The translations under genes were made by a program, and so were the position numbers. DNA of 52,298 bases, from contig NZ_QOCB01000032.1 in the NCBI RefSeq assembly GCF_003318165.1, forward strand, positions 1-52,298, given 5' to 3'. The stretch comes from Psychromonas sp. B3M02. GTDB taxonomy: Bacteria; Pseudomonadota; Gammaproteobacteria; Enterobacterales; Psychromonadaceae. Positions 1-52,298 of the stretch are shown in pieces; positions within the stretch are counted from its first letter, which is position 1, and the number at the start of each line of letters is the position of its first letter. The notes under the pieces were generated by a model. It was not told where the DNA came from and did not search any database. It saw only the letters and a list, made by a program, of their open reading frames with translations.

Positions 1-32
1 TACTATGATTGGTATAATAAGGTACTAAGTAT

Positions 33-60
33 AAAAAAACACAGCCTAAGCTGTGCTTTT
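33..60 (-). terminator. purF intrinsic terminator
   Basis: On the minus strand a CACAGC/GCTGTG stem with a TTAG loop is followed by seven T residues, just past the purF stop codon. Confidence 0.8.
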
Positions 61-81
61 AAAGGAGCGATAAAAGAAAGA

Positions 82-1596
82 TTAGGCTTCGTTATACATC
101 TCTAAGTTCGCAATCTCTTCTTTTTGAGTTTGGATCTTTTTAGCATCTTCACTACGTAAGCTTGCTAGGTAATCAAAGTACTCTTTATTAATATTGGGTG
201 TCACATATTGACCATCAAATACTGAACATTCAAATTCTTTAATGTTTGGGTTCTGTTTACCAACAGCATCTTTTAGATCTTGAATATCTTGGAAGATTAA
301 CTTGTCAGTACCAATACAATCACTGATTTGTTCCGCATTACGGTTATGAGCGATTAACTCTTCAGGTGTTGGCATATCAATACCGTACACATTTGGATGG
401 CGTACTTCTGGTGCTGCAGATGCTAAGTAAACTTTTTTAGCACCAGCTTCACGAACCATTTCAATGATCTGCTCTGAGGTTGTACCACGTACAATAGAGT
501 CATCCACTAACAATACGTTTTTACCTTTGAACTCTGCTGAAATAGGATTCAATTTACGACGTACCGATTTACGACGTTGTGTTTGACCCGGCATGATAAA
601 GGTACGACCGATGTAACGGTTTTTCACAAACCCTTGACGGTACGGCAAACCAAGCTCGACTGAAATTTCTAAGGCAATATCATTAGAAGTTTCTGGAATT
701 GGAATAACTGCATCAATTTCAACATCAGCCCATTCACGTTTAATTTTAGCACCTAATTTACGACCCATCTCTAAACGCGCTTCGTAAACTGAGATACCGT
801 TTAATGTTGAATCTGGACGAGCAAAGTAAACATATTCAAAGATACATGGCGTTAATGACGTCTTTTCAGCGCACTGTTGAGTAAATAATTTACGGTTCTC
901 AGTAATGTAAACGGCTTCACCTGGTTCAACATCGCGTAGGAAACGGAAACCAATTGTATCAAGGCCTACACTTTCAGAAGCAACAATATATTCAATATCA
1001 CCTTCATCAGTTTGGCGAGACCCTAACACTAATGGACGAATACCATCAGGGTCACGAAATGCAATTAAGCCATGATCAATTATCAACGCAGTTACAGCAT
1101 AAGCACCGCTGATCTGTTTATGAACTTCAGAAATGGCAGCAAAAATATCATCAGGAGAAAGGTGATCAGTTTTAGTTTTACCTAATTCAGCTGCAAATGT
1201 ATTTAATAACAGTTCAGAGTCTGAAGTAGTGTTAATATGGCGACGAGACTTCACTAACGCAGCACGTAAATCTTTAGCGTTAGTTAAGTTACCGTTATGC
1301 GCTAGGGAAATACCCCAAGGTGAGTTTACGTAGAATGGTTGTGCTTCAGCTGCACTTGAGCTACCTGCTGTTGGGTAACGAACATGACCGATACCACTAT
1401 TTCCTTTTAAACGTTGCATATGTTTTGTTTCAAACACATCTTTTACTAAGCCGTTAGCTTTGCGTTGTTTAAAGTTGCCGTTGTAAGTCGTTACAATACC
1501 AGCGGCATCTTGCCCGCGGTGTTGTAATACAGTCAATGCATCATAAATACTTTGATTGACAGGAGTTGAACCAACTATACCTACTATTCCACACAT
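82..1596 (-). CDS. purF: Amidophosphoribosyltransferase
   Basis: Catalyses the first committed step of purine synthesis: PRPP plus glutamine gives 5-phosphoribosylamine. It is a cytosolic homotetramer in the known family. The 504-aa product has the usual length. It begins MCGIVG, so Cys2 becomes the N-terminal nucleophile of the Ntn glutaminase domain (about residues 2-230). The C-terminal half is a type I phosphoribosyltransferase domain with the PRPP loop [13 protein letters not shown] near residue 365. The start is fixed by the required Met-Cys. It is the last gene of the truA-folC-dedD-cvpA-purF series, but a hairpin terminator separates it from cvpA, so it may also have its own promoter. 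Family assignment is secure. Confidence 0.97.
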
Positions 1597-1630
1597 AAAT
1601 TGAAGCCTTTCTATTTTTAAGAGAGTTCAC

Positions 1631-1656
1631 AAAAAAGCACAAACGAATGTGCTTTT
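1631..1656 (-). terminator. Terminator between cvpA and purF
   Basis: On the minus strand AAAGCACA and TGTGCTTT form a stem around a 6-nt loop and run into a T tract. It lies after the cvpA stop codon and before purF, so it may terminate or attenuate read-through into purF. Confidence 0.7.
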
Positions 1657-1687
1657 AATGGAGTGACTAATTTTTGCTAATCAACGA

Positions 1688-2191
1688 TTAAATCTTTGTT
1701 GATTGTATATTTTTTAGAAAGCTAGATGAGCTTTCTAAATGTTCAAAGAACCAGGTTATCACTATGCCAAAATGAGGCGGCAATTGCGCCTCTTTCCACC
1801 ATAAAGTTTCATCGAATGATGTCATGTAATCAATGATGAAGAGTAAAGCGCTCACGATTAAGATACCGCGAATTGCACCAAAAATAACGCCTAATAGTCT
1901 GTCTGTACCTGATAAACCAGTTACTGCAACTAAACGATTAATGATGTAATTGATTAAGCCACCTATTAATAAGGTAGCAATAAAGAGGATAGCAATGGCG
2001 GCACTATTACGAAGTTTAAGGTCTTCTATACCGGTTAAGAATTGCGCCATTTCGGGATAAAAATTACTGGCGATAAAGAATGCAGCGAACCAAGTGGCTA
2101 GCGAGACAGCTTCTTTGGTGAAGCCGCGAATTAAGCTAATTAAAGATGATAAACCAATAACACCAAGAATGGTGAAATCAAACCAATTCAT
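1688..2191 (-). CDS. cvpA: CvpA family inner-membrane protein
   Basis: A 167-aa membrane protein matching CvpA, named for its requirement in colicin V production and conserved upstream of purF. Four hydrophobic helices are visible: residues about 5-25, 30-50, 63-85 and 100-122. The N-terminal MNWFDFTILGVI and the glycine-rich third and fourth helices are typical of the family. The biochemical role of CvpA is unclear; envelope maintenance phenotypes are reported in enterobacteria. It lies between dedD and purF, the canonical position. Family assignment rests on length, topology and synteny together. Confidence 0.92.
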   Translation of the reverse strand: MNWFDFTILGVIGLSSLISLIRGFTKEAVSLATWFAAFFIASNFYPEMAQFLTGIEDLKLRNSAAIAILFIATLLIGGLINYIINRLVAVTGLSGTDRLLGVIFGAIRGILIVSALLFIIDYMTSFDETLWWKEAQLPPHFGIVITWFFEHLESSSSFLKNIQSTKI

Positions 2192-2263
2192 ACTTATCCC
2201 TAAATTGTTGTGGATCTATAACGCGCGCATTCTATCAGAGAATGTTTTAAAACGCTTTAAAAA

Positions 2264-2869
2264 CTAAGGTGCAATTGGACTAAAAGGAACAACTTTTCCG
2301 TTTAAACTGGTTAAACTTTTTAATCTAGGCAACATATCGGTTAATTTTTGTTTCGATACGTTTGGCCCAACAAAAACACGCGTTAATTGACCATCCATCA
2401 CTTCCCTTGGAATGGTGTGAGCCTGAAACCCCGCTTTATTTAATTTCTTCAATAAACTATTAATATTCGCTTTGTTTTGGAAAGCACCAAGCTGGATAGT
2501 CCAAGCCGGATCTTCAAATACAGTTTTCATAACCGGCTTTGCTACAACTGCTGGCGCAGTTTGCGGTTTATTTGCAGGCTCTTCAGCAACAACCGTGGGT
2601 GCAACTTCCTCAACCTTCCATTCTGATGCTGGTTGCTCATTTTCTGGTGTTTCGTTTTGTTGGTTTTCAATCACTAATTGTTCTTTGGTACTAGCAGATT
2701 CCTCAGTGAAAGATTGCGAGTGTTCTTTTAACTCAGGTTTAATGGGTGTTGCTGCAAACTCTTGTTGATAAGTTGTTTTTTTACCATCGATGATAGATGG
2801 CAGAAAAATAACAACTAAGGCAACTAAAATGGTAATACCAACTAAACGATTTTTAAACTGAGATGCCAC
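2264..2869 (-). CDS. dedD: DedD-like SPOR-domain protein
   Basis: A 201-aa bitopic inner-membrane protein. A short cytosolic N-terminus (MASQFKNR) precedes one transmembrane helix at residues about 9-25. A Glu/Pro/Ala-rich periplasmic linker follows (about 30-120), then a C-terminal SPOR domain starting at WTIQLGAFQNKANI (about 123-198). SPOR domains bind denuded septal peptidoglycan glycans, and DedD in E. coli is a non-essential divisome protein. The gene lies between folC and cvpA as in E. coli. The linker is low complexity, which explains a long open frame on the opposite strand. Confidence 0.93.
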   Translation of the reverse strand: MASQFKNRLVGITILVALVVIFLPSIIDGKKTTYQQEFAATPIKPELKEHSQSFTEESASTKEQLVIENQQNETPENEQPASEWKVEEVAPTVVAEEPANKPQTAPAVVAKPVMKTVFEDPAWTIQLGAFQNKANINSLLKKLNKAGFQAHTIPREVMDGQLTRVFVGPNVSKQKLTDMLPRLKSLTSLNGKVVPFSPIAP

Positions 2870-2881
2870 GTTATACCCTTG

Positions 2882-4177
2882 CTATTTGGTTAAAATATCG
2901 GAAACGGTATGAAATGAACCGAATACTATGACTATATCAGATGCACTGACATTCTGAACTACCTTATCGACTGCACTAGACACATTTTCATAACAAGTCA
3001 CATTATGCTGATTGTCTTCACTTCCCTGGTATGCCTCTAATAATGTTGCTGCAGAAGCACCACGGTAACAGTTTAAATCCGCAAAGTGATATTCATTTAT
3101 CTGTGCATTAATTGCAGAAAGCGTCGAGGTCATATCTTTATCTGATAACATGCCAACAACTGCATGTACTTGACAAGATTCTGGTTTTTCATGCTTCAAG
3201 CGTTTTATTTGTGATGCTAAGTATTGCGCAGATTGTGGGTTGTGTGCAACATCAATGTAAAAATCGCAATCATAGCCTGATATCGCTTGTAAGCGCCCTG
3301 CTAACGCTGCATTTTCAACGGAAGCAATCAATTGTTCTTCTGCAATAGATAAATTTAAAGCTTCAATGACGGCTAATGCAGTAGAGGCATTTTGCATTGG
3401 CATTAAGGTTTGCTTTATAGGCGATAACGTTTTGTTTTGCCCTGTCCATGACCAATGTTGATCATCTAACATTGCAAATGAGAAGTCTCGAGAAGCAAGC
3501 TTTAATTGTGCAGAAATATTTGATGCATGATCGATAATAGACTGTGGTACATCTAATTCACCACAAATGGCAGGTTTGTTGGCTCTAAATACACCGGCTT
3601 TTTCAAACCCTATTTTTTCTCTATCACTGCCTAGCCAATCAATATGATCGATACCAATGGTGGTGACAACGCTAAGGTCAGACTCCACCATGTTGGTTGC
3701 ATCTAAACGTCCACCAAGGCCGACTTCTAATAGAATATAATCACAATTTGCTTGTTGTAGAAGATATAAACAAGCCAAAGTCGCATACTCAAAATAACTC
3801 AGAGAGATAATTTCACGCGCTTTTTCGATGATAGCAAACGCATCGCAATGTGCTTGATCCGTTAACTCTTGTGAGTTAATACGTAAACGTTCGTTATAGC
3901 GATGGATATGCGGTGAACTATAGACACCTACTTTAAAACCAGCATCTAATAATATCTTTTCAAGGTAAGCACAGGTAGTACCTTTACCATTAGTGCCAGC
4001 AACCGTGATCACCTTAGCATCAAAATGGATCAGACTTAGTCGTTGACCTACTTCAGTGATGCGTTTCAACCCTAGCTCTATGGCATTAGGGTGTAGCTGC
4101 TCTAAATGAGCTAACCATTGTTCCAGTGTTGCTGCAGAAAAAAGTGTATTAGGTGTTGAATTTGTCATGGTATTCAT
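2882..4177 (-). CDS. folC: Dihydrofolate/folylpolyglutamate synthase
   Basis: Bifunctional Mur-ligase-family enzyme that adds glutamate to dihydropteroate and extends the polyglutamate tail of folates. The product is 431 aa, close to the usual 420. The ATP-binding loop VAGTNGKGTTCAYLE lies near residues 60-74, and the DATN segment of the central domain follows. Two starts are possible, 4177 or MTNSTP at 4168; neither has a strong Shine-Dalgarno, and the gene begins four bases after the truA stop, suggesting translational coupling. In relatives accD normally sits directly upstream; here truA does. Confidence 0.95.
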   Translation of the reverse strand: MNTMTNSTPNTLFSAATLEQWLAHLEQLHPNAIELGLKRITEVGQRLSLIHFDAKVITVAGTNGKGTTCAYLEKILLDAGFKVGVYSSPHIHRYNERLRINSQELTDQAHCDAFAIIEKAREIISLSYFEYATLACLYLLQQANCDYILLEVGLGGRLDATNMVESDLSVVTTIGIDHIDWLGSDREKIGFEKAGVFRANKPAICGELDVPQSIIDHASNISAQLKLASRDFSFAMLDDQHWSWTGQNKTLSPIKQTLMPMQNASTALAVIEALNLSIAEEQLIASVENAALAGRLQAISGYDCDFYIDVAHNPQSAQYLASQIKRLKHEKPESCQVHAVVGMLSDKDMTSTLSAINAQINEYHFADLNCYRGASAATLLEAYQGSEDNQHNVTCYENVSSAVDKVVQNVSASDIVIVFGSFHTVSDILTK

Positions 4178-4181
4178 CGCA

Positions 4182-4967
4182 TTAAATATCTAAAAATAAC
4201 GGGCCACAAGCCGGTCTAGGCAGTGCAAACTGCTCAGGGTAATCTACTTCTACTAAATATAATCCACCTGGTTTAGCTGTTGCTGCCGCTTTTGCTCGGT
4301 CTTTATAACCTAATAAGGTTTGTAACCAGTCAACGGGTTGTTTCTGTTGACCTATTTCAATCAAACTACCTGCAATGTTTCGTACCATATGGTGCAAGAA
4401 AGCATTTGCTTTAATATCAATCACGATGAAATCACTGTGTCGTGATACGTTTAAATATTCGATAGTGCGTACAGGACTATTAGCCTGACAATGTAATGCC
4501 CTAAATGAAGTAAAGTCTTGTTCGCCCACTAGATACTGACCAGCTTGATGCATGATTGCCGCATCTAAATCACAATGATAATGACTTAAGCCTTTACTTA
4601 AAATACCTGGACGGTAAACACCATTGTAAATGATGTAACGGTAACGTCTTGCTGTGGCACTAAATCTAGCATGGAAGCTATCATCCACTTCTTTCACCCA
4701 ACGAACAGCAATATCATCGGGTAATTTAGCATTTACACCTAATGTCCAAGCCCCAATTTGACGCACAGAATCAGTATCAAAATGTACTACTTGTCCAGTC
4801 CCATGTACACCAGCGTCTGTACGACCCGCGCAGTTGACTGTAACCGGATGATTGGCGATCTTAGATAACGCTTTTTCTAGCTCTTCTTGAACAGAGTTAA
4901 CTTCTTTTTGTCTTTGCCAACCATAATAGTTCGCACCATCATATTCAATACCTAAAGCTACGCGCAT
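4182..4967 (-). CDS. truA: tRNA pseudouridine(38-40) synthase
   Basis: Isomerises uridines 38-40 in the anticodon arm of many tRNAs to pseudouridine. The 261-aa length is normal. The catalytic aspartate is in the motif [14 protein letters not shown] (around residue 52). The N-terminus ([20 protein letters not shown]) is the family signature, including the YGWQ segment. It is the first gene of a minus-strand operon with folC, whose start is four bases past the truA stop. In many gammaproteobacteria fimV lies just upstream; here topA does, and fimV is 24 kb away. Confidence 0.96.
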
Positions 4968-5080
4968 TTCATACCATCCTCTTCAAAAACGCTAGTATAT
5001 ACAAATGTTTAAAAATATAAACAAACAACCTTAACTTGCAGATTAAGAACTGTTTCGGTTGCCGAAAAAATCAACAGACA

Positions 5081-5106
5081 CAAAAATGGCAGCGAAGGCT
5101 GCCATT
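5081..5106 (-). terminator. topA terminator
   Basis: On the minus strand ATGGCAGC and GCTGCCAT pair around a CTTC tetraloop, followed by TTTTTG, shortly after the topA stop codon. Confidence 0.85.
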
Positions 5107-5123
5107 ATAGTTTGAAGGATGAG

Positions 5124-7784
5124 TTATTTTTTCGCTTTGGTTTTTTTAGCGGCTTTCTTTTTAGGAAGCTCTTCGACCCATTTATTATCAATAAACTTAG
5201 CCGTCCAACCCGTTGCTTTTTTGTCTATTTCCGTCATCACATATTGTTCTTTGTTCTTACGGCTATAACGTACAATCGCTAAGTTCCCATCTGGGTCTTG
5301 TTGCGGTGCATCAGCAAGGTAATAGAACTTCTCAGAGATTCTATCGCGGAATTGGGCTAACTCTGCCACTTTAGGGGCACGTGTTTCTCTTGAACGAGGG
5401 AATGTACTTGCAGCAAGGAAAATACCCGCAGCCCCATCACGTAAGATAAAGTAAGCGTCACTTTGTTCACACTCTAATTCAGGCAGATGAACAGGATCTT
5501 CTTTTGGTGGAGCAACTTCACCACTACGTAGGATTTTACGGGTGTTTTTACACTCGTCATTAGTACAATCCATGTATTTACCGAAGCGACCATCTTTAAG
5601 CTGCATATCCGAGCCACACTTGTCACATTCAACAACTGGACCATCATACCCTTTAATCTTAAACTCACCTGTTTCAACAATATGCCCATCACAGATTGGG
5701 TTATTACCACAAACGTGTAGCTTACGTGTTTCATCAATCAGGTAGCTGTCCATCGCAGTATCACATTTAGGACAACGATGCTTAGCCATTAATGCGGCAG
5801 TTTCTAAGTCTTCAGAGCTTAAAATATCTTCAACTTCTTCACCATCAACTAAGTTGATAGTCGTTTTACAACGCTCTTTTGGTGGTAATGCATAACCAGA
5901 ACAACCCAAGAATACACCAGTACTAGCAGTACGGATGCCCATTGGGCGTCCACAAGTAGGACATGCAACATCATCAATAATCACTGGGTCATTAAGACGC
6001 ATACCGCCTTCTTCTTCAGGTAAATCAGCTTTGTCCAGTTGCGTTGTTAAGTCTTTGTAGAATCTATCTAACTCGCTGTGCCAGTTTGCTTTACCTTCTG
6101 CAATGGCATCTAAATTTTCTTCCATGGCAGCAGTGAAGTCATAGCTCATTAAATCGCTAAAGTTTTCAGTTAGACGATCAGTGACAATTTCTCCCATTTT
6201 CACAGCGAAGAAACGACGTTTGTCTACTTTCACATAACCTCGGTCTTGAATGGTAGAGATTATGCTCGCATAGGTTGATGGACGACCAATGCCTTGTTTC
6301 TCTAACTCTTTTACTAATGCAGCTTCAGTAAAACGTGCAGGTGGTTTAGTAAAATGTTGCTGAGGATCTAACTCAACTAAACTTACCTCTTCACCTACTT
6401 TCAGATCTGGTAGATGAATTTCATCAGCTTTACTTTTTGTTACCGGTTGTGCTTTTGTCCAACCTGCAAAGCGTAAAGTACGGCCTTTAGCACGTAATTT
6501 ATACTCACCTGCTGCAATCACCAGAGTTGATGAATCATATAGAGCCGGCAGCATTTGACAAGCTAAGAATTGGCGCCATATAAGCTCATACAAACGTTTT
6601 GCATCTTTATCTGTAACATCAATCAGCTCAGCACGTTGCAACACATCTGATGGACGTATCGCTTCATGGGCTTCCTGTGCACCTGCTTTACTACTGTATG
6701 AAACTGGTGCTTCTGGCAGGTAGTTTTCACCAAACTCTTTCGTGATAAAGTCTCGCGCTGAAGCAACTGCATCTTTGCTCAAGTTTGTTGAGTCAGTACG
6801 CATGTAAGTAATGTAACCCGCTTCGTACAAACGTTGCGCTAACATCATGGTCTTTTTAACACCAAACCCTAAACGTGTGCTCGCTGCCTGTTGCAGTGTA
6901 GAGGTAATAAACGGTGCACTTGGTTTACTTTTAGTCGGTTTATCTTCACGGGCATGTAATAAGAATGTTTCATCTTTTAATGCTTCTACAGCTACTAATG
7001 TTTCTTGTTCGTTAACTGGCGCAAAGGTTTTATCATTATGTTTAAACACTTCTAAACGTAATTCAGTTTTATCTTTTGCCACTGTATCTGCGTGTAAATC
7101 CCAGAACTCAACAGGGTTAAAGGCTTTAATTAAACGCTCTCGCTCAACCAGTAACTTTACCGCCACTGACTGTACACGACCTGCAGATAAACCTCGGGCA
7201 ACCTTTTTCCATAACAAAGGTGAAACCATAAAACCAACAAGGCGATCTAAAAATCGACGAGTTTGTTGCGCATTAACACCATCAACATTTAATTCGGTTG
7301 GGTGTTGGAAAGCTTCTTGAATCGCAGACTCAGTAATTTCGTTAAATACAACACGTTGATATTTGTCATCATCACCACCTAAAATCTCTTTCAGGTGCCA
7401 TGCGATCGCCTCACCCTCTCTATCCAAATCGGTTGCGAGATAGATAGTCGGTGCATCAACGGCTAACTTCTTTAATTCATCAACTACTTTTTCTTTACCT
7501 GGGAGGATTTCGTAGTTGGCAGCCCAATTGTTCTTTGGGTCAATACCCATTCTTGTCACTAACGCAGCTTGTGTGCGTTTGGCTGTCTCTTTCGCTTTTT
7601 GAGCAGGGGTTAAGCCAGCTAAAGATTTTTTCTTTTTTGCATCGATTGATTTCTTCGCACTACCACTTGTTGGTAGGTCACGAACATGTCCAACACTCGA
7701 TTTAACAATAAAATCTTTACCTAAGTATTTATTAATTGTTTTTGCTTTGGCAGGTGATTCCACGATAACCAGAGATTTGCTCAT
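5124..7784 (-). CDS. topA: DNA topoisomerase I (type IA)
   Basis: Relaxes negative supercoils by transient single-strand cleavage. The 886-aa protein begins with the Toprim domain (residues about 3-150; acidic triad in TDLDRE, residues 118-123). The catalytic tyrosine is Tyr327 in ITYMRTDST. Towards the C-terminus three four-cysteine zinc ribbons are visible, starting at [18 protein letters not shown] and CDKCGSDMQ, then a DUF-type DNA-binding tail ending in Lys-rich residues. The start [15 protein letters not shown] is the canonical family N-terminus. It is flanked by a terminator downstream, so it is probably monocistronic. The sohB-topA proximity matches the E. coli order. Confidence 0.98.
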
Positions 7785-7914
7785 ATTGCTTTGATACCTA
7801 ATATATAGTCTGTGTTAGAAAGAATATTGACTCGTCCGCTGAGTCTCTCTTTTTTATATAATCCAAAGTTTTAACTAATAGCAACCTATTTTTTATATTT
7901 TTAAATAATAGGTA

Positions 7915-7950
7915 ACAAAAAAGCCGACTTGAATAATAGCCGGCTTTTTA
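7915..7950 (-). terminator. sohB terminator
   Basis: AAAAAGCCG and CGGCTTTTT pair across a 14-nt loop, with T-rich flanks on both strands. It follows the sohB stop on the minus strand. Confidence 0.8.
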
Positions 7951-7970
7951 ACATATTTTTAATCAAAACG

Positions 7971-9020
7971 TTACTTAAACATTCTAGAAATATTAGTTTG
8001 CATGATAGTCATTAAACTTGTTTGTAAAGATGACGCTACACTTTTGCCGATTTTTTCAGCAAGCTTTTTACTTTTTTGGTAACGTACTTGTACTATATGT
8101 TTACCTTCAAGTTGTTCAAGCAGGTAATCATCACTTGTTTGTATCTTATCAACTAACTGTAAATCGTAAGCTTGTGAGCCATACCAATGTTCGCCCGTTG
8201 CTATCTTATCAATCTCTAATTGTGGACGATGCTCACTCACAAAATGTTTAAATAGTTGATGTGTTTCTTCTAATTCTTGTTTAAATTTTTCACGTCCTAA
8301 ATCATCGTTTTCACCAAACATTGTTAAGGTACGCTTGTATTGTCCCGCAGTCAGTTGTTCAAATTCAACATCATGTTTTTTAAGTACTTTATTGAAGTTT
8401 GGGATCTGCGCGATCACGCCAATTGAACCAATGATAGAGAAAGGCGCTGCAATGACTTTATCAGCAACACAAGCCATCATATAACCGCCACTTGCTGCTA
8501 CCTTATCGACAGAGATAGTCAGTGGGATATTCTTATCTTTTAAGCGTTGTAATTGTGATGCAGCTAAGCCGTAACCATGTACCATTCCGCCACCACTTTC
8601 TAAGCGAACAAACACTTCATCTTTTTCTGTTGCGACACTAATAATAGCAGTGATTTCTTCGCGTAAAGATGACACCTCTTTAGCATCAATACTGCCTTTG
8701 AAATCGAGGACATAAAGTTGTGGTTTCACTTCAGCTTTTTTCGCTTGTTTAGCTTCTGCTTTATCTTTTTTATTTTGTTCTTTTTGTGCTTTTTTATCTT
8801 CTTTTTGTTTCGCTTTAAGTTGCGCAGATGTTAATAATTGCTCTGAAATTGATTGCTTTGTATCGTTAATTTGTTCAGATAAATCAGTTAACTCTAGCTC
8901 ACCTTTTTTAGCTTTTTGTTTACTAGTCAGTGCAATGATAGCAATTAAAATAGCAACAACAGTGATCACAAAGGTAATAGCTTTGGCTAAAAATAGCCCA
9001 TACTGCATTAAATAATCCAA
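7971..9020 (-). CDS. sohB: SohB-type membrane serine peptidase (S49)
   Basis: An inner-membrane peptidase of the SppA/SohB family. The 349-aa protein has an N-terminal transmembrane helix (residues about 12-32), a Lys/Glu-rich coiled region (35-98) and an S49 domain. The probable nucleophile is Ser177 in VAASGGY and the general base is Lys229 in AGQYKRT, the serine-lysine dyad known for this family. In E. coli SohB was found as a multicopy suppressor of a degP mutant; its natural substrates are unknown. It is divergent from yciK with only about 120 bases between the starts, as in E. coli. A separate full-length sppA lies at 23.4 kb. Confidence 0.94.
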   Translation of the reverse strand: MDYLMQYGLFLAKAITFVITVVAILIAIIALTSKQKAKKGELELTDLSEQINDTKQSISEQLLTSAQLKAKQKEDKKAQKEQNKKDKAEAKQAKKAEVKPQLYVLDFKGSIDAKEVSSLREEITAIISVATEKDEVFVRLESGGGMVHGYGLAASQLQRLKDKNIPLTISVDKVAASGGYMMACVADKVIAAPFSIIGSIGVIAQIPNFNKVLKKHDVEFEQLTAGQYKRTLTMFGENDDLGREKFKQELEETHQLFKHFVSEHRPQLEIDKIATGEHWYGSQAYDLQLVDKIQTSDDYLLEQLEGKHIVQVRYQKSKKLAEKIGKSVASSLQTSLMTIMQTNISRMFK

Positions 9021-9144
9021 AATAAATCCTCGTAATAAAATAATCTGCCCATAATGACAAAAAATGTCGCAACCTACAAAAGAGTTTAAGCGTTTTTTAA
9101 AAAAAAACGATATGATCCTTTCATTTTACAAAAGAGAAGCACAA

Positions 9145-9879
9145 ATGGACTACATTGCCCCTACTAACTTATTAGATAATAAAACAATTCTTATTACTGG
9201 TGCTGGAGACGGTATTGGTAAAGCGTTAGCCATAAAATGTGCTGACTTAGGTGCTAAAGTGATTTTATTAGGTAGAACGCTAAGCAAACTTGCAGCTGTC
9301 GCTGATCACATTACTCAGTTAAATAAACAAACAGCAATGATTATTGAACTAGACCTAAATGATGCCACTGAAGAGCGCTACATTACATTTGCTCAACAAT
9401 TAACTGAACAACAAGTTACATTAGATGGCTTAGTGCATAATGCTAGTCAATTGGGGAAGTTAGGCCCATTTATCGACATTGATTATGATACTTGGATTGA
9501 GGTGATGCAAACCAACGTCAATGCCGGTTTTTTGATAACTAAGCACCTTCTACCACTACTTCAAGCAGGTACTAACGCAAGTACCATTTTCACTACATCA
9601 AGCGTTGGGCATAAAGGCCGCGCGTTTTGGGGAACTTATAGTGTCTCAAAATTTGCAACGGAAGGTATGATGCAACTCTTAGCAGATGAATATGCAGATA
9701 CCACTATGCGTTTTAATGCGGTCAATCCAGGTGGAACGAGAACATCTATGCGTGCTAGTGCGTATCCAGATGAAGATGTGAACCGTTTAAAGACACCGGA
9801 AGAGATTTTAGAGACTTACCTTTATCTTTTAGGTGATGATAGCTTAGAAGTGACTGGGCAGCGTTTCAACGCACAATAA
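9145..9879 (+). CDS. yciK: YciK family short-chain dehydrogenase
   Basis: A 244-aa classical SDR oxidoreductase. The cofactor loop TGAGDGIG is at residues 18-25 and the catalytic pair is Tyr165 and Lys169 in TYSVSKF. Segments such as SVGHKGRA and VNPGGTRTSMRASAYP match YciK specifically. The substrate is not known. I place the start at 9145 because it matches the family N-terminus (MDYIAPTNLLDNK) and has AGAGAAG upstream; an in-frame ATG at 9064 would add 27 residues with no family match. It is convergent with lpxM and divergent from sohB. Confidence 0.9.
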   Translation: MDYIAPTNLLDNKTILITGAGDGIGKALAIKCADLGAKVILLGRTLSKLAAVADHITQLNKQTAMIIELDLNDATEERYITFAQQLTEQQVTLDGLVHNASQLGKLGPFIDIDYDTWIEVMQTNVNAGFLITKHLLPLLQAGTNASTIFTTSSVGHKGRAFWGTYSVSKFATEGMMQLLADEYADTTMRFNAVNPGGTRTSMRASAYPDEDVNRLKTPEEILETYLYLLGDDSLEVTGQRFNAQ

Positions 9880-9892
9880 TTTAAGTGTTCTT

Positions 9893-9924
9893 GATTGGTG
9901 AATATATAAAATTACTCACCAATC
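9893..9924. terminator. Hairpin between convergent yciK and lpxM
   Basis: GATTGGTGA (9893-9901) and TCACCAATC (9916-9924) form a perfect 9-bp stem with an AT-rich loop between two convergent genes. T tracts are weak, so a termination role is inferred from position. Confidence 0.5.
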
Positions 9925-9933
9925 ATACAAGGC

Positions 9934-10896
9934 TTAATAAATAGTCTGCCCTTCTTCAGGTCTTGTTTTTAGCAGTTTTAACGTCCACATGTATTGCGCT
10001 TTATTCTCCACGATCACACGTTCAATCGCTTGGTTCATTAAATCCGTATCATGCTGCTCACAACCGCTAGGAATATTGTTTAAGGGAGAGTGACAGATAA
10101 CATCAATCTTACCCGTTTTAGCATTATATGAGGTGTAAGTTGGAATAACCACCGCTTTACCTAATTTAGCCAAGCGACCAATAACCGGCAAAGTCGCTTT
10201 TTCAGTCGCAAAGAAGGGTGAAAAAACACTACTTTCACGACCATGATCTTCATCGGGCAAATAGTAGAAATGTGCTTTATCACGTAGGCTTTTAATACAA
10301 GGTTTTAAGCCTTCACTGCGATGATACAAGGTCCCTTTTTCATGTTGGCGACTAAAACGTGTTCTGTAGTTTGTTACAAACCAATCAAAGATAGGGTTTT
10401 TATAATCCTTGAACATACTAGATAGAGGGTACCCTCTTGCTGAGATCGCAGCAACACCAGCAAAATCGATTCCATAACAATGTGGCGCTAAGAAAATTAT
10501 TGCATTTCCCGCTTTTTCAGCTTCTTGCACATGGTGCTCACCAATAAAATTGATACGTTTATGAAGGAAATTCTGGCTACGGAATGCAATCTCACCTAAA
10601 GACAAAGCAATTTGAGCCATTGAGCGGAAATTTTTCTTCATCAATGCATCTTTATCCGAGTCAGAATACTCAGGAAAGCATAGCCCGATATTAGTAAAGG
10701 CAATCTTTTTACGTTTTTGCAAAAACTTAGCGGAATAGAGTTTATCTGCACACCATGCAGCAAATCGATCGCGAAAACGAATAGGTAGGTAGCTGCAAAC
10801 AAATAGCAGGCCTAATAGGCACCAAGTTCCCCAATATTTGGGTAAAAAATGCTGTGCTTTAAGTGATGTATCGAATTGGGAGTTATATTGAGTCAT
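9934..10896 (-). CDS. lpxM: Lipid A late acyltransferase, LpxM/MsbB type
   Basis: Transfers the last secondary acyl chain (myristoyl in E. coli) to Kdo2-lipid A at the cytoplasmic face of the inner membrane. The 320-aa product has a hydrophobic N-terminal anchor (about 21-40) and the HX4D acyltransferase motif at His139-Asp144 (HCYGID). The block YYLPDEDHGRESS is diagnostic of the LpxM branch over LpxL or LpxP. The Shine-Dalgarno before 10896 is weak. The start lies about 30 bases downstream of the 4.5S RNA 3' end on the same strand, with no clear terminator between, so read-through from ffs is possible. Confidence 0.9.
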   Translation of the reverse strand: MTQYNSQFDTSLKAQHFLPKYWGTWCLLGLLFVCSYLPIRFRDRFAAWCADKLYSAKFLQKRKKIAFTNIGLCFPEYSDSDKDALMKKNFRSMAQIALSLGEIAFRSQNFLHKRINFIGEHHVQEAEKAGNAIIFLAPHCYGIDFAGVAAISARGYPLSSMFKDYKNPIFDWFVTNYRTRFSRQHEKGTLYHRSEGLKPCIKSLRDKAHFYYLPDEDHGRESSVFSPFFATEKATLPVIGRLAKLGKAVVIPTYTSYNAKTGKIDVICHSPLNNIPSGCEQHDTDLMNQAIERVIVENKAQYMWTLKLLKTRPEEGQTIY

Positions 10897-10926
10897 ATTT
10901 AGAAGCTTTTACGAAGAGTAGTGATT

Positions 10927-11041
10927 GGGTGGCAGACCTCCCAGCAAACTCTCGGCACTTGAATCACCTACTATGGCTGCTGCCTTCCGGCTCTGACCAG
11001 GTTAATAAGTTATCAATGCGAGAAACCAAGAGGCCTACCAT
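10927..11041 (-). ncRNA. ffs: 4.5S signal recognition particle RNA
   Basis: The minus strand contains the conserved SRP RNA apical core: CCTGGTCAG, then GCCGGAAGGCAGCAGCC (plus positions about 10975-11003), the tetraloop and symmetric loop bound by Ffh. The proposed ends pair: GGTAGGCC at the 5' end with GGTCTGCC at the 3' end, allowing G-U. The length of about 115 nt matches the 4.5S class. The RNA forms SRP with Ffh for co-translational membrane targeting. The ends are placed by pairing and may be off by a few bases. Confidence 0.93.
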
Positions 11042-11075
11042 TGTCACTGCATCAAGCCTTGACTTGATGCGAAGG

Positions 11076-11103
11076 ATTATACGTAAGCCCCCACATAATT
11101 CAA
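11076..11103 (-). promoter_or_regulatory. Probable sigma-70 promoter of ffs
   Basis: On the minus strand TTGAAT (11103-11098) and a perfect TATAAT (11081-11076) are 16 bases apart, upstream of the 4.5S RNA. Initiation near 11069 would leave a 5' leader of about 28 nt before the mature RNA; processing by RNase P, as in E. coli, is inferred. Confidence 0.75.
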
Positions 11104-11628
11104 CAGATAATTAATGATTTTATATCTAAGCGCTTAAATAGTCGACACTTTTTACTTTTCTGCTTAAAAAGCAAACCATTTTCTATCACTGTGCTTTGTT
11201 GTTGTTTGAATTTAATAGCAATTGCATTAAGTAAGTGATCGAAATTTTGCGCAGGAAGAATTTCTTAATTCAAAAATGACTTAAATCAGGCGTAATTTAA
11301 ACCTCTCGACGATTCACTTCGTTAATAGTCTGACGGAGAATTAACTAAAAAATGTTAATTATTAAATAGTTGCTCTATTTGCGAAAATTACAACGAGGCA
11401 ATAAGTTATTTTAACCAGTAAGTAGATCAGTTACTTAGTCATTGATATAAAGCCTTTGTTAATAAAAGTGTTATCTGGGTATTTGTAATACGGAACATAT
11501 TTAATTTAAAAAAATAGAAAGGAATAGAAATAAATAAAAGAAATTAATGCTGGAAATAGAAGGAAGAAGTAGGTAGTTAAATTTAAATCGTTTATGACAA
11601 AAAGTGTTAACTATCTTTTGGAAAAGTA
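11104..11628. other. Long gene-free interval
   Basis: About 525 AT-rich bases between the ffs promoter and the pssA terminator. I see no open frame with a convincing start, no tRNA, and no hairpin with a T tract. It may hold a small RNA or a decayed gene, but nothing in the sequence supports a specific claim. Confidence 0.5.
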
Positions 11629-11655
11629 GCTACTGAGAAAATAAGGCTCAGTAGC
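11629..11655 (-). terminator. pssA terminator
   Basis: GCTACTGAG (11629-11637) and CTCAGTAGC (11647-11655) form a perfect 9-bp stem; on the minus strand it is followed by TACTTTT just after the pssA stop. Confidence 0.75.
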
Positions 11656-11665
11656 TTAGCTAGTA

Positions 11666-13015
11666 TTAGATAATACCTTTAATAATTCTATCGGCTTTAA
11701 CACGTTTTAATCTTGAGATTAATTGCTTCACTTTATCTGGGTAATTAACCATGTCATCAATATCCTGATAGCTTTCAATTAAACGTGTATGGGTAAGAAT
11801 ATTTTCCAATTCACTATTAAGTTGTTCAGTTAATTGCTTTTTAGGATCATCCACTAATAAGCCGTTTTCGAGATCCAAACGCCATGCTCTTGGATTCAGG
11901 TTATGTCCGGTTAATAATGAAAAACGTTGATCTGAATAGATACCCTTAAGGTGGAAACTATTAGTATCATGTTTCCATAGGTGCAGCTTCAAATTACCCT
12001 GTAAAATCGAAGTATGATGTTTTTTTGCAAAGTTTCGTAAATTAACTTCATATAAATAAGGCAAAGCAGCGATGGTTTTAAAAGGTTTATCTTCAGGAAT
12101 ATAAAAGTCATTAGCTGTTTTATCCCCTACTACGATAGTTATCTTCACTTTACGTTTTAGTAAAGTTGAGATATCTCGAGATAACGCCGTTGGTAAATTA
12201 AAGTAAGGGGTAAACAAGATCAGCTCTTGTTCTGTTGAATGGAAGATACCGCGTATCACTTTATTTAACAGGTTCTTTTTAGTACCAATACCCGTAAGCG
12301 GTCTGATAGCCAGGCCATCAGTTTTTTCAGGTAGAAAACGGTAACCCGATGATTTTAAGTTTCTACTTAAATTTTTATGCTCTTTTTTCAGTTCGTTAAA
12401 ACGCGGTACATAGGGAGAGTTTAACTGTACAACCGCTTCACTATTAACGATCACTTGTTTTAAGTAATCCACCATAGTGTCGGCAAGGGCTTTATCTTTA
12501 ATTAACCAATAACGATCAAAACGGTAACGCTCTTGTTGGTGTAGGTAAATATTATTAATACTGGCGCCACTGTAAAAAACCAAGTCGTCAAATATAAAGC
12601 CTTTTAGATGCTGAACGCCAAACAACTCTTTACGCTTAACCGGCAAACCAACAATCTTAACACCTTGCCCGTTTATCTCTGCCATTTTCTGATACCAAGT
12701 TGTATTGGTATCTCCACCCTTTGCAGCACCAATCAAACCACGCTGAGCACGGTGAAAATCGATACAAACGGTGATGTCTAATGCAGGATGGTTTTGCTTA
12801 GCTTTATACAAAGCATTTAATACTTGTTCGCCAGCTTCGTCTGCTTCTAAGTATAAAGCAGCAATATAGATACGTTGAGTTGCGTTATTGATTTGTGCAA
12901 ATAATTCTGTTTTGAATGCATCTGTTGATAGCAAGCATTTCACATTATCTGCAGAAATTGGCAGTTTTTTCAATTTTTTTAAAAATGAAAAACTTTGATT
13001 AATTTTTTTACTCAT
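11666..13015 (-). CDS. pssA: Phosphatidylserine synthase (CDP-DAG-serine type)
   Basis: Makes phosphatidylserine from CDP-diacylglycerol and serine, the first committed step to phosphatidylethanolamine. The 449-aa protein matches the length and layout of E. coli PssA. It is a phospholipase D superfamily enzyme with two HKD motifs: His136-Lys138-Asp143 in HLKGFIFDD and His355-Lys357-Asp362 in HLKGIYSDQ. The segments VGDKTANDFYIPEDKPFK and NLNPRAWRLDLENG are strongly conserved. Family members are ribosome- or membrane-associated. The gene stands alone between the long gap and aspC, with its own terminator. Confidence 0.95.
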   Translation of the reverse strand: MSKKINQSFSFLKKLKKLPISADNVKCLLSTDAFKTELFAQINNATQRIYIAALYLEADEAGEQVLNALYKAKQNHPALDITVCIDFHRAQRGLIGAAKGGDTNTTWYQKMAEINGQGVKIVGLPVKRKELFGVQHLKGFIFDDLVFYSGASINNIYLHQQERYRFDRYWLIKDKALADTMVDYLKQVIVNSEAVVQLNSPYVPRFNELKKEHKNLSRNLKSSGYRFLPEKTDGLAIRPLTGIGTKKNLLNKVIRGIFHSTEQELILFTPYFNLPTALSRDISTLLKRKVKITIVVGDKTANDFYIPEDKPFKTIAALPYLYEVNLRNFAKKHHTSILQGNLKLHLWKHDTNSFHLKGIYSDQRFSLLTGHNLNPRAWRLDLENGLLVDDPKKQLTEQLNSELENILTHTRLIESYQDIDDMVNYPDKVKQLISRLKRVKADRIIKGII

Positions 13016-13156
13016 AGCTCTCTATCATGTTTACCGATGCTGATTTACTTTACATGAAACTAGAATACTTAAAAATGTAAAGTCAGCTTTATGTTCGGTT
13101 TTATATTAATTAAATTAACGTTAACAGTGATGTAAAAGTTAATGTAATGAATATAA

Positions 13157-13188
13157 TTAAACCTTAATGATCACTCATTAAGGTTTAA
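13157..13188 (-). terminator. aspC terminator
   Basis: A perfect 14-bp inverted repeat, TTAAACCTTAATGA (13157-13170) with TCATTAAGGTTTAA (13175-13188), around a 4-nt loop. It lies just past the aspC stop and continues into AT-rich sequence. Confidence 0.75.
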
Positions 13189-13210
13189 ATATTAACGCAT
13201 AAGTGATTGA

Positions 13211-14401
13211 TTAGATAACTTTAGCTAGCGCATCACATAATGGTTGCATGTTGTTTTTAGTCATACCAGCTACTGAGATACGACCAGAGCCAACGATGTA
13301 AACAGCATGTTCTTCTTTAAGTGTATTTACTTGTTCAACGGTTAAACCAGAGAAAGAGAACATACCTAATTGACGGCTAATAAAGCTAAAGTCGCCCTGT
13401 ACACCCTTCTCTTTTAATGTTGCAACAAATAGATCACGCATCTCTTGAATACGGTTACGCATATCGGCAACTTCTTGTACCCATTGAGCATATAAACCTT
13501 CATCATTTAAGATAGTTGTTACGATAGCCGCACCATGTGATGGTGGGTTAGAGTAGTTTGAACGGATACCTGCTTTGATTTGGCTAAATGCCGCATCTGC
13601 AATATCGCTATCTTCAGCAACAAGCGTAATACCTCCAACACGTTCGTTGTATAAACCGAAGTTTTTTGAGAATGAGTTAGCAATTAATAGTTCTTTGTTA
13701 TGTTCAGCGAACACACGTAGACCTTGTGCATCTTCTTCTACGCCATTACCAAAACCTTGGTAAGCAAAGTCAAAGAATGGAATTGCACCTAGCTCAGCAA
13801 CTAGCTTAGCTAAAATTTCCCATTGCTCTGCTGTAGGGTCGATACCCGTTGGGTTGTGACAACAGCCATGGAACAATACCATATCGCCAGCTTCTACAGA
13901 TTGTAGAGAAGCAACCATCGCATCAAAATCAAGATCTTTTGTTTCTGCATTGTAGTAATCGTAAGTCACAACGTCTAGGCCAGATGTTTTAAACACGTTA
14001 CCGTGGTTAGCCCAAGTTGGGTTACTTACCCAAATCTTTTTGATGCCTAGTTTTTTAACAGCAAAGTCAGCACCTGTACGTAATGCACCAGTACCACCAG
14101 GTACTTGTGCTGTACGAGCACGTTTTGATGTGATGATTTCAGCGTTTTTACCGAATAATAATGTTTGAACAGCTTCACCGTAAGCTGCAATACCTTCAAT
14201 GGTCAGGTAGCTTTTGGTAGTTTCTTCAGCAAGTAAACGTTTTTCCGCTTCTTTAACTGTCGCTAAAATAGGTGTTTGACCCATTTCATTTTTGAAAATA
14301 CCAACACCTAGGTTGATTTTATCTTCACGACTGTCTTTCTTGAATGCATCTGTTAAACCTAGGATAGGATCCGCAGGTGCCATACTCACTTGTTCAAACA
14401 T
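13211..14401 (-). CDS. aspC: Aspartate/aromatic aminotransferase
   Basis: PLP-dependent transaminase that interconverts aspartate and oxaloacetate, or aromatic amino acids and their 2-oxoacids. The 396-aa product has normal length for the AspC/TyrB group. The PLP Schiff-base lysine is Lys246 in [15 protein letters not shown]; the cofactor-contacting HGCCHNPTG lies at 178-186. The sequence cannot settle AspC against TyrB specificity; the label AspC reflects general likeness. It follows the fumarase gene on the same strand with an 84-base gap, linking it loosely to TCA-cycle carbon. Confidence 0.9.
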
Positions 14402-14485
14402 ACTTATTCCTTTGTTGATATTGAAAAATAGTTAATTCGATTGCTTTTATACCATCCTTAGTTGATCAAGCAATCAATTTAATAA

Positions 14486-16027
14486 CTATTGTGACATTTT
14501 GCTGTCTATTTCAGCAATTTTAGCTTTCCAAATTGCAGGACCTTGCTCATGCACGTTATTTCCTTGGCTATCAACGGCAACTGTCACTGGCATATCTTCA
14601 ACGTCAAATTCGTAGATAGCTTCCATTCCTAAGTCGGCAAAGGCAACAACGCGAGACTTTTTAATCGCTTTAGCAACAAGGTATGCAGCACCACCAACAG
14701 CCATTAAATATACTGACTTATGTTTAGCAATAGAGTTAACGGTTTGTTGGCCACGTTCAGATTTACCAATCATGCCTAATAAACCAGTTTCTTCTAACAT
14801 AAAGTCAGTAAATTTATCCATGCGAGTTGCAGTTGTTGGGCCTGCAGGACCTACTACTTCATCACGAACAGCATCAACAGGACCCACGTAGTAGATAAAG
14901 CGTCCATTGAAATCAACCCCTTCAGGTAAACCTTTACCACTGGTGATTAATTCATTAATGCGTTTATGTGCCGCATCGCGACCGGTTAGAATTTTCCCCG
15001 TTAATAATAAAGTGTCGCCGCTTTTCCAATCACTCATGTCCGCTTTAGTCAGTTCGTTAACGTTAACACGTTTAACATTTTCACCCACTTCACGAGTAAT
15101 TTCAGGCCATTGATCTAACGCTGGAGGTGTTAAGTATGCTTCTCCTGAACCATCTAAGGTAAAGTGAGCATGACGTGTAGCAGCACAGTTTGGAATCATT
15201 ACTACAGGTTTTGAGGCAGCATGGGTTGGACAACTTTTTACTTTAATGTCTAATACGGTTGTTAAACCACCTAAACCTTGCGCGCCAATACCTAAATTAT
15301 TAACACGTTTATAAATCTCTAAACGTAGTTTTTCATCTGTCTCTAATGAATCAGGATCAGCTTTTGCTTTTGCCTCTAACTCATAAATATCAACAGGCTC
15401 CATTAGCGCTTCTTTAGCCATGACAGCCGCTTTTTCAGCTGTACCGCCAACACCTATACCCAACATACCTGGTGGACACCAGCCTGCACCCATTGTTGGT
15501 ACCGTTTTTTCAATCCAATCTTCAATAGAATCTGATGGGTTAAGCATGGCCATTTTGGATTTGTTTTCTGAACCACCACCTTTAGCCGCTACCATTACTT
15601 CTACTTTATCACCTTTAACCATCTCTACATGTACGACAGATGGAGTGTTGTCCTTGGTATTTTTACGTGCGCCAGCTGGGTCAGCGACAATAGAGGCACG
15701 TAATGGATTAGTTTGCTCGTTATATGCTTGGCGCACACCTTCATCAACAAGCTCTTGCACGGTTAGTTCAGTATCGAAACTAACTTTCATACCAATTTTA
15801 ACAAATACTGTCACAATACCAGTATCTTGGCATATTGGACGTTTACCTTCCGCAGACATACGAGAATTAATAAGAATTTGTGCGATGGCATCTTTTGCAG
15901 CAGGATTCTGCTCCGCTTGGTAAGCCTTATCCATTGCTTGGATAAAATCGAGGGGATGGTAATAAGAAATGAATTGTAACGAATTTTTTACACTATTAAT
16001 GAAATCAAGCTCTTTAATGACTGTCAT
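14486..16027 (-). CDS. fumA: Class I fumarate hydratase, [4Fe-4S]
   Basis: Interconverts fumarate and malate using an oxygen-sensitive [4Fe-4S] cluster. The 513-aa protein carries both halves fused: the alpha part (fumerase N-terminal, about 1-290) and the beta part (about 300-500). Candidate cluster cysteines are Cys66 in RPICQDTGIV, the cysteine in GAGWCPPGMLG and that in IPNCAATRHAHF. It is somewhat shorter than E. coli FumA/FumB (548 aa), as is common in marine gammaproteobacteria. L-tartrate dehydratase is related but is split into two subunits. It is divergent from pabB, with about 85 bases shared for both promoters. Confidence 0.94.
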   Translation of the reverse strand: MTVIKELDFINSVKNSLQFISYYHPLDFIQAMDKAYQAEQNPAAKDAIAQILINSRMSAEGKRPICQDTGIVTVFVKIGMKVSFDTELTVQELVDEGVRQAYNEQTNPLRASIVADPAGARKNTKDNTPSVVHVEMVKGDKVEVMVAAKGGGSENKSKMAMLNPSDSIEDWIEKTVPTMGAGWCPPGMLGIGVGGTAEKAAVMAKEALMEPVDIYELEAKAKADPDSLETDEKLRLEIYKRVNNLGIGAQGLGGLTTVLDIKVKSCPTHAASKPVVMIPNCAATRHAHFTLDGSGEAYLTPPALDQWPEITREVGENVKRVNVNELTKADMSDWKSGDTLLLTGKILTGRDAAHKRINELITSGKGLPEGVDFNGRFIYYVGPVDAVRDEVVGPAGPTTATRMDKFTDFMLEETGLLGMIGKSERGQQTVNSIAKHKSVYLMAVGGAAYLVAKAIKKSRVVAFADLGMEAIYEFDVEDMPVTVAVDSQGNNVHEQGPAIWKAKIAEIDSKMSQ

Positions 16028-16111
16028 CAGTCGCTCCCAGTAATTAGTAAACAGTTTGTGAAAACAATGGTAATATTATTGTTCTCTACCGCCTAATTTT
16101 TTGTTAAAAAA

Positions 16112-17554
16112 ATGTTGCCTAAATACGAAAAAATGACTTATATATCAGATAATACCGTAATCAAACCGCTATCTTTCCCTGAAAAGATAATCACTATCAT
16201 TAAGAGCAAGCTATCCATACTTCCATGGACCGTTTTTTTAGAATCAAGTAGTGTTGACCATGAAGATAGTCAGTGGTCAATTTTCACCAGTGAGCCAATT
16301 GCGACATTAACAGAATCGCAACATGGCGTTTTTTTTCATGATGCGATTACTGCGCAAAGTCAAACACTTGCAACTGATCCACTTGCTGCGCAAAATACTG
16401 TAAGGGAGCAACTCTTTCATCCTGAGCAGAACAGCAGCTTCCCTTTCACTGGCGGCGCTATCGCTGCTTACGGTTATGAAATGGGTGAACTGTTTGAATC
16501 TTTGCATAAACAAGCTGAGAATCAAGGAATGGACTTAGGCGCTTACCACTGTGGTTTTTATGACTGGGCTATCCTACATAACGTACGAGACAACCAGTTA
16601 TACTTAATGCAGCACCGCACTAAAGGCCAACAACAAGATACCCAATCATTATGGCAAGCTCGCTGGCAATGGTTAAATGAGTTAGTAACACAAGCACCAC
16701 CTGAAATAACTGACTTCAAACTAATCCAGGAATGGCAAGCTGACACCACTGAAGATGAGTATCAACAGGCCTTTAATCAAGTACAAGAGTACATACTCAG
16801 TGGTGATTGTTACCAAGTTAATTTAGCGCAACGTTTTCAAGCCCCCTATATAGGCAATGAATATCAGGCTTATCAAGCATTGTTAATGGAAAACAAAGCC
16901 CCCTTTGCCGCTTTTTTTGTATTGCCTGAACAAACCATTATCTCTGTATCACCAGAGCGTTTTTTGCAGTTAAAAGATAATTTGATTCAGACTAAGCCGA
17001 TTAAAGGCACCATGCCAAGAAGCAACAATCCCACTCAAGATCAAGTAAATAAACAACAATTAAAAGACTCTGAAAAAGATCAGGCAGAAAACCTAATGAT
17101 TGTAGACCTATTACGCAATGACATTGGTCGAGTTAGTGCTGCTGGCAGTGTAGCTGTACCTAAATTGTTTGATATTGAAAGCTTCCCTGCTGTTCATCAC
17201 CTCGTGAGTACAGTCACTGGTGAATTAGCAAAACGATATAGTACTGAAGATCTATTAAGAGCTTGTTTTCCTGGCGGTTCCATCACTGGTGCGCCAAAAA
17301 TTCGTGCCATGGAAGTGATCTGTGAACTAGAGAAGTTTAAACGTCATATATATTGTGGCAGCATCGCTTACGTTAATGGTAATGGCGATATGGACAGTAG
17401 TATTACTATTCGTACTTTAGTGTGCCATCAGCAAAAAATATATTGCTGGGCTGGCGGAGGTATCGTTGCAGATTCAAATGCACAAAGTGAATATAAAGAG
17501 TGCTTTGATAAGGTCAGTAAAATCTTGCCATTGTTAGCTGAACTGAATCAGTAA
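16112..17554 (+). CDS. pabB: Aminodeoxychorismate synthase component I
   Basis: Converts chorismate and ammonia (from the PabA glutaminase) to 4-amino-4-deoxychorismate for folate synthesis. The 480-aa length is near the family norm (about 455). The PIKGTMPR segment carries the lysine that distinguishes PabB from TrpE by forming a covalent intermediate. The chorismate-binding signature PGGSITGAPKIRAMEVI and the C-terminal GGGIVADS are present. The start is uncertain: 16112, or MTYIS at 16133; neither has a strong Shine-Dalgarno. PabA is not in this window. Confidence 0.93.
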   Translation: MLPKYEKMTYISDNTVIKPLSFPEKIITIIKSKLSILPWTVFLESSSVDHEDSQWSIFTSEPIATLTESQHGVFFHDAITAQSQTLATDPLAAQNTVREQLFHPEQNSSFPFTGGAIAAYGYEMGELFESLHKQAENQGMDLGAYHCGFYDWAILHNVRDNQLYLMQHRTKGQQQDTQSLWQARWQWLNELVTQAPPEITDFKLIQEWQADTTEDEYQQAFNQVQEYILSGDCYQVNLAQRFQAPYIGNEYQAYQALLMENKAPFAAFFVLPEQTIISVSPERFLQLKDNLIQTKPIKGTMPRSNNPTQDQVNKQQLKDSEKDQAENLMIVDLLRNDIGRVSAAGSVAVPKLFDIESFPAVHHLVSTVTGELAKRYSTEDLLRACFPGGSITGAPKIRAMEVICELEKFKRHIYCGSIAYVNGNGDMDSSITIRTLVCHQQKIYCWAGGGIVADSNAQSEYKECFDKVSKILPLLAELNQ

Positions 17555-17572
17555 TACTTGATAAACGAACAT

Positions 17573-17603
17573 AAAAAACCCAAGGTCAATGCCTTGGGTT
17601 TTT
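17573..17603. terminator. Bidirectional terminator, pabB/cysB
   Basis: AAAACCCAAGG and CCTTGGGTTTT pair around a short loop, with A/T tracts on both sides, between two convergent genes. It can serve both strands. Confidence 0.88.
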
Positions 17604-17629
17604 AGGTTTAGGGATAAAACCAAATAAAT

Positions 17630-18610
<981 letters not shown>

Positions 18611-18867
18611 TTATGTTTAGGTTAATGCTTATTCCATTTTATTCTATCAGACTTCTAAAATTAACAAAGTCATACTTTTCTTAGCCACTACTATACCTGT
18701 ATAAATACCCTTAAAGGGTAGAATTCAACGACAAAATGATACAAAACAATAAAGTGGTAACTATTTTGCAAACTTTGGGCTGTTTAATATTAAGCGTTAA
18801 AGGCTAACACCTTGGCTTTTTTATCGATAGAATGATATAGCACTGCTTTTATGCTGATGGAGATATA

Positions 18868-19554
18868 ATGAAAAACAATGAGCAATTAGATTTTAGTACT
18901 ATGTTAGCCACCAGTATCCATGATATGAAAAACTCATTAGCGATGGTATTACAATCCATTGAAGACTTAGATCTAGCTGATAACCTCACTACCACTCAAC
19001 ATAAATCAGTATCTAACTTACATTATCAAACATCACGTATTAACAGTACGTTAATGCAACTGTTAGCCTTATACCGAGAAGAAAAAAAACAACTGCCCGT
19101 AGTGATTGAAGAAAACGCAGTGGATGAACTAGTCACTGATGTTTTAGAGCGTAACCGGTTATATTTAAACAGCCACCATATCAAGTTAAGTGTTAAAGTT
19201 GAAAATAACCTGCGTGGCTATTATGATGTTGACTTAATCAGTTATCTATTAAGTGATATTTTAATTAACGCACTGCGCCATGCGAAAAGTGAAGTGATCA
19301 TACGTGCCTATTACCAAGATCAATTTTTACTCTTTGAAGTTGAGGATGATGGTGAAGGTTACCCTCATTATATGTTAAACGTTAATGAGGATGAGTTTGC
19401 TACTTTTAATGCCAACAAAGGACGCAGTGGCTTAGGGTTACTGTTTGCTAAAAAAATTGCACAAGCACACAAATTAAAGGCAATAACAGGCAGTATCAGT
19501 TTAAAAAACAAACCTGATAACACAGGCAGTTTATTTACATTACGATTACCATAA
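18868..19554 (+). CDS. Small sensor-less histidine kinase
   Basis: A 228-aa protein with a dimerisation/phosphoacceptor helix and an ATPase domain but no sensor or transmembrane region. The probable phosphorylated residue is His18 in SIHDMKNSL. The N box includes Asn134 (DILINALRHAK), the G1 box is EDDGEGYP, and the G2 box is GRSGLGLLFAKKI. It therefore should be cytosolic and catalytic. No response regulator is adjacent; the next gene downstream encodes a membrane-anchored coiled-coil protein. The start has GGAGAT nine bases upstream. Partner and stimulus are unknown; it could act with a remote or orphan response regulator. Confidence 0.85.
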   Translation: MKNNEQLDFSTMLATSIHDMKNSLAMVLQSIEDLDLADNLTTTQHKSVSNLHYQTSRINSTLMQLLALYREEKKQLPVVIEENAVDELVTDVLERNRLYLNSHHIKLSVKVENNLRGYYDVDLISYLLSDILINALRHAKSEVIIRAYYQDQFLLFEVEDDGEGYPHYMLNVNEDEFATFNANKGRSGLGLLFAKKIAQAHKLKAITGSISLKNKPDNTGSLFTLRLP

Positions 19555-19617
19555 TCTTTTAATGGCATGGTGAGTTTAAAGCCCTGCTTTACTTTTAATT
19601 TAAAAAGAGCATAAACC

Positions 19618-20397
19618 TTGTATCCATTAATAATATCTTTAGTTGGTTTGTTACTGATTGTAATGATCGGTTACAACATTATTCAACAGTACAAACAAAA
19701 AGCGGAAACAGAGCGACGTATTTCTGTCTCGAAACAACATGCCACTATTACAGAGGTGGATGAGCTGTTGTTGTTTTCAACAAAAATCCCTTTTAGTAAG
19801 GCGTTATTACTTATCCTAAAAAATAGAATACGTAATGCACTTTATATCATGATCAATATTTCTCCGACCACAGCGAGTTATCGCGAGCACTTCGCTGACA
19901 CCGAAGCACAAATAAAACAAATCAAAGAAAATTATGTCGCGCCTTCACCAAGCAGTTTACAAGTTCCACCTAACGATAAAGATGCGATGGCTCTTGTACA
20001 AGCGACTAAAAAAATACGTGCAGTCCTTCGTTCTGAGCATGCTAAACAGAAAATCAATACAGATCTGTTTGTTTCAGAAAACCAACAGTTAGAAATGATG
20101 CAACTTAAAATTAATATTGAAATCAGTATCAAGCGTATTAACGATGCAAAAGGACAAAAGCAATATAATACCGCGAAGCAGATGACTGATAAGATTTTAA
20201 AAATATTAAATAATCTTCCAAACAAAGACAGTGATTTAGAACATAAACAACAAATGTTAGAAAGTGTTAAAAATGAATTAAGCGCTCATTTAACCAGTGC
20301 GCAAAAAATTGCGTCAGAGAACCAAGCGCAAGAGCAGAAAGATGATGCAAAAAGAAAAGACTTAGACAGACTCTTTGCAGATAAACAAAAATGGTAA
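19618..20397 (+). CDS. Membrane-anchored coiled-coil protein, unknown
   Basis: A 259-aa protein I do not recognise beyond hypothetical proteins of marine gammaproteobacteria. One N-terminal transmembrane helix (residues about 3-20) is followed by a soluble part rich in Lys, Gln and Glu, predicted by eye as coiled coil (about 120-259). The start is TTG at 19618, with AAAGAG about 10 bases before; the next in-frame Met is at residue 16 inside the helix, so the TTG is preferred. It lies 60 bases after the histidine kinase on the same strand and may be co-transcribed. No catalytic motif is seen. Confidence 0.65.
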   Translation: MYPLIISLVGLLLIVMIGYNIIQQYKQKAETERRISVSKQHATITEVDELLLFSTKIPFSKALLLILKNRIRNALYIMINISPTTASYREHFADTEAQIKQIKENYVAPSPSSLQVPPNDKDAMALVQATKKIRAVLRSEHAKQKINTDLFVSENQQLEMMQLKINIEISIKRINDAKGQKQYNTAKQMTDKILKILNNLPNKDSDLEHKQQMLESVKNELSAHLTSAQKIASENQAQEQKDDAKRKDLDRLFADKQKW

Positions 20398-20506
20398 AAA
20401 ATAACCCTCACGTCCTGCTTTAAAATTGTTATTATTGATACAAATCAATAACTTTAATATCCCCCTCATTATTATAAAATATCACCATAATAATGAGGCA
20501 TCTGTT

Positions 20507-20896
20507 ATGCAAACAATATCCCAAGAACAACAGCAACAATTAAAAACGCATTTACTTGCAGAATTCTCGCAGGTGAAAGAAAAGGTAAAAACCCGTCTTG
20601 CCGTCTCTTCAAAACCTTATCTGAATGACCTAGTCGACAAGGTCGATGCAATGAATGCTGATCTATTGATCGATAGTTTAATTCATAGTGAGAGCCATTC
20701 TTTGAATGTCTACAAAATGCAGATCAAGAGTATTGATGCTGCTTTACAGGGTATGGAACTAGGCTTATACGGCTTATGCTCCGACTGCGAGACTGAATTA
20801 ACTGCAGAAGCGTTATTTGAGTGCCCTACTCAACAACGTTGTCCGGAATGTGAATTAAAGTATCAACAACAAAAAGTTAAGGGGTATAAATTATAA
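20507..20896 (+). CDS. DksA/TraR-type zinc-finger protein
   Basis: A 129-aa protein with an N-terminal helical coiled-coil part and a C-terminal four-cysteine zinc finger: CSDC, then 17 residues, then CPEC. This is the DksA/TraR layout; such proteins enter the RNA polymerase secondary channel or resemble those that do. It is shorter than true DksA (151 aa), and I cannot see the DxxDxA tip typical of DksA, so I avoid that symbol. The start at 20507 is preceded by ATGAGG; an upstream TTG frame from 20426 gives an unlikely hydrophobic extension. A hairpin terminator follows it. Confidence 0.85.
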   Translation: MQTISQEQQQQLKTHLLAEFSQVKEKVKTRLAVSSKPYLNDLVDKVDAMNADLLIDSLIHSESHSLNVYKMQIKSIDAALQGMELGLYGLCSDCETELTAEALFECPTQQRCPECELKYQQQKVKGYKL

Positions 20897-20919
20897 AATC
20901 TAATTTATTATTAACTTTA

Positions 20920-20954
20920 TAGGAAGGTATATGCTAAATTGCCTTCCTTTTACT
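20920..20954 (+). terminator. Terminator after DksA-like gene
   Basis: AGGAAGG (20921-20927) and CCTTCCT (20942-20948) form a 7-bp stem with a 14-nt loop, followed by TTTTA. The 5' end of the lonH frame overlaps this hairpin, which bears on the choice of lonH start. Confidence 0.65.
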
Positions 20955-22669
20955 TAACTAGAGCAGAGATTTTGACCAATAATATTTCCCCTGTAACTTT
21001 AGACAACGCCTCTAGCACGACACAACTTGAACTTGAAAAGACAACACCTTTATCAATATCACAATGCACGCCTGCATTTACTGGATATATTGAGCAATAT
21101 GTTGCACCAAGTGAACTTGCATTCTCACCATTATTTACAAATGCGACTGCAATTATTGAAAAATATCTAAAGCTACCTGTACCTTTATTATTGGTAAACA
21201 GTCGTTATTGGTTAAATGCTCAGCAGGTATTAAAAGAAGTCATTCCCAATGACCTGCCTGTAGATTATTTGCTAAGTTATAATCAAGAAAGCCTATTTGG
21301 CCGTGCTTCACTAAATGCAGATGATACCCTGCACTTATCACAAGGGTTATTGAATACCTTTAATAATGGCGCTTTAGTATTAAATATTAGCCCTTTATTA
21401 GTTGAGTCAAATTTGTGGTTTAAATTAAAGTCAGTATTACAACGAGGCTATCTATTAGCCAGTGATGCTGTTAACGCAGATAAATCCAAACAGGCGTTGC
21501 CAGATTTACAATCTCAACCGATCAATATTAAATTAATACTAGTAGCGAGCCGTGCTCAATTAGAAGAATTAATTCAAATTGACCCTGAGTATACGCAAAT
21601 CTCATCATTGTTTTGTGAATTAGCCAGCCAGGTACCGGTTAACCAAACCTCTATTAATACGGTTATCCATTATTGTCAGCACCTAGCTGCACAATTGGGT
21701 TTAACACCCTTAAATGATAAAGCATTACAGATTATATTGAATGCGTTATCCATAGAGTGCCAGCATCAGCAACAGCTATTATTTGACCTAGAGTTTATCG
21801 AGCAAACCATTCGTTATGCTAATCTATTTACAGAGAATAAGCGTGTTACTGAAGATGACTTAAGTGCTTATTTTGACGAGATCAATGAAGCGCAATCACT
21901 GGCTCGAAAATACAGTGAACAGTCTGTGATTGAAGGCCAAGTAAACCTACAACTAACAGGCGAAAAGATAGGACAAATAAATGGCTTGTCCGTCGTAGAA
22001 CTACTCGGTTACCCTTGTGAGTTTGGTGAAGTATTTAGAATCTCCGCAAGTGATATGATCGGTGATGGTGAAATTATCGATGTGGAAAGAAAAGTAGAAT
22101 TAGCGGGCAACATTCATGCTAAGAGTACGCATATTGTCCAAGGGTACCTTAACCATTTTTTCAGCCATATCAGTGCCTTCCCCTACTCATGTAACTTGGT
22201 CTTTGAGCAATCTTACCAAGAAAGTGATGGTGACAGTGCCTCATTAGCCATTTTGCTGGCGGTCAGTTCTTGTTATGCCAAATGCGCAGTCAAACAAGAC
22301 GTGTTTGTCACAGGCTCCTTGGACCAACATGGTAATGTGTTACCAATAGGTGGGATCAATCAAAAAATTGAGTCTGTGTCCCGTTTATTTGAATTAGGGT
22401 TATTAACTGACCCTGTCACTATCGTGATGCCAAAAGCAAATATGCTTAACCTGACCTTGAATAAATACTCTTTAGCCTTAATAGAAGAAGGTAAGCTATT
22501 AATTCACGCAATTAACCACTGTCATCAAGCATTTCCAATATTATTAAATAAAAGCTTTGAACAGATCATAAAAACAATTAATTGCAGAATTGAGTTAGCA
22601 AACAAGGAAGAGATGGAAGAATCGTCAATAGGCTTGTTTTCTAGACTAAAACACTCTATCTTTCATTAG
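20939..22669 (+). CDS. lonH: Lon-like protease (YcbZ/LonH type)
   Basis: A Lon-type serine-lysine peptidase immediately upstream of fabA, as in E. coli (ycbZ). The open frame gives 576 aa. The C-terminal protease domain (about 350-545) shows the Ser in SDGDSASLAI and the Lys in GGINQKIES, matching the Lon dyad. The N-terminal half resembles the YcbZ AAA-like region but I find no GxxGxGK[ST] Walker A loop, so ATPase activity is doubtful. The TTG at 20939 lies inside the preceding terminator stem; TTG at 20972 (LTNNISPV) after AGAGCAGAG may be the true start. Confidence 0.85.
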   Translation: MPSFYLTRAEILTNNISPVTLDNASSTTQLELEKTTPLSISQCTPAFTGYIEQYVAPSELAFSPLFTNATAIIEKYLKLPVPLLLVNSRYWLNAQQVLKEVIPNDLPVDYLLSYNQESLFGRASLNADDTLHLSQGLLNTFNNGALVLNISPLLVESNLWFKLKSVLQRGYLLASDAVNADKSKQALPDLQSQPINIKLILVASRAQLEELIQIDPEYTQISSLFCELASQVPVNQTSINTVIHYCQHLAAQLGLTPLNDKALQIILNALSIECQHQQQLLFDLEFIEQTIRYANLFTENKRVTEDDLSAYFDEINEAQSLARKYSEQSVIEGQVNLQLTGEKIGQINGLSVVELLGYPCEFGEVFRISASDMIGDGEIIDVERKVELAGNIHAKSTHIVQGYLNHFFSHISAFPYSCNLVFEQSYQESDGDSASLAILLAVSSCYAKCAVKQDVFVTGSLDQHGNVLPIGGINQKIESVSRLFELGLLTDPVTIVMPKANMLNLTLNKYSLALIEEGKLLIHAINHCHQAFPILLNKSFEQIIKTINCRIELANKEEMEESSIGLFSRLKHSIFH

Positions 22670-22811
22670 GATTTACAAATCTAAACGATAGGTTTTTATT
22701 ATTCTTGATTGTTTATAGCCGCTCATATAAAGTATGGCGCTCATTATTTCGTGGTGTTAATTATTTGCATTTTAATACCTCACCTTATCAATTATCTTAA
22801 GAAAAGTGATT

Positions 22812-23351
22812 ATGACTAAAACCGTATCCCAAAAAGAGTTGGGAAAAAACTCTTACAATAAAGAAGAATTAATTAAATGTGGTCAAGGTGAGCTATTTGG
22901 TGAAGGCAACTGTCAATTACCAGTAGACAACATGTTAATGTTAGATCGCATCATCTCTATCACTGAAGATGGCGGCGAACATGGTAAAGGCGAATTAATC
23001 GCTGAATTAGATATCGATAAAGCATTATGGTTCTTCGAATGTCACTTCCCAAATGACCCTGTAATGCCTGGTTGCCTAGGTTTAGATGCAATGTGGCAAC
23101 TAGTTGGTTTCTTCCTTGGTTGGAGCGGTGGTCCAGGTAAAGGTCGCGCACTAGGTGTGGGTAATGTTAAATTTACTGGCCAAGTATTACCAACCGCTAA
23201 AAAAGTAACTTACCGCATAACAATGAAACGTTTAATTATGCGCAAATTAGTAATGGGTATTGCTGATGGTGTAGTAGAAGTTGACGGTAAAGTTATCTAC
23301 ACAGCTGAAGATCTTAAAGTTGGCCTATTTGTTGATACCTCAAGCTTTTAA
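22812..23351 (+). CDS. fabA: 3-hydroxydecanoyl-ACP dehydratase/isomerase
   Basis: Dehydrates 3-hydroxydecanoyl-ACP and isomerises trans-2 to cis-3-decenoyl-ACP, the branch point of anaerobic unsaturated fatty acid synthesis. The product is 179 aa from ATG 22812 (family about 172). The active site is His78 ([12 protein letters not shown]) and Asp92 (LGLDAMWQ). A GTG at 22806 would add two residues. It works with FabB, encoded at 34.3 kb here. The gene is followed by a strong terminator, so it is probably expressed alone or with lonH. Confidence 0.97.
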
Positions 23352-23375
23352 ACTAAAAGATTGATTATTACTTAG

Positions 23376-23413
23376 AAAGCACTGATTATATTAGTAATCA
23401 GTGCTTTTTTTTG
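23376..23413 (+). terminator. fabA terminator
   Basis: AAAGCACTGATTA and TAATCAGTGCTTT form a perfect 13-bp stem with a 6-nt loop, followed by a run of T residues. Confidence 0.93.
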
Positions 23414-23451
23414 TTTAAATTTTGTAACGCCTTCTTTGACAAGGATATCCC

Positions 23452-25317
23452 ATGGCTTTCTTATTCCGACTTATCAAATCCATACTCGTTAACAGCTTCA
23501 AGTTTATTAATGCCATCCGATTAATCTTGCTGAATGTCATTTTTATTATGATATTGCTGTTTCTCTTCGCGTCCTATGATGGTGATGAAATTGAAATTGA
23601 AGTAGCGGAAAACTCTTACCTACGTCTTGACTTAAATGGCTTTATTGTTGAGAAAAAGCAACCAATGAACTTCTCTCAAGAAGTGTCTAAACAACTTTCA
23701 GGCTTTGCTAATGAAGCGCCAGAGGAGTTTGAAGTACAAGAGATTATTAAAACAATTCAGTATGCTAAAAACGATCAAAATATTACTGGTTTAGTACTTG
23801 AGTTATCAGGCTTACAAGCAGCAAGTATTAACCAATTAACAGATATTGGCAGTGCCATTACTCAGTTTAAAAGTGCAGGTAAACCAGTTTATGCTTATGC
23901 TGATAACTATTCACAAACACAATATTATTTAGCCGCTTATGCTGATCAAGTTACCCTTCCCCCTAATGGCTTTGTTTTATTACAAGGTTATGCAGTCAAT
24001 CGTCTCTATTTTAAAGACCTACTGGATAAACTACTGATCACGCCACATGTGTTTAAAGTAGGTACCTATAAATCCTTTGTAGAGCCGTACACTGAAGATC
24101 ATATGTCTGAATACAGTAAAACTGCTAATCAACATTGGTTAAACCAATTGTGGCAGAACTATATTGACCATGTATTACTAGCGCGTAAAAATAATCCACA
24201 AATTAGCGAGCGCTCAATCAACCCAACACTTGCGGAAGTTAAACAAGGGTTAAAAGCAGTGAACGGTGATACGAGTGAATATGCGTTATCTGTAGGCTTA
24301 GTGGATAATTTGTTATTCCATGATCAATTTCTTAAAAATATGGCTAATGACGCGCAACAAACACAGAATAGTAAACCAAGCATGATTAGTTATCGCGCTT
24401 ATCAAAGTACCTTGCCAGACCTTTATAGATACACAGGTGAAGAATCTCAAATTGCGGTTATTCATGGCTCAGGTGAGATCATCTCGGGTCTTAATACAGG
24501 CTCAACCATTGCCGATAAGAGTTTTAATGCTTTATTAAAACGAGCTAAGAATAACCCACATATTAAAGCCATTGTACTACGCCTTGATACGCCTGGAGGC
24601 AGTGCTTTTGCGTCCGAAAATATCAGACAACAAGTACTGGCATTAAAAAATGCTGGTAAAAAAGTAGTGGTATCTATGGGAGCGGTGACTGCCTCTGGTG
24701 GATACTGGATAGCTTCTGCTGCCGATAAGATAATTGCCTCGCCTACTACCCTTACGGGTTCAATCGGCATCTTTGGCATGTTTGCAACACTTGATAAAAC
24801 GCTAAATGAAATGGGTATTCAACAGGATGGTGTTGCCACTAACCCACTTGCTAATATAGGTATTACACAGGCATTAGATCCACAGCTAGCTGAAATATTT
24901 CAACTAGGTATAGAGAATGGTTACGCTAATTTCTTAAAAGTGGTTTCTGAAGGTCGAGGTATGTCCTTAGCAGATGTTGATAAAGTCGCGCAAGGTCGTG
25001 TTTGGACTGGTGTTGATGGTGTACAAAACGGCCTAGTTGATCAATTAGGTGGCCTGCAATACGCCGTACAACAGGCTGCACAATTAGCAGACCTAGATGA
25101 CTTTGATGTTATCTCTATTGAGCCAAGATTATCTTCTAAAGAAGTATTCTTTAATCAATTATTTGCTAAGTCTATTAAATATCTACCAAGTGGTGTCATC
25201 ACCCAACCTACCTTGGTTAAATTATTTACTGACATTGAACAGCAAGCAAACTTTATCTCACGAATTAATGACCCTCAAAGTCGTTTTGTGTACTGCACAC
25301 AATGTTATATTAAGTAA
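23452..25317 (+). CDS. sppA: Signal peptide peptidase SppA, long form
   Basis: Membrane-bound serine-lysine protease (S49) that degrades cleaved signal peptides; it forms a periplasmic bowl-shaped tetramer in E. coli. The 621-aa protein has the tandem-domain long form. An N-terminal transmembrane helix spans about 20-42. The dyad is split between domains: Lys207 in VGTYKSFVEPY and Ser415 in VTASGGYWI, matching Lys209 and Ser409 of E. coli. The start is 38 bases after the fabA terminator with AAGGATA upstream. The last residues (VYCTQCYIK) contain two cysteines not typical of the family. Confidence 0.96.
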   Translation: MAFLFRLIKSILVNSFKFINAIRLILLNVIFIMILLFLFASYDGDEIEIEVAENSYLRLDLNGFIVEKKQPMNFSQEVSKQLSGFANEAPEEFEVQEIIKTIQYAKNDQNITGLVLELSGLQAASINQLTDIGSAITQFKSAGKPVYAYADNYSQTQYYLAAYADQVTLPPNGFVLLQGYAVNRLYFKDLLDKLLITPHVFKVGTYKSFVEPYTEDHMSEYSKTANQHWLNQLWQNYIDHVLLARKNNPQISERSINPTLAEVKQGLKAVNGDTSEYALSVGLVDNLLFHDQFLKNMANDAQQTQNSKPSMISYRAYQSTLPDLYRYTGEESQIAVIHGSGEIISGLNTGSTIADKSFNALLKRAKNNPHIKAIVLRLDTPGGSAFASENIRQQVLALKNAGKKVVVSMGAVTASGGYWIASAADKIIASPTTLTGSIGIFGMFATLDKTLNEMGIQQDGVATNPLANIGITQALDPQLAEIFQLGIENGYANFLKVVSEGRGMSLADVDKVAQGRVWTGVDGVQNGLVDQLGGLQYAVQQAAQLADLDDFDVISIEPRLSSKEVFFNQLFAKSIKYLPSGVITQPTLVKLFTDIEQQANFISRINDPQSRFVYCTQCYIK

Positions 25318-25351
25318 TTAGAACCTTACACTCTAGTGTATTAACAGTATG

Positions 25352-25389
25352 CCATTTAGCATTTTGATTATGATCTTTCTGCTAAATGG
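25352..25389 (+). terminator. Hairpin between sppA and the DUF2919 gene
   Basis: CCATTTAGC (25352-25360) and GCTAAATGG (25381-25389) pair across a 20-nt loop, followed by TATTT. It may terminate sppA transcription; it ends just before the ribosome site of the next gene, so partial read-through is possible. Confidence 0.55.
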
Positions 25390-25407
25390 TATTTAAAAGA
25401 GTTAAAA

Positions 25408-25863
25408 ATGAAAACACGTCTATACGCCCTTAAACATTATACTGAAGCGGGCGATCTAAAAACGCCGCCACTGTTTATTTACCTACTATTTTTCTTATCT
25501 CGTACTTGGATATTACTTATCATCTCGCTGGCATCACAACAAACAGGTGATAAGTTACTGATGCTTTTTTACCCTGAACAGATGCATTTTTACACTGGGC
25601 TATTAGTAGGTTTTTTACCAGTACTGGTGTTTTTAATCTCTGGCCGTCGTCATGCACAAAAAAAATGGGCAATCACTATTTGGCCCGCTTGCTATTATTT
25701 AATGGTGATGAGTTTATTAGCGGACTTATTACTACAACTGTATTACCTGACATTGGAGCATTTTCAATACTCTGTGTCTGCATCATTACAGTTAGTGATT
25801 GTATCTTGGGCAACGATTTACGTATTTAAAAGTAAGCACTTGCGGGATAGTTTTAAACAATAA
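25408..25863 (+). CDS. DUF2919 (YfeZ-like) inner-membrane protein
   Basis: A 151-aa polytopic membrane protein. Four hydrophobic segments can be drawn: about 22-42, 58-80, 88-112 and 122-142. The N-terminal pattern YTEAGDLKTPPLFIYLLFF resembles the YfeZ/DUF2919 family, a group with no established function. The start at 25408 has AAAGAG upstream. It ends before a bidirectional terminator shared with ndh. Assignment is by pattern recall and topology, so the family name is moderately sure. Confidence 0.7.
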   Translation: MKTRLYALKHYTEAGDLKTPPLFIYLLFFLSRTWILLIISLASQQTGDKLLMLFYPEQMHFYTGLLVGFLPVLVFLISGRRHAQKKWAITIWPACYYLMVMSLLADLLLQLYYLTLEHFQYSVSASLQLVIVSWATIYVFKSKHLRDSFKQ

Positions 25864-25881
25864 TGACATATTAACAGATAC

Positions 25882-25910
25882 AAAAATGCCTCAACAAGTG
25901 AGGCATTTTT
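25882..25910. terminator. Bidirectional terminator
   Basis: AAAAATGCCTCA and TGAGGCATTTTT form a perfect 12-bp stem around ACAAG, between the convergent DUF2919 and ndh genes. Confidence 0.93.
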
Positions 25911-25933
25911 ATTAGCGAATCAACAGGTATTGA

Positions 25934-27220
25934 TTAGTGTAATTTTAAGCGAGGACGTAATACGCGGTTAATTTTTTCTACTAAAGTCATTAAACCAGTG
26001 CGGATATAACCGTGTAGAGCAACCTGGTGCATACGATATAAAGAAACGTAAACAACCTTAGCTAAACGCCCTTCAATCATCATAGAGCCTTTCATTAAGT
26101 TCCCCATTAAGCTACCTACTGTGCTGTAGTTACTTAAAGAAACTAATGAACCATAATCAGTGTATTTGTAGTCAGTTAACTCTTTACCATTTAAAGTAGC
26201 AATGATGTTCTTACCCACTTGTGTTGCCATTTGATGCGCAGATTGAGCACGTGGTGGCACAAAACCACCATCAGGCAATGCACAACTTGCACAGTCACCA
26301 ATGGCATAAATGTCGTCATCTAAAGTCGTTTGTAAGGTTTGTTTAACGATTAATTGGTTTATACGGTTCGTTTCTAAACCAGCTAACTCTTTTAAGTAAT
26401 CAGGCGCTTTAATACCCGCAGCCCAAACAATCAAATCGGCTTTAATCAACTCACCTGACTTAGTAAGTAACCCCTCTTCATTAGCTTCGGTCACCATAGT
26501 ATTAGTACGAACATCTACACCTAATTTCACTAACTCTTGGTGTGCAGATGCTGAAATACGTTTTGGTAGTGCAGGTAAAATACTGTCACCTGCTTCAATT
26601 AAGCTCACTCGTAAATCGGCACTTTTAATATGTGAGAAACCGTAGCTAGAAACTTGTTTAAGGGAGTTATATAACTCTGCAGACAGCTCTACACCTGTAG
26701 CACCCGCTCCAATGATAGAAACATTAACCGAATTAGTTTCTTTCACACCAAGTTGTAAATATTTATTTAACATGCGGTGATGGAACTTCTTAGCCTGTTG
26801 TGGGCTATCTAAGAAGATACAATGTTCGCCTACACCTTTGGTGTTGAAATCGTTACTTACACTACCTAAAGCCATCACTAGAATGTCATACTCTAAATGA
26901 CTTTCAGGTAAGATCATGCAACCTTCTGCATCGTATAAAGGGTCGATAGTGATAGTTTTCTTAACACGATCAAGATTACGCATTGCACCCAGTTTAAAGT
27001 TGAATGAATGGTTTGTTGCATGGGCGCGGTAACTGACTGCATCAATACCATCATCTAAAGATCCTGCTGCTACTTCATGTAACAAAGGTTTCCACAGGTG
27101 GGTACTATTTTTATCAAGCAATGTAATATGTGCTTTTTTCTTACGTCCAAGCTTATTACCTAATTTTGTGGCTAACTCTAAACCGCCAGCACCACCACCA
27201 ACTATTACTATCTTTTTCAT
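25934..27220 (-). CDS. ndh: NADH:quinone oxidoreductase type II
   Basis: Single-subunit, non-proton-pumping NADH dehydrogenase that feeds electrons to quinone at the cytoplasmic membrane face. From ATG 27220 it is 428 aa (E. coli 434). Two Rossmann loops are clear: FAD binding at the N-terminus ([18 protein letters not shown]) and NADH binding at [16 protein letters not shown] (about 170). The C-terminal region contains an amphipathic, Lys/Arg-rich membrane-binding stretch. I chose 27220 because GAGGA lies just upstream and the protein then starts MKKIVIVGG; the frame open to 27271 adds 17 poorly matching residues. The ndh-ycfP-nagZ order matches E. coli. Confidence 0.94.
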
Positions 27221-27485
27221 AACGTCCTCATAAATTAAATTTTTTACAAAAATGATGTTTGGTATATTCAAATATCGTTTTTATGAAAAACTTGATCTAG
27301 GTTGTACTTTTAAAAAGGAAAGATTATAAAAAAATGGGCTTCAAGTCACCTTTTTTTATCCATGATTGTGAATGAAGTAAGATTGTTTAAATTTATCTGT
27401 TTAAATCCTGACGATATATAGGGGATTTCGATCAGTTTAGCTGTTTTACAGACAAAAATCTGATCGAATTAAGCAATGAATTAAG

Positions 27486-28025
27486 TTATTCGCCTTTAAA
27501 TTTTTTAATTGTTTGAAGGTGTGCAGTGATATCAGTGAATTTATGCCCTTGAGTTTGATCAAAAATAATCGGGTAATAACTGGCTAACTCATGATTACTC
27601 ACTTCGCTATCTAATACATCATCCACAGTTGATAAAATGCATAGGCAGTTCGCTGAGTTTTCACGTCTAAAATCATCCACACATTTAGTATCAATATCAA
27701 AATACTCTTCTGGCCACTCAATACGCCCCACCATGTTATCTTCAGGGTGTAAATTAGGGTTAAAGATCACTTGCTTAATGCCAGATAAAAAACCGATACG
27801 CTCACTCCAATAGCCGCCTAAGCCAACACCACAAATTAAAGGTGCATTGTCCTCGCTATTATTAATGTGGTGATTAACCTCTTTCAATATATGAGCCATA
27901 TCTTGTTTAGGGTGAATAGTGCTGTAATGCACAAAGCGTACATCTGGATCAATCGATTTTAATTGCATCACTTTTTCATGATTACCTGGACTCGTTGCAT
28001 CAAAGCCATGTAAATAGATGATCAT
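27486..28025 (-). CDS. ycfP: YcfP family protein (UPF0227)
   Basis: A 179-aa alpha/beta-hydrolase-like protein of unknown function, conserved between nagZ and ndh. The sequence matches YcfP closely: [19 protein letters not shown] at the start, then [18 protein letters not shown], then VIFNPNLHP. The usual nucleophile-elbow serine is replaced by Gly-Leu-Gly-Gly, so classical hydrolase activity is not obvious. The start at 28025 has GGTGG eight bases before; the alternative GTG at 28037 is itself part of that ribosome site. A hairpin (TTCGATCAG/CTGATCGAA, 27426-27470) lies downstream without a T tract. Confidence 0.9.
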
Positions 28026-28161
28026 TGTCGTTTCCACCTTTTCTATGAAATCTGTTACGTTGTTTTCTGTAATGTTACCTTATTTTTATCTAACTACCGT
28101 ATCTAATTTAGCGTATAAAATCTGTAAATAACTGTTATGTTTGTGAAAACAAACCAGAGAA

Positions 28162-29178
28162 TTAGTATTTTTCATTAAATTGATCTATTGATTGTTTCGC
28201 TTGTTGCCACAATTTATTTTCAATTAACGGCATAACTTGTTTCTCTTTGTTCGCCGATAACGCGTTTATTAAGGTCAAACTCTCAGTGGGTTTTACTGAT
28301 AACCCATCTAAAATGGTCATAGCAGCAGCGGCATCATTACAAGCCAGAATAAAGTCACACCCTGCAGACAATGCCCCTTCCGCACGGGATAGGTGATCGC
28401 CTACAAAGCTTGCTCCGTGCATAGAAATATCATCACTGATCACGGCACCTTTAAAACCTAGCTGTTTTTTTAATACCTGTTGTAACCAATAATCAGAAAA
28501 GCCACAGGGTAAATCATCACACTCTGAATAGACCACATGTGATGGCATAATGGCATCTAATTGTTGCGCTGCAATTAACTTTTTAAACGGTAACATATCC
28601 TGTTCAAAAATAGTTTGTTTGGATCGTGAGTCTACGGGTAAAGCGATATGGGAGTCTGCTTTTACGCTGCCATGCCCAGGGAAATGTTTACCCGTTGATG
28701 CCATGCCTGCGAGTTTCATTCCATCGATGTAAGCCGATGCGATTTCAGTAACTTGCTTTTTATCATCACTAAAAGCACGCTCTCTAATGACATCTGATAT
28801 ACCATTGATATCTAACACTGGGGCAAAACTTAAGTCGATATCACAAGCAATTAATTCACTGGCCATCACAAAGGCACTAGCTTTCGCTAAAGATAGCGTT
28901 TCTTGTAATGAATTAGTTTTAGATAACAAATCACCACAAGCAGGTAAATGGGTAAACCCTTCACGAAAACGTTGTACGCGCCCTCCTTCATGGTCAACAC
29001 CAACAATAATCGGTTGTTTGGCATAAAATCTAATTTGTTGTACTAGCTCTTTTAATTGCACCACATTATCAAAATTGCGTGTAAATAAAATAACACCTGC
29101 AACAAATGGGTGAGCTAAGTATTCTTGTTCTTCTGCTGTTAATTGATAACCGGCTACATCTAAGATGATTGGGCGCAT
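28162..29178 (-). CDS. nagZ: Beta-N-acetylhexosaminidase NagZ
   Basis: Cytosolic glycoside hydrolase family 3 enzyme that removes GlcNAc from anhydro-muropeptides during peptidoglycan recycling; in some bacteria its products control AmpC. The 338-aa length is standard. The signature KHFPGHGSVKADSHIALP lies at 164-181 and contains the Asp175-His177 dyad; the nucleophile is in ISDDISMHG (Asp249/250). The start codon gives MRPIILDVAG, typical of the family. It lies downstream of fimV after a terminator and upstream of ycfP, as in E. coli for the latter. Confidence 0.97.
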   Translation of the reverse strand: MRPIILDVAGYQLTAEEQEYLAHPFVAGVILFTRNFDNVVQLKELVQQIRFYAKQPIIVGVDHEGGRVQRFREGFTHLPACGDLLSKTNSLQETLSLAKASAFVMASELIACDIDLSFAPVLDINGISDVIRERAFSDDKKQVTEIASAYIDGMKLAGMASTGKHFPGHGSVKADSHIALPVDSRSKQTIFEQDMLPFKKLIAAQQLDAIMPSHVVYSECDDLPCGFSDYWLQQVLKKQLGFKGAVISDDISMHGASFVGDHLSRAEGALSAGCDFILACNDAAAAMTILDGLSVKPTESLTLINALSANKEKQVMPLIENKLWQQAKQSIDQFNEKY

Positions 29179-29194
29179 ATATTTCTTTCCAATT

Positions 29195-29218
29195 TAAAAA
29201 GCCAGCAAAGCTGGCTTA
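29195..29218 (-). terminator. fimV terminator
   Basis: On the minus strand AAGCCAGC and GCTGGCTT pair around a TTT loop and run into TTTAAATT, just downstream of fimV. Confidence 0.85.
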
Positions 29219-29264
29219 GGTAACACATGAAAATAACTGTTAGCTGTTATTTAAAGTAAGGTGA

Positions 29265-31856
29265 TTAACTGATTTTATCGAACAGTTTTTTAACCTCTTT
29301 AAGTTTGTCTTCAGGTGCGTTCTCTAGTAATTCCGTTAAGATAGTTTTAGCACTCTCTTTTTCGTCAATTTCTAAGTAAGCTCTCGCTAAATCTAATTGA
29401 GCAGCAACGCCATCGGCATCGGTATCAAACTCAGCAAAGGATTCCACCACATCTGGGAACTCATCTAAACCAAAGTCTAAATCAAACTCTTCTTCAGTGA
29501 GGTCTTGCCCATCGTCATTGGTAAGCAAGGTATCAATATCAATAAATCCTTTATCATCAGATTTATCGAATTTTGGTAACTCTGCTTCCTCATTAAATGC
29601 ATTACTGCTTAATTGTTTAGCTAAGGTATCAGGGTCGGTAAAATCCAGTTCATCACTGTCATCTTCAACTTGTTTTGCATGTTCAGCAGCAGCTTGGGCA
29701 ATATCAGATTCAAGCTCTTCCTCAACCTCTGAACTAGTTTCTGCTAATAACTCTTCTAAATCTAACGTATCTTCAGTATCAAGCTCAGCTTCAGGCTGAT
29801 CATCAATCTCTGTTTCAGTTTCAAACTCTTCATCAAGTTCTGAACTACTTTCCGCTAATAACTGTTCTAGATCTAGTGGTTGTTCATCATCAGATAACTC
29901 AAGGTCTTCAGGGTATTCACTTAACAGCTTATCAATATCAGACATTGTTTCAGCAGCAGTTTCATCCTCTGCATCGCTTTCTGTTAATAATGCATCACTG
30001 TCTAGTGGCGTTTCTGGTTCAGCTTCTGCTAGTAATTCATTCTCTGCAGCCGTTTCATCTAATAGCGCTTCAACTTCAGGAATCGCTTCAGGTTGCGATT
30101 CTTCTTCAACATCTAGGCTGGTATTGATTGCAGATTCTACTTCAGCTGACGGTTCTGGCTTTGTTTCTGTTAATAGCTCTTCAACTTCAGGAATTGCTTC
30201 AGGTTGCGATTCTTCTTCAACATCTAAGCTAGAATCTATTGCAGGTTCTACTTCAGCTGACGGTTCTGGCTTTGTTTCTGTTAATAGTTCTTCAACTTCA
30301 GGAATAGCTTCAGGTTGCGATTCTTCTTCAACATCTAAGCTAGAATCTGTTGCAGATTCTACTTCAGCTGACGGTTCTGAACTTGTCTCAGTTAACAGCT
30401 CTTCAACTTCAGGAATTGCTTCAGGTTGAGACTCTTCTTCAATAGTAAGATCATCAGTGCTCGCTTCTAATTCAGCTTCCACTTCATCTAATTTAATTGG
30501 CTCTAAAGGTGTTTGATCCACTGAATCAAAATCAAACTCATCTAGATCCACTTGCTCTTCGTCATTTGTTTCTAACTCTGCAAGTTCAGATTCCCATTGT
30601 GCCGCTAAATCCAAATCACTCTGTGATGTCTCTTCGTCTAACTCTAAATCCGATTCAGATAATTCAATAACTTCATCATCGCCATTAATAACCGCATCAA
30701 TGTCGATATCAAGTTCATCTTCGATAGTTGATGCATGTTCATCTTCAATTAACTCTGTGTCAGTACTAGTTGTTAGCTCATCTTCTTCTGACACTTGCTC
30801 TTCGATAATCGTTAAATCTGCATCATCTTCCTTTGGTTCAGGCTCTTCTTCACTAACGTCAGTGGCAAATAATGAATCAAACTCATTATCTTCTTCCTCT
30901 AACAGCGCCGTTGACTCAGCAAGCTCTTGCTCTTTTAATGCTAATTCTCGTTTTGATTTAATACGTAAAATTAACAGGAATAAGGCTGTTAACAGTAAAA
31001 GCGGAGAAAGAATAGTTAACAATAACGTAGAGGCTGAGCCAGTAATAGAGCTGAGAATTTGATTTAACAAACCAGGACCACTAAAAGGTGGAGCTTCAAA
31101 AGCTTCGATCTCAGCTTTATATTGGTCAATCAATGCCTGCAACTCTATTTGTACATTGATATCTTCTTCAACTTGTTCAGATAGCGTATGTATTTGGTCA
31201 CTTAAAGGCTGTAATTTTAATTTTAAACGTTGGTTAGATTCTGTTGCTTGAATTAACTGTTCATTAAGCGCCGCATACTCTTGTTCAAGTTTCAGTAACT
31301 GTTCATTAGTTGCGTTAGTTGTTTCTGGTGCAGTTTTTTGCCCTTCTTCTGCTACAGTTTCAATCTCTTCAGCCCCTGCTTCAGCTTGAGCTAGTTCTTC
31401 TACAGTTGGCTCTACCTTCTCCGGAACCACAGGTGTCGCGGGTTTTACTGCAGGCGCAGCAGGCGTGTTGGTTATTCTTAATAAACGAAAAGCTTCAGCG
31501 TTAGTTTGTTGGGAAATAACCGCTAAACTAGGTACATCAATCACCGAGGTAGCAATGATTTTGTTGATGTCGCCATTACGAAAAGCAGTTGGATTGGTTT
31601 TATAGATAGCAACTAATGTTTGATACACACTAACATTGTTATTAGGGCGTAATTTATTAGAGATCGACCATAATGTTTCGTTTGCTGTTACAGGACCATA
31701 ACGAACAGGAGTTGTATTATTCGGAGCAGTCACCGACACCGATGATGGGGTAACTTGTGGCTCATCATTTGGGCCAACTAACTCAACACTTTGTGCACTG
31801 TGCGCACTGAATAATAATGGAAGACAAGAAACAACAGCAAGTAACATGCGATTCAT
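29265..31856 (-). CDS. fimV: FimV-like polar/hub protein
   Basis: An 863-aa inner-membrane protein of the FimV family, which organises cell poles and type IV pilus or type II secretion functions. A signal peptide (about 1-22) precedes a periplasmic LysM-like region (about 53-115, starting VTANETLWSISNKL), a coiled coil (about 185-255) and one transmembrane helix (about 270-297). The cytoplasmic part is very acidic and ends in a short TPR-like FimV C-terminal domain (about 810-863, LDLARAYLEIDEKESAKTI). The middle contains four near-identical 37-aa repeats encoded by 111-bp units. It lies after usg, matching the pdxB-usg-fimV order of relatives. Confidence 0.92.
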   Translation of the reverse strand: MNRMLLAVVSCLPLLFSAHSAQSVELVGPNDEPQVTPSSVSVTAPNNTTPVRYGPVTANETLWSISNKLRPNNNVSVYQTLVAIYKTNPTAFRNGDINKIIATSVIDVPSLAVISQQTNAEAFRLLRITNTPAAPAVKPATPVVPEKVEPTVEELAQAEAGAEEIETVAEEGQKTAPETTNATNEQLLKLEQEYAALNEQLIQATESNQRLKLKLQPLSDQIHTLSEQVEEDINVQIELQALIDQYKAEIEAFEAPPFSGPGLLNQILSSITGSASTLLLTILSPLLLLTALFLLILRIKSKRELALKEQELAESTALLEEEDNEFDSLFATDVSEEEPEPKEDDADLTIIEEQVSEEDELTTSTDTELIEDEHASTIEDELDIDIDAVINGDDEVIELSESDLELDEETSQSDLDLAAQWESELAELETNDEEQVDLDEFDFDSVDQTPLEPIKLDEVEAELEASTDDLTIEEESQPEAIPEVEELLTETSSEPSAEVESATDSSLDVEEESQPEAIPEVEELLTETKPEPSAEVEPAIDSSLDVEEESQPEAIPEVEELLTETKPEPSAEVESAINTSLDVEEESQPEAIPEVEALLDETAAENELLAEAEPETPLDSDALLTESDAEDETAAETMSDIDKLLSEYPEDLELSDDEQPLDLEQLLAESSSELDEEFETETEIDDQPEAELDTEDTLDLEELLAETSSEVEEELESDIAQAAAEHAKQVEDDSDELDFTDPDTLAKQLSSNAFNEEAELPKFDKSDDKGFIDIDTLLTNDDGQDLTEEEFDLDFGLDEFPDVVESFAEFDTDADGVAAQLDLARAYLEIDEKESAKTILTELLENAPEDKLKEVKKLFDKIS
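30073..30440 (-). repeat. 111-bp tandem repeats inside fimV
   Basis: The string ACTTCAGGAAT recurs at 30073, 30184, 30295 and 30406, exactly 111 bases apart. The units encode 37 residues including EEESQPEAIPEVEELLTET and stay in frame, so copy number changes would alter length without disrupting the gene. The outer copies are less alike than the two central ones. Confidence 0.93.
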
Positions 31857-31987
31857 AAACGATCCTTGTAAGGGAATTGCAAAATATTATAATTATAATA
31901 AACCAGGACAAGCAAAAGATGATCTTATAAAACAAGCGTGTAGGCTAGAATTGCGATCTAGCCCACTGTAACACTTAACCTATCTTA

Positions 31988-33001
31988 TTATAAATAGGTG
32001 TAAGCTAATTTTTCCATTACCAATACAGCGTTGGTAGCAATGCCATAATGGACATTATCCGCTGATACCCACATATTGATGCCTGCTGCATCACAGGTAT
32101 CTTTACGTAAACGACCCACGTGTACTTCAACATTACCAACAACATCATCAATCATATTGGCATATTCAGTAACTGAACCTGCTAATACAATGTTATCACT
32201 ATGGTGAAGTGCATTAGCCACCTCTTCTAGCTCTACTGGATAATGTGTAACAACATGTACAGCTTGAGAACAACCATAAAACATAGGAACAACAACCTGA
32301 GTCGTTGAAACCACCATTTCTGGGTCATTTAACAAACGGCGTGTTTCAGCTGCTAAACGTAATTCAGAAAAATCAATACCATCTTCATTAAACTCGTCAA
32401 TTTGTGGCACCACATTAAACGCAATTTGCTGTTTAAATTTGTGTTGCTCAATGCTTTTAGCATTCAATAAACGTGCCGTTTCGCCAGCTAAAGCGGAAAC
32501 ACCCTCTTTACCTATGGTAGAAGCTGATTGATAACCTGCAACAGTCACACGCTTAATACCCACTTCTTGATGAATTTGTTTAATTGCTAAGGTTAACTGA
32601 GCCGTTTCAGGGCTTGGAATAGCAATGATATTAGCGTCACTGTAACGTGCGATATCATCATCGTTAACACCCACTTGTACTAAAGGCACTTCAGGTGATT
32701 CAAGGTAGTAACCACTGATATCAATCACCACACAATGCTCTTTCGCTACAGGGATCCAAGTCGCTGCAATCTCTCTATCCGACAGGAATAAAGCGATATC
32801 AACTTGTTGCCAGTCGAATGTTTCTAACTCAACAACATCAACAGGCTTACCTGAATACATAACCGAAGTGGTATCACACTCACTGCTACTGATTGGGAAA
32901 ATATTATTAATTGCGAAATCACGTTTTAATAACACTTCTAACGTTGTTTCGATGCAACCATCAATCTCACCGATTAATGCAATATTGTATTCTTTGTTCA
33001 T
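31988..33001 (-). CDS. usg: Usg, semialdehyde dehydrogenase-like protein
   Basis: A 337-aa paralogue of aspartate-semialdehyde dehydrogenase found between pdxB and truA/fimV. It keeps an Asd-like N-terminal nucleotide-binding fold (YNIALIGEIDGCIETTLEVL) and C-terminal dimer domain (HVGRLRKD, WVSADNVHYG), but the position of the catalytic cysteine reads SASTIGKEGVSAL, with no Cys. It is therefore unlikely to be an active dehydrogenase; function is unknown. It starts nine bases after the pdxB stop, so the two are surely co-transcribed. Confidence 0.92.
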   Translation of the reverse strand: MNKEYNIALIGEIDGCIETTLEVLLKRDFAINNIFPISSSECDTTSVMYSGKPVDVVELETFDWQQVDIALFLSDREIAATWIPVAKEHCVVIDISGYYLESPEVPLVQVGVNDDDIARYSDANIIAIPSPETAQLTLAIKQIHQEVGIKRVTVAGYQSASTIGKEGVSALAGETARLLNAKSIEQHKFKQQIAFNVVPQIDEFNEDGIDFSELRLAAETRRLLNDPEMVVSTTQVVVPMFYGCSQAVHVVTHYPVELEEVANALHHSDNIVLAGSVTEYANMIDDVVGNVEVHVGRLRKDTCDAAGINMWVSADNVHYGIATNAVLVMEKLAYTYL

Positions 33002-33010
33002 GTTGACCTT

Positions 33011-34150
33011 TTATTTGTTTTTAACAGTAAAACCAATTTTCTTTAAATCGATTATTTGTGGCGAAATTTGCCACTTATCCGACATTGTCACCGTTAAGGT
33101 AGACAGTTCTCGTCTTTCTGGATAATTTTTGCGCATATTATCAAAACCGTTCACTTCATTTACTTTTTTTCTAAATAAAGCATCATCTCTGCGTACATCA
33201 TATATTAAATGTACCAATGATTTTAGTAATTCTGGTGACAGTTCTGCATCAATGCTTATATCACTAATTGCTGCTTTTTCAGTGAAGTCAGTACTTTTTA
33301 AAGTAACCGGCACTTGTAGTTTTTGGCACAGTGCAATATATAACATCTCTGTACCCCGTGCTCTGCCATCTAAGCTATAACCAGCAATATGCGGTGTCGC
33401 TAATGCCACATAAGGTAAAAGTGCTTTATCAATATTAGGCTCATTTTCCCATACATCTAATACTAAACGAGGTATGTTACCTTTAATGGCAAGTGCTAAT
33501 AAGGCTTTATTATCAATTACCTCACCACGACATGCATTGATCAATATTTGTTGTGAATTCAGTTTTTCAAGCACAGATTGATTGAACAAATGAAAGGTTT
33601 TATGTTCGCCAATCAGAGTTTTTGGCACATGCAGAGAAATCACATCCGCTGTTAATACCTGCTCAAAAGTACAGAACTCACGTGGATCGCCTGCCAATTG
33701 CAAAGGTGGATCGTATAAAAGACAGTTAATCCCAATCGCTGTTAAACAATCATAAACCGCTGTACCTGTATTACCAGCACCAACAATGGCAACATTTTGT
33801 GTTAATAAAGACAATTGACCTTGTTCAATCATCACTAACAAAGCGCTTAACACATAATCAGCTACGGATATTTTATTACAACCAGGCGCACTACTAAATG
33901 CAATGTTTCTCGATTGTAGGTATTCAATATCAATATGATCAGTACCAATGGTAGCTGTACCAACAAATTGGATTTGCTTATTTAACGCCAGAAGAGATTC
34001 ATTCACTTTAGTGATTGAGCGAACTAATAATATATCTGCATCTTGAATCTGTTGCGCAGTTACATCGCGTCCAGAAAAGGTAATAACCTCACCAAAAGAT
34101 TCAAAAAATGATCTGCCGTGTGGCATATTTTCGTCGATATAAATTTTCAT
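33011..34150 (-). CDS. pdxB: Erythronate-4-phosphate dehydrogenase
   Basis: NAD-dependent 2-hydroxyacid dehydrogenase that oxidises 4-phosphoerythronate in the DXP-dependent vitamin B6 pathway. The 379-aa protein has the family length. The nucleotide loop is VAIVGAGNTGTAVYD (about 120-134). Catalytic residues sit in NACRGEVID (Arg), LDVWENEP (Glu) and ATPHIAGYSLDGRA (His). The C-terminal PdxB dimerisation domain distinguishes it from SerA. It heads the operon with usg, and a terminator of fabB separates it from the gene upstream. Confidence 0.97.
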   Translation of the reverse strand: MKIYIDENMPHGRSFFESFGEVITFSGRDVTAQQIQDADILLVRSITKVNESLLALNKQIQFVGTATIGTDHIDIEYLQSRNIAFSSAPGCNKISVADYVLSALLVMIEQGQLSLLTQNVAIVGAGNTGTAVYDCLTAIGINCLLYDPPLQLAGDPREFCTFEQVLTADVISLHVPKTLIGEHKTFHLFNQSVLEKLNSQQILINACRGEVIDNKALLALAIKGNIPRLVLDVWENEPNIDKALLPYVALATPHIAGYSLDGRARGTEMLYIALCQKLQVPVTLKSTDFTEKAAISDISIDAELSPELLKSLVHLIYDVRRDDALFRKKVNEVNGFDNMRKNYPERRELSTLTVTMSDKWQISPQIIDLKKIGFTVKNK

Positions 34151-34274
34151 CTTATTTCCACTTAACCTATTTTCTTTAACTGTATAAGCTAGTTAACTGA
34201 GATTTGACGCAGAATGATAACTTAGTTGAAGATGTAAGTAGAGTTACAAATGCAATGAGGCATTCCCTATAACC

Positions 34275-34302
34275 AAAAAAAAGGAGCCAAAGCTCCTTTT
34301 TT
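34275..34302 (-). terminator. fabB terminator
   Basis: AAAAGGAGC and GCTCCTTTT pair around CAAA, with A and T tracts at both sides, immediately after the fabB stop on the minus strand. Confidence 0.93.
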
Positions 34303-34320
34303 AATCTCATTAGTAAAAAC

Positions 34321-35535
34321 TTATTCGTAACGTTTGAATACTAATGTTGCGTTTGTACCACCAAAACCAAAGCTGTTAGACATAACAGTGTTTAGTTTAG
34401 CTGGCTCAGGTTTGTTTTTAACGATAGGCAGGTTAATCGCTTTTTCATCAACTTCATCGATATTACAAGAGGCTGAGATAAAGTCATTTTCCATCATTAA
34501 CATGCTGTAGATAGCTTCGTGAACACCAGCTGCACCTAGTGCGTGACCAGTTTGTGATTTTGTTGCACTGATTTTAGGTGCATTTTCACCAAATACGATG
34601 TTGATTGCTTCTAACTCTTTCACATCACCGACTGGCGTAGACGTACCGTGAGTGTTTAAGTAGTCAACTTTACCTTCAACTGTTGATAGTGCTTGTTGCA
34701 TACAACGTACCGCACCTTCACCAGATGGCGCAACCATATCGTAACCGTCTGAAGTTGCACCGTAACCTACGATTTCAGCATAGATTTTAGCGCCACGAGC
34801 AAGTGCATGCTCTAACTCTTCAACGACAACCATACCGCCACCGCCAGAGATAACAAAACCGTCACGGTTTGCATCGTATGTACGAGATGCTTTTTCAGGT
34901 GTTTCGTTGTACTTGCTAGATAATGCGCCCATTGCGTCAAACTCACAGGCCATTGTCCAATCTAACTCTTCACCACCGCCAGCGAAAACGATGTCTTGCT
35001 TGCCAAGTTGGATTTGCTCAAGGGCATGACCAATACAGTGAGAACTTGTTGCACAAGCAGAACTCATTGAGTAGTTAATACCTTTGATTTTAAACGGTGT
35101 CGCAACACATGCTGAAGTCGTACTCGCCATCGTACGCGGTACCATGTAAGGACCAACACGACGAACACCTTTGTCTTTCATGATTTGACATGCGTCAACT
35201 TGGTTTTTTGAAGAACCGCCGCCAGAACCTGCGACTAAACCAGTACGAATGTTAGAAACCATCTCTTCAGGTAATTTCGCATCTTCAATCGCTTCCTGCA
35301 TTGAAAGATATGTGTATGCTGCTGCATCACCCATGAAACGCATTACTTTACGGTCAATGTGCTCTGAAGGATTGATTTTTAAATCACCCCAAACTTGGCT
35401 GCGCATACCAATTTCTTTAAATTGCTCAGAAAATGTGATGCCCGACTGGCCACTTTTAAGTGATGCTAAAACTTCATCTTTATTGTTACCAATACTAGAA
35501 ACAATGCCAATACCTGTAATTACTGCTCTTTTCAT
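34321..35535 (-). CDS. fabB: 3-oxoacyl-ACP synthase I
   Basis: Condensing enzyme needed to elongate cis-3-decenoyl-ACP in unsaturated fatty acid synthesis, the partner step to FabA. The 404-aa protein has the Cys-His-His triad: Cys161 ([11 protein letters not shown]), the histidine in [11 protein letters not shown] and that in [12 protein letters not shown]. FabB identity over FabF follows from overall likeness and the fabB-mnmC divergent arrangement known in E. coli. The start at 35535 gives [16 protein letters not shown]. It has its own terminator and probably its own promoter in the 113-base gap shared with mnmC. Confidence 0.96.
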
Positions 35536-35648
35536 TATTAAGCCTTTATTGCTTGAGGGACTAATTATATGATCATCAAGTGTGAAGTGATTTATCCTAA
35601 ATCAACCTGACAGTTTTAACTTATGATCTAATATACAAGGAATATAAC

Positions 35649-37664
35649 TTGTCTCAAGACAAAAACAATATAATTAACCATGCACAACTTGACTGGTCAG
35701 ATCAGTCAGAGCCATTTTCTACACAATTTGATGATATTTACTTCAATAATGATCATGGTGCCGATGAATCTGAATATGTATTCTTTGCTGGTAACGACAT
35801 AGAAAAAAGATGGCAAACCTTTCATTCTGAACAGTTTTGCATCTTAGAGACAGGATTTGGGTCAGGCTTAAACTTCCTCACAACAGCGTTAAAATTTAGC
35901 CAATTTAAACAAAACAATCCTAGTTCACAGTTACAACGTTTACATTTTATTAGCTTTGAAAAATACCCTTTAGAGATAGAAGCACTACAAACAACACTTG
36001 CTAAATTTAAACAATTTTCAGGTTTATCTGAAGAGTTGATCAAACAATATCCATTACCCTTAGTGGGTTGTCACCGCCTTTCATTTAACCAAGGCGAAAT
36101 ACTCTTAGACCTTTGGTTCGGCGATATTAACCAGCAGATCGATAATCTTTCTGGTAGCGCATTAGGCATTGCTGACGCTTGGTATCTAGATGGATTCAAC
36201 CCACATAAAAACCCTGACATGTGGCACCAAGCTTTATTTGAAAAAATGTATAAACTCAGTAAACCAACCGCCACATTAGCAACCTTTACCGCGGCAGGGT
36301 TTGTACGCCGCGCCTTAATCAACGCAGGCTTTACTATGTCAAAACGAAAAGGTTATGGCAAAAAGCGTGAAATGTTGGTGGGAGTTGTACAGGCAATCGA
36401 AGTGGAACAAGTTCCAAAAGAACCACCTCAGCAAACTGATGTGGCCATCATAGGGGGTGGCATTGCAGGATTATGCACTGCTTTGTCCCTTGCTAAACGG
36501 GGTAACAAGGTCACTGTATATTGCGCAGATGAAACACTAGGGGCAGGCGCTTCTGGCAACTTACAGGGCGCGTTGTACCCATTACTTAATCAACAACATG
36601 ATGAACTTAGTCAGTTGTTCACTAATGCTTATCAATACGCATTAAATTTTTATAACGACCTTGATTCACAGGTGCCCTTTTCTCACCAGTTTAATGGATT
36701 ATTACAACTTGCTTACGACCAAATTGCACATCGAAAATTAACTAATATCAACCAAGCACAGCTGCCCAATAAATTAGTAAAATGGTTAACAGAGCAACAA
36801 ACAGATCAATTAGCAGGATTACCCATTGGCCAACAAAGTTTATATTACCCAGCTGCAGGCTGGTTGAGCCCAAGAGAATTAATTAACTCGTTAATCGCAC
36901 TATTAACAACATACCCTAATGTACACATACATTGCGGTTGTCGTGTCGATAATGTTGAACGGCAATCATCGGATACCTCCAGTAATTGGGCATTAACAAC
37001 TGTAACTACAGTTCAACACCAAACATCAACATCCAAACATCAATGCATTGTAATCGCCGCAGGTATGGACACACTTAAGTTTAGCCAATGCCGTGCAGTG
37101 CCTTTATCTGCAGCAAGAGGCCAAGTGAGCCATATTCCAAGTAAGGAAGATCTCAGTGATTTAAAGCTGACGCTATGTCATGAAGGTTACTTAACCCCCG
37201 CTATGCACGGCGAACATTGCATGGGCGCGACCTTCAAACGCCACGACGACTGTGTTGAATACCGTGAAATTGAACAGCAAGAAAACCATCAAAAACTTAA
37301 AAAATGTATTTCAGATCAAACTTGGGTAGACACTATCACTACTAATGATCAAGCACATGTCGCAACGCGGACAACAACACGTGATCACTTTCCTTATCTA
37401 GGTGAATTAACAGATTATGATCAACTTAAACAAGATTATCAGGCAGGTAAAAGTATAGATTTAACACTGCCTATTTTACCTAACGCTTATCTGATCACGG
37501 GTTTAGGCTCTAGAGGATTATGTAGTGCACCTTTGCTTGCAGAAATATTAGCCAGTAAGATTAACCAAGAAAGTTTACCGATTTCCAATAACATCTATAA
37601 AAAGATGCAGATACCACGACAATGGCTGAGTTACATGGCGAAAAATAAGCCCCTAAAAGAATAA
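35649..37664 (+). CDS. mnmC: Bifunctional tRNA wobble-uridine modifier MnmC
   Basis: Completes mnm5(s2)U34 in certain tRNAs. The 671-aa product joins two domains: an N-terminal SAM-dependent methyltransferase (about 1-245; FGSGLNFL and a DAWYLDGFNPHKNP segment) and a C-terminal FAD-dependent oxidase (about 260-655; VAIIGGGIAGLCTALSLAK) that removes the carboxymethyl group. The start is TTG at 35649, supported by AAGGA about eight bases before and by the absence of a better ATG. It is divergent from fabB. Confidence 0.95.
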   Translation: MSQDKNNIINHAQLDWSDQSEPFSTQFDDIYFNNDHGADESEYVFFAGNDIEKRWQTFHSEQFCILETGFGSGLNFLTTALKFSQFKQNNPSSQLQRLHFISFEKYPLEIEALQTTLAKFKQFSGLSEELIKQYPLPLVGCHRLSFNQGEILLDLWFGDINQQIDNLSGSALGIADAWYLDGFNPHKNPDMWHQALFEKMYKLSKPTATLATFTAAGFVRRALINAGFTMSKRKGYGKKREMLVGVVQAIEVEQVPKEPPQQTDVAIIGGGIAGLCTALSLAKRGNKVTVYCADETLGAGASGNLQGALYPLLNQQHDELSQLFTNAYQYALNFYNDLDSQVPFSHQFNGLLQLAYDQIAHRKLTNINQAQLPNKLVKWLTEQQTDQLAGLPIGQQSLYYPAAGWLSPRELINSLIALLTTYPNVHIHCGCRVDNVERQSSDTSSNWALTTVTTVQHQTSTSKHQCIVIAAGMDTLKFSQCRAVPLSAARGQVSHIPSKEDLSDLKLTLCHEGYLTPAMHGEHCMGATFKRHDDCVEYREIEQQENHQKLKKCISDQTWVDTITTNDQAHVATRTTTRDHFPYLGELTDYDQLKQDYQAGKSIDLTLPILPNAYLITGLGSRGLCSAPLLAEILASKINQESLPISNNIYKKMQIPRQWLSYMAKNKPLKE

Positions 37665-37818
37665 AAAGTAAACGCTTTTGCAAAAAATCAGCGGTTATTA
37701 GATTCACAACCTTGATTGGACTTTGTTAACCGAACAATTTACGGTAATCTAGCGCTCCGGTTTGAGGGTTGATTTAAAAAGTCCTTTTTAAAAAATTAAA
37801 GAGAAAAATTACAGTTTA

Positions 37819-38868
37819 ATGAAATATTCCCGCGTTTATATCAATAGTATGGCTTATGAATTAGCCCCTGAAGTGGTCTCAAGTTCAGAATTGGAATCTA
37901 GACTTGCACCTTTGTATCAAAAATTGCGCATCCCAACAGGACAACTTGCGGCACTAACAGGTATTGAACAAAGAAGATGGTGGCCTAAAGACCATCGTCT
38001 ATCCGACGGTGCCATCGAAGCAGCTAAAAGATCATTAAACGAGACAGGTGTGAACGTCGACGATATTGGTGCTGTGGTTTACACAGGCGTATGTCGTGAT
38101 CAACACGAGCCTGCTACTGCATGTCGTATTGCGGCCGAATTAGGTGTTAATAAAAGCACTGCTATTTACGATATCAGTAACGCCTGTTTAGGTGTGTTAT
38201 CAGGTATTTTAGATATTGCAAACCGCATTGAACTTGGTCAAATTAAGGCTGGTTTAGTGGTGTCTTGTGAATCTGCACGGCACATTGTTGATATCACTAT
38301 CGACAACATGCTTTCAAACCAAAGTATTCAAAACTTTTCTCAATCACTGGCGACATTAACCGGTGGTTCAGGCGCAGTTGCAGTTTTATTAACAGACGGC
38401 AGCTTGCCTTTACACAATCAACGTCAGCATAAATTATTAGGTGCAAGCCACTTATCTGCACCAGAACATCATGACCTGTGTAAATGGGGACTACAGGAAG
38501 TTGGTCTTAAATTACACCGTGAATTTATGCGCACCAATGCTGTGCCGCTGCTTAAAGAAGGGGTTGCGCTAGCATTAGACACCTGGAAAGACTTCTTATC
38601 ACAACAACAATGGTCAGTGGACAGTGTTGATAAAGTGATTTGTCACCAAGTAGGTTCAGCGAACCAAAAACAAGTGTTAAGTGCACTTAATATTCCATCT
38701 GAAAAAGAGTATCCCACTTATCAATATTTGGGCAACATGGGCACGGTATCCTTACCTGTCACTGCGGCATTAGCCGATGAAAATGGATTTTTACAAAAAG
38801 GCGACAAAGTCAGCTTTTTAGGAATAGGCAGTGGATTGAACTGCATGATGCTTGGATTGGAGTGGTAA
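37819..38868 (+). CDS. oleA: OleA, acyl-CoA condensing thiolase
   Basis: Joins two fatty acyl-CoAs head to head, giving a 2-alkyl-3-oxoacid, the first step of long-chain olefin synthesis. The 349-aa thiolase-fold protein has the catalytic Cys123 (SNACLGVL), His276 (ICHQVGSANQ) and Asn306 (YLGNMGTV), plus Glu97 in DQHEPAT, which matches the glutamate from the neighbouring subunit proposed as base in OleA. These features separate OleA from FabH. It is the first gene of a four-gene operon; its stop is followed by one base and then the oleB ATG. The leading ATG lies after AGAGAAAA. Confidence 0.94.
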   Translation: MKYSRVYINSMAYELAPEVVSSSELESRLAPLYQKLRIPTGQLAALTGIEQRRWWPKDHRLSDGAIEAAKRSLNETGVNVDDIGAVVYTGVCRDQHEPATACRIAAELGVNKSTAIYDISNACLGVLSGILDIANRIELGQIKAGLVVSCESARHIVDITIDNMLSNQSIQNFSQSLATLTGGSGAVAVLLTDGSLPLHNQRQHKLLGASHLSAPEHHDLCKWGLQEVGLKLHREFMRTNAVPLLKEGVALALDTWKDFLSQQQWSVDSVDKVICHQVGSANQKQVLSALNIPSEKEYPTYQYLGNMGTVSLPVTAALADENGFLQKGDKVSFLGIGSGLNCMMLGLEW

Positions 38869-38869
38869 G

Positions 38870-39751
38870 ATGAATTTTGATAGTTTATTCCCTTTTAGAC
38901 GTAACTTTTTAAAGCTTAATGGGCAACAATACCACTACCTAAACGAAGGTAAAGGCGAACCTGTTGTGATGGTACACGGTAATCCAAGCTGGTCTTTCTA
39001 CTACCGCAACTTAGTGACGGAACTTAGTCATCAATATCAATGTATCGTACCGGATCATATCGGTTGTGGTTTATCTGATAAACCATCAGACAAAGATTAC
39101 GACTACACCTTAAATCAGCGTATTAATGACCTAGAGTCACTGTTAGACCACCTTGATATTAAACAAAACATCACTCTAGTGGTTCATGACTGGGGTGGTA
39201 TGATTGGTATGGGCTATGCAGCGCGTTACCCTGAAAGAATTAAACGTTTAGTGGTGTTGAACACTGCTGCCTTTAATCTACCAAGCACTAAGAAATTCCC
39301 GGTGCCACTTTGGATCTGCCGGAATACTTATTTAGGTACCGCATTAGTGCGTGGCTTAAACGCTTTCTCTTCAATCGCCTCTTATGTCGGTGTGAAGCGT
39401 AAGCCAATGCCAAAAACTATCCGTGAAGCCTATGTTGCGCCATTTAACTCTTGGAAAAACCGTATCTCAACATTACGTTTTGTACAGGATATTCCATTAG
39501 TGAAAACTGACCGTAACTACAAGTTAGTTGAAAGTATCGATAACAGCTTGCAACAGTTTCAAAAAGTACCAACTGTAATCTGTTGGGGCTTACAAGACTT
39601 TGTATTTGATAAACACTTTTTAGATGTTTGGAAACAAAAAATGCCTCATGCAGATATACATGAATTTGCAGACTGTGGTCACTACATACTGGAAGATGCC
39701 AGTAATGAAGTGATTAACATTGTGCAGAAATTTATGGCGACAAACCCATAA
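38870..39751 (+). CDS. oleB: OleB, beta-lactone decarboxylase
   Basis: An alpha/beta hydrolase of the haloalkane-dehalogenase group that in the ole pathway removes CO2 from the beta-lactone to give the cis-olefin. From ATG 38870 it is 293 aa. It shows the oxyanion segment VHGNPSWSFYY (35-45), the nucleophile Asp107 in VVHDWGGMIG, and a late histidine in DCGHYILEDA. The start is one base after the oleA stop with GGAG in the oleA end, so it is translationally coupled; the frame remains open slightly further upstream inside oleA. Confidence 0.92.
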   Translation: MNFDSLFPFRRNFLKLNGQQYHYLNEGKGEPVVMVHGNPSWSFYYRNLVTELSHQYQCIVPDHIGCGLSDKPSDKDYDYTLNQRINDLESLLDHLDIKQNITLVVHDWGGMIGMGYAARYPERIKRLVVLNTAAFNLPSTKKFPVPLWICRNTYLGTALVRGLNAFSSIASYVGVKRKPMPKTIREAYVAPFNSWKNRISTLRFVQDIPLVKTDRNYKLVESIDNSLQQFQKVPTVICWGLQDFVFDKHFLDVWKQKMPHADIHEFADCGHYILEDASNEVINIVQKFMATNP

Positions 39752-41449
39752 ATGGCCAACACCAAACCTTCTAAACGAAGTCTTAAAAAACAAGCTAAGG
39801 CGGCAAAAGGAAACTTATGTCGCCACTTAGTCACAGCATCACAAAAAATCCCCGATAAATTGGCCGTCAGTGTGCAACAAAACACACGCAGTGGCCTCAC
39901 CTATCAAGAGATAGACTTTAAAACGTTACACCAACAAAGTGACGATATCGCCTTTGCTTTAACCGAGTTTGGTCTTAAACCCGGCACAAAAGCAGTATTA
40001 ATGGTGACACCCAGCATTGCTTTCTTTAACTTAACCTTTGCATTATTCAAAGCCGGTATTGTGCCTATTTTAGTTGACCCAGGTATGGGTATTAAAAATT
40101 TAAAACAATGCTTTGAAGAGTCGCAACCGGAAGCCTTTATCGGTATCCCAAAGGCACAGCTAGCACGTTTGTTATTTGCTTGGGGTAAGCAAACCATTAA
40201 GCATGTAATTAATGTTGGCGGCCCTGCACTTGCTGGCGGCAAACAACTCACAAGTTTATTAAAAAAATATCCGCGTACTTCCCTGTTCAAAATGCAGGAA
40301 CCACCATTAGATAAACTAGCGGCCATCTTATTCACCAGTGGTAGCACAGGCACTCCCAAAGGTGTGGTTTATACTCACAGAATGTTTGAAGCACAGATCC
40401 AAGTATTAAAACACGATTACCAAATAAAATCCGGTGAAATGGACTTAGCTACTTTTCCACTATTCTCATTATTTGGTCCAGCATTAGGCATGGCCTCCAT
40501 TGTGCCAGATATGGATGCTAGTCAGCCCATTAAAGCTAATCCAGACTTCATCTTTGCTGCCATTGAAAAATACAAATGCACTAACCTATTTGCCAATCCA
40601 GCATTGTTAGAAGTATTAGGCAAAGCAGGACAAAGCAAACGACATAGTTTACCCAGCTTAAAACGCGTCATATCTGCAGGTGCACCCGCTTCAATTGACG
40701 CAATTAACCGTTTCAGTGAAATGCTCACAGGCAATGCAGAAGTCATTAACTCCTACGGCGCAACTGAATCATTACCGATCAGTAAAATGGGTAGTAAACA
40801 GATGCTCAAAACAGCACAAATTACTGAACAAGGTGGCGGTATTTGTGTCGGTTATGCCATTGATAACGTCGATATTAGCATTATCAAAATAGATGAAGAT
40901 ATTATCCAAAACTGGCATTCGGACTTAACTTTACCCGCTTTTGAAATTGGCGAGATTGTAGTAAAAGGCCCACAAGTGAGTGCAACCTATTATCGTCGTG
41001 AAAGTGCCACTGAATTAGCGAAGATTAACGATGGCGATCAGATCAGGCATCGCATGGGTGATTTAGGTTACCTTGATGACCAAGGTAAATTATGGATGTG
41101 CGGCCGTAAAGCACATCGCGTTGAATCTAATCATCTACAAAACGCTAAATCTTATTACTCCATTCCCTGTGAGCGCATCTTTAATACCCACAAAAGTATT
41201 AAACGCAGTGCATTAGTGACAATACAAAAAGATGGAAAATCAACACCAGCCGTCTGTATTGAAGTCGCTGACAACAACAAGCTTGATAACTCACGTTTAT
41301 TCTTTGAGTTACAAGAGTTAGCTGAAAAACATAGCCATACTCAAGGTATTAGCCTATTTTATATTCATAAGAAGTTTCCTATGGATATTCGCCATAACGC
41401 TAAAATATTCCGTGAAAAATTAGCCGTTTGGGCACAACAACAGAGTTAA
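39752..41449 (+). CDS. oleC: OleC, beta-lactone synthetase
   Basis: ATP-dependent acyl-adenylate-family enzyme that converts the 2-alkyl-3-hydroxyacid to a beta-lactone. The 565-aa protein has the AMP-binding loop [17 protein letters not shown] (about 192-208), the YGATE motif ([11 protein letters not shown]) and the [18 protein letters not shown] region before the C-terminal cap. The N-terminus is Lys-rich ([15 protein letters not shown]), which is unusual but keeps the start because the ATG directly abuts the oleB stop. Family identity rests on the ole context; general acyl-CoA ligases share the motifs. Confidence 0.92.
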
Positions 41450-41451
41450 CT

Positions 41452-42528
41452 ATGCAGATACCCAACCTGAATTTTTCTGAACTTTTAATAGAACAACAAG
41501 CTGTGCTAACGCGTTTAACGACACAGGTAAACTGTGTGTTTGTGACTGGTGCAGGCGGGTTCTTAGGTACTGCTTTATGTCGTTTTTTACGTGCGGTCGA
41601 TATTAAAGTGGTTGGCTTTGCCCGTGGTAACTACCCTCACCTCAAAGAGTTAGGTGTCACCTTGATCAAAGGTGACCTTCAAGATAAACAAGCTGTCATC
41701 GATGCAATGCAAGGTTGCGATATGGTATTTCATGTGGCCTCTAAAGCCGGTGTTTGGGGAGATAAAGAGAGTTACTTCAAGCCCAACGTAGTCGGCACTG
41801 AAAACATCATTGCAGCTTGTCATCAGCACAAGATTAACAAGTTTATTTACACCAGCACACCCAGTGTGACTTTTGCAGGTGAAGATGAAGACTATATCGA
41901 TGAATCTCAGCCCTACGCCAAACAATTCTTAAACTTTTATGGGCTATCAAAAGCCGTTGCAGAGCAAAAAGTTTTAGAGGCTAACAGTGAAACACTTAAA
42001 ACCGTCGCTTTACGTCCTCACCTTATTTGGGGTCCAGGCGATCCACATCTTATACCGCGTGTAATAGAGCGAGCAAAAGCCGGTAAACTAAAGCTGGTAG
42101 GTAAAAAAGATAAGCTAGTGGACACCACTTATATCGACAATGCCGTGTATGCTCACCTGATTGCGGCGGTCACACTCAGTGAAGACAACTCCGCGTGTGC
42201 TGGGAAAGCCTACTTCATTAGTAATGATCAACCTATCCTAATGGCTGATATGCTCAATAACATCTTAGCTGTAGCTGGCTTAAATAAAGTCAGCGCGCGT
42301 GTACCAAGTGGTCTGGCATACTTTGTTGGCACCCTATTAGAGTGGTGGTATTTAAAAACAGGCAAACAAGATGAGCCAATCATGACCCGCTTTGTCGCTA
42401 AACAGTTATCCACCAGCCATTACTTTAACCTAGACGCCGCAAAACAAGACTTTAATTACCAAGCCCTAGTCTCAATGGAACAAGGCATGAAGCAGTTACA
42501 AAATGATTTAAGAAACACTGAGGAATGA
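41452..42528 (+). CDS. oleD: OleD, 2-alkyl-3-oxoalkanoate reductase
   Basis: NADPH-dependent extended short-chain dehydrogenase that reduces the OleA product to the 2-alkyl-3-hydroxyacid. From ATG 41452 it is 358 aa. The cofactor loop is VTGAGGFLGTALC (31-43) and the catalytic pair is Tyr163 and Lys167 in FYGLSKAVAEQ. It starts two bases after the oleC stop. Its stop codon at 42526-42528 lies at the edge of the heptamer repeat array, whose first inverted units begin in the last codons of the gene. It completes the oleABCD set. Confidence 0.93.
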   Translation: MQIPNLNFSELLIEQQAVLTRLTTQVNCVFVTGAGGFLGTALCRFLRAVDIKVVGFARGNYPHLKELGVTLIKGDLQDKQAVIDAMQGCDMVFHVASKAGVWGDKESYFKPNVVGTENIIAACHQHKINKFIYTSTPSVTFAGEDEDYIDESQPYAKQFLNFYGLSKAVAEQKVLEANSETLKTVALRPHLIWGPGDPHLIPRVIERAKAGKLKLVGKKDKLVDTTYIDNAVYAHLIAAVTLSEDNSACAGKAYFISNDQPILMADMLNNILAVAGLNKVSARVPSGLAYFVGTLLEWWYLKTGKQDEPIMTRFVAKQLSTSHYFNLDAAKQDFNYQALVSMEQGMKQLQNDLRNTEE

Positions 42529-42785
42529 GGTGAGGGATATAAGATACGAGATATGAGGTATGAGATTCGAGAAATCTACCCCCTAACATCTAGCACCTTT
42601 CTCCTTGCACCTTGCTCCTTGCTCCTTGCACCTTGAACCTCGAATCTAGTATCTAGCATCTATCATCTATCATCTAGTCCCTTGCTCCTTGAACCTCGAA
42701 TCTAGCATCTAGCCCCTCGAATCTAGCATCTATCATCTAGCCCCTTGCTCCTTGTCCCTTGCCCCTCAAACCTCAAATCTAATAA
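42522..42785. repeat. 7-bp-period array with inverted left arm
   Basis: From 42576 to 42785 the plus strand can be divided into 30 consecutive 7-base units, each beginning CT (for example CTTGCTC, CTCGAAT, CTAGCAT, CTATCAT), without any phase slip. The left part (about 42522-42575) is purine-rich and, read on the minus strand, consists of similar units (CTCGAAT, CTCATAC, CTCATAT, CTCGTAT, CTTATAT). The whole can fold into a long imperfect hairpin. It fills the gap between convergent oleD and the metallopeptidase gene, and includes the stop codon of the latter. Confidence 0.93.
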
Positions 42786-43303
42786 ATCCCACCTTTAAAT
42801 TCTAACTGCGTTAAATACAAACGCATCTCAAACTCTAACTGATGATAATCAGGCAGCATATGCTCACACAGTTGGTAAAAGGCTTTATCGTGATTTTTTT
42901 CACGTATATGCGCCAACTCATGCACGACAATCATCTCCAAAAACGGCTCTGGTGCTACCTTAAACATTTCACTAATGCGAATTTCGTTTTTACTCTTTAA
43001 CTTACTGCCCTGCACTCTCGACACAAAGGTATGTAAACCCAACGCATTATTCACCACATGAATCTTCTTATCGTAAGTAATTTTGCTCAACGGTGAAGAC
43101 TTACGTAAATAGCGGTTTTTAATATCCATTACATAATCACGTAATAATTTATCGTTATTAATCGAGTGTTGTTCAGGATACTTTTTAAGTAAAAAGTCCC
43201 CTAACTTATTCTGATCCAATAAGGTTTGAATTTGCGTCTGTACTTGTGGTGAATAAGCAGACAGGTACTTAAGTTGGTTACTGTTGTTGTGAGGCTTGGA
43301 CAT
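42779..43303 (-). CDS. YgjP-like metallopeptidase
   Basis: A 174-aa protein of the YgjP/DUF45 zinc metallopeptidase type. The zinc motif HELAH is at 128-132 (VVHELAHIREKNH) with a third likely ligand His138, giving the HExxH...H pattern followed by FYQLCEHMLPDY. Substrates of the family are not known. The N-terminal third (about 1-60) is not recognised. The stop lies in the last unit of the heptamer array. It is the last apparently core gene before the accessory region. Confidence 0.82.
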   Translation of the reverse strand: MSKPHNNSNQLKYLSAYSPQVQTQIQTLLDQNKLGDFLLKKYPEQHSINNDKLLRDYVMDIKNRYLRKSSPLSKITYDKKIHVVNNALGLHTFVSRVQGSKLKSKNEIRISEMFKVAPEPFLEMIVVHELAHIREKNHDKAFYQLCEHMLPDYHQLEFEMRLYLTQLEFKGGIY

Positions 43304-43960
43304 AATAGGTTCTTGAATAAAAATGAGTAAAGATTATAGTCTATCTGCTTTTGAAATATTTAAAATTATTTAGCTTCATAGATGACTTACTTTCATAACA
43401 ATTCATGACAAAAAAATACTCTGCTATGCCTTAAAAATGACAATCAGCTTTTAATAGCTTTGCATAATACGACCTGCCAAATACGGCGTAATGATAGAAG
43501 TTGGCATACAAGCAGGATTAATTACCACACAATACATTAATATTAATGCAAAAGATGCTTAGCGCAGTATTAGATTATATTGAACAATCTAATTTTAATA
43601 TCCTAAACATACTTAAGGATTATGATGCCTTTTATTTCATAGCATTCCTTTATCCAACTAAACCTGACTTTAAAGAGAGTGAAATCAGTAGCGCCTAATC
43701 GCCTACCTTATTTAAATAAATAGACTGCAATCTAGAAGAGTATATATTGAAATACAGCGGGAATAATTTCTATTAAAATCAACCGAAATGAATTTACGTT
43801 GGCAAGTAAATCAGCTTTTCTTCTTTACTTTAAAAGAGTGCTATCGTGTTTATCTCTAAACGAATAATAACTATTTGATCACAACCGATCACCGCATTGA
43901 AGGTTGTTTTTTGTAGAATTAGGCAGATTGCAAAAAGAGCGAAATACGCTCTTTTGGGAG
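43304..43960. other. Gene-free stretch at core/accessory junction
   Basis: About 650 AT-rich bases with no convincing gene. Near its end, AAAAAGAGCG and CGCTCTTTT (43932-43954) form a hairpin with a T tract that could act as a terminator for minus-strand or plus-strand transcripts. The right end contains the outer end of a mobile element at 43975. Confidence 0.5.
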
Positions 43961-43975
43961 AAGTTGTACAGCCTC
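43956..43975 (-). mobile_element. Mobile-element end abutting an attC site
   Basis: Reading the minus strand from 43975, GAGGCTGTACAACTTCTC resembles the terminal repeat of the MITE at 51874 and the IS end at 46092. It abuts AAC (43976-43978) of an attC R' box. The other end of this element is not identified. Confidence 0.55.
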
Positions 43976-44088
43976 AACGCCGCAAACACTGGTGCTGTTT
44001 TTGCTGGCTTTTTATTTTTAGCAAAAACCGCGACAACCGTAATGCGTGATCTTCACCCGCAAAAGTGGACACCGTCCACTTGTTATAT
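43976..44088 (-). repeat. attC site of the DUF2971 cassette
   Basis: The R'' side on the minus strand is ATATAAC (44088-44082), containing the stop codon of the gene; the R' side is GCGGCGTT (43983-43976), interrupted by an element end. The interior has the inverted pair GTTTTTGCT/AGCAAAAAC and the palindrome AAGTGGAC-GGT-GTCCACTT. The length is about 113 bases. Confidence 0.7.
44048..44087. repeat. 40-bp hairpin module, copy 1
   Basis: Begins TGATCTTCACCCGCAAAAGT and continues GGACACCGTCCACTTGTTAT. The same 40 bases, with a single G-to-T change, recur at 52093-52132. Contains an 8-bp palindrome with a 3-nt loop. Confidence 0.85.
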
Positions 44089-44958
44089 CTTTGCTAAGCC
44101 TTTTTCTTGCAATTGTTCTAAAGCACCAAAAAAGCTCGTCACACGCTCTGTTCTTAATGTTGAGCTAGTAACAACATTTATTCCTTTACTCTCACAAAGT
44201 TGCTTTATTGAATCAGAAAACCAAACATCCGCTTTAGGAGATATTACAACTTTATCAATTAACTCAGGTAGAGAGGTAATTGTTAATTCTATTCCATTTG
44301 CTTCGTTTTTTACTGCTGAGTTCAAATTTAAGCAAGGATCATAAGCTATCAAACGAGCTTCTTTTTCAAAACTGAATGGTAAAGATTTAGCTAAAAATGG
44401 CTCGATAGCCCCACAATTCAACGTTGCACTTTTATGGTTAATATACTTAACATCTTCTAATTCAATTTTATTTATATTACCTTGAATATTGTTAACTTGA
44501 CTGAGAAGTTTTTCCTCAGTGGTAAATATACAAACTGAATTGTTGTCACCACCATAAAGTGACCACATAGCCGAACATTCATGCAAAGATTTGTGCCAGC
44601 AACTTACGTAAATCCACTCTCTACATCGAGGAAATACTTTATCTATATCATTTCTTTGGTACTCGCCAAAAGGAGTTTTAAATGTTCTCTGTTCGATCTC
44701 TTCACTTACTTTTTTAGCCATTTCAAGACGACTTACCCGATCCTCTTTTGTTTCATTGACCCGAGGAGCAAAGCCATTCATTGCAACATCTAAATGTGCA
44801 CCATCATTTGAGGATGACAAATAATCATTGGCTGTAAGCCCCCCCTCTAAATGATCATCGAAAATCGACATTTTAGGCAAGAACAATGAGCTTTTTTGTA
44901 ATAAGAATAGAAACTTTGGCAGATCCATATACCTTTGCAAGATAACATCAGATTTCAT
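44083..44958 (-). CDS. DUF2971 cassette protein
   Basis: A 291-aa protein matching the DUF2971 pattern: an N-terminal region with FLLQKSSLFLPKMSIFDDHLEG, the central WIYVSCWHKSLHECSAMWSLY block (about 137-157) and the later FSFEKEARLIAYD. The family function is not established; members are frequent in mobile and integron contexts. AAGGA lies six bases before the start. The stop codon lies within the attC R'' box, and another attC precedes the gene, so it forms a complete integron cassette. It has no obvious membrane segment. Confidence 0.8.
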   Translation of the reverse strand: MKSDVILQRYMDLPKFLFLLQKSSLFLPKMSIFDDHLEGGLTANDYLSSSNDGAHLDVAMNGFAPRVNETKEDRVSRLEMAKKVSEEIEQRTFKTPFGEYQRNDIDKVFPRCREWIYVSCWHKSLHECSAMWSLYGGDNNSVCIFTTEEKLLSQVNNIQGNINKIELEDVKYINHKSATLNCGAIEPFLAKSLPFSFEKEARLIAYDPCLNLNSAVKNEANGIELTITSLPELIDKVVISPKADVWFSDSIKQLCESKGINVVTSSTLRTERVTSFFGALEQLQEKGLAKI

Positions 44959-44993
44959 ACTATTCCTTTAGTTAAACTTTGTAGCTACAACTG

Positions 44994-45069
44994 GCTTATA
45001 ACGCCAAAATCAGCGATTGCTAAAAAGCGTCAGCTTTTTGGCAATCCGCTGCATTTTCTTGTTATGTTT
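44994..45069 (-). repeat. attC site of the acyltransferase cassette
   Basis: On the minus strand ACATAAC (R'', 45067-45061) opens the site and GCGTTATAAG (R') closes it. Between them GGATTGCC and AAAAAGC are mirrored by GCTTTTT and GCAATC, giving the classic imperfect hairpin with a short TGAC loop. The length is about 75 bases, typical for short attC sites. Confidence 0.85.
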
Positions 45070-46053
45070 GTAGCTATGGCGTATATATTTTAAAGATGGT
45101 TTTTCTATGAATTTAGATATAATTGTTGCTAAAACAATACACAAAATAACAGAAACCAATATTCCAATTAATGGATTAAACTGCATTGCATAAAACTTAT
45201 TAATAATAACGTAGCCAATATTTTGATGAATAAGGTACAGGGAATAAGATATACTACCCATAAAAACGAACGGTTTAAATTGCAAAAATCTCATGCGCCC
45301 TGACAAAGCCAGATAAAATACAATATAAAAAACAGCAAACACCAAGAAATGCTTGAAAGAATATATCGCAGAAGTCGATAGCAAAGAAAAAAGCAAGATA
45401 AAAATATTTCTTTTAAAATCATTGCCCTGATTTGTTATTTTGTAAAAACAAATTCCAGCGACAAAAAATGGAAGATATTTCATAATAAAAATTTTATATA
45501 TAGGTGTGGGGATATCTATAACGCCTATTGAATGCAAAATAGAAAAACCAATTATAAAAGAAAATAGTATCTCAGCTTTATCAAGGCTAGATCTAAGATA
45601 GAATACAAACATCCAAAAATAGAATGTCAACTCAACTGTAAGAGTCCAATAAACTCCATCCGCATGCGGTATTTTTAAGTATTCTTGAAACATTAGAATA
45701 TTTATTAATGCATCACGTAAAGATACTTCCCTTCCTGGGAGGCCATAAAACGAAACAATTAAAAATGTAATTAATAGTGCGCACCAATAAGCAGGATAAA
45801 GCCTAGAAAATCTAGATACAATAAAATCTAAAGGCTTATCTGCTCTATTTAGAGTCCAAAAAATAACAAAACCACTGACCATAAAAAATAACTCGACGCC
45901 AAGTTTTCCGACAAGAGACCAATCTACGATCAAACTTTCGTGACCATATATGCCGTTGTAACGATAAAAATAATGGAAGCAAACCACTGCTAATGCAGCG
46001 ATTCCTCTAAGAGCATCCAGCTCTAATAATCTTTGCCCTCTTTGACCTTTCAT
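45010..46053 (-). CDS. Acyltransferase-3 family membrane protein
   Basis: A 347-aa polytopic membrane protein of the acyltransferase-3 (OafA-like) family, whose members O-acylate surface polysaccharides or antibiotics. The N-terminal LLELDALRGIAALAVVCFHY carries the family Arg and His; FMVSGFVIF and FSRLYPAYW (RLYP motif) follow, with about ten hydrophobic helices. GAGG lies five bases before the start. The final ~20 codons (from about YKHNKKMQRIAKK) are encoded by the attC site itself. Substrate unknown. A relic IS interrupts the attC on its upstream side. Confidence 0.9.
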   Translation of the reverse strand: MKGQRGQRLLELDALRGIAALAVVCFHYFYRYNGIYGHESLIVDWSLVGKLGVELFFMVSGFVIFWTLNRADKPLDFIVSRFSRLYPAYWCALLITFLIVSFYGLPGREVSLRDALINILMFQEYLKIPHADGVYWTLTVELTFYFWMFVFYLRSSLDKAEILFSFIIGFSILHSIGVIDIPTPIYKIFIMKYLPFFVAGICFYKITNQGNDFKRNIFILLFSLLSTSAIYSFKHFLVFAVFYIVFYLALSGRMRFLQFKPFVFMGSISYSLYLIHQNIGYVIINKFYAMQFNPLIGILVSVILCIVLATIISKFIEKPSLKYIRHSYKHNKKMQRIAKKLTLFSNR

Positions 46054-46084
46054 ACTACCTCATACTTAATTTAATTCATCAAAA

Positions 46085-46091
46085 ACATAAC
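46085..46091 (-). repeat. attC R' remnant next to IS end
   Basis: GTTATGT on the minus strand lies just upstream of the acyltransferase gene, where the attC of a preceding cassette would end. The rest of the site is replaced by the IS1182-like element beginning at 46092. Confidence 0.55.
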
Positions 46092-46745
46092 GAGGCTGTA
46101 GAATTTCTCATTCTCAGCCCGAATTTTAATTATAAAAGCACAGTATTTTATATTTACTTGAGATTCAAATAGATTATTCACTTTTCAATAAATGATTGAT
46201 TAAATTGAGTTGTAAGAGTGTTTATGAGGTTAATTAGGTTGGATTATTGCGAATTAAGGGCTTAGCCCTTGGATTAATGTAAACTATTCCTTAACTTCTC
46301 TATATTATGAACGAGACAGTACATTTTCCATTGTGTATTCACTTTATCTTGGCCGCGCAGCGTAAATTTATTCATCCCTTTATTCACTGTAATATTACCG
46401 AACACAGGCTCAATAGCACCGAGTCGTTTGCTGTATTCTCGCCTGCCTGGACTGCTATCTATTTTGACTCGCATTTTATCAGTATACGAGATGGGTTTTG
46501 CAGATACATTTATTTCAAACTGAACCTGCCGACCTTGTTTTTGTGGGTTTCTTTGTCATGCATTGAGTTTACAGCGGGCAAACACGGTAATCTTTTAAAT
46601 ACCCTGAGTAGCGTACATAATGTCGACCTGCTGTTTCGACATTTTTAACACTTAGCCACATTTCTTTACCTGCAGGGCAATGACTCGTTTGCTTCTTTGA
46701 TACGTTTCACTTTGATTAAATAACGCGTACACGCGAACATCCACT
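46092..46745 (-). mobile_element. IS1182-family element, truncated relic
   Basis: The outer end GAGGCTGTAGAATTTCTC (46092-46109) resembles the MITE termini at 51874, and a decayed IS1182-type transposase lies inside. I cannot find the other terminal repeat, so the right limit marks only the recognisable coding remains. Confidence 0.65.
46274..46745 (-). pseudogene. IS1182-family transposase, C-terminal remnant
   Basis: In one minus-strand frame HCPAGKEMWLSVKN is followed by DYRVCPL and a stop; in another frame GRQVQFEINVSAKPISYTDK leads into a 66-codon open segment containing EYSKRLGAIEPVFGNI, NKGMNKFTLRG and NTQWKMYCLVHNIEK. These are the conserved C-terminal blocks of IS1182-family DDE transposases. 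The N-terminal half is missing and at least one frameshift separates the blocks, so the gene is dead. Confidence 0.88.
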
Positions 46746-46769
46746 AATTCTCGAAAGTAGGCGCAAACC

Positions 46770-46821
46770 AATGATTTTTCAAAATCATATATAAACCTAT
46801 ATGCAAAATGATTTTTCAAAA
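46770..46821. promoter_or_regulatory. Direct repeats upstream of LysR gene
   Basis: AATGATTTTTCAAAA occurs at 46770-46784 and again at 46807-46821, 37 bases apart; the first copy extends into the palindrome ATGATTTT-TC-AAAATCAT. The position, about 175-225 bases before the regulator, suits an operator or a curved DNA element, but this is inferred. Confidence 0.4.
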
Positions 46822-46994
46822 AACAATAAATTCATGGTGTTAATTAACTTATTTTTCTCCAACCTTCGCTATTTTTTATAAATATTTTGCATATACTTAA
46901 TCGTTGTTATGTCTTATAACTAACGATTAGGCTTTGCCATAACCATAACGTTTATACACTGTACTTTGCAGCTATTAAATTTAAGGGAACTCAC

Positions 46995-47939
46995 TTGAAA
47001 CCTCGAAGACGCTATCACGCCCCTGTCATTTATTATTTTGAAGCTGTATACCGATTAGGCTCTATTAGAGAGGCTGCTCGTTCACTCCATATTGCATCGT
47101 CTGCCGTGAGCAGGCAAATTCAAAATCTTGAAAGTGATTTAGGTGTTCAATTATTTGAACGCTTACCAAAAGGGTTAATATTAACCGCTGCAGGGGAAAG
47201 CTTTGCACAACATGTTCGTATTGTACTTCAGGACACAGAACGCGTGTTTTCTGAATTAGAAGCACTACAAGGATTGCAACGAGGACATATTGAAATTATT
47301 AGTGTTGAAGGGCCAACCGTTGACTTGTTACCTGAGTTAATACAGAGGTTTAAATTACGTTATCCTAATGTAAGTGTAGGGATTAGTGTCTCAGGTTCAA
47401 AGTCTATCCCTAATGAAATAATTGAAGGTCGTGCAGACATAGGGTTAGTATTTGATTTACAGCGGAATAAAGAACTACAACAGGTGCAAGTAGGTAATTT
47501 TAAGTTTGGTGCAGTGGTTGCGCCCGACCATCCATTGTCAGAAAAAAATGCTCTTAGTTATGAAGACTGTTTACCTTTTCCACTCATTCTCAGTAAATCT
47601 CAACTTTCTATACATCAGCAGTTATTGACCTTGAAAGAACGGGTTAGCACCAAAAGTTCTATTATTGAATCTAGCTCTGTTCAGTTATCTCGTAAGTTCG
47701 CTTTAAAAGGGATGGGTATCGCTTTTCAGACTAGAATTGGTATTGAAGAGGATATTCTTGAAGGACGTTTAAAACATATCCCTATAAACAATCCATCGAC
47801 TATTTTTTCTGAACTTGGCTTATATGTTAGAGCTCATCGCTCATTACCTGTTGCGGTTGACTTCTTAGTAAGGGAAATTAGCCATGCCATCGAACAACTA
47901 ACACTTGAAGATTCCGCTGCCAATCTGGCATCAGGGTGA
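46995..47939 (+). CDS. LysR-type transcriptional regulator
   Basis: A 314-aa LysR regulator: N-terminal winged helix-turn-helix (about 8-67; EAARSLHIASSAVSRQIQNL) and a periplasmic-binding-like effector domain (about 95-300). The gene is 69 bases upstream of the dioxygenase gene on the same strand, so it may control and be co-transcribed with it. The start is TTG at 46995 after AAGGGAAC (GGGA 8 bases before); no nearby ATG fits the N-terminus. The effector is unknown. It sits between an IS relic and a transposase relic, suggesting transfer as a two-gene unit. Confidence 0.9.
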   Translation: MKPRRRYHAPVIYYFEAVYRLGSIREAARSLHIASSAVSRQIQNLESDLGVQLFERLPKGLILTAAGESFAQHVRIVLQDTERVFSELEALQGLQRGHIEIISVEGPTVDLLPELIQRFKLRYPNVSVGISVSGSKSIPNEIIEGRADIGLVFDLQRNKELQQVQVGNFKFGAVVAPDHPLSEKNALSYEDCLPFPLILSKSQLSIHQQLLTLKERVSTKSSIIESSSVQLSRKFALKGMGIAFQTRIGIEEDILEGRLKHIPINNPSTIFSELGLYVRAHRSLPVAVDFLVREISHAIEQLTLEDSAANLASG

Positions 47940-48008
47940 CCTAAATATAGCGATATTCAGAGCGATTTCACCTTGCTATTGTATTTATACATTTGTGGAG
48001 GATATAAA

Positions 48009-48992
48009 ATGATGGTCACTGAAAACAAGAAAACAGAAGCGTTAGCAACTTCTTTACCGATAATAGACATTACAGGTTATTCAACTGCTACGCCTGAATT
48101 AGAAAAAGAATTATGCAGTAAAATTAGGGAAGCTTGTTCCGATAAAGGATTTTTCTATATTGTTGGTCATGGTATTGATCAGTCTTTGATATCAGAGTTA
48201 TTAGCGCAAATGCAACTCTTTTTCGGCCTGCCTGAAAATCAAAAACGGGCAATTGATAAATCATTATCTCCTAACGATCGTGGTTATGAGGCTATAAAAA
48301 ATCAAACACTTGAAGGAGGAACGCCCCCAGATCTAAAAGAAGGATTTTACCTAGGTGCAGAGTATGCTGATGACCATCCAATGGTGCAAGCAGGACGATT
48401 TGGTTATGGTAAAAATCAATGGCCGAGCAACTCCGAGTGTTTTCAAAAAGCATCAAATCAATATATTAATGAAATGACTGAATTAGCCACAAGTTTAATG
48501 TCCCTGTTGGCTTTATCTCTCAATTTACCAAAGAATTACTTTGCAGCCTTCAACCATGAACCCGCTGTTACACTTCGAATGTTACATTACCCTCCGCAAC
48601 CAGAAAATCCTTTGCCAAATGAAAAAGGGTGTGGTGCTCATACTGATTTCGGAGGATTAACATTATTACTGCAAGATAATAATGGCGGCCTCCAAGTATG
48701 GGATCGAAAACAGGAATATTGGATAGATGCAAAACCTGTTAAAGGAAGTTTTATTGTCAATTTAGGGGATATGATTTCAAGCTGGACCAATGATAAGTAT
48801 CAATCGACTCTACACCGAGTGATTAATAAAAGTGGGAAAGAAAGATATTCCATGCCTTTTTTCTTTACTGGTAACCCAGAGCATATTGTTTCTTGCATAC
48901 CAACTTGTTTAGCCCCTAATGAATCACCCAAATACCCTCCCATTAGTGTTGAACAGCATATGCGTAATATGTACAAAAAAACCTATGTTTGA
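48009..48992 (+). CDS. 2-Oxoglutarate/Fe(II) dioxygenase, IPNS-like
   Basis: A 327-aa soluble oxygenase of the isopenicillin N synthase-like superfamily. It has the N-terminal DIOX_N region (LPIIDITGY, about 16-24; GFFYIVGHGI) and the double-stranded beta-helix with the iron triad His211, Asp213 (GAHTDFGG) and His269 (STLHRV), and the 2-oxoglutarate-binding Arg279 with Ser281 (RYS). Possible substrates range from pyrimidines to amino acids; the sequence does not decide. I chose ATG 48009, which has GGAGG nine bases before; an upstream frame start at 47973 would overlap that ribosome site. Confidence 0.9.
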   Translation: MMVTENKKTEALATSLPIIDITGYSTATPELEKELCSKIREACSDKGFFYIVGHGIDQSLISELLAQMQLFFGLPENQKRAIDKSLSPNDRGYEAIKNQTLEGGTPPDLKEGFYLGAEYADDHPMVQAGRFGYGKNQWPSNSECFQKASNQYINEMTELATSLMSLLALSLNLPKNYFAAFNHEPAVTLRMLHYPPQPENPLPNEKGCGAHTDFGGLTLLLQDNNGGLQVWDRKQEYWIDAKPVKGSFIVNLGDMISSWTNDKYQSTLHRVINKSGKERYSMPFFFTGNPEHIVSCIPTCLAPNESPKYPPISVEQHMRNMYKKTYV

Positions 48993-49064
48993 TAATAAAT
49001 ATTGATAAATCAAAGAAGCAAAATGATATCAAACGGTTGGTTAATAATCATGGAACTTAGGTTA

Positions 49065-49094
49065 GAGGAGTGAGAACTGAAACATTCACTCCTC
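49065..49094 (+). terminator. Possible terminator after dioxygenase gene
   Basis: GAGGAGTGA (49065-49073) and TCACTCCTC (49086-49094) form a perfect 9-bp stem with a 12-nt loop, followed by ATTTAA. Only a weak T tract. Confidence 0.5.
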
Positions 49095-49189
49095 ATTTAA
49101 TAGACTATGTTAAAGACTTTAGAATCAGTCGCTTCAAAACAGTACCAGCCTTCAGTCATAGAATTGCAGAAGCAGAAAGGCGAATGGGT

Positions 49190-49530
49190 GGAAAACTTTC
49201 CACAATGAAGACACTCATTTTTGCTCGCACTGGATTCAAATCAACACAAGCCATGCAAGTTAATAGCGTATCTTCGTCTGATAGTGCTTGAGATTTAAAT
49301 CGACCTTCCCACTAATTTGCAGGGAACAAATTAGAACAGCTTTACGCGCAATGAATTCGTTTAAACAACGCATAAACCATGAAATATCCGCTAATACAGA
49401 GAAACTAGGTAAATGATTTTCCCGTCTATTTATCTTCTCCACACAGATAAGCTCGACGAACACAGCGGGAAATACAATGGTAATAAGGGGTATCAGATAA
49501 CGATATCTGAGATTGGTGTGACTGCGTCAT
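49190..49530 (-). pseudogene. REP-associated Y1 transposase (RAYT), relic
   Basis: Three blocks in different minus-strand frames rebuild a TnpA-REP protein. The N-terminus from ATG 49530 reads SLSDTPYYHCISRCVRRAYL then GEDK and a stop; a second frame gives SVLADISWFMRCLNEFIA; a third gives [19 protein letters not shown] leading to DLNPVRAKM. The first block holds the HxH-like YHCISR region of Y1 transposases. Large internal deletions and frameshifts show it is dead. Confidence 0.9.
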
Positions 49531-49634
49531 AACAATGACCTCTTAACATGTAAAACTACATCACTAAAAAATTAGAAGAGTAATTGTGATTCTTCAAAAT
49601 TAATGGGTGTACTCGACTTTTGCTTAAATTGTTT

Positions 49635-49641
49635 GTTATAC
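49635..49641 (-). repeat. Truncated attC, R'' box only
   Basis: GTATAAC followed by AAACAATTTAAGC on the minus strand begins directly after the stop codon of the HEPN-like gene, as in the other cassettes, but no R' partner is found further on. The site appears truncated by the neighbouring transposase relic. Confidence 0.55.
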
Positions 49642-50592
49642 CTATTTTCCCACGTAATATTCGTCTATTTCACGAGCGATATTTTGAAAGCTTTTATGGC
49701 TCTTTTGCAGATAGAACAAGAATATTTGTGCATCTGCCTCTGAAAAGTCATTAACATTCGAACTAGTCAGGTAAGCTTTCAATCGTTTAATACCGTGAAA
49801 GTACTCATCAAGTTCGTACTGATTGTGGTCAGGTAACTCATTCCTTTCGAGCAATGCACTCTGGAAGTTATTGTATGCCTCTTCGATTGACTCAAGCATA
49901 CTAAGACCAAATGAAACATTTGAATTGGATGGTGAGTATATTGCTTGTCCTACCTTTTCAAACATATACCCCATTGTTGAATGAAGAATATCTGTTAGAG
50001 GTTTTTCCATAAATTTAGCCCTATTCTGCTCGTCAATTTCTCGAAGCTTGTCGCTGATTAATGCATACGCATTATTAATACCGGTAAGCTGTGTTTCTAC
50101 TATTTTCTTGAAATCAACGTCGATGAACTCACTCTCACCCTCGTCGTAAAAACGAGCTAAAGTAAAGCCCCCCTTACTCATTGAAATCCGAGAAATGTGA
50201 TTAAAGTAAGTAGTTTTCTTAACTCTATTCTTTGTTGGATGGCCTATTGAGGCATTTCTAACTGCTCTGATGCTTTTAAGTTCATCAGACAATTCATATG
50301 ACACTTCAAATGCTTCAGACAAATGATTCATCGCATCCTGCTGAATAAATAACGCCTGCAAAAGTCCATAGGTATAGATATAAGTCAATCCTGCTTCAGT
50401 AGGAAAATCAGATATAAAATAGCTTTTTAACGCTAACCCTGTATCACCTAGAGTGTCCAAAGAACTACAGATTTGACTCCAGTTATCTAGCACTGAGATC
50501 AAAACCTTTTGATATCTATGGGTATTTATGTGTTCTCGTACTTCACTTTCGATGTCAAAGAACTTAATTAAGCTCAATTCAATTTTGTTCAT
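49642..50592 (-). CDS. HEPN-like cassette protein, unknown
   Basis: A 316-aa helical protein without a family I can name. Residues 110-121 read AVRNASIGHPTK, an R-N-x4-H pattern (Arg112, His118) as in HEPN ribonuclease domains, and the surrounding region (about 60-200) is alpha-helical by eye. HEPN proteins are common in toxin-antitoxin and phage defence modules; no antitoxin partner is adjacent. AGGA lies ten bases before the start. It is preceded by a complete attC and followed by a truncated one, so it is an integron cassette. The function is inferred from one short motif only. Confidence 0.6.
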   Translation of the reverse strand: MNKIELSLIKFFDIESEVREHINTHRYQKVLISVLDNWSQICSSLDTLGDTGLALKSYFISDFPTEAGLTYIYTYGLLQALFIQQDAMNHLSEAFEVSYELSDELKSIRAVRNASIGHPTKNRVKKTTYFNHISRISMSKGGFTLARFYDEGESEFIDVDFKKIVETQLTGINNAYALISDKLREIDEQNRAKFMEKPLTDILHSTMGYMFEKVGQAIYSPSNSNVSFGLSMLESIEEAYNNFQSALLERNELPDHNQYELDEYFHGIKRLKAYLTSSNVNDFSEADAQIFLFYLQKSHKSFQNIAREIDEYYVGK

Positions 50593-50612
50593 CTATCGCA
50601 AGTCCTGTCAAT

Positions 50613-50699
50613 AGGTATAACGCCGCAATAAACTGCGCTAGGCTTGGCGACAGTTTTGTTGTTTTTATTTTTGCAAAATGACGACAAGTCGTTAAGCGA
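50613..50699 (-). repeat. attC site between two cassettes
   Basis: On the minus strand GCTTAAC (R'', 50697-50691; RYYYAAC fits) overlaps the stop codon of the upstream gene and GTTATAC (R', 50621-50615) closes the site. Inside, CTTGTCG and CATTTTG pair with CAAAAC and CGCCAAG, then a small CGCA/TGCG hairpin precedes R'. About 87 bases. Confidence 0.85.
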
Positions 50700-51126
50700 C
50701 AGTGATCAGTATTATAAGTTTTTTTTCTAAAGCTAGGGCCAATTTATCTGCTTCCTTAGCATTATCCATAAGATCTAATCTCTCAGAATTACCTCGGTTT
50801 GCTCTGTTACGATCTGCAATATTAAAACAAACTTGGAAGTACGAATATATTTCAGCAGCAATCTTTTTTTCAAAATAGAATACTGCATTCTTTGCTGGAT
50901 AATAGAATTTAGCTACTTCAGATATATCAGCACGATCCCAATTTTGGGTCATATGACCTTTCAGGGAAAAGAATGAATCATAAATTTCTTTCTTATGCTG
51001 ATGAAGAGTCAGTTCGTTAGCTTTATGCGCTTCAGACCAAGCCCACCTTGCGTACAATGCGGACAATGAAGCAACTAAAATAGCTGCAAAGGATAACAAA
51101 TCTGTAATTGAAGGGCCGATTTCCAA
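50692..51126 (-). CDS. Small membrane-anchored cassette protein
   Basis: A 144-aa protein with one N-terminal transmembrane helix (about 8-28, LLSFAAILVASLSALYARWAW) followed by a helical soluble domain (about 35-140). No family recognised. It starts with TTG at 51126, supported by AGGAG six bases before. Its stop codon is part of the attC R'' box, and a complete attC lies just upstream. The layout of one helix plus a helical tail resembles several integron and defence-island proteins, but I see no catalytic residues. Confidence 0.7.
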   Translation of the reverse strand: MEIGPSITDLLSFAAILVASLSALYARWAWSEAHKANELTLHQHKKEIYDSFFSLKGHMTQNWDRADISEVAKFYYPAKNAVFYFEKKIAAEIYSYFQVCFNIADRNRANRGNSERLDLMDNAKEADKLALALEKKLIILITVA

Positions 51127-51138
51127 AATATCTCCTGC

Positions 51139-51249
51139 TATTTAACGCCCGCAGAAGCTGCGGAACATGTTGAACGCTTTTTTGCGTTATTTGCTTTAAG
51201 CAAAAAATCGGACAATGTGTGACGTCAGATTTAATGCGCTTGTTAGGTA
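51139..51249 (-). repeat. attC site with consensus core boxes
   Basis: On the minus strand ACCTAAC (R'', 51248-51242) and GTTAAAT (R', 51146-51140) match the RYYYAAC and GTTRRRY consensus exactly. The stop codon of the upstream gene lies in R''. The inside includes the hairpin CCGCAG/CTGCGG immediately before R'. About 110 bases. Confidence 0.92.
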
Positions 51250-51854
51250 CTTATAGTTCTCCTGTACCACCATAACTTTAACTCTGATTCTGATTCTGAT
51301 TCTGAACCAAAGTTTGTAAGTACATGAATGACTCCATAATCATCAGGAAGATAAACACGATGTTGACTCAATAATTTTTCTATTCTGTCTATATACTCGG
51401 GAACTCTCTTGTGGAATGCTGTTGCACTTTTATTCACTTTACTAAATGGGTTCTTAATATGAAGCATGTCACCACATGAATCATAAGCAACTTGAAATTG
51501 TTTTAAAGTCAGAAAACCAGAGTTGACGTCATTCCATGAACCATCAAAATACCCTTTTGTTGGAATAGGGTAAAATCTAGGATTTATATTTTCGATCTTT
51601 TTTACAATGCGTTTAGCATGCCAGTCTTTGCCAATATCCTCCCGAATAGCCCTATATTGCTCCTTGTGGCAAACTAAAGATGAATAAGCTATTAATTCTA
51701 GCAATTTTCTCAATTGCAAGGCTTCAGTTTCAATCTGAGCTTTTAAATAAATCACGTCAGCTTCGCCAGAAATCAAAGCCTTAAGAACTTCTAATCTTTT
51801 TTCAATTTCCCACATTAAGCTAAGATATTTTTTTCTAGCGCGCGATGTGTCCAT
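51243..51854 (-). CDS. Coiled-coil cassette protein, unknown
   Basis: A 203-aa soluble protein, not recognised as a named family. The N-terminal part (about 10-75) is a predicted coiled coil (YLSLMWEIEKRLEVLKAL). The middle holds aromatic, Gly-rich segments (RFYPIPTKGYFDGSW), and the C-terminus contains a SESESESE run encoded by a short TCTGAT-type 6-bp repeat (about 51283-51304). GGAGG lies five bases before the start. Both ends are bounded by attC sites, making it an integron cassette. Confidence 0.7.
   Translation of the reverse strand: MDTSRARKKYLSLMWEIEKRLEVLKALISGEADVIYLKAQIETEALQLRKLLELIAYSSLVCHKEQYRAIREDIGKDWHAKRIVKKIENINPRFYPIPTKGYFDGSWNDVNSGFLTLKQFQVAYDSCGDMLHIKNPFSKVNKSATAFHKRVPEYIDRIEKLLSQHRVYLPDDYGVIHVLTNFGSESESESELKLWWYRRTIST
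51283..51304 (-). repeat. 6-bp microsatellite in coding sequence
   Basis: TCTGAT-type units (plus strand) repeat about three to four times and encode alternating Ser-Glu. Copy number changes would stay in frame. Confidence 0.8.
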
Positions 51855-51873
51855 GAGCCTCCGTATGCCTAAC

Positions 51874-52019
51874 GAGGCTGTAGAATAACTCCAACAGCCA
51901 AAATTAATAAAAAATAGAGCTCCTATAACGAATTCTAAGCGTTTTTCTCACCCTAGGTAATGCATTTGAAACCCATAAAGTCGACTATTTTTCTTATAAA
52001 AGAGTTATTCTACGGTCTC
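51874..52019. mobile_element. 146-bp MITE inserted in attC
   Basis: Terminal inverted repeats are GAGGCTGTAGAATAACTC (left, 51874-51891) and GAGACCGTAGAATAACTC (right, read from 52019), matching at 16 of 18 positions. The flanks AAC (51871-51873) and AAC (52020-52022) look like a 3-bp target duplication. No open frame inside. Likeness to the IS1182-like end at 46092 suggests mobilisation by that family. Confidence 0.85.
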
Positions 52020-52092
52020 AACGCCGCGTTAAGCGGACTAAAATTATTGGTTAAAATGTGGAGCGAAGCGGAACCTAACCAACTGTTTTAGT

Positions 52093-52132
52093 TGATCTTC
52101 ACCCGCAAAAGTGGACACCTTCCACTTGTTAT
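52093..52132. repeat. 40-bp hairpin module, copy 2
   Basis: Same as 44048-44087 except for one base (ACACCT instead of ACACCG). It occupies the R'' side of the split attC next to the stop codon of the rightmost gene. Confidence 0.85.
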
Positions 52133-52134
52133 AC

Positions 52135-52298
52135 CTATTTTCGATATAAATTGATATCTGAGCGAAGTTTTAAAGTAGCTTCTCTAGCTTTGCTGGCAAA
52201 ATCATCTCCATCACTAGCATAGATAACGCCTCTAGATGAACTAATAATTAAGCCAGTTCCATTTTCGGTTTTTCCCGCTTTAACTAAAGGTTCAATAT
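52135..52298 (-). CDS. C-terminal end of an OMP-decarboxylase-like protein (partial)
   Basis: The last 54 codons of a gene that starts beyond the window. The translated end includes GLIISSSRGVIYASDGDDFA followed by a helix and ends RSDINLYRK. This pattern (SSRGxxYA, then an amphipathic helix ending in NxYR) resembles the C-terminus of type 2 orotidine-5'-phosphate decarboxylases (PyrF). Its stop codon is next to the attC R'' box, so it appears to be a cassette gene. Assignment rests on this short tail and needs the missing part. Confidence 0.5.
   Translation of the reverse strand, partial: IEPLVKAGKTENGTGLIISSSRGVIYASDGDDFASKAREATLKLRSDINLYRK

What the first reader, a model, noticed from the sequence alone, without database searches (positions are those of the whole stretch)
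51867..52134. MITE inserted exactly at the attC recombination point with AAC duplication
The 146-bp element with 18-bp terminal repeats splits the R' box GTTAGGC; AAC, the triplet of the RYYYAAC core where integrase cuts, is duplicated at both ends. At 43975/43976 and 46091/46092 two other element ends also lie directly beside AAC of attC remnants. Three of three insertions at one triplet suggest target choice for attC. Attraction of IS1111-type elements to attC is known; for an IS1182-like family I know of no description.
Basis: partly seen in the sequence, partly recalled or inferred. Interest (0 to 1): 0.78.

Follow-up and report, generated by a model that had tools for sequence, protein, structure and literature searches.

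The report
Transposon family aimed at integron attC sites
A family of small marine-bacterial transposons, with stripped-down relatives, was found nearly always at one exact point of integron gene-cassette joints and, wherever it could be read, in one direction, so bacterial gene-capture arrays carry a parasite that the papers searched do not link to this transposon family.

Summary
A 146-bp element (51874-52019) with 18-bp inverted ends splits an attC R' box, and AAC is duplicated; two further ends in the window (43975, 46092) abut AAC too. Widened, the pattern holds: 149 of 156 exact ends read in the window's genome and relatives abut GTT/AAC; 58 of 62 complete copies have a GTT/GTT duplication; 49 of those 62 have an attC-model hit ending exactly at the junction; all 42 copies with a readable transposase point the same way. 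The autonomous partner is a ~1.85-kb IS1182-type insertion sequence found in Psychromonas (the window's genus), Colwellia, Pseudoalteromonas, Shewanella, Marinomonas and others. So the short element is a MITE of an attC-directed IS1182-type family. A few copies lie outside attC with the same duplication, one clearly inside a gene, so the transposase, not the integrase, is the likely mover. Motif-bearing sites outside attC calls were not hit (0 of 40, against 12 of 66 inside), so more than a short motif matters. attC-seeking IS1111 elements and group IIC introns are known; I saw no paper linking IS1182-type elements to attC. Recognition and the fate of occupied attC are untested.

The parts
51874..52019 (.). 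146-bp MITE with 18-bp terminal inverted repeats GAGGCTGTAGAATAACTC / GAGTTATTCTACGGTCTC; no ORF of 60 aa or more
51871..51873 (.). target-site duplication AAC, left copy (end of the R' box remainder)
52020..52022 (.). target-site duplication AAC, right copy
52020..52134 (-). attC body of the cassette at the right window end (R'' to GTT), the occupied target
   Evidence: model R1 hit 52020-52111, 45.7 bits; R'' GTATAACAAG read; folded as DNA z -2.6
51867..51873 (-). R' box remainder and start of the next cassette (GTTAGGC)
51243..51854 (-). cassette gene next to the MITE, no Pfam or NCBIfam match
51144..51248 (-). attC of that cassette, not occupied
   Evidence: 44.6 bits
46092..46600 (-). IS1182-type remnant: right end 46092-46109 and C-terminal transposase piece 46277-46600 with stops
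46089..46091 (.). AAC beside the right end of that remnant
43770..43975 (-). second IS remnant: left end 43958-43975 and decayed start of the transposase gene (inner limit approximate, by eye)
43976..44090 (-). attC-like body ending in GCGGCGTT, occupied by that left end; no model R1 hit, called by eye from R'' ATAACAAG
45000..45067 (-). attC between two cassettes, not occupied
   Evidence: 38.5 bits
45010..46053 (-). cassette gene, acyltransferase family 3
   Evidence: PF01757
44083..44958 (-). cassette gene with weak DUF2971 match
   Evidence: PF11185, 23.1 bits, cut-off 22

Best explanation
The short element is a MITE mobilised in trans by an IS1182-type DDE transposase whose own insertion sequence (about 1.85 kb, ends GAGGCTGTAGAATTTCTC) uses the same target. 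The transposase inserts with a 3-bp duplication at GTT of the attC R' box. Its left end is joined to the attC body and its right end to the start of the next cassette, with the transposase gene in the direction of the cassettes. Shown: the element ends, the duplication, the attC context, the orientation, and the matching full-length element in relatives. Inferred: a 3-bp staggered cut; that the transposase reads the 3' arm of attC, roughly T(T/G)A-N4-GGC-GTT, as duplex DNA, helped by further attC context; that the right half (RRRY) is not needed, because elements stack directly at an old GTT; that the integrase takes no part; that the MITE was moved by this transposase.
For: 149 of 156 ends abut GTT/AAC; with 0-1 mismatch 156 of 160. 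Complete copies: 58 of 62 GTT/GTT, 1 ATT/ATT (its site is an attC by model, 72.5 bits), 3 with one side differing by one base. attC-model hit (E up to 0.01) ending exactly at the junction: 49 of 62 complete copies, 32 of the 45 not used to build the model; 58 of 74 exact GTT-side ends, 43 of 59 not used; the two sets overlap. Orientation 42 of 42, 2 more without readable transposase. Element-free homologues reach the junction for 73 of 158 GTT-side flanks, with A next in 613 of 626 alignments, the GTTA cassette boundary. Motif CTTANNNNGGCGTT in 6 genomes: 12 of 66 sites in attC calls occupied, 0 of 40 others, p 0.003 (one further attC site bears a degenerate end). Outside attC: L225 between two open pieces of a gene, L119 at the end of an open frame of 136 residues and with no attC hit at E 1. 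Transposase: PF13751 and PF05598 over cut-off, NF033551 E 1e-77.
Against: 13 of 62 complete copies lack a model hit at E 0.01: 4 are stacked on another element, 2 are cassette boundaries by homology, 3 have weaker hits (E 0.014, 0.019, 0.033), 4 have none (L060, L079, L098, L119). 16 of 74 GTT-side ends lack one, 10 of them unclassified. 7 of 156 ends lack GTT/AAC. The sites outside attC fit the arm matrix unevenly: L119 9.8, L225 -1.7, L079 -5.3, against a training median of 18.7 and 5th percentile of -2.5, so arm reading is only partly backed by them. Full-length transposases score 261.8 and 263.7 bits, just under NCBI's IS1182 cut-off of 270. Copies are not all independent: 12 pairs share upstream sequence, some being stacks. 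The own genome holds only transposase fragments. No transposition was observed.
Confidence: 0.82

Rival explanations
1. The transposase recognises folded attC DNA, as IS1272 of the same family recognises hairpins, and the primary sequence matters little.
For: IS1272 and TnSha1 insert into stem-loops (PMC5678879, PMC4923244, passages). A short palindrome CC-N2-TTA-N4-GG stands directly before CGTT in most sites (each of these positions 83-94% conserved). Motif sites outside attC calls were not hit, 0 of 40.
Against: IS1272 removes the stem-loop and leaves no duplication; here the attC body stays and 3 bp are duplicated. The insertion in L225 hit CTTAATGAAGCGTT without that palindrome and without an attC hit. 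Eight arm positions carry over 1 bit each.
Confidence: 0.3
2. The integron integrase, which recombines at G^TT, placed these elements, so that GTT on both sides is a recombination product and not a target-site duplication.
For: Cassette insertion also leaves GTT on both sides (recalled). The own genome has an integron integrase, C108:31639-32586, 441.8 bits.
Against: The right junction CTACAGCCTC-GTT has no attC body (by eye). Ends are fixed 18-bp inverted repeats shared with a transposase-bearing element. L119 and L225 have GTT on both sides without an attC hit, and one copy has ATT/ATT.
Confidence: 0.04
3. Insertion is nearly random and only copies in harmless cassette joints survive.
For: Cassette joints are intergenic (inference).
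Against: Survival alone would not fix the exact nucleotide (149 of 156) or the orientation (42 of 42), nor leave 40 motif sites elsewhere empty.
Confidence: 0.02
4. The high count comes from few events copied along with cassettes.
For: 12 pairs of copies share upstream sequence, some being stacks.
Against: 62 complete copies with distinct flanks from at least eight named genera (record titles); 12 GTT-side flanks have an element-free homologue over 180 bp or more (some of these are stacks).
Confidence: 0.03

Closest known systems
IS1111-attC group (ISKpn4, ISPst6, ISPa21)
   Same: Insertion sequences that target one end of attC sites of gene cassettes (PMC11187229 and PMC11616780, passages).
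   Different: Those carry a DEDD transposase guided by a seekRNA (abstract start, passages); here a DDE_Tnp_1_6/DUF772 transposase, terminal inverted repeats and a 3-bp duplication.
IS1272 / TnSha1, IS1182 family
   Same: Same broad transposase family by the NCBI model; special target choice within the family.
   Different: IS1272 replaces varied stem-loops without duplication (passages); here one attC triplet is duplicated and the attC body kept.
Group IIC-attC introns
   Same: Another mobile element that uses attC (PMC7923331, passages).
   Different: Ribozyme retroelements, inserted into the bottom strand at TTGT/T; no terminal repeats or DDE transposase.
MITEs flanking class 1 integrons in Acinetobacter
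   Same: Short inverted-repeat elements beside integrons (PMC10969869, passages).
   Different: Those flank whole integrons; these sit inside attC sites between cassettes.

Membership tests
IS1182 family | DDE_Tnp_1_6 domain with N-terminal DUF772 | tested here: met
   L081 transposase: PF13751 115.4 bits, PF05598 57.6 bits, both over cut-off
IS1182 family | NCBIfam NF033551 at or over its 270-bit cut-off | tested here: inconclusive
   Best model by far (E 1e-77 against 1e-9 for IS5_4) but 261.8 and 263.7 bits, just under; a 45%-identical relative scores 273.1
IS1182 family | Named ISfinder relative | not testable with these tools
   ISfinder is not held
MITE of this IS | Under about 400 bp, terminal inverted repeats, target duplication, no transposase, ends matching an autonomous element | tested here: met
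   53 of 100 complete GTT/GTT copies are under 400 bp
MITE of this IS | Mobilised by that transposase | not testable with these tools
   needs an assay
IS1111-attC group | DEDD transposase | tested here: not met
   transposase is of DDE_Tnp_1_6 type
IS1111-attC group | Guide RNA in the non-coding region | not tested
   non-coding ends of 26 copies were only read by eye and differ between genera
attC site | R''-L''...L'-R' with fold, GTT at the end | tested here: met
   window 52020-52111 hit by model R1, 45.7 bits; neither this site nor its near-identical relative in L001 is among the 27 model sequences
Group IIC-attC intron | Group II intron RNA at the site | tested here: not met
   no Rfam intron hit at gathering score in the window

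The most novel reading that the evidence does not exclude
The element inserts so that attC stays usable: the body and GTT remain and the element's first bases GAG supply RRR of GTTRRRY, giving GTTGAGG. The integrase could then still cut there, and the element would travel as the 5' end of the next cassette, a DDE transposon that turns cassettes into its vehicles. No evidence for such travel was found: of three pairs with the same right flank, two are stacks within one locus and the third (L211/L215) shares a group II intron.
Probability: 0.25. Interest if true: 0.78.

Novelty: new variant of a known kind. Interest (0 to 1): 0.62.

Why it matters
It gives integron arrays a third kind of attC-directed parasite, from a transposase family known for hairpin targets but not, in the papers seen, for attC. 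A DDE transposase that picks one triplet and one orientation in attC offers a tractable system for asking how such enzymes gain target specificity; whether an RNA or another protein helps is unknown here. It also bears on array evolution: in stretches of five related genomes picked for their attC calls, 10 of 99 attC were occupied, which may freeze or reshape cassette mobility.

Tried and rejected
Complementarity of R'' with the R' tail across the insertion: 2 of 62 exact matches, shuffled partners 3.4 on average; with one mismatch 22 of 62 against 22.6. No signal. The test was ill-posed, because the tail after GTT belongs to the next cassette; it counts neither way.

Linear motif alone as explanation: rejected as sufficient, since 40 motif sites without an attC call in six genomes are all empty. 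The attC search scored only the best 150 candidates per genome, so some of the 40 may be attC after all; the occupied list was compiled by hand.

Mini-palindrome as what marks chosen attC: occupied sites carry CNNTTANNNNGGCGTT in 9 of 10, empty ones in 49 of 89, p 0.04; a looser form shows no difference, p 0.44. Not relied on. One search used the 99 of 111 model hits with 30 bits or more; 12 weaker ones were dropped.

Guide RNA in the IS: the stretches outside the transposase gene were read by eye in 26 copies and differ between genera; no formal test was run.

Co-travel of element and cassette: three pairs with the same right flank; two are stacks, one a shared group II intron.

Phage contigs: no relative. 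Plasmid records: 3 at 60-80% identity among 2185 with any match. Distant relative in G003 (45% identity): one complete copy, GTT/GTT, no attC hit at the junction, so whether attC choice extends to it is open. Structure prediction was not used, since a fold would not settle target choice.

Literature: ten searches. All listed: IS1182 with attC, 4 papers; 11; 4; IS1182, integron, cassette, 30; 1. Partly listed: 30 of 330; 15 of 28; 8 of 9; 15 of 23; 15 of 35. Most were seen as listing only. Passages were read of PMC5678879, PMC4923244, PMC9137128 (names IS1182 and attC in one table, no link), PMC11187229, PMC11616780, PMC12444791, PMC7923331, PMC8618304 and PMC10969869. The library lacks most subscription papers, and the original IS1111-attC paper was not held.

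Full report
What is there. The window ends in a cassette array read on the minus strand. At 51874-52019 lies a 146-bp element with 18-bp inverted ends, between an attC body (52020-52134) and the remainder GTTAGGC of its R' box; AAC is present on both sides. An attC covariance model built later calls 52020-52111, 51144-51248 and 45000-45067 in the window. Two more ends of the same kind, at 43975 and 46092, belong to decayed IS1182-type copies; the latter keeps a C-terminal transposase piece. All three sit at AAC. The attC at 43976 is called by eye only.

Own genome. The genome has 31 places within 2 mismatches of GAGGCTGTANAANNNCTC. Of the 11 with 0-1 mismatch, 10 abut GTT or AAC and one abuts GCT. 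Of the 20 with 2 mismatches, two are real ends by context (C93:52019 and C1:27610), 17 have other flanks and look like chance, and one had no locus and was not read. The genome bears an integron integrase on another contig. The genus is Psychromonas: a same-genus genome, G110, has a contig of the same length, 483,335 bases, as P. arctica DSM 14288.

The full-length partner. A search with the C-terminal piece found relatives in 25 of 295 genomes of the order, own genome included, and a scan of species genomes gave 89 relatives, of which the best 80 were kept, in Psychromonas, Colwellia, Pseudoalteromonas, Shewanella, Marinomonas, Psychrosphaera, Thalassotalea and others. Copies with both ends and an open gene are about 1.85 kb with a transposase of about 510 residues. 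It has DUF772 and DDE_Tnp_1_6 domains, and its best NCBI model is IS1182, just below the cut-off.

Target. The exact end pattern was sought in 295 genomes without regard to transposase: 30 hold it, with 168 matches by my sum of the table, and the reversed control has none. Places were listed for only part of the matches in the three richest genomes (G237, G257, G187). In the whole-genome loci in hand 156 distinct exact ends could be read: 75 abut AAC, 74 GTT and 7 something else. Complete copies with both ends, whole genomes and named contigs together: 62, of which 58 are GTT/GTT, one ATT/ATT, and three differ by one base on one side.

attC test. The attC model was built from 27 sites. Of the 62 complete copies, 49 have a model hit (E up to 0.01) ending exactly at the junction; of the 45 not used to build it, 32 (counted by hand from both lists). 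The other 13: four stacked on another element (L061, L068, L102, L154), two recurring cassette boundaries by homology (L067, L076), three with weaker hits at the junction (L002 0.014, L061 0.019, L097 0.033), four with none (L060, L079, L098, L119). Of the 74 exact GTT-side ends, 58 have such a hit, and 43 of the 59 not used for the model. Of the 16 without, two are stacked (L068, L216), two are cassette boundaries by homology (L067, L195), two are outside attC (L079, L225), and ten stay unclassified, one cut by a contig end; in one of these ten, L223, an open frame of 187 residues runs up to the junction.

Orientation. Of 44 complete copies over 400 bp, the transposase could be read in 42; in all 42 the GTT/attC-body side is upstream of the gene.

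Empty and filled sites. 73 of 158 GTT-side flanks have an element-free homologue that reaches the junction; the next base there is A in 613 of 626 alignments, as expected of a cassette boundary. Some of these flanks are stacked elements, so 73 is an upper figure. Among 99 attC calls of 30 bits or more from 20 stretches of five genomes, picked for their attC calls, 10 are occupied and 89 empty.

How the site is recognised. Eight positions before GTT carry over 1 bit each, roughly CC-N2-TTA-N4-GGC. A few copies lie outside attC. L225 (Psychromonas) sits between an open piece of 88 residues and one of 156, the latter DUF6776. L119 (Marinomonas) follows an open piece of 136 residues, with no open frame of 60 on the other side and no Pfam match. 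L079 was judged by eye only. None of the three has a model hit at its junction. For the arm matrix they score 9.8 (L119), -1.7 (L225) and -5.3 (L079), with 4, 28 and 67 of 2268 window GTT sites scoring as high or higher; the training sites have a median of 18.7 and a 5th percentile of -2.5. So one resembles the arm well and two weakly. These copies argue that the integrase is not needed. Of 106 motif sites in six genomes, 12 of the 66 in attC calls are occupied and 0 of the other 40 (p 0.003), so attC context adds something. Which part, fold or longer sequence, is open.

What follows for the array. Elements stand next to the attC body or next to another element, parted only by GTT (L154: two MITEs and the start of a third element; L102, L061, L068: two). 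The body and GTT stay, followed by GAG. That could leave the site usable by the integrase, with the element carried as part of the next cassette. I looked for copies with the same right flank but different left neighbours: three pairs share the right flank, two of them stacks in one locus, the third sharing a group II intron. So this remains a proposal.

What is known. IS1111-type elements and group IIC introns that use attC are established (passages). IS1272 shows special, hairpin-replacing targets within the IS1182 family (passages). In the listings of ten searches I saw no paper joining IS1182-type elements or MITEs with attC targeting (five of them listed in part only). The library is open-access only, so this is not proof of novelty.

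Noticed in passing
L358 (3376-3663) and L359 (3075-3361): In two related genomes a MITE is followed by GTTA and a group II intron (RF02005): two kinds of mobile element stacked at one R' box.
   Followed up: partly
L089 30-2688: A 2.66-kb unit with the same ends carries a Y1/REP-associated tyrosine-transposase-like ORF (below the cut-offs) and an IS1182 transposase fragment.
   Followed up: partly
window 49260-49463: Short minus-strand ORF shares the string FMRCLNEFIARKA with the ORF of L089, probably a remnant of such a gene (by eye).
   Followed up: no
L154 2082-2714: Two MITEs and the start of a third element stand head to tail at one attC, parted only by GTT.
   Followed up: partly
L124 2369-4236: Complete IS copy with an ATT/ATT duplication at a site that the attC model calls (72.5 bits), so the G of GTT is not strictly required.
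   Followed up: partly
window 10936-11031: Small SRP RNA, RF00169, 65.4 bits.
   Followed up: no
window 37819-42528: Run of four genes (ketoacyl synthase III-like, hydrolase, ligase, reductase) that looks like an ole hydrocarbon cluster; the names are recalled and read by eye, only the first gene was searched.
   Followed up: no
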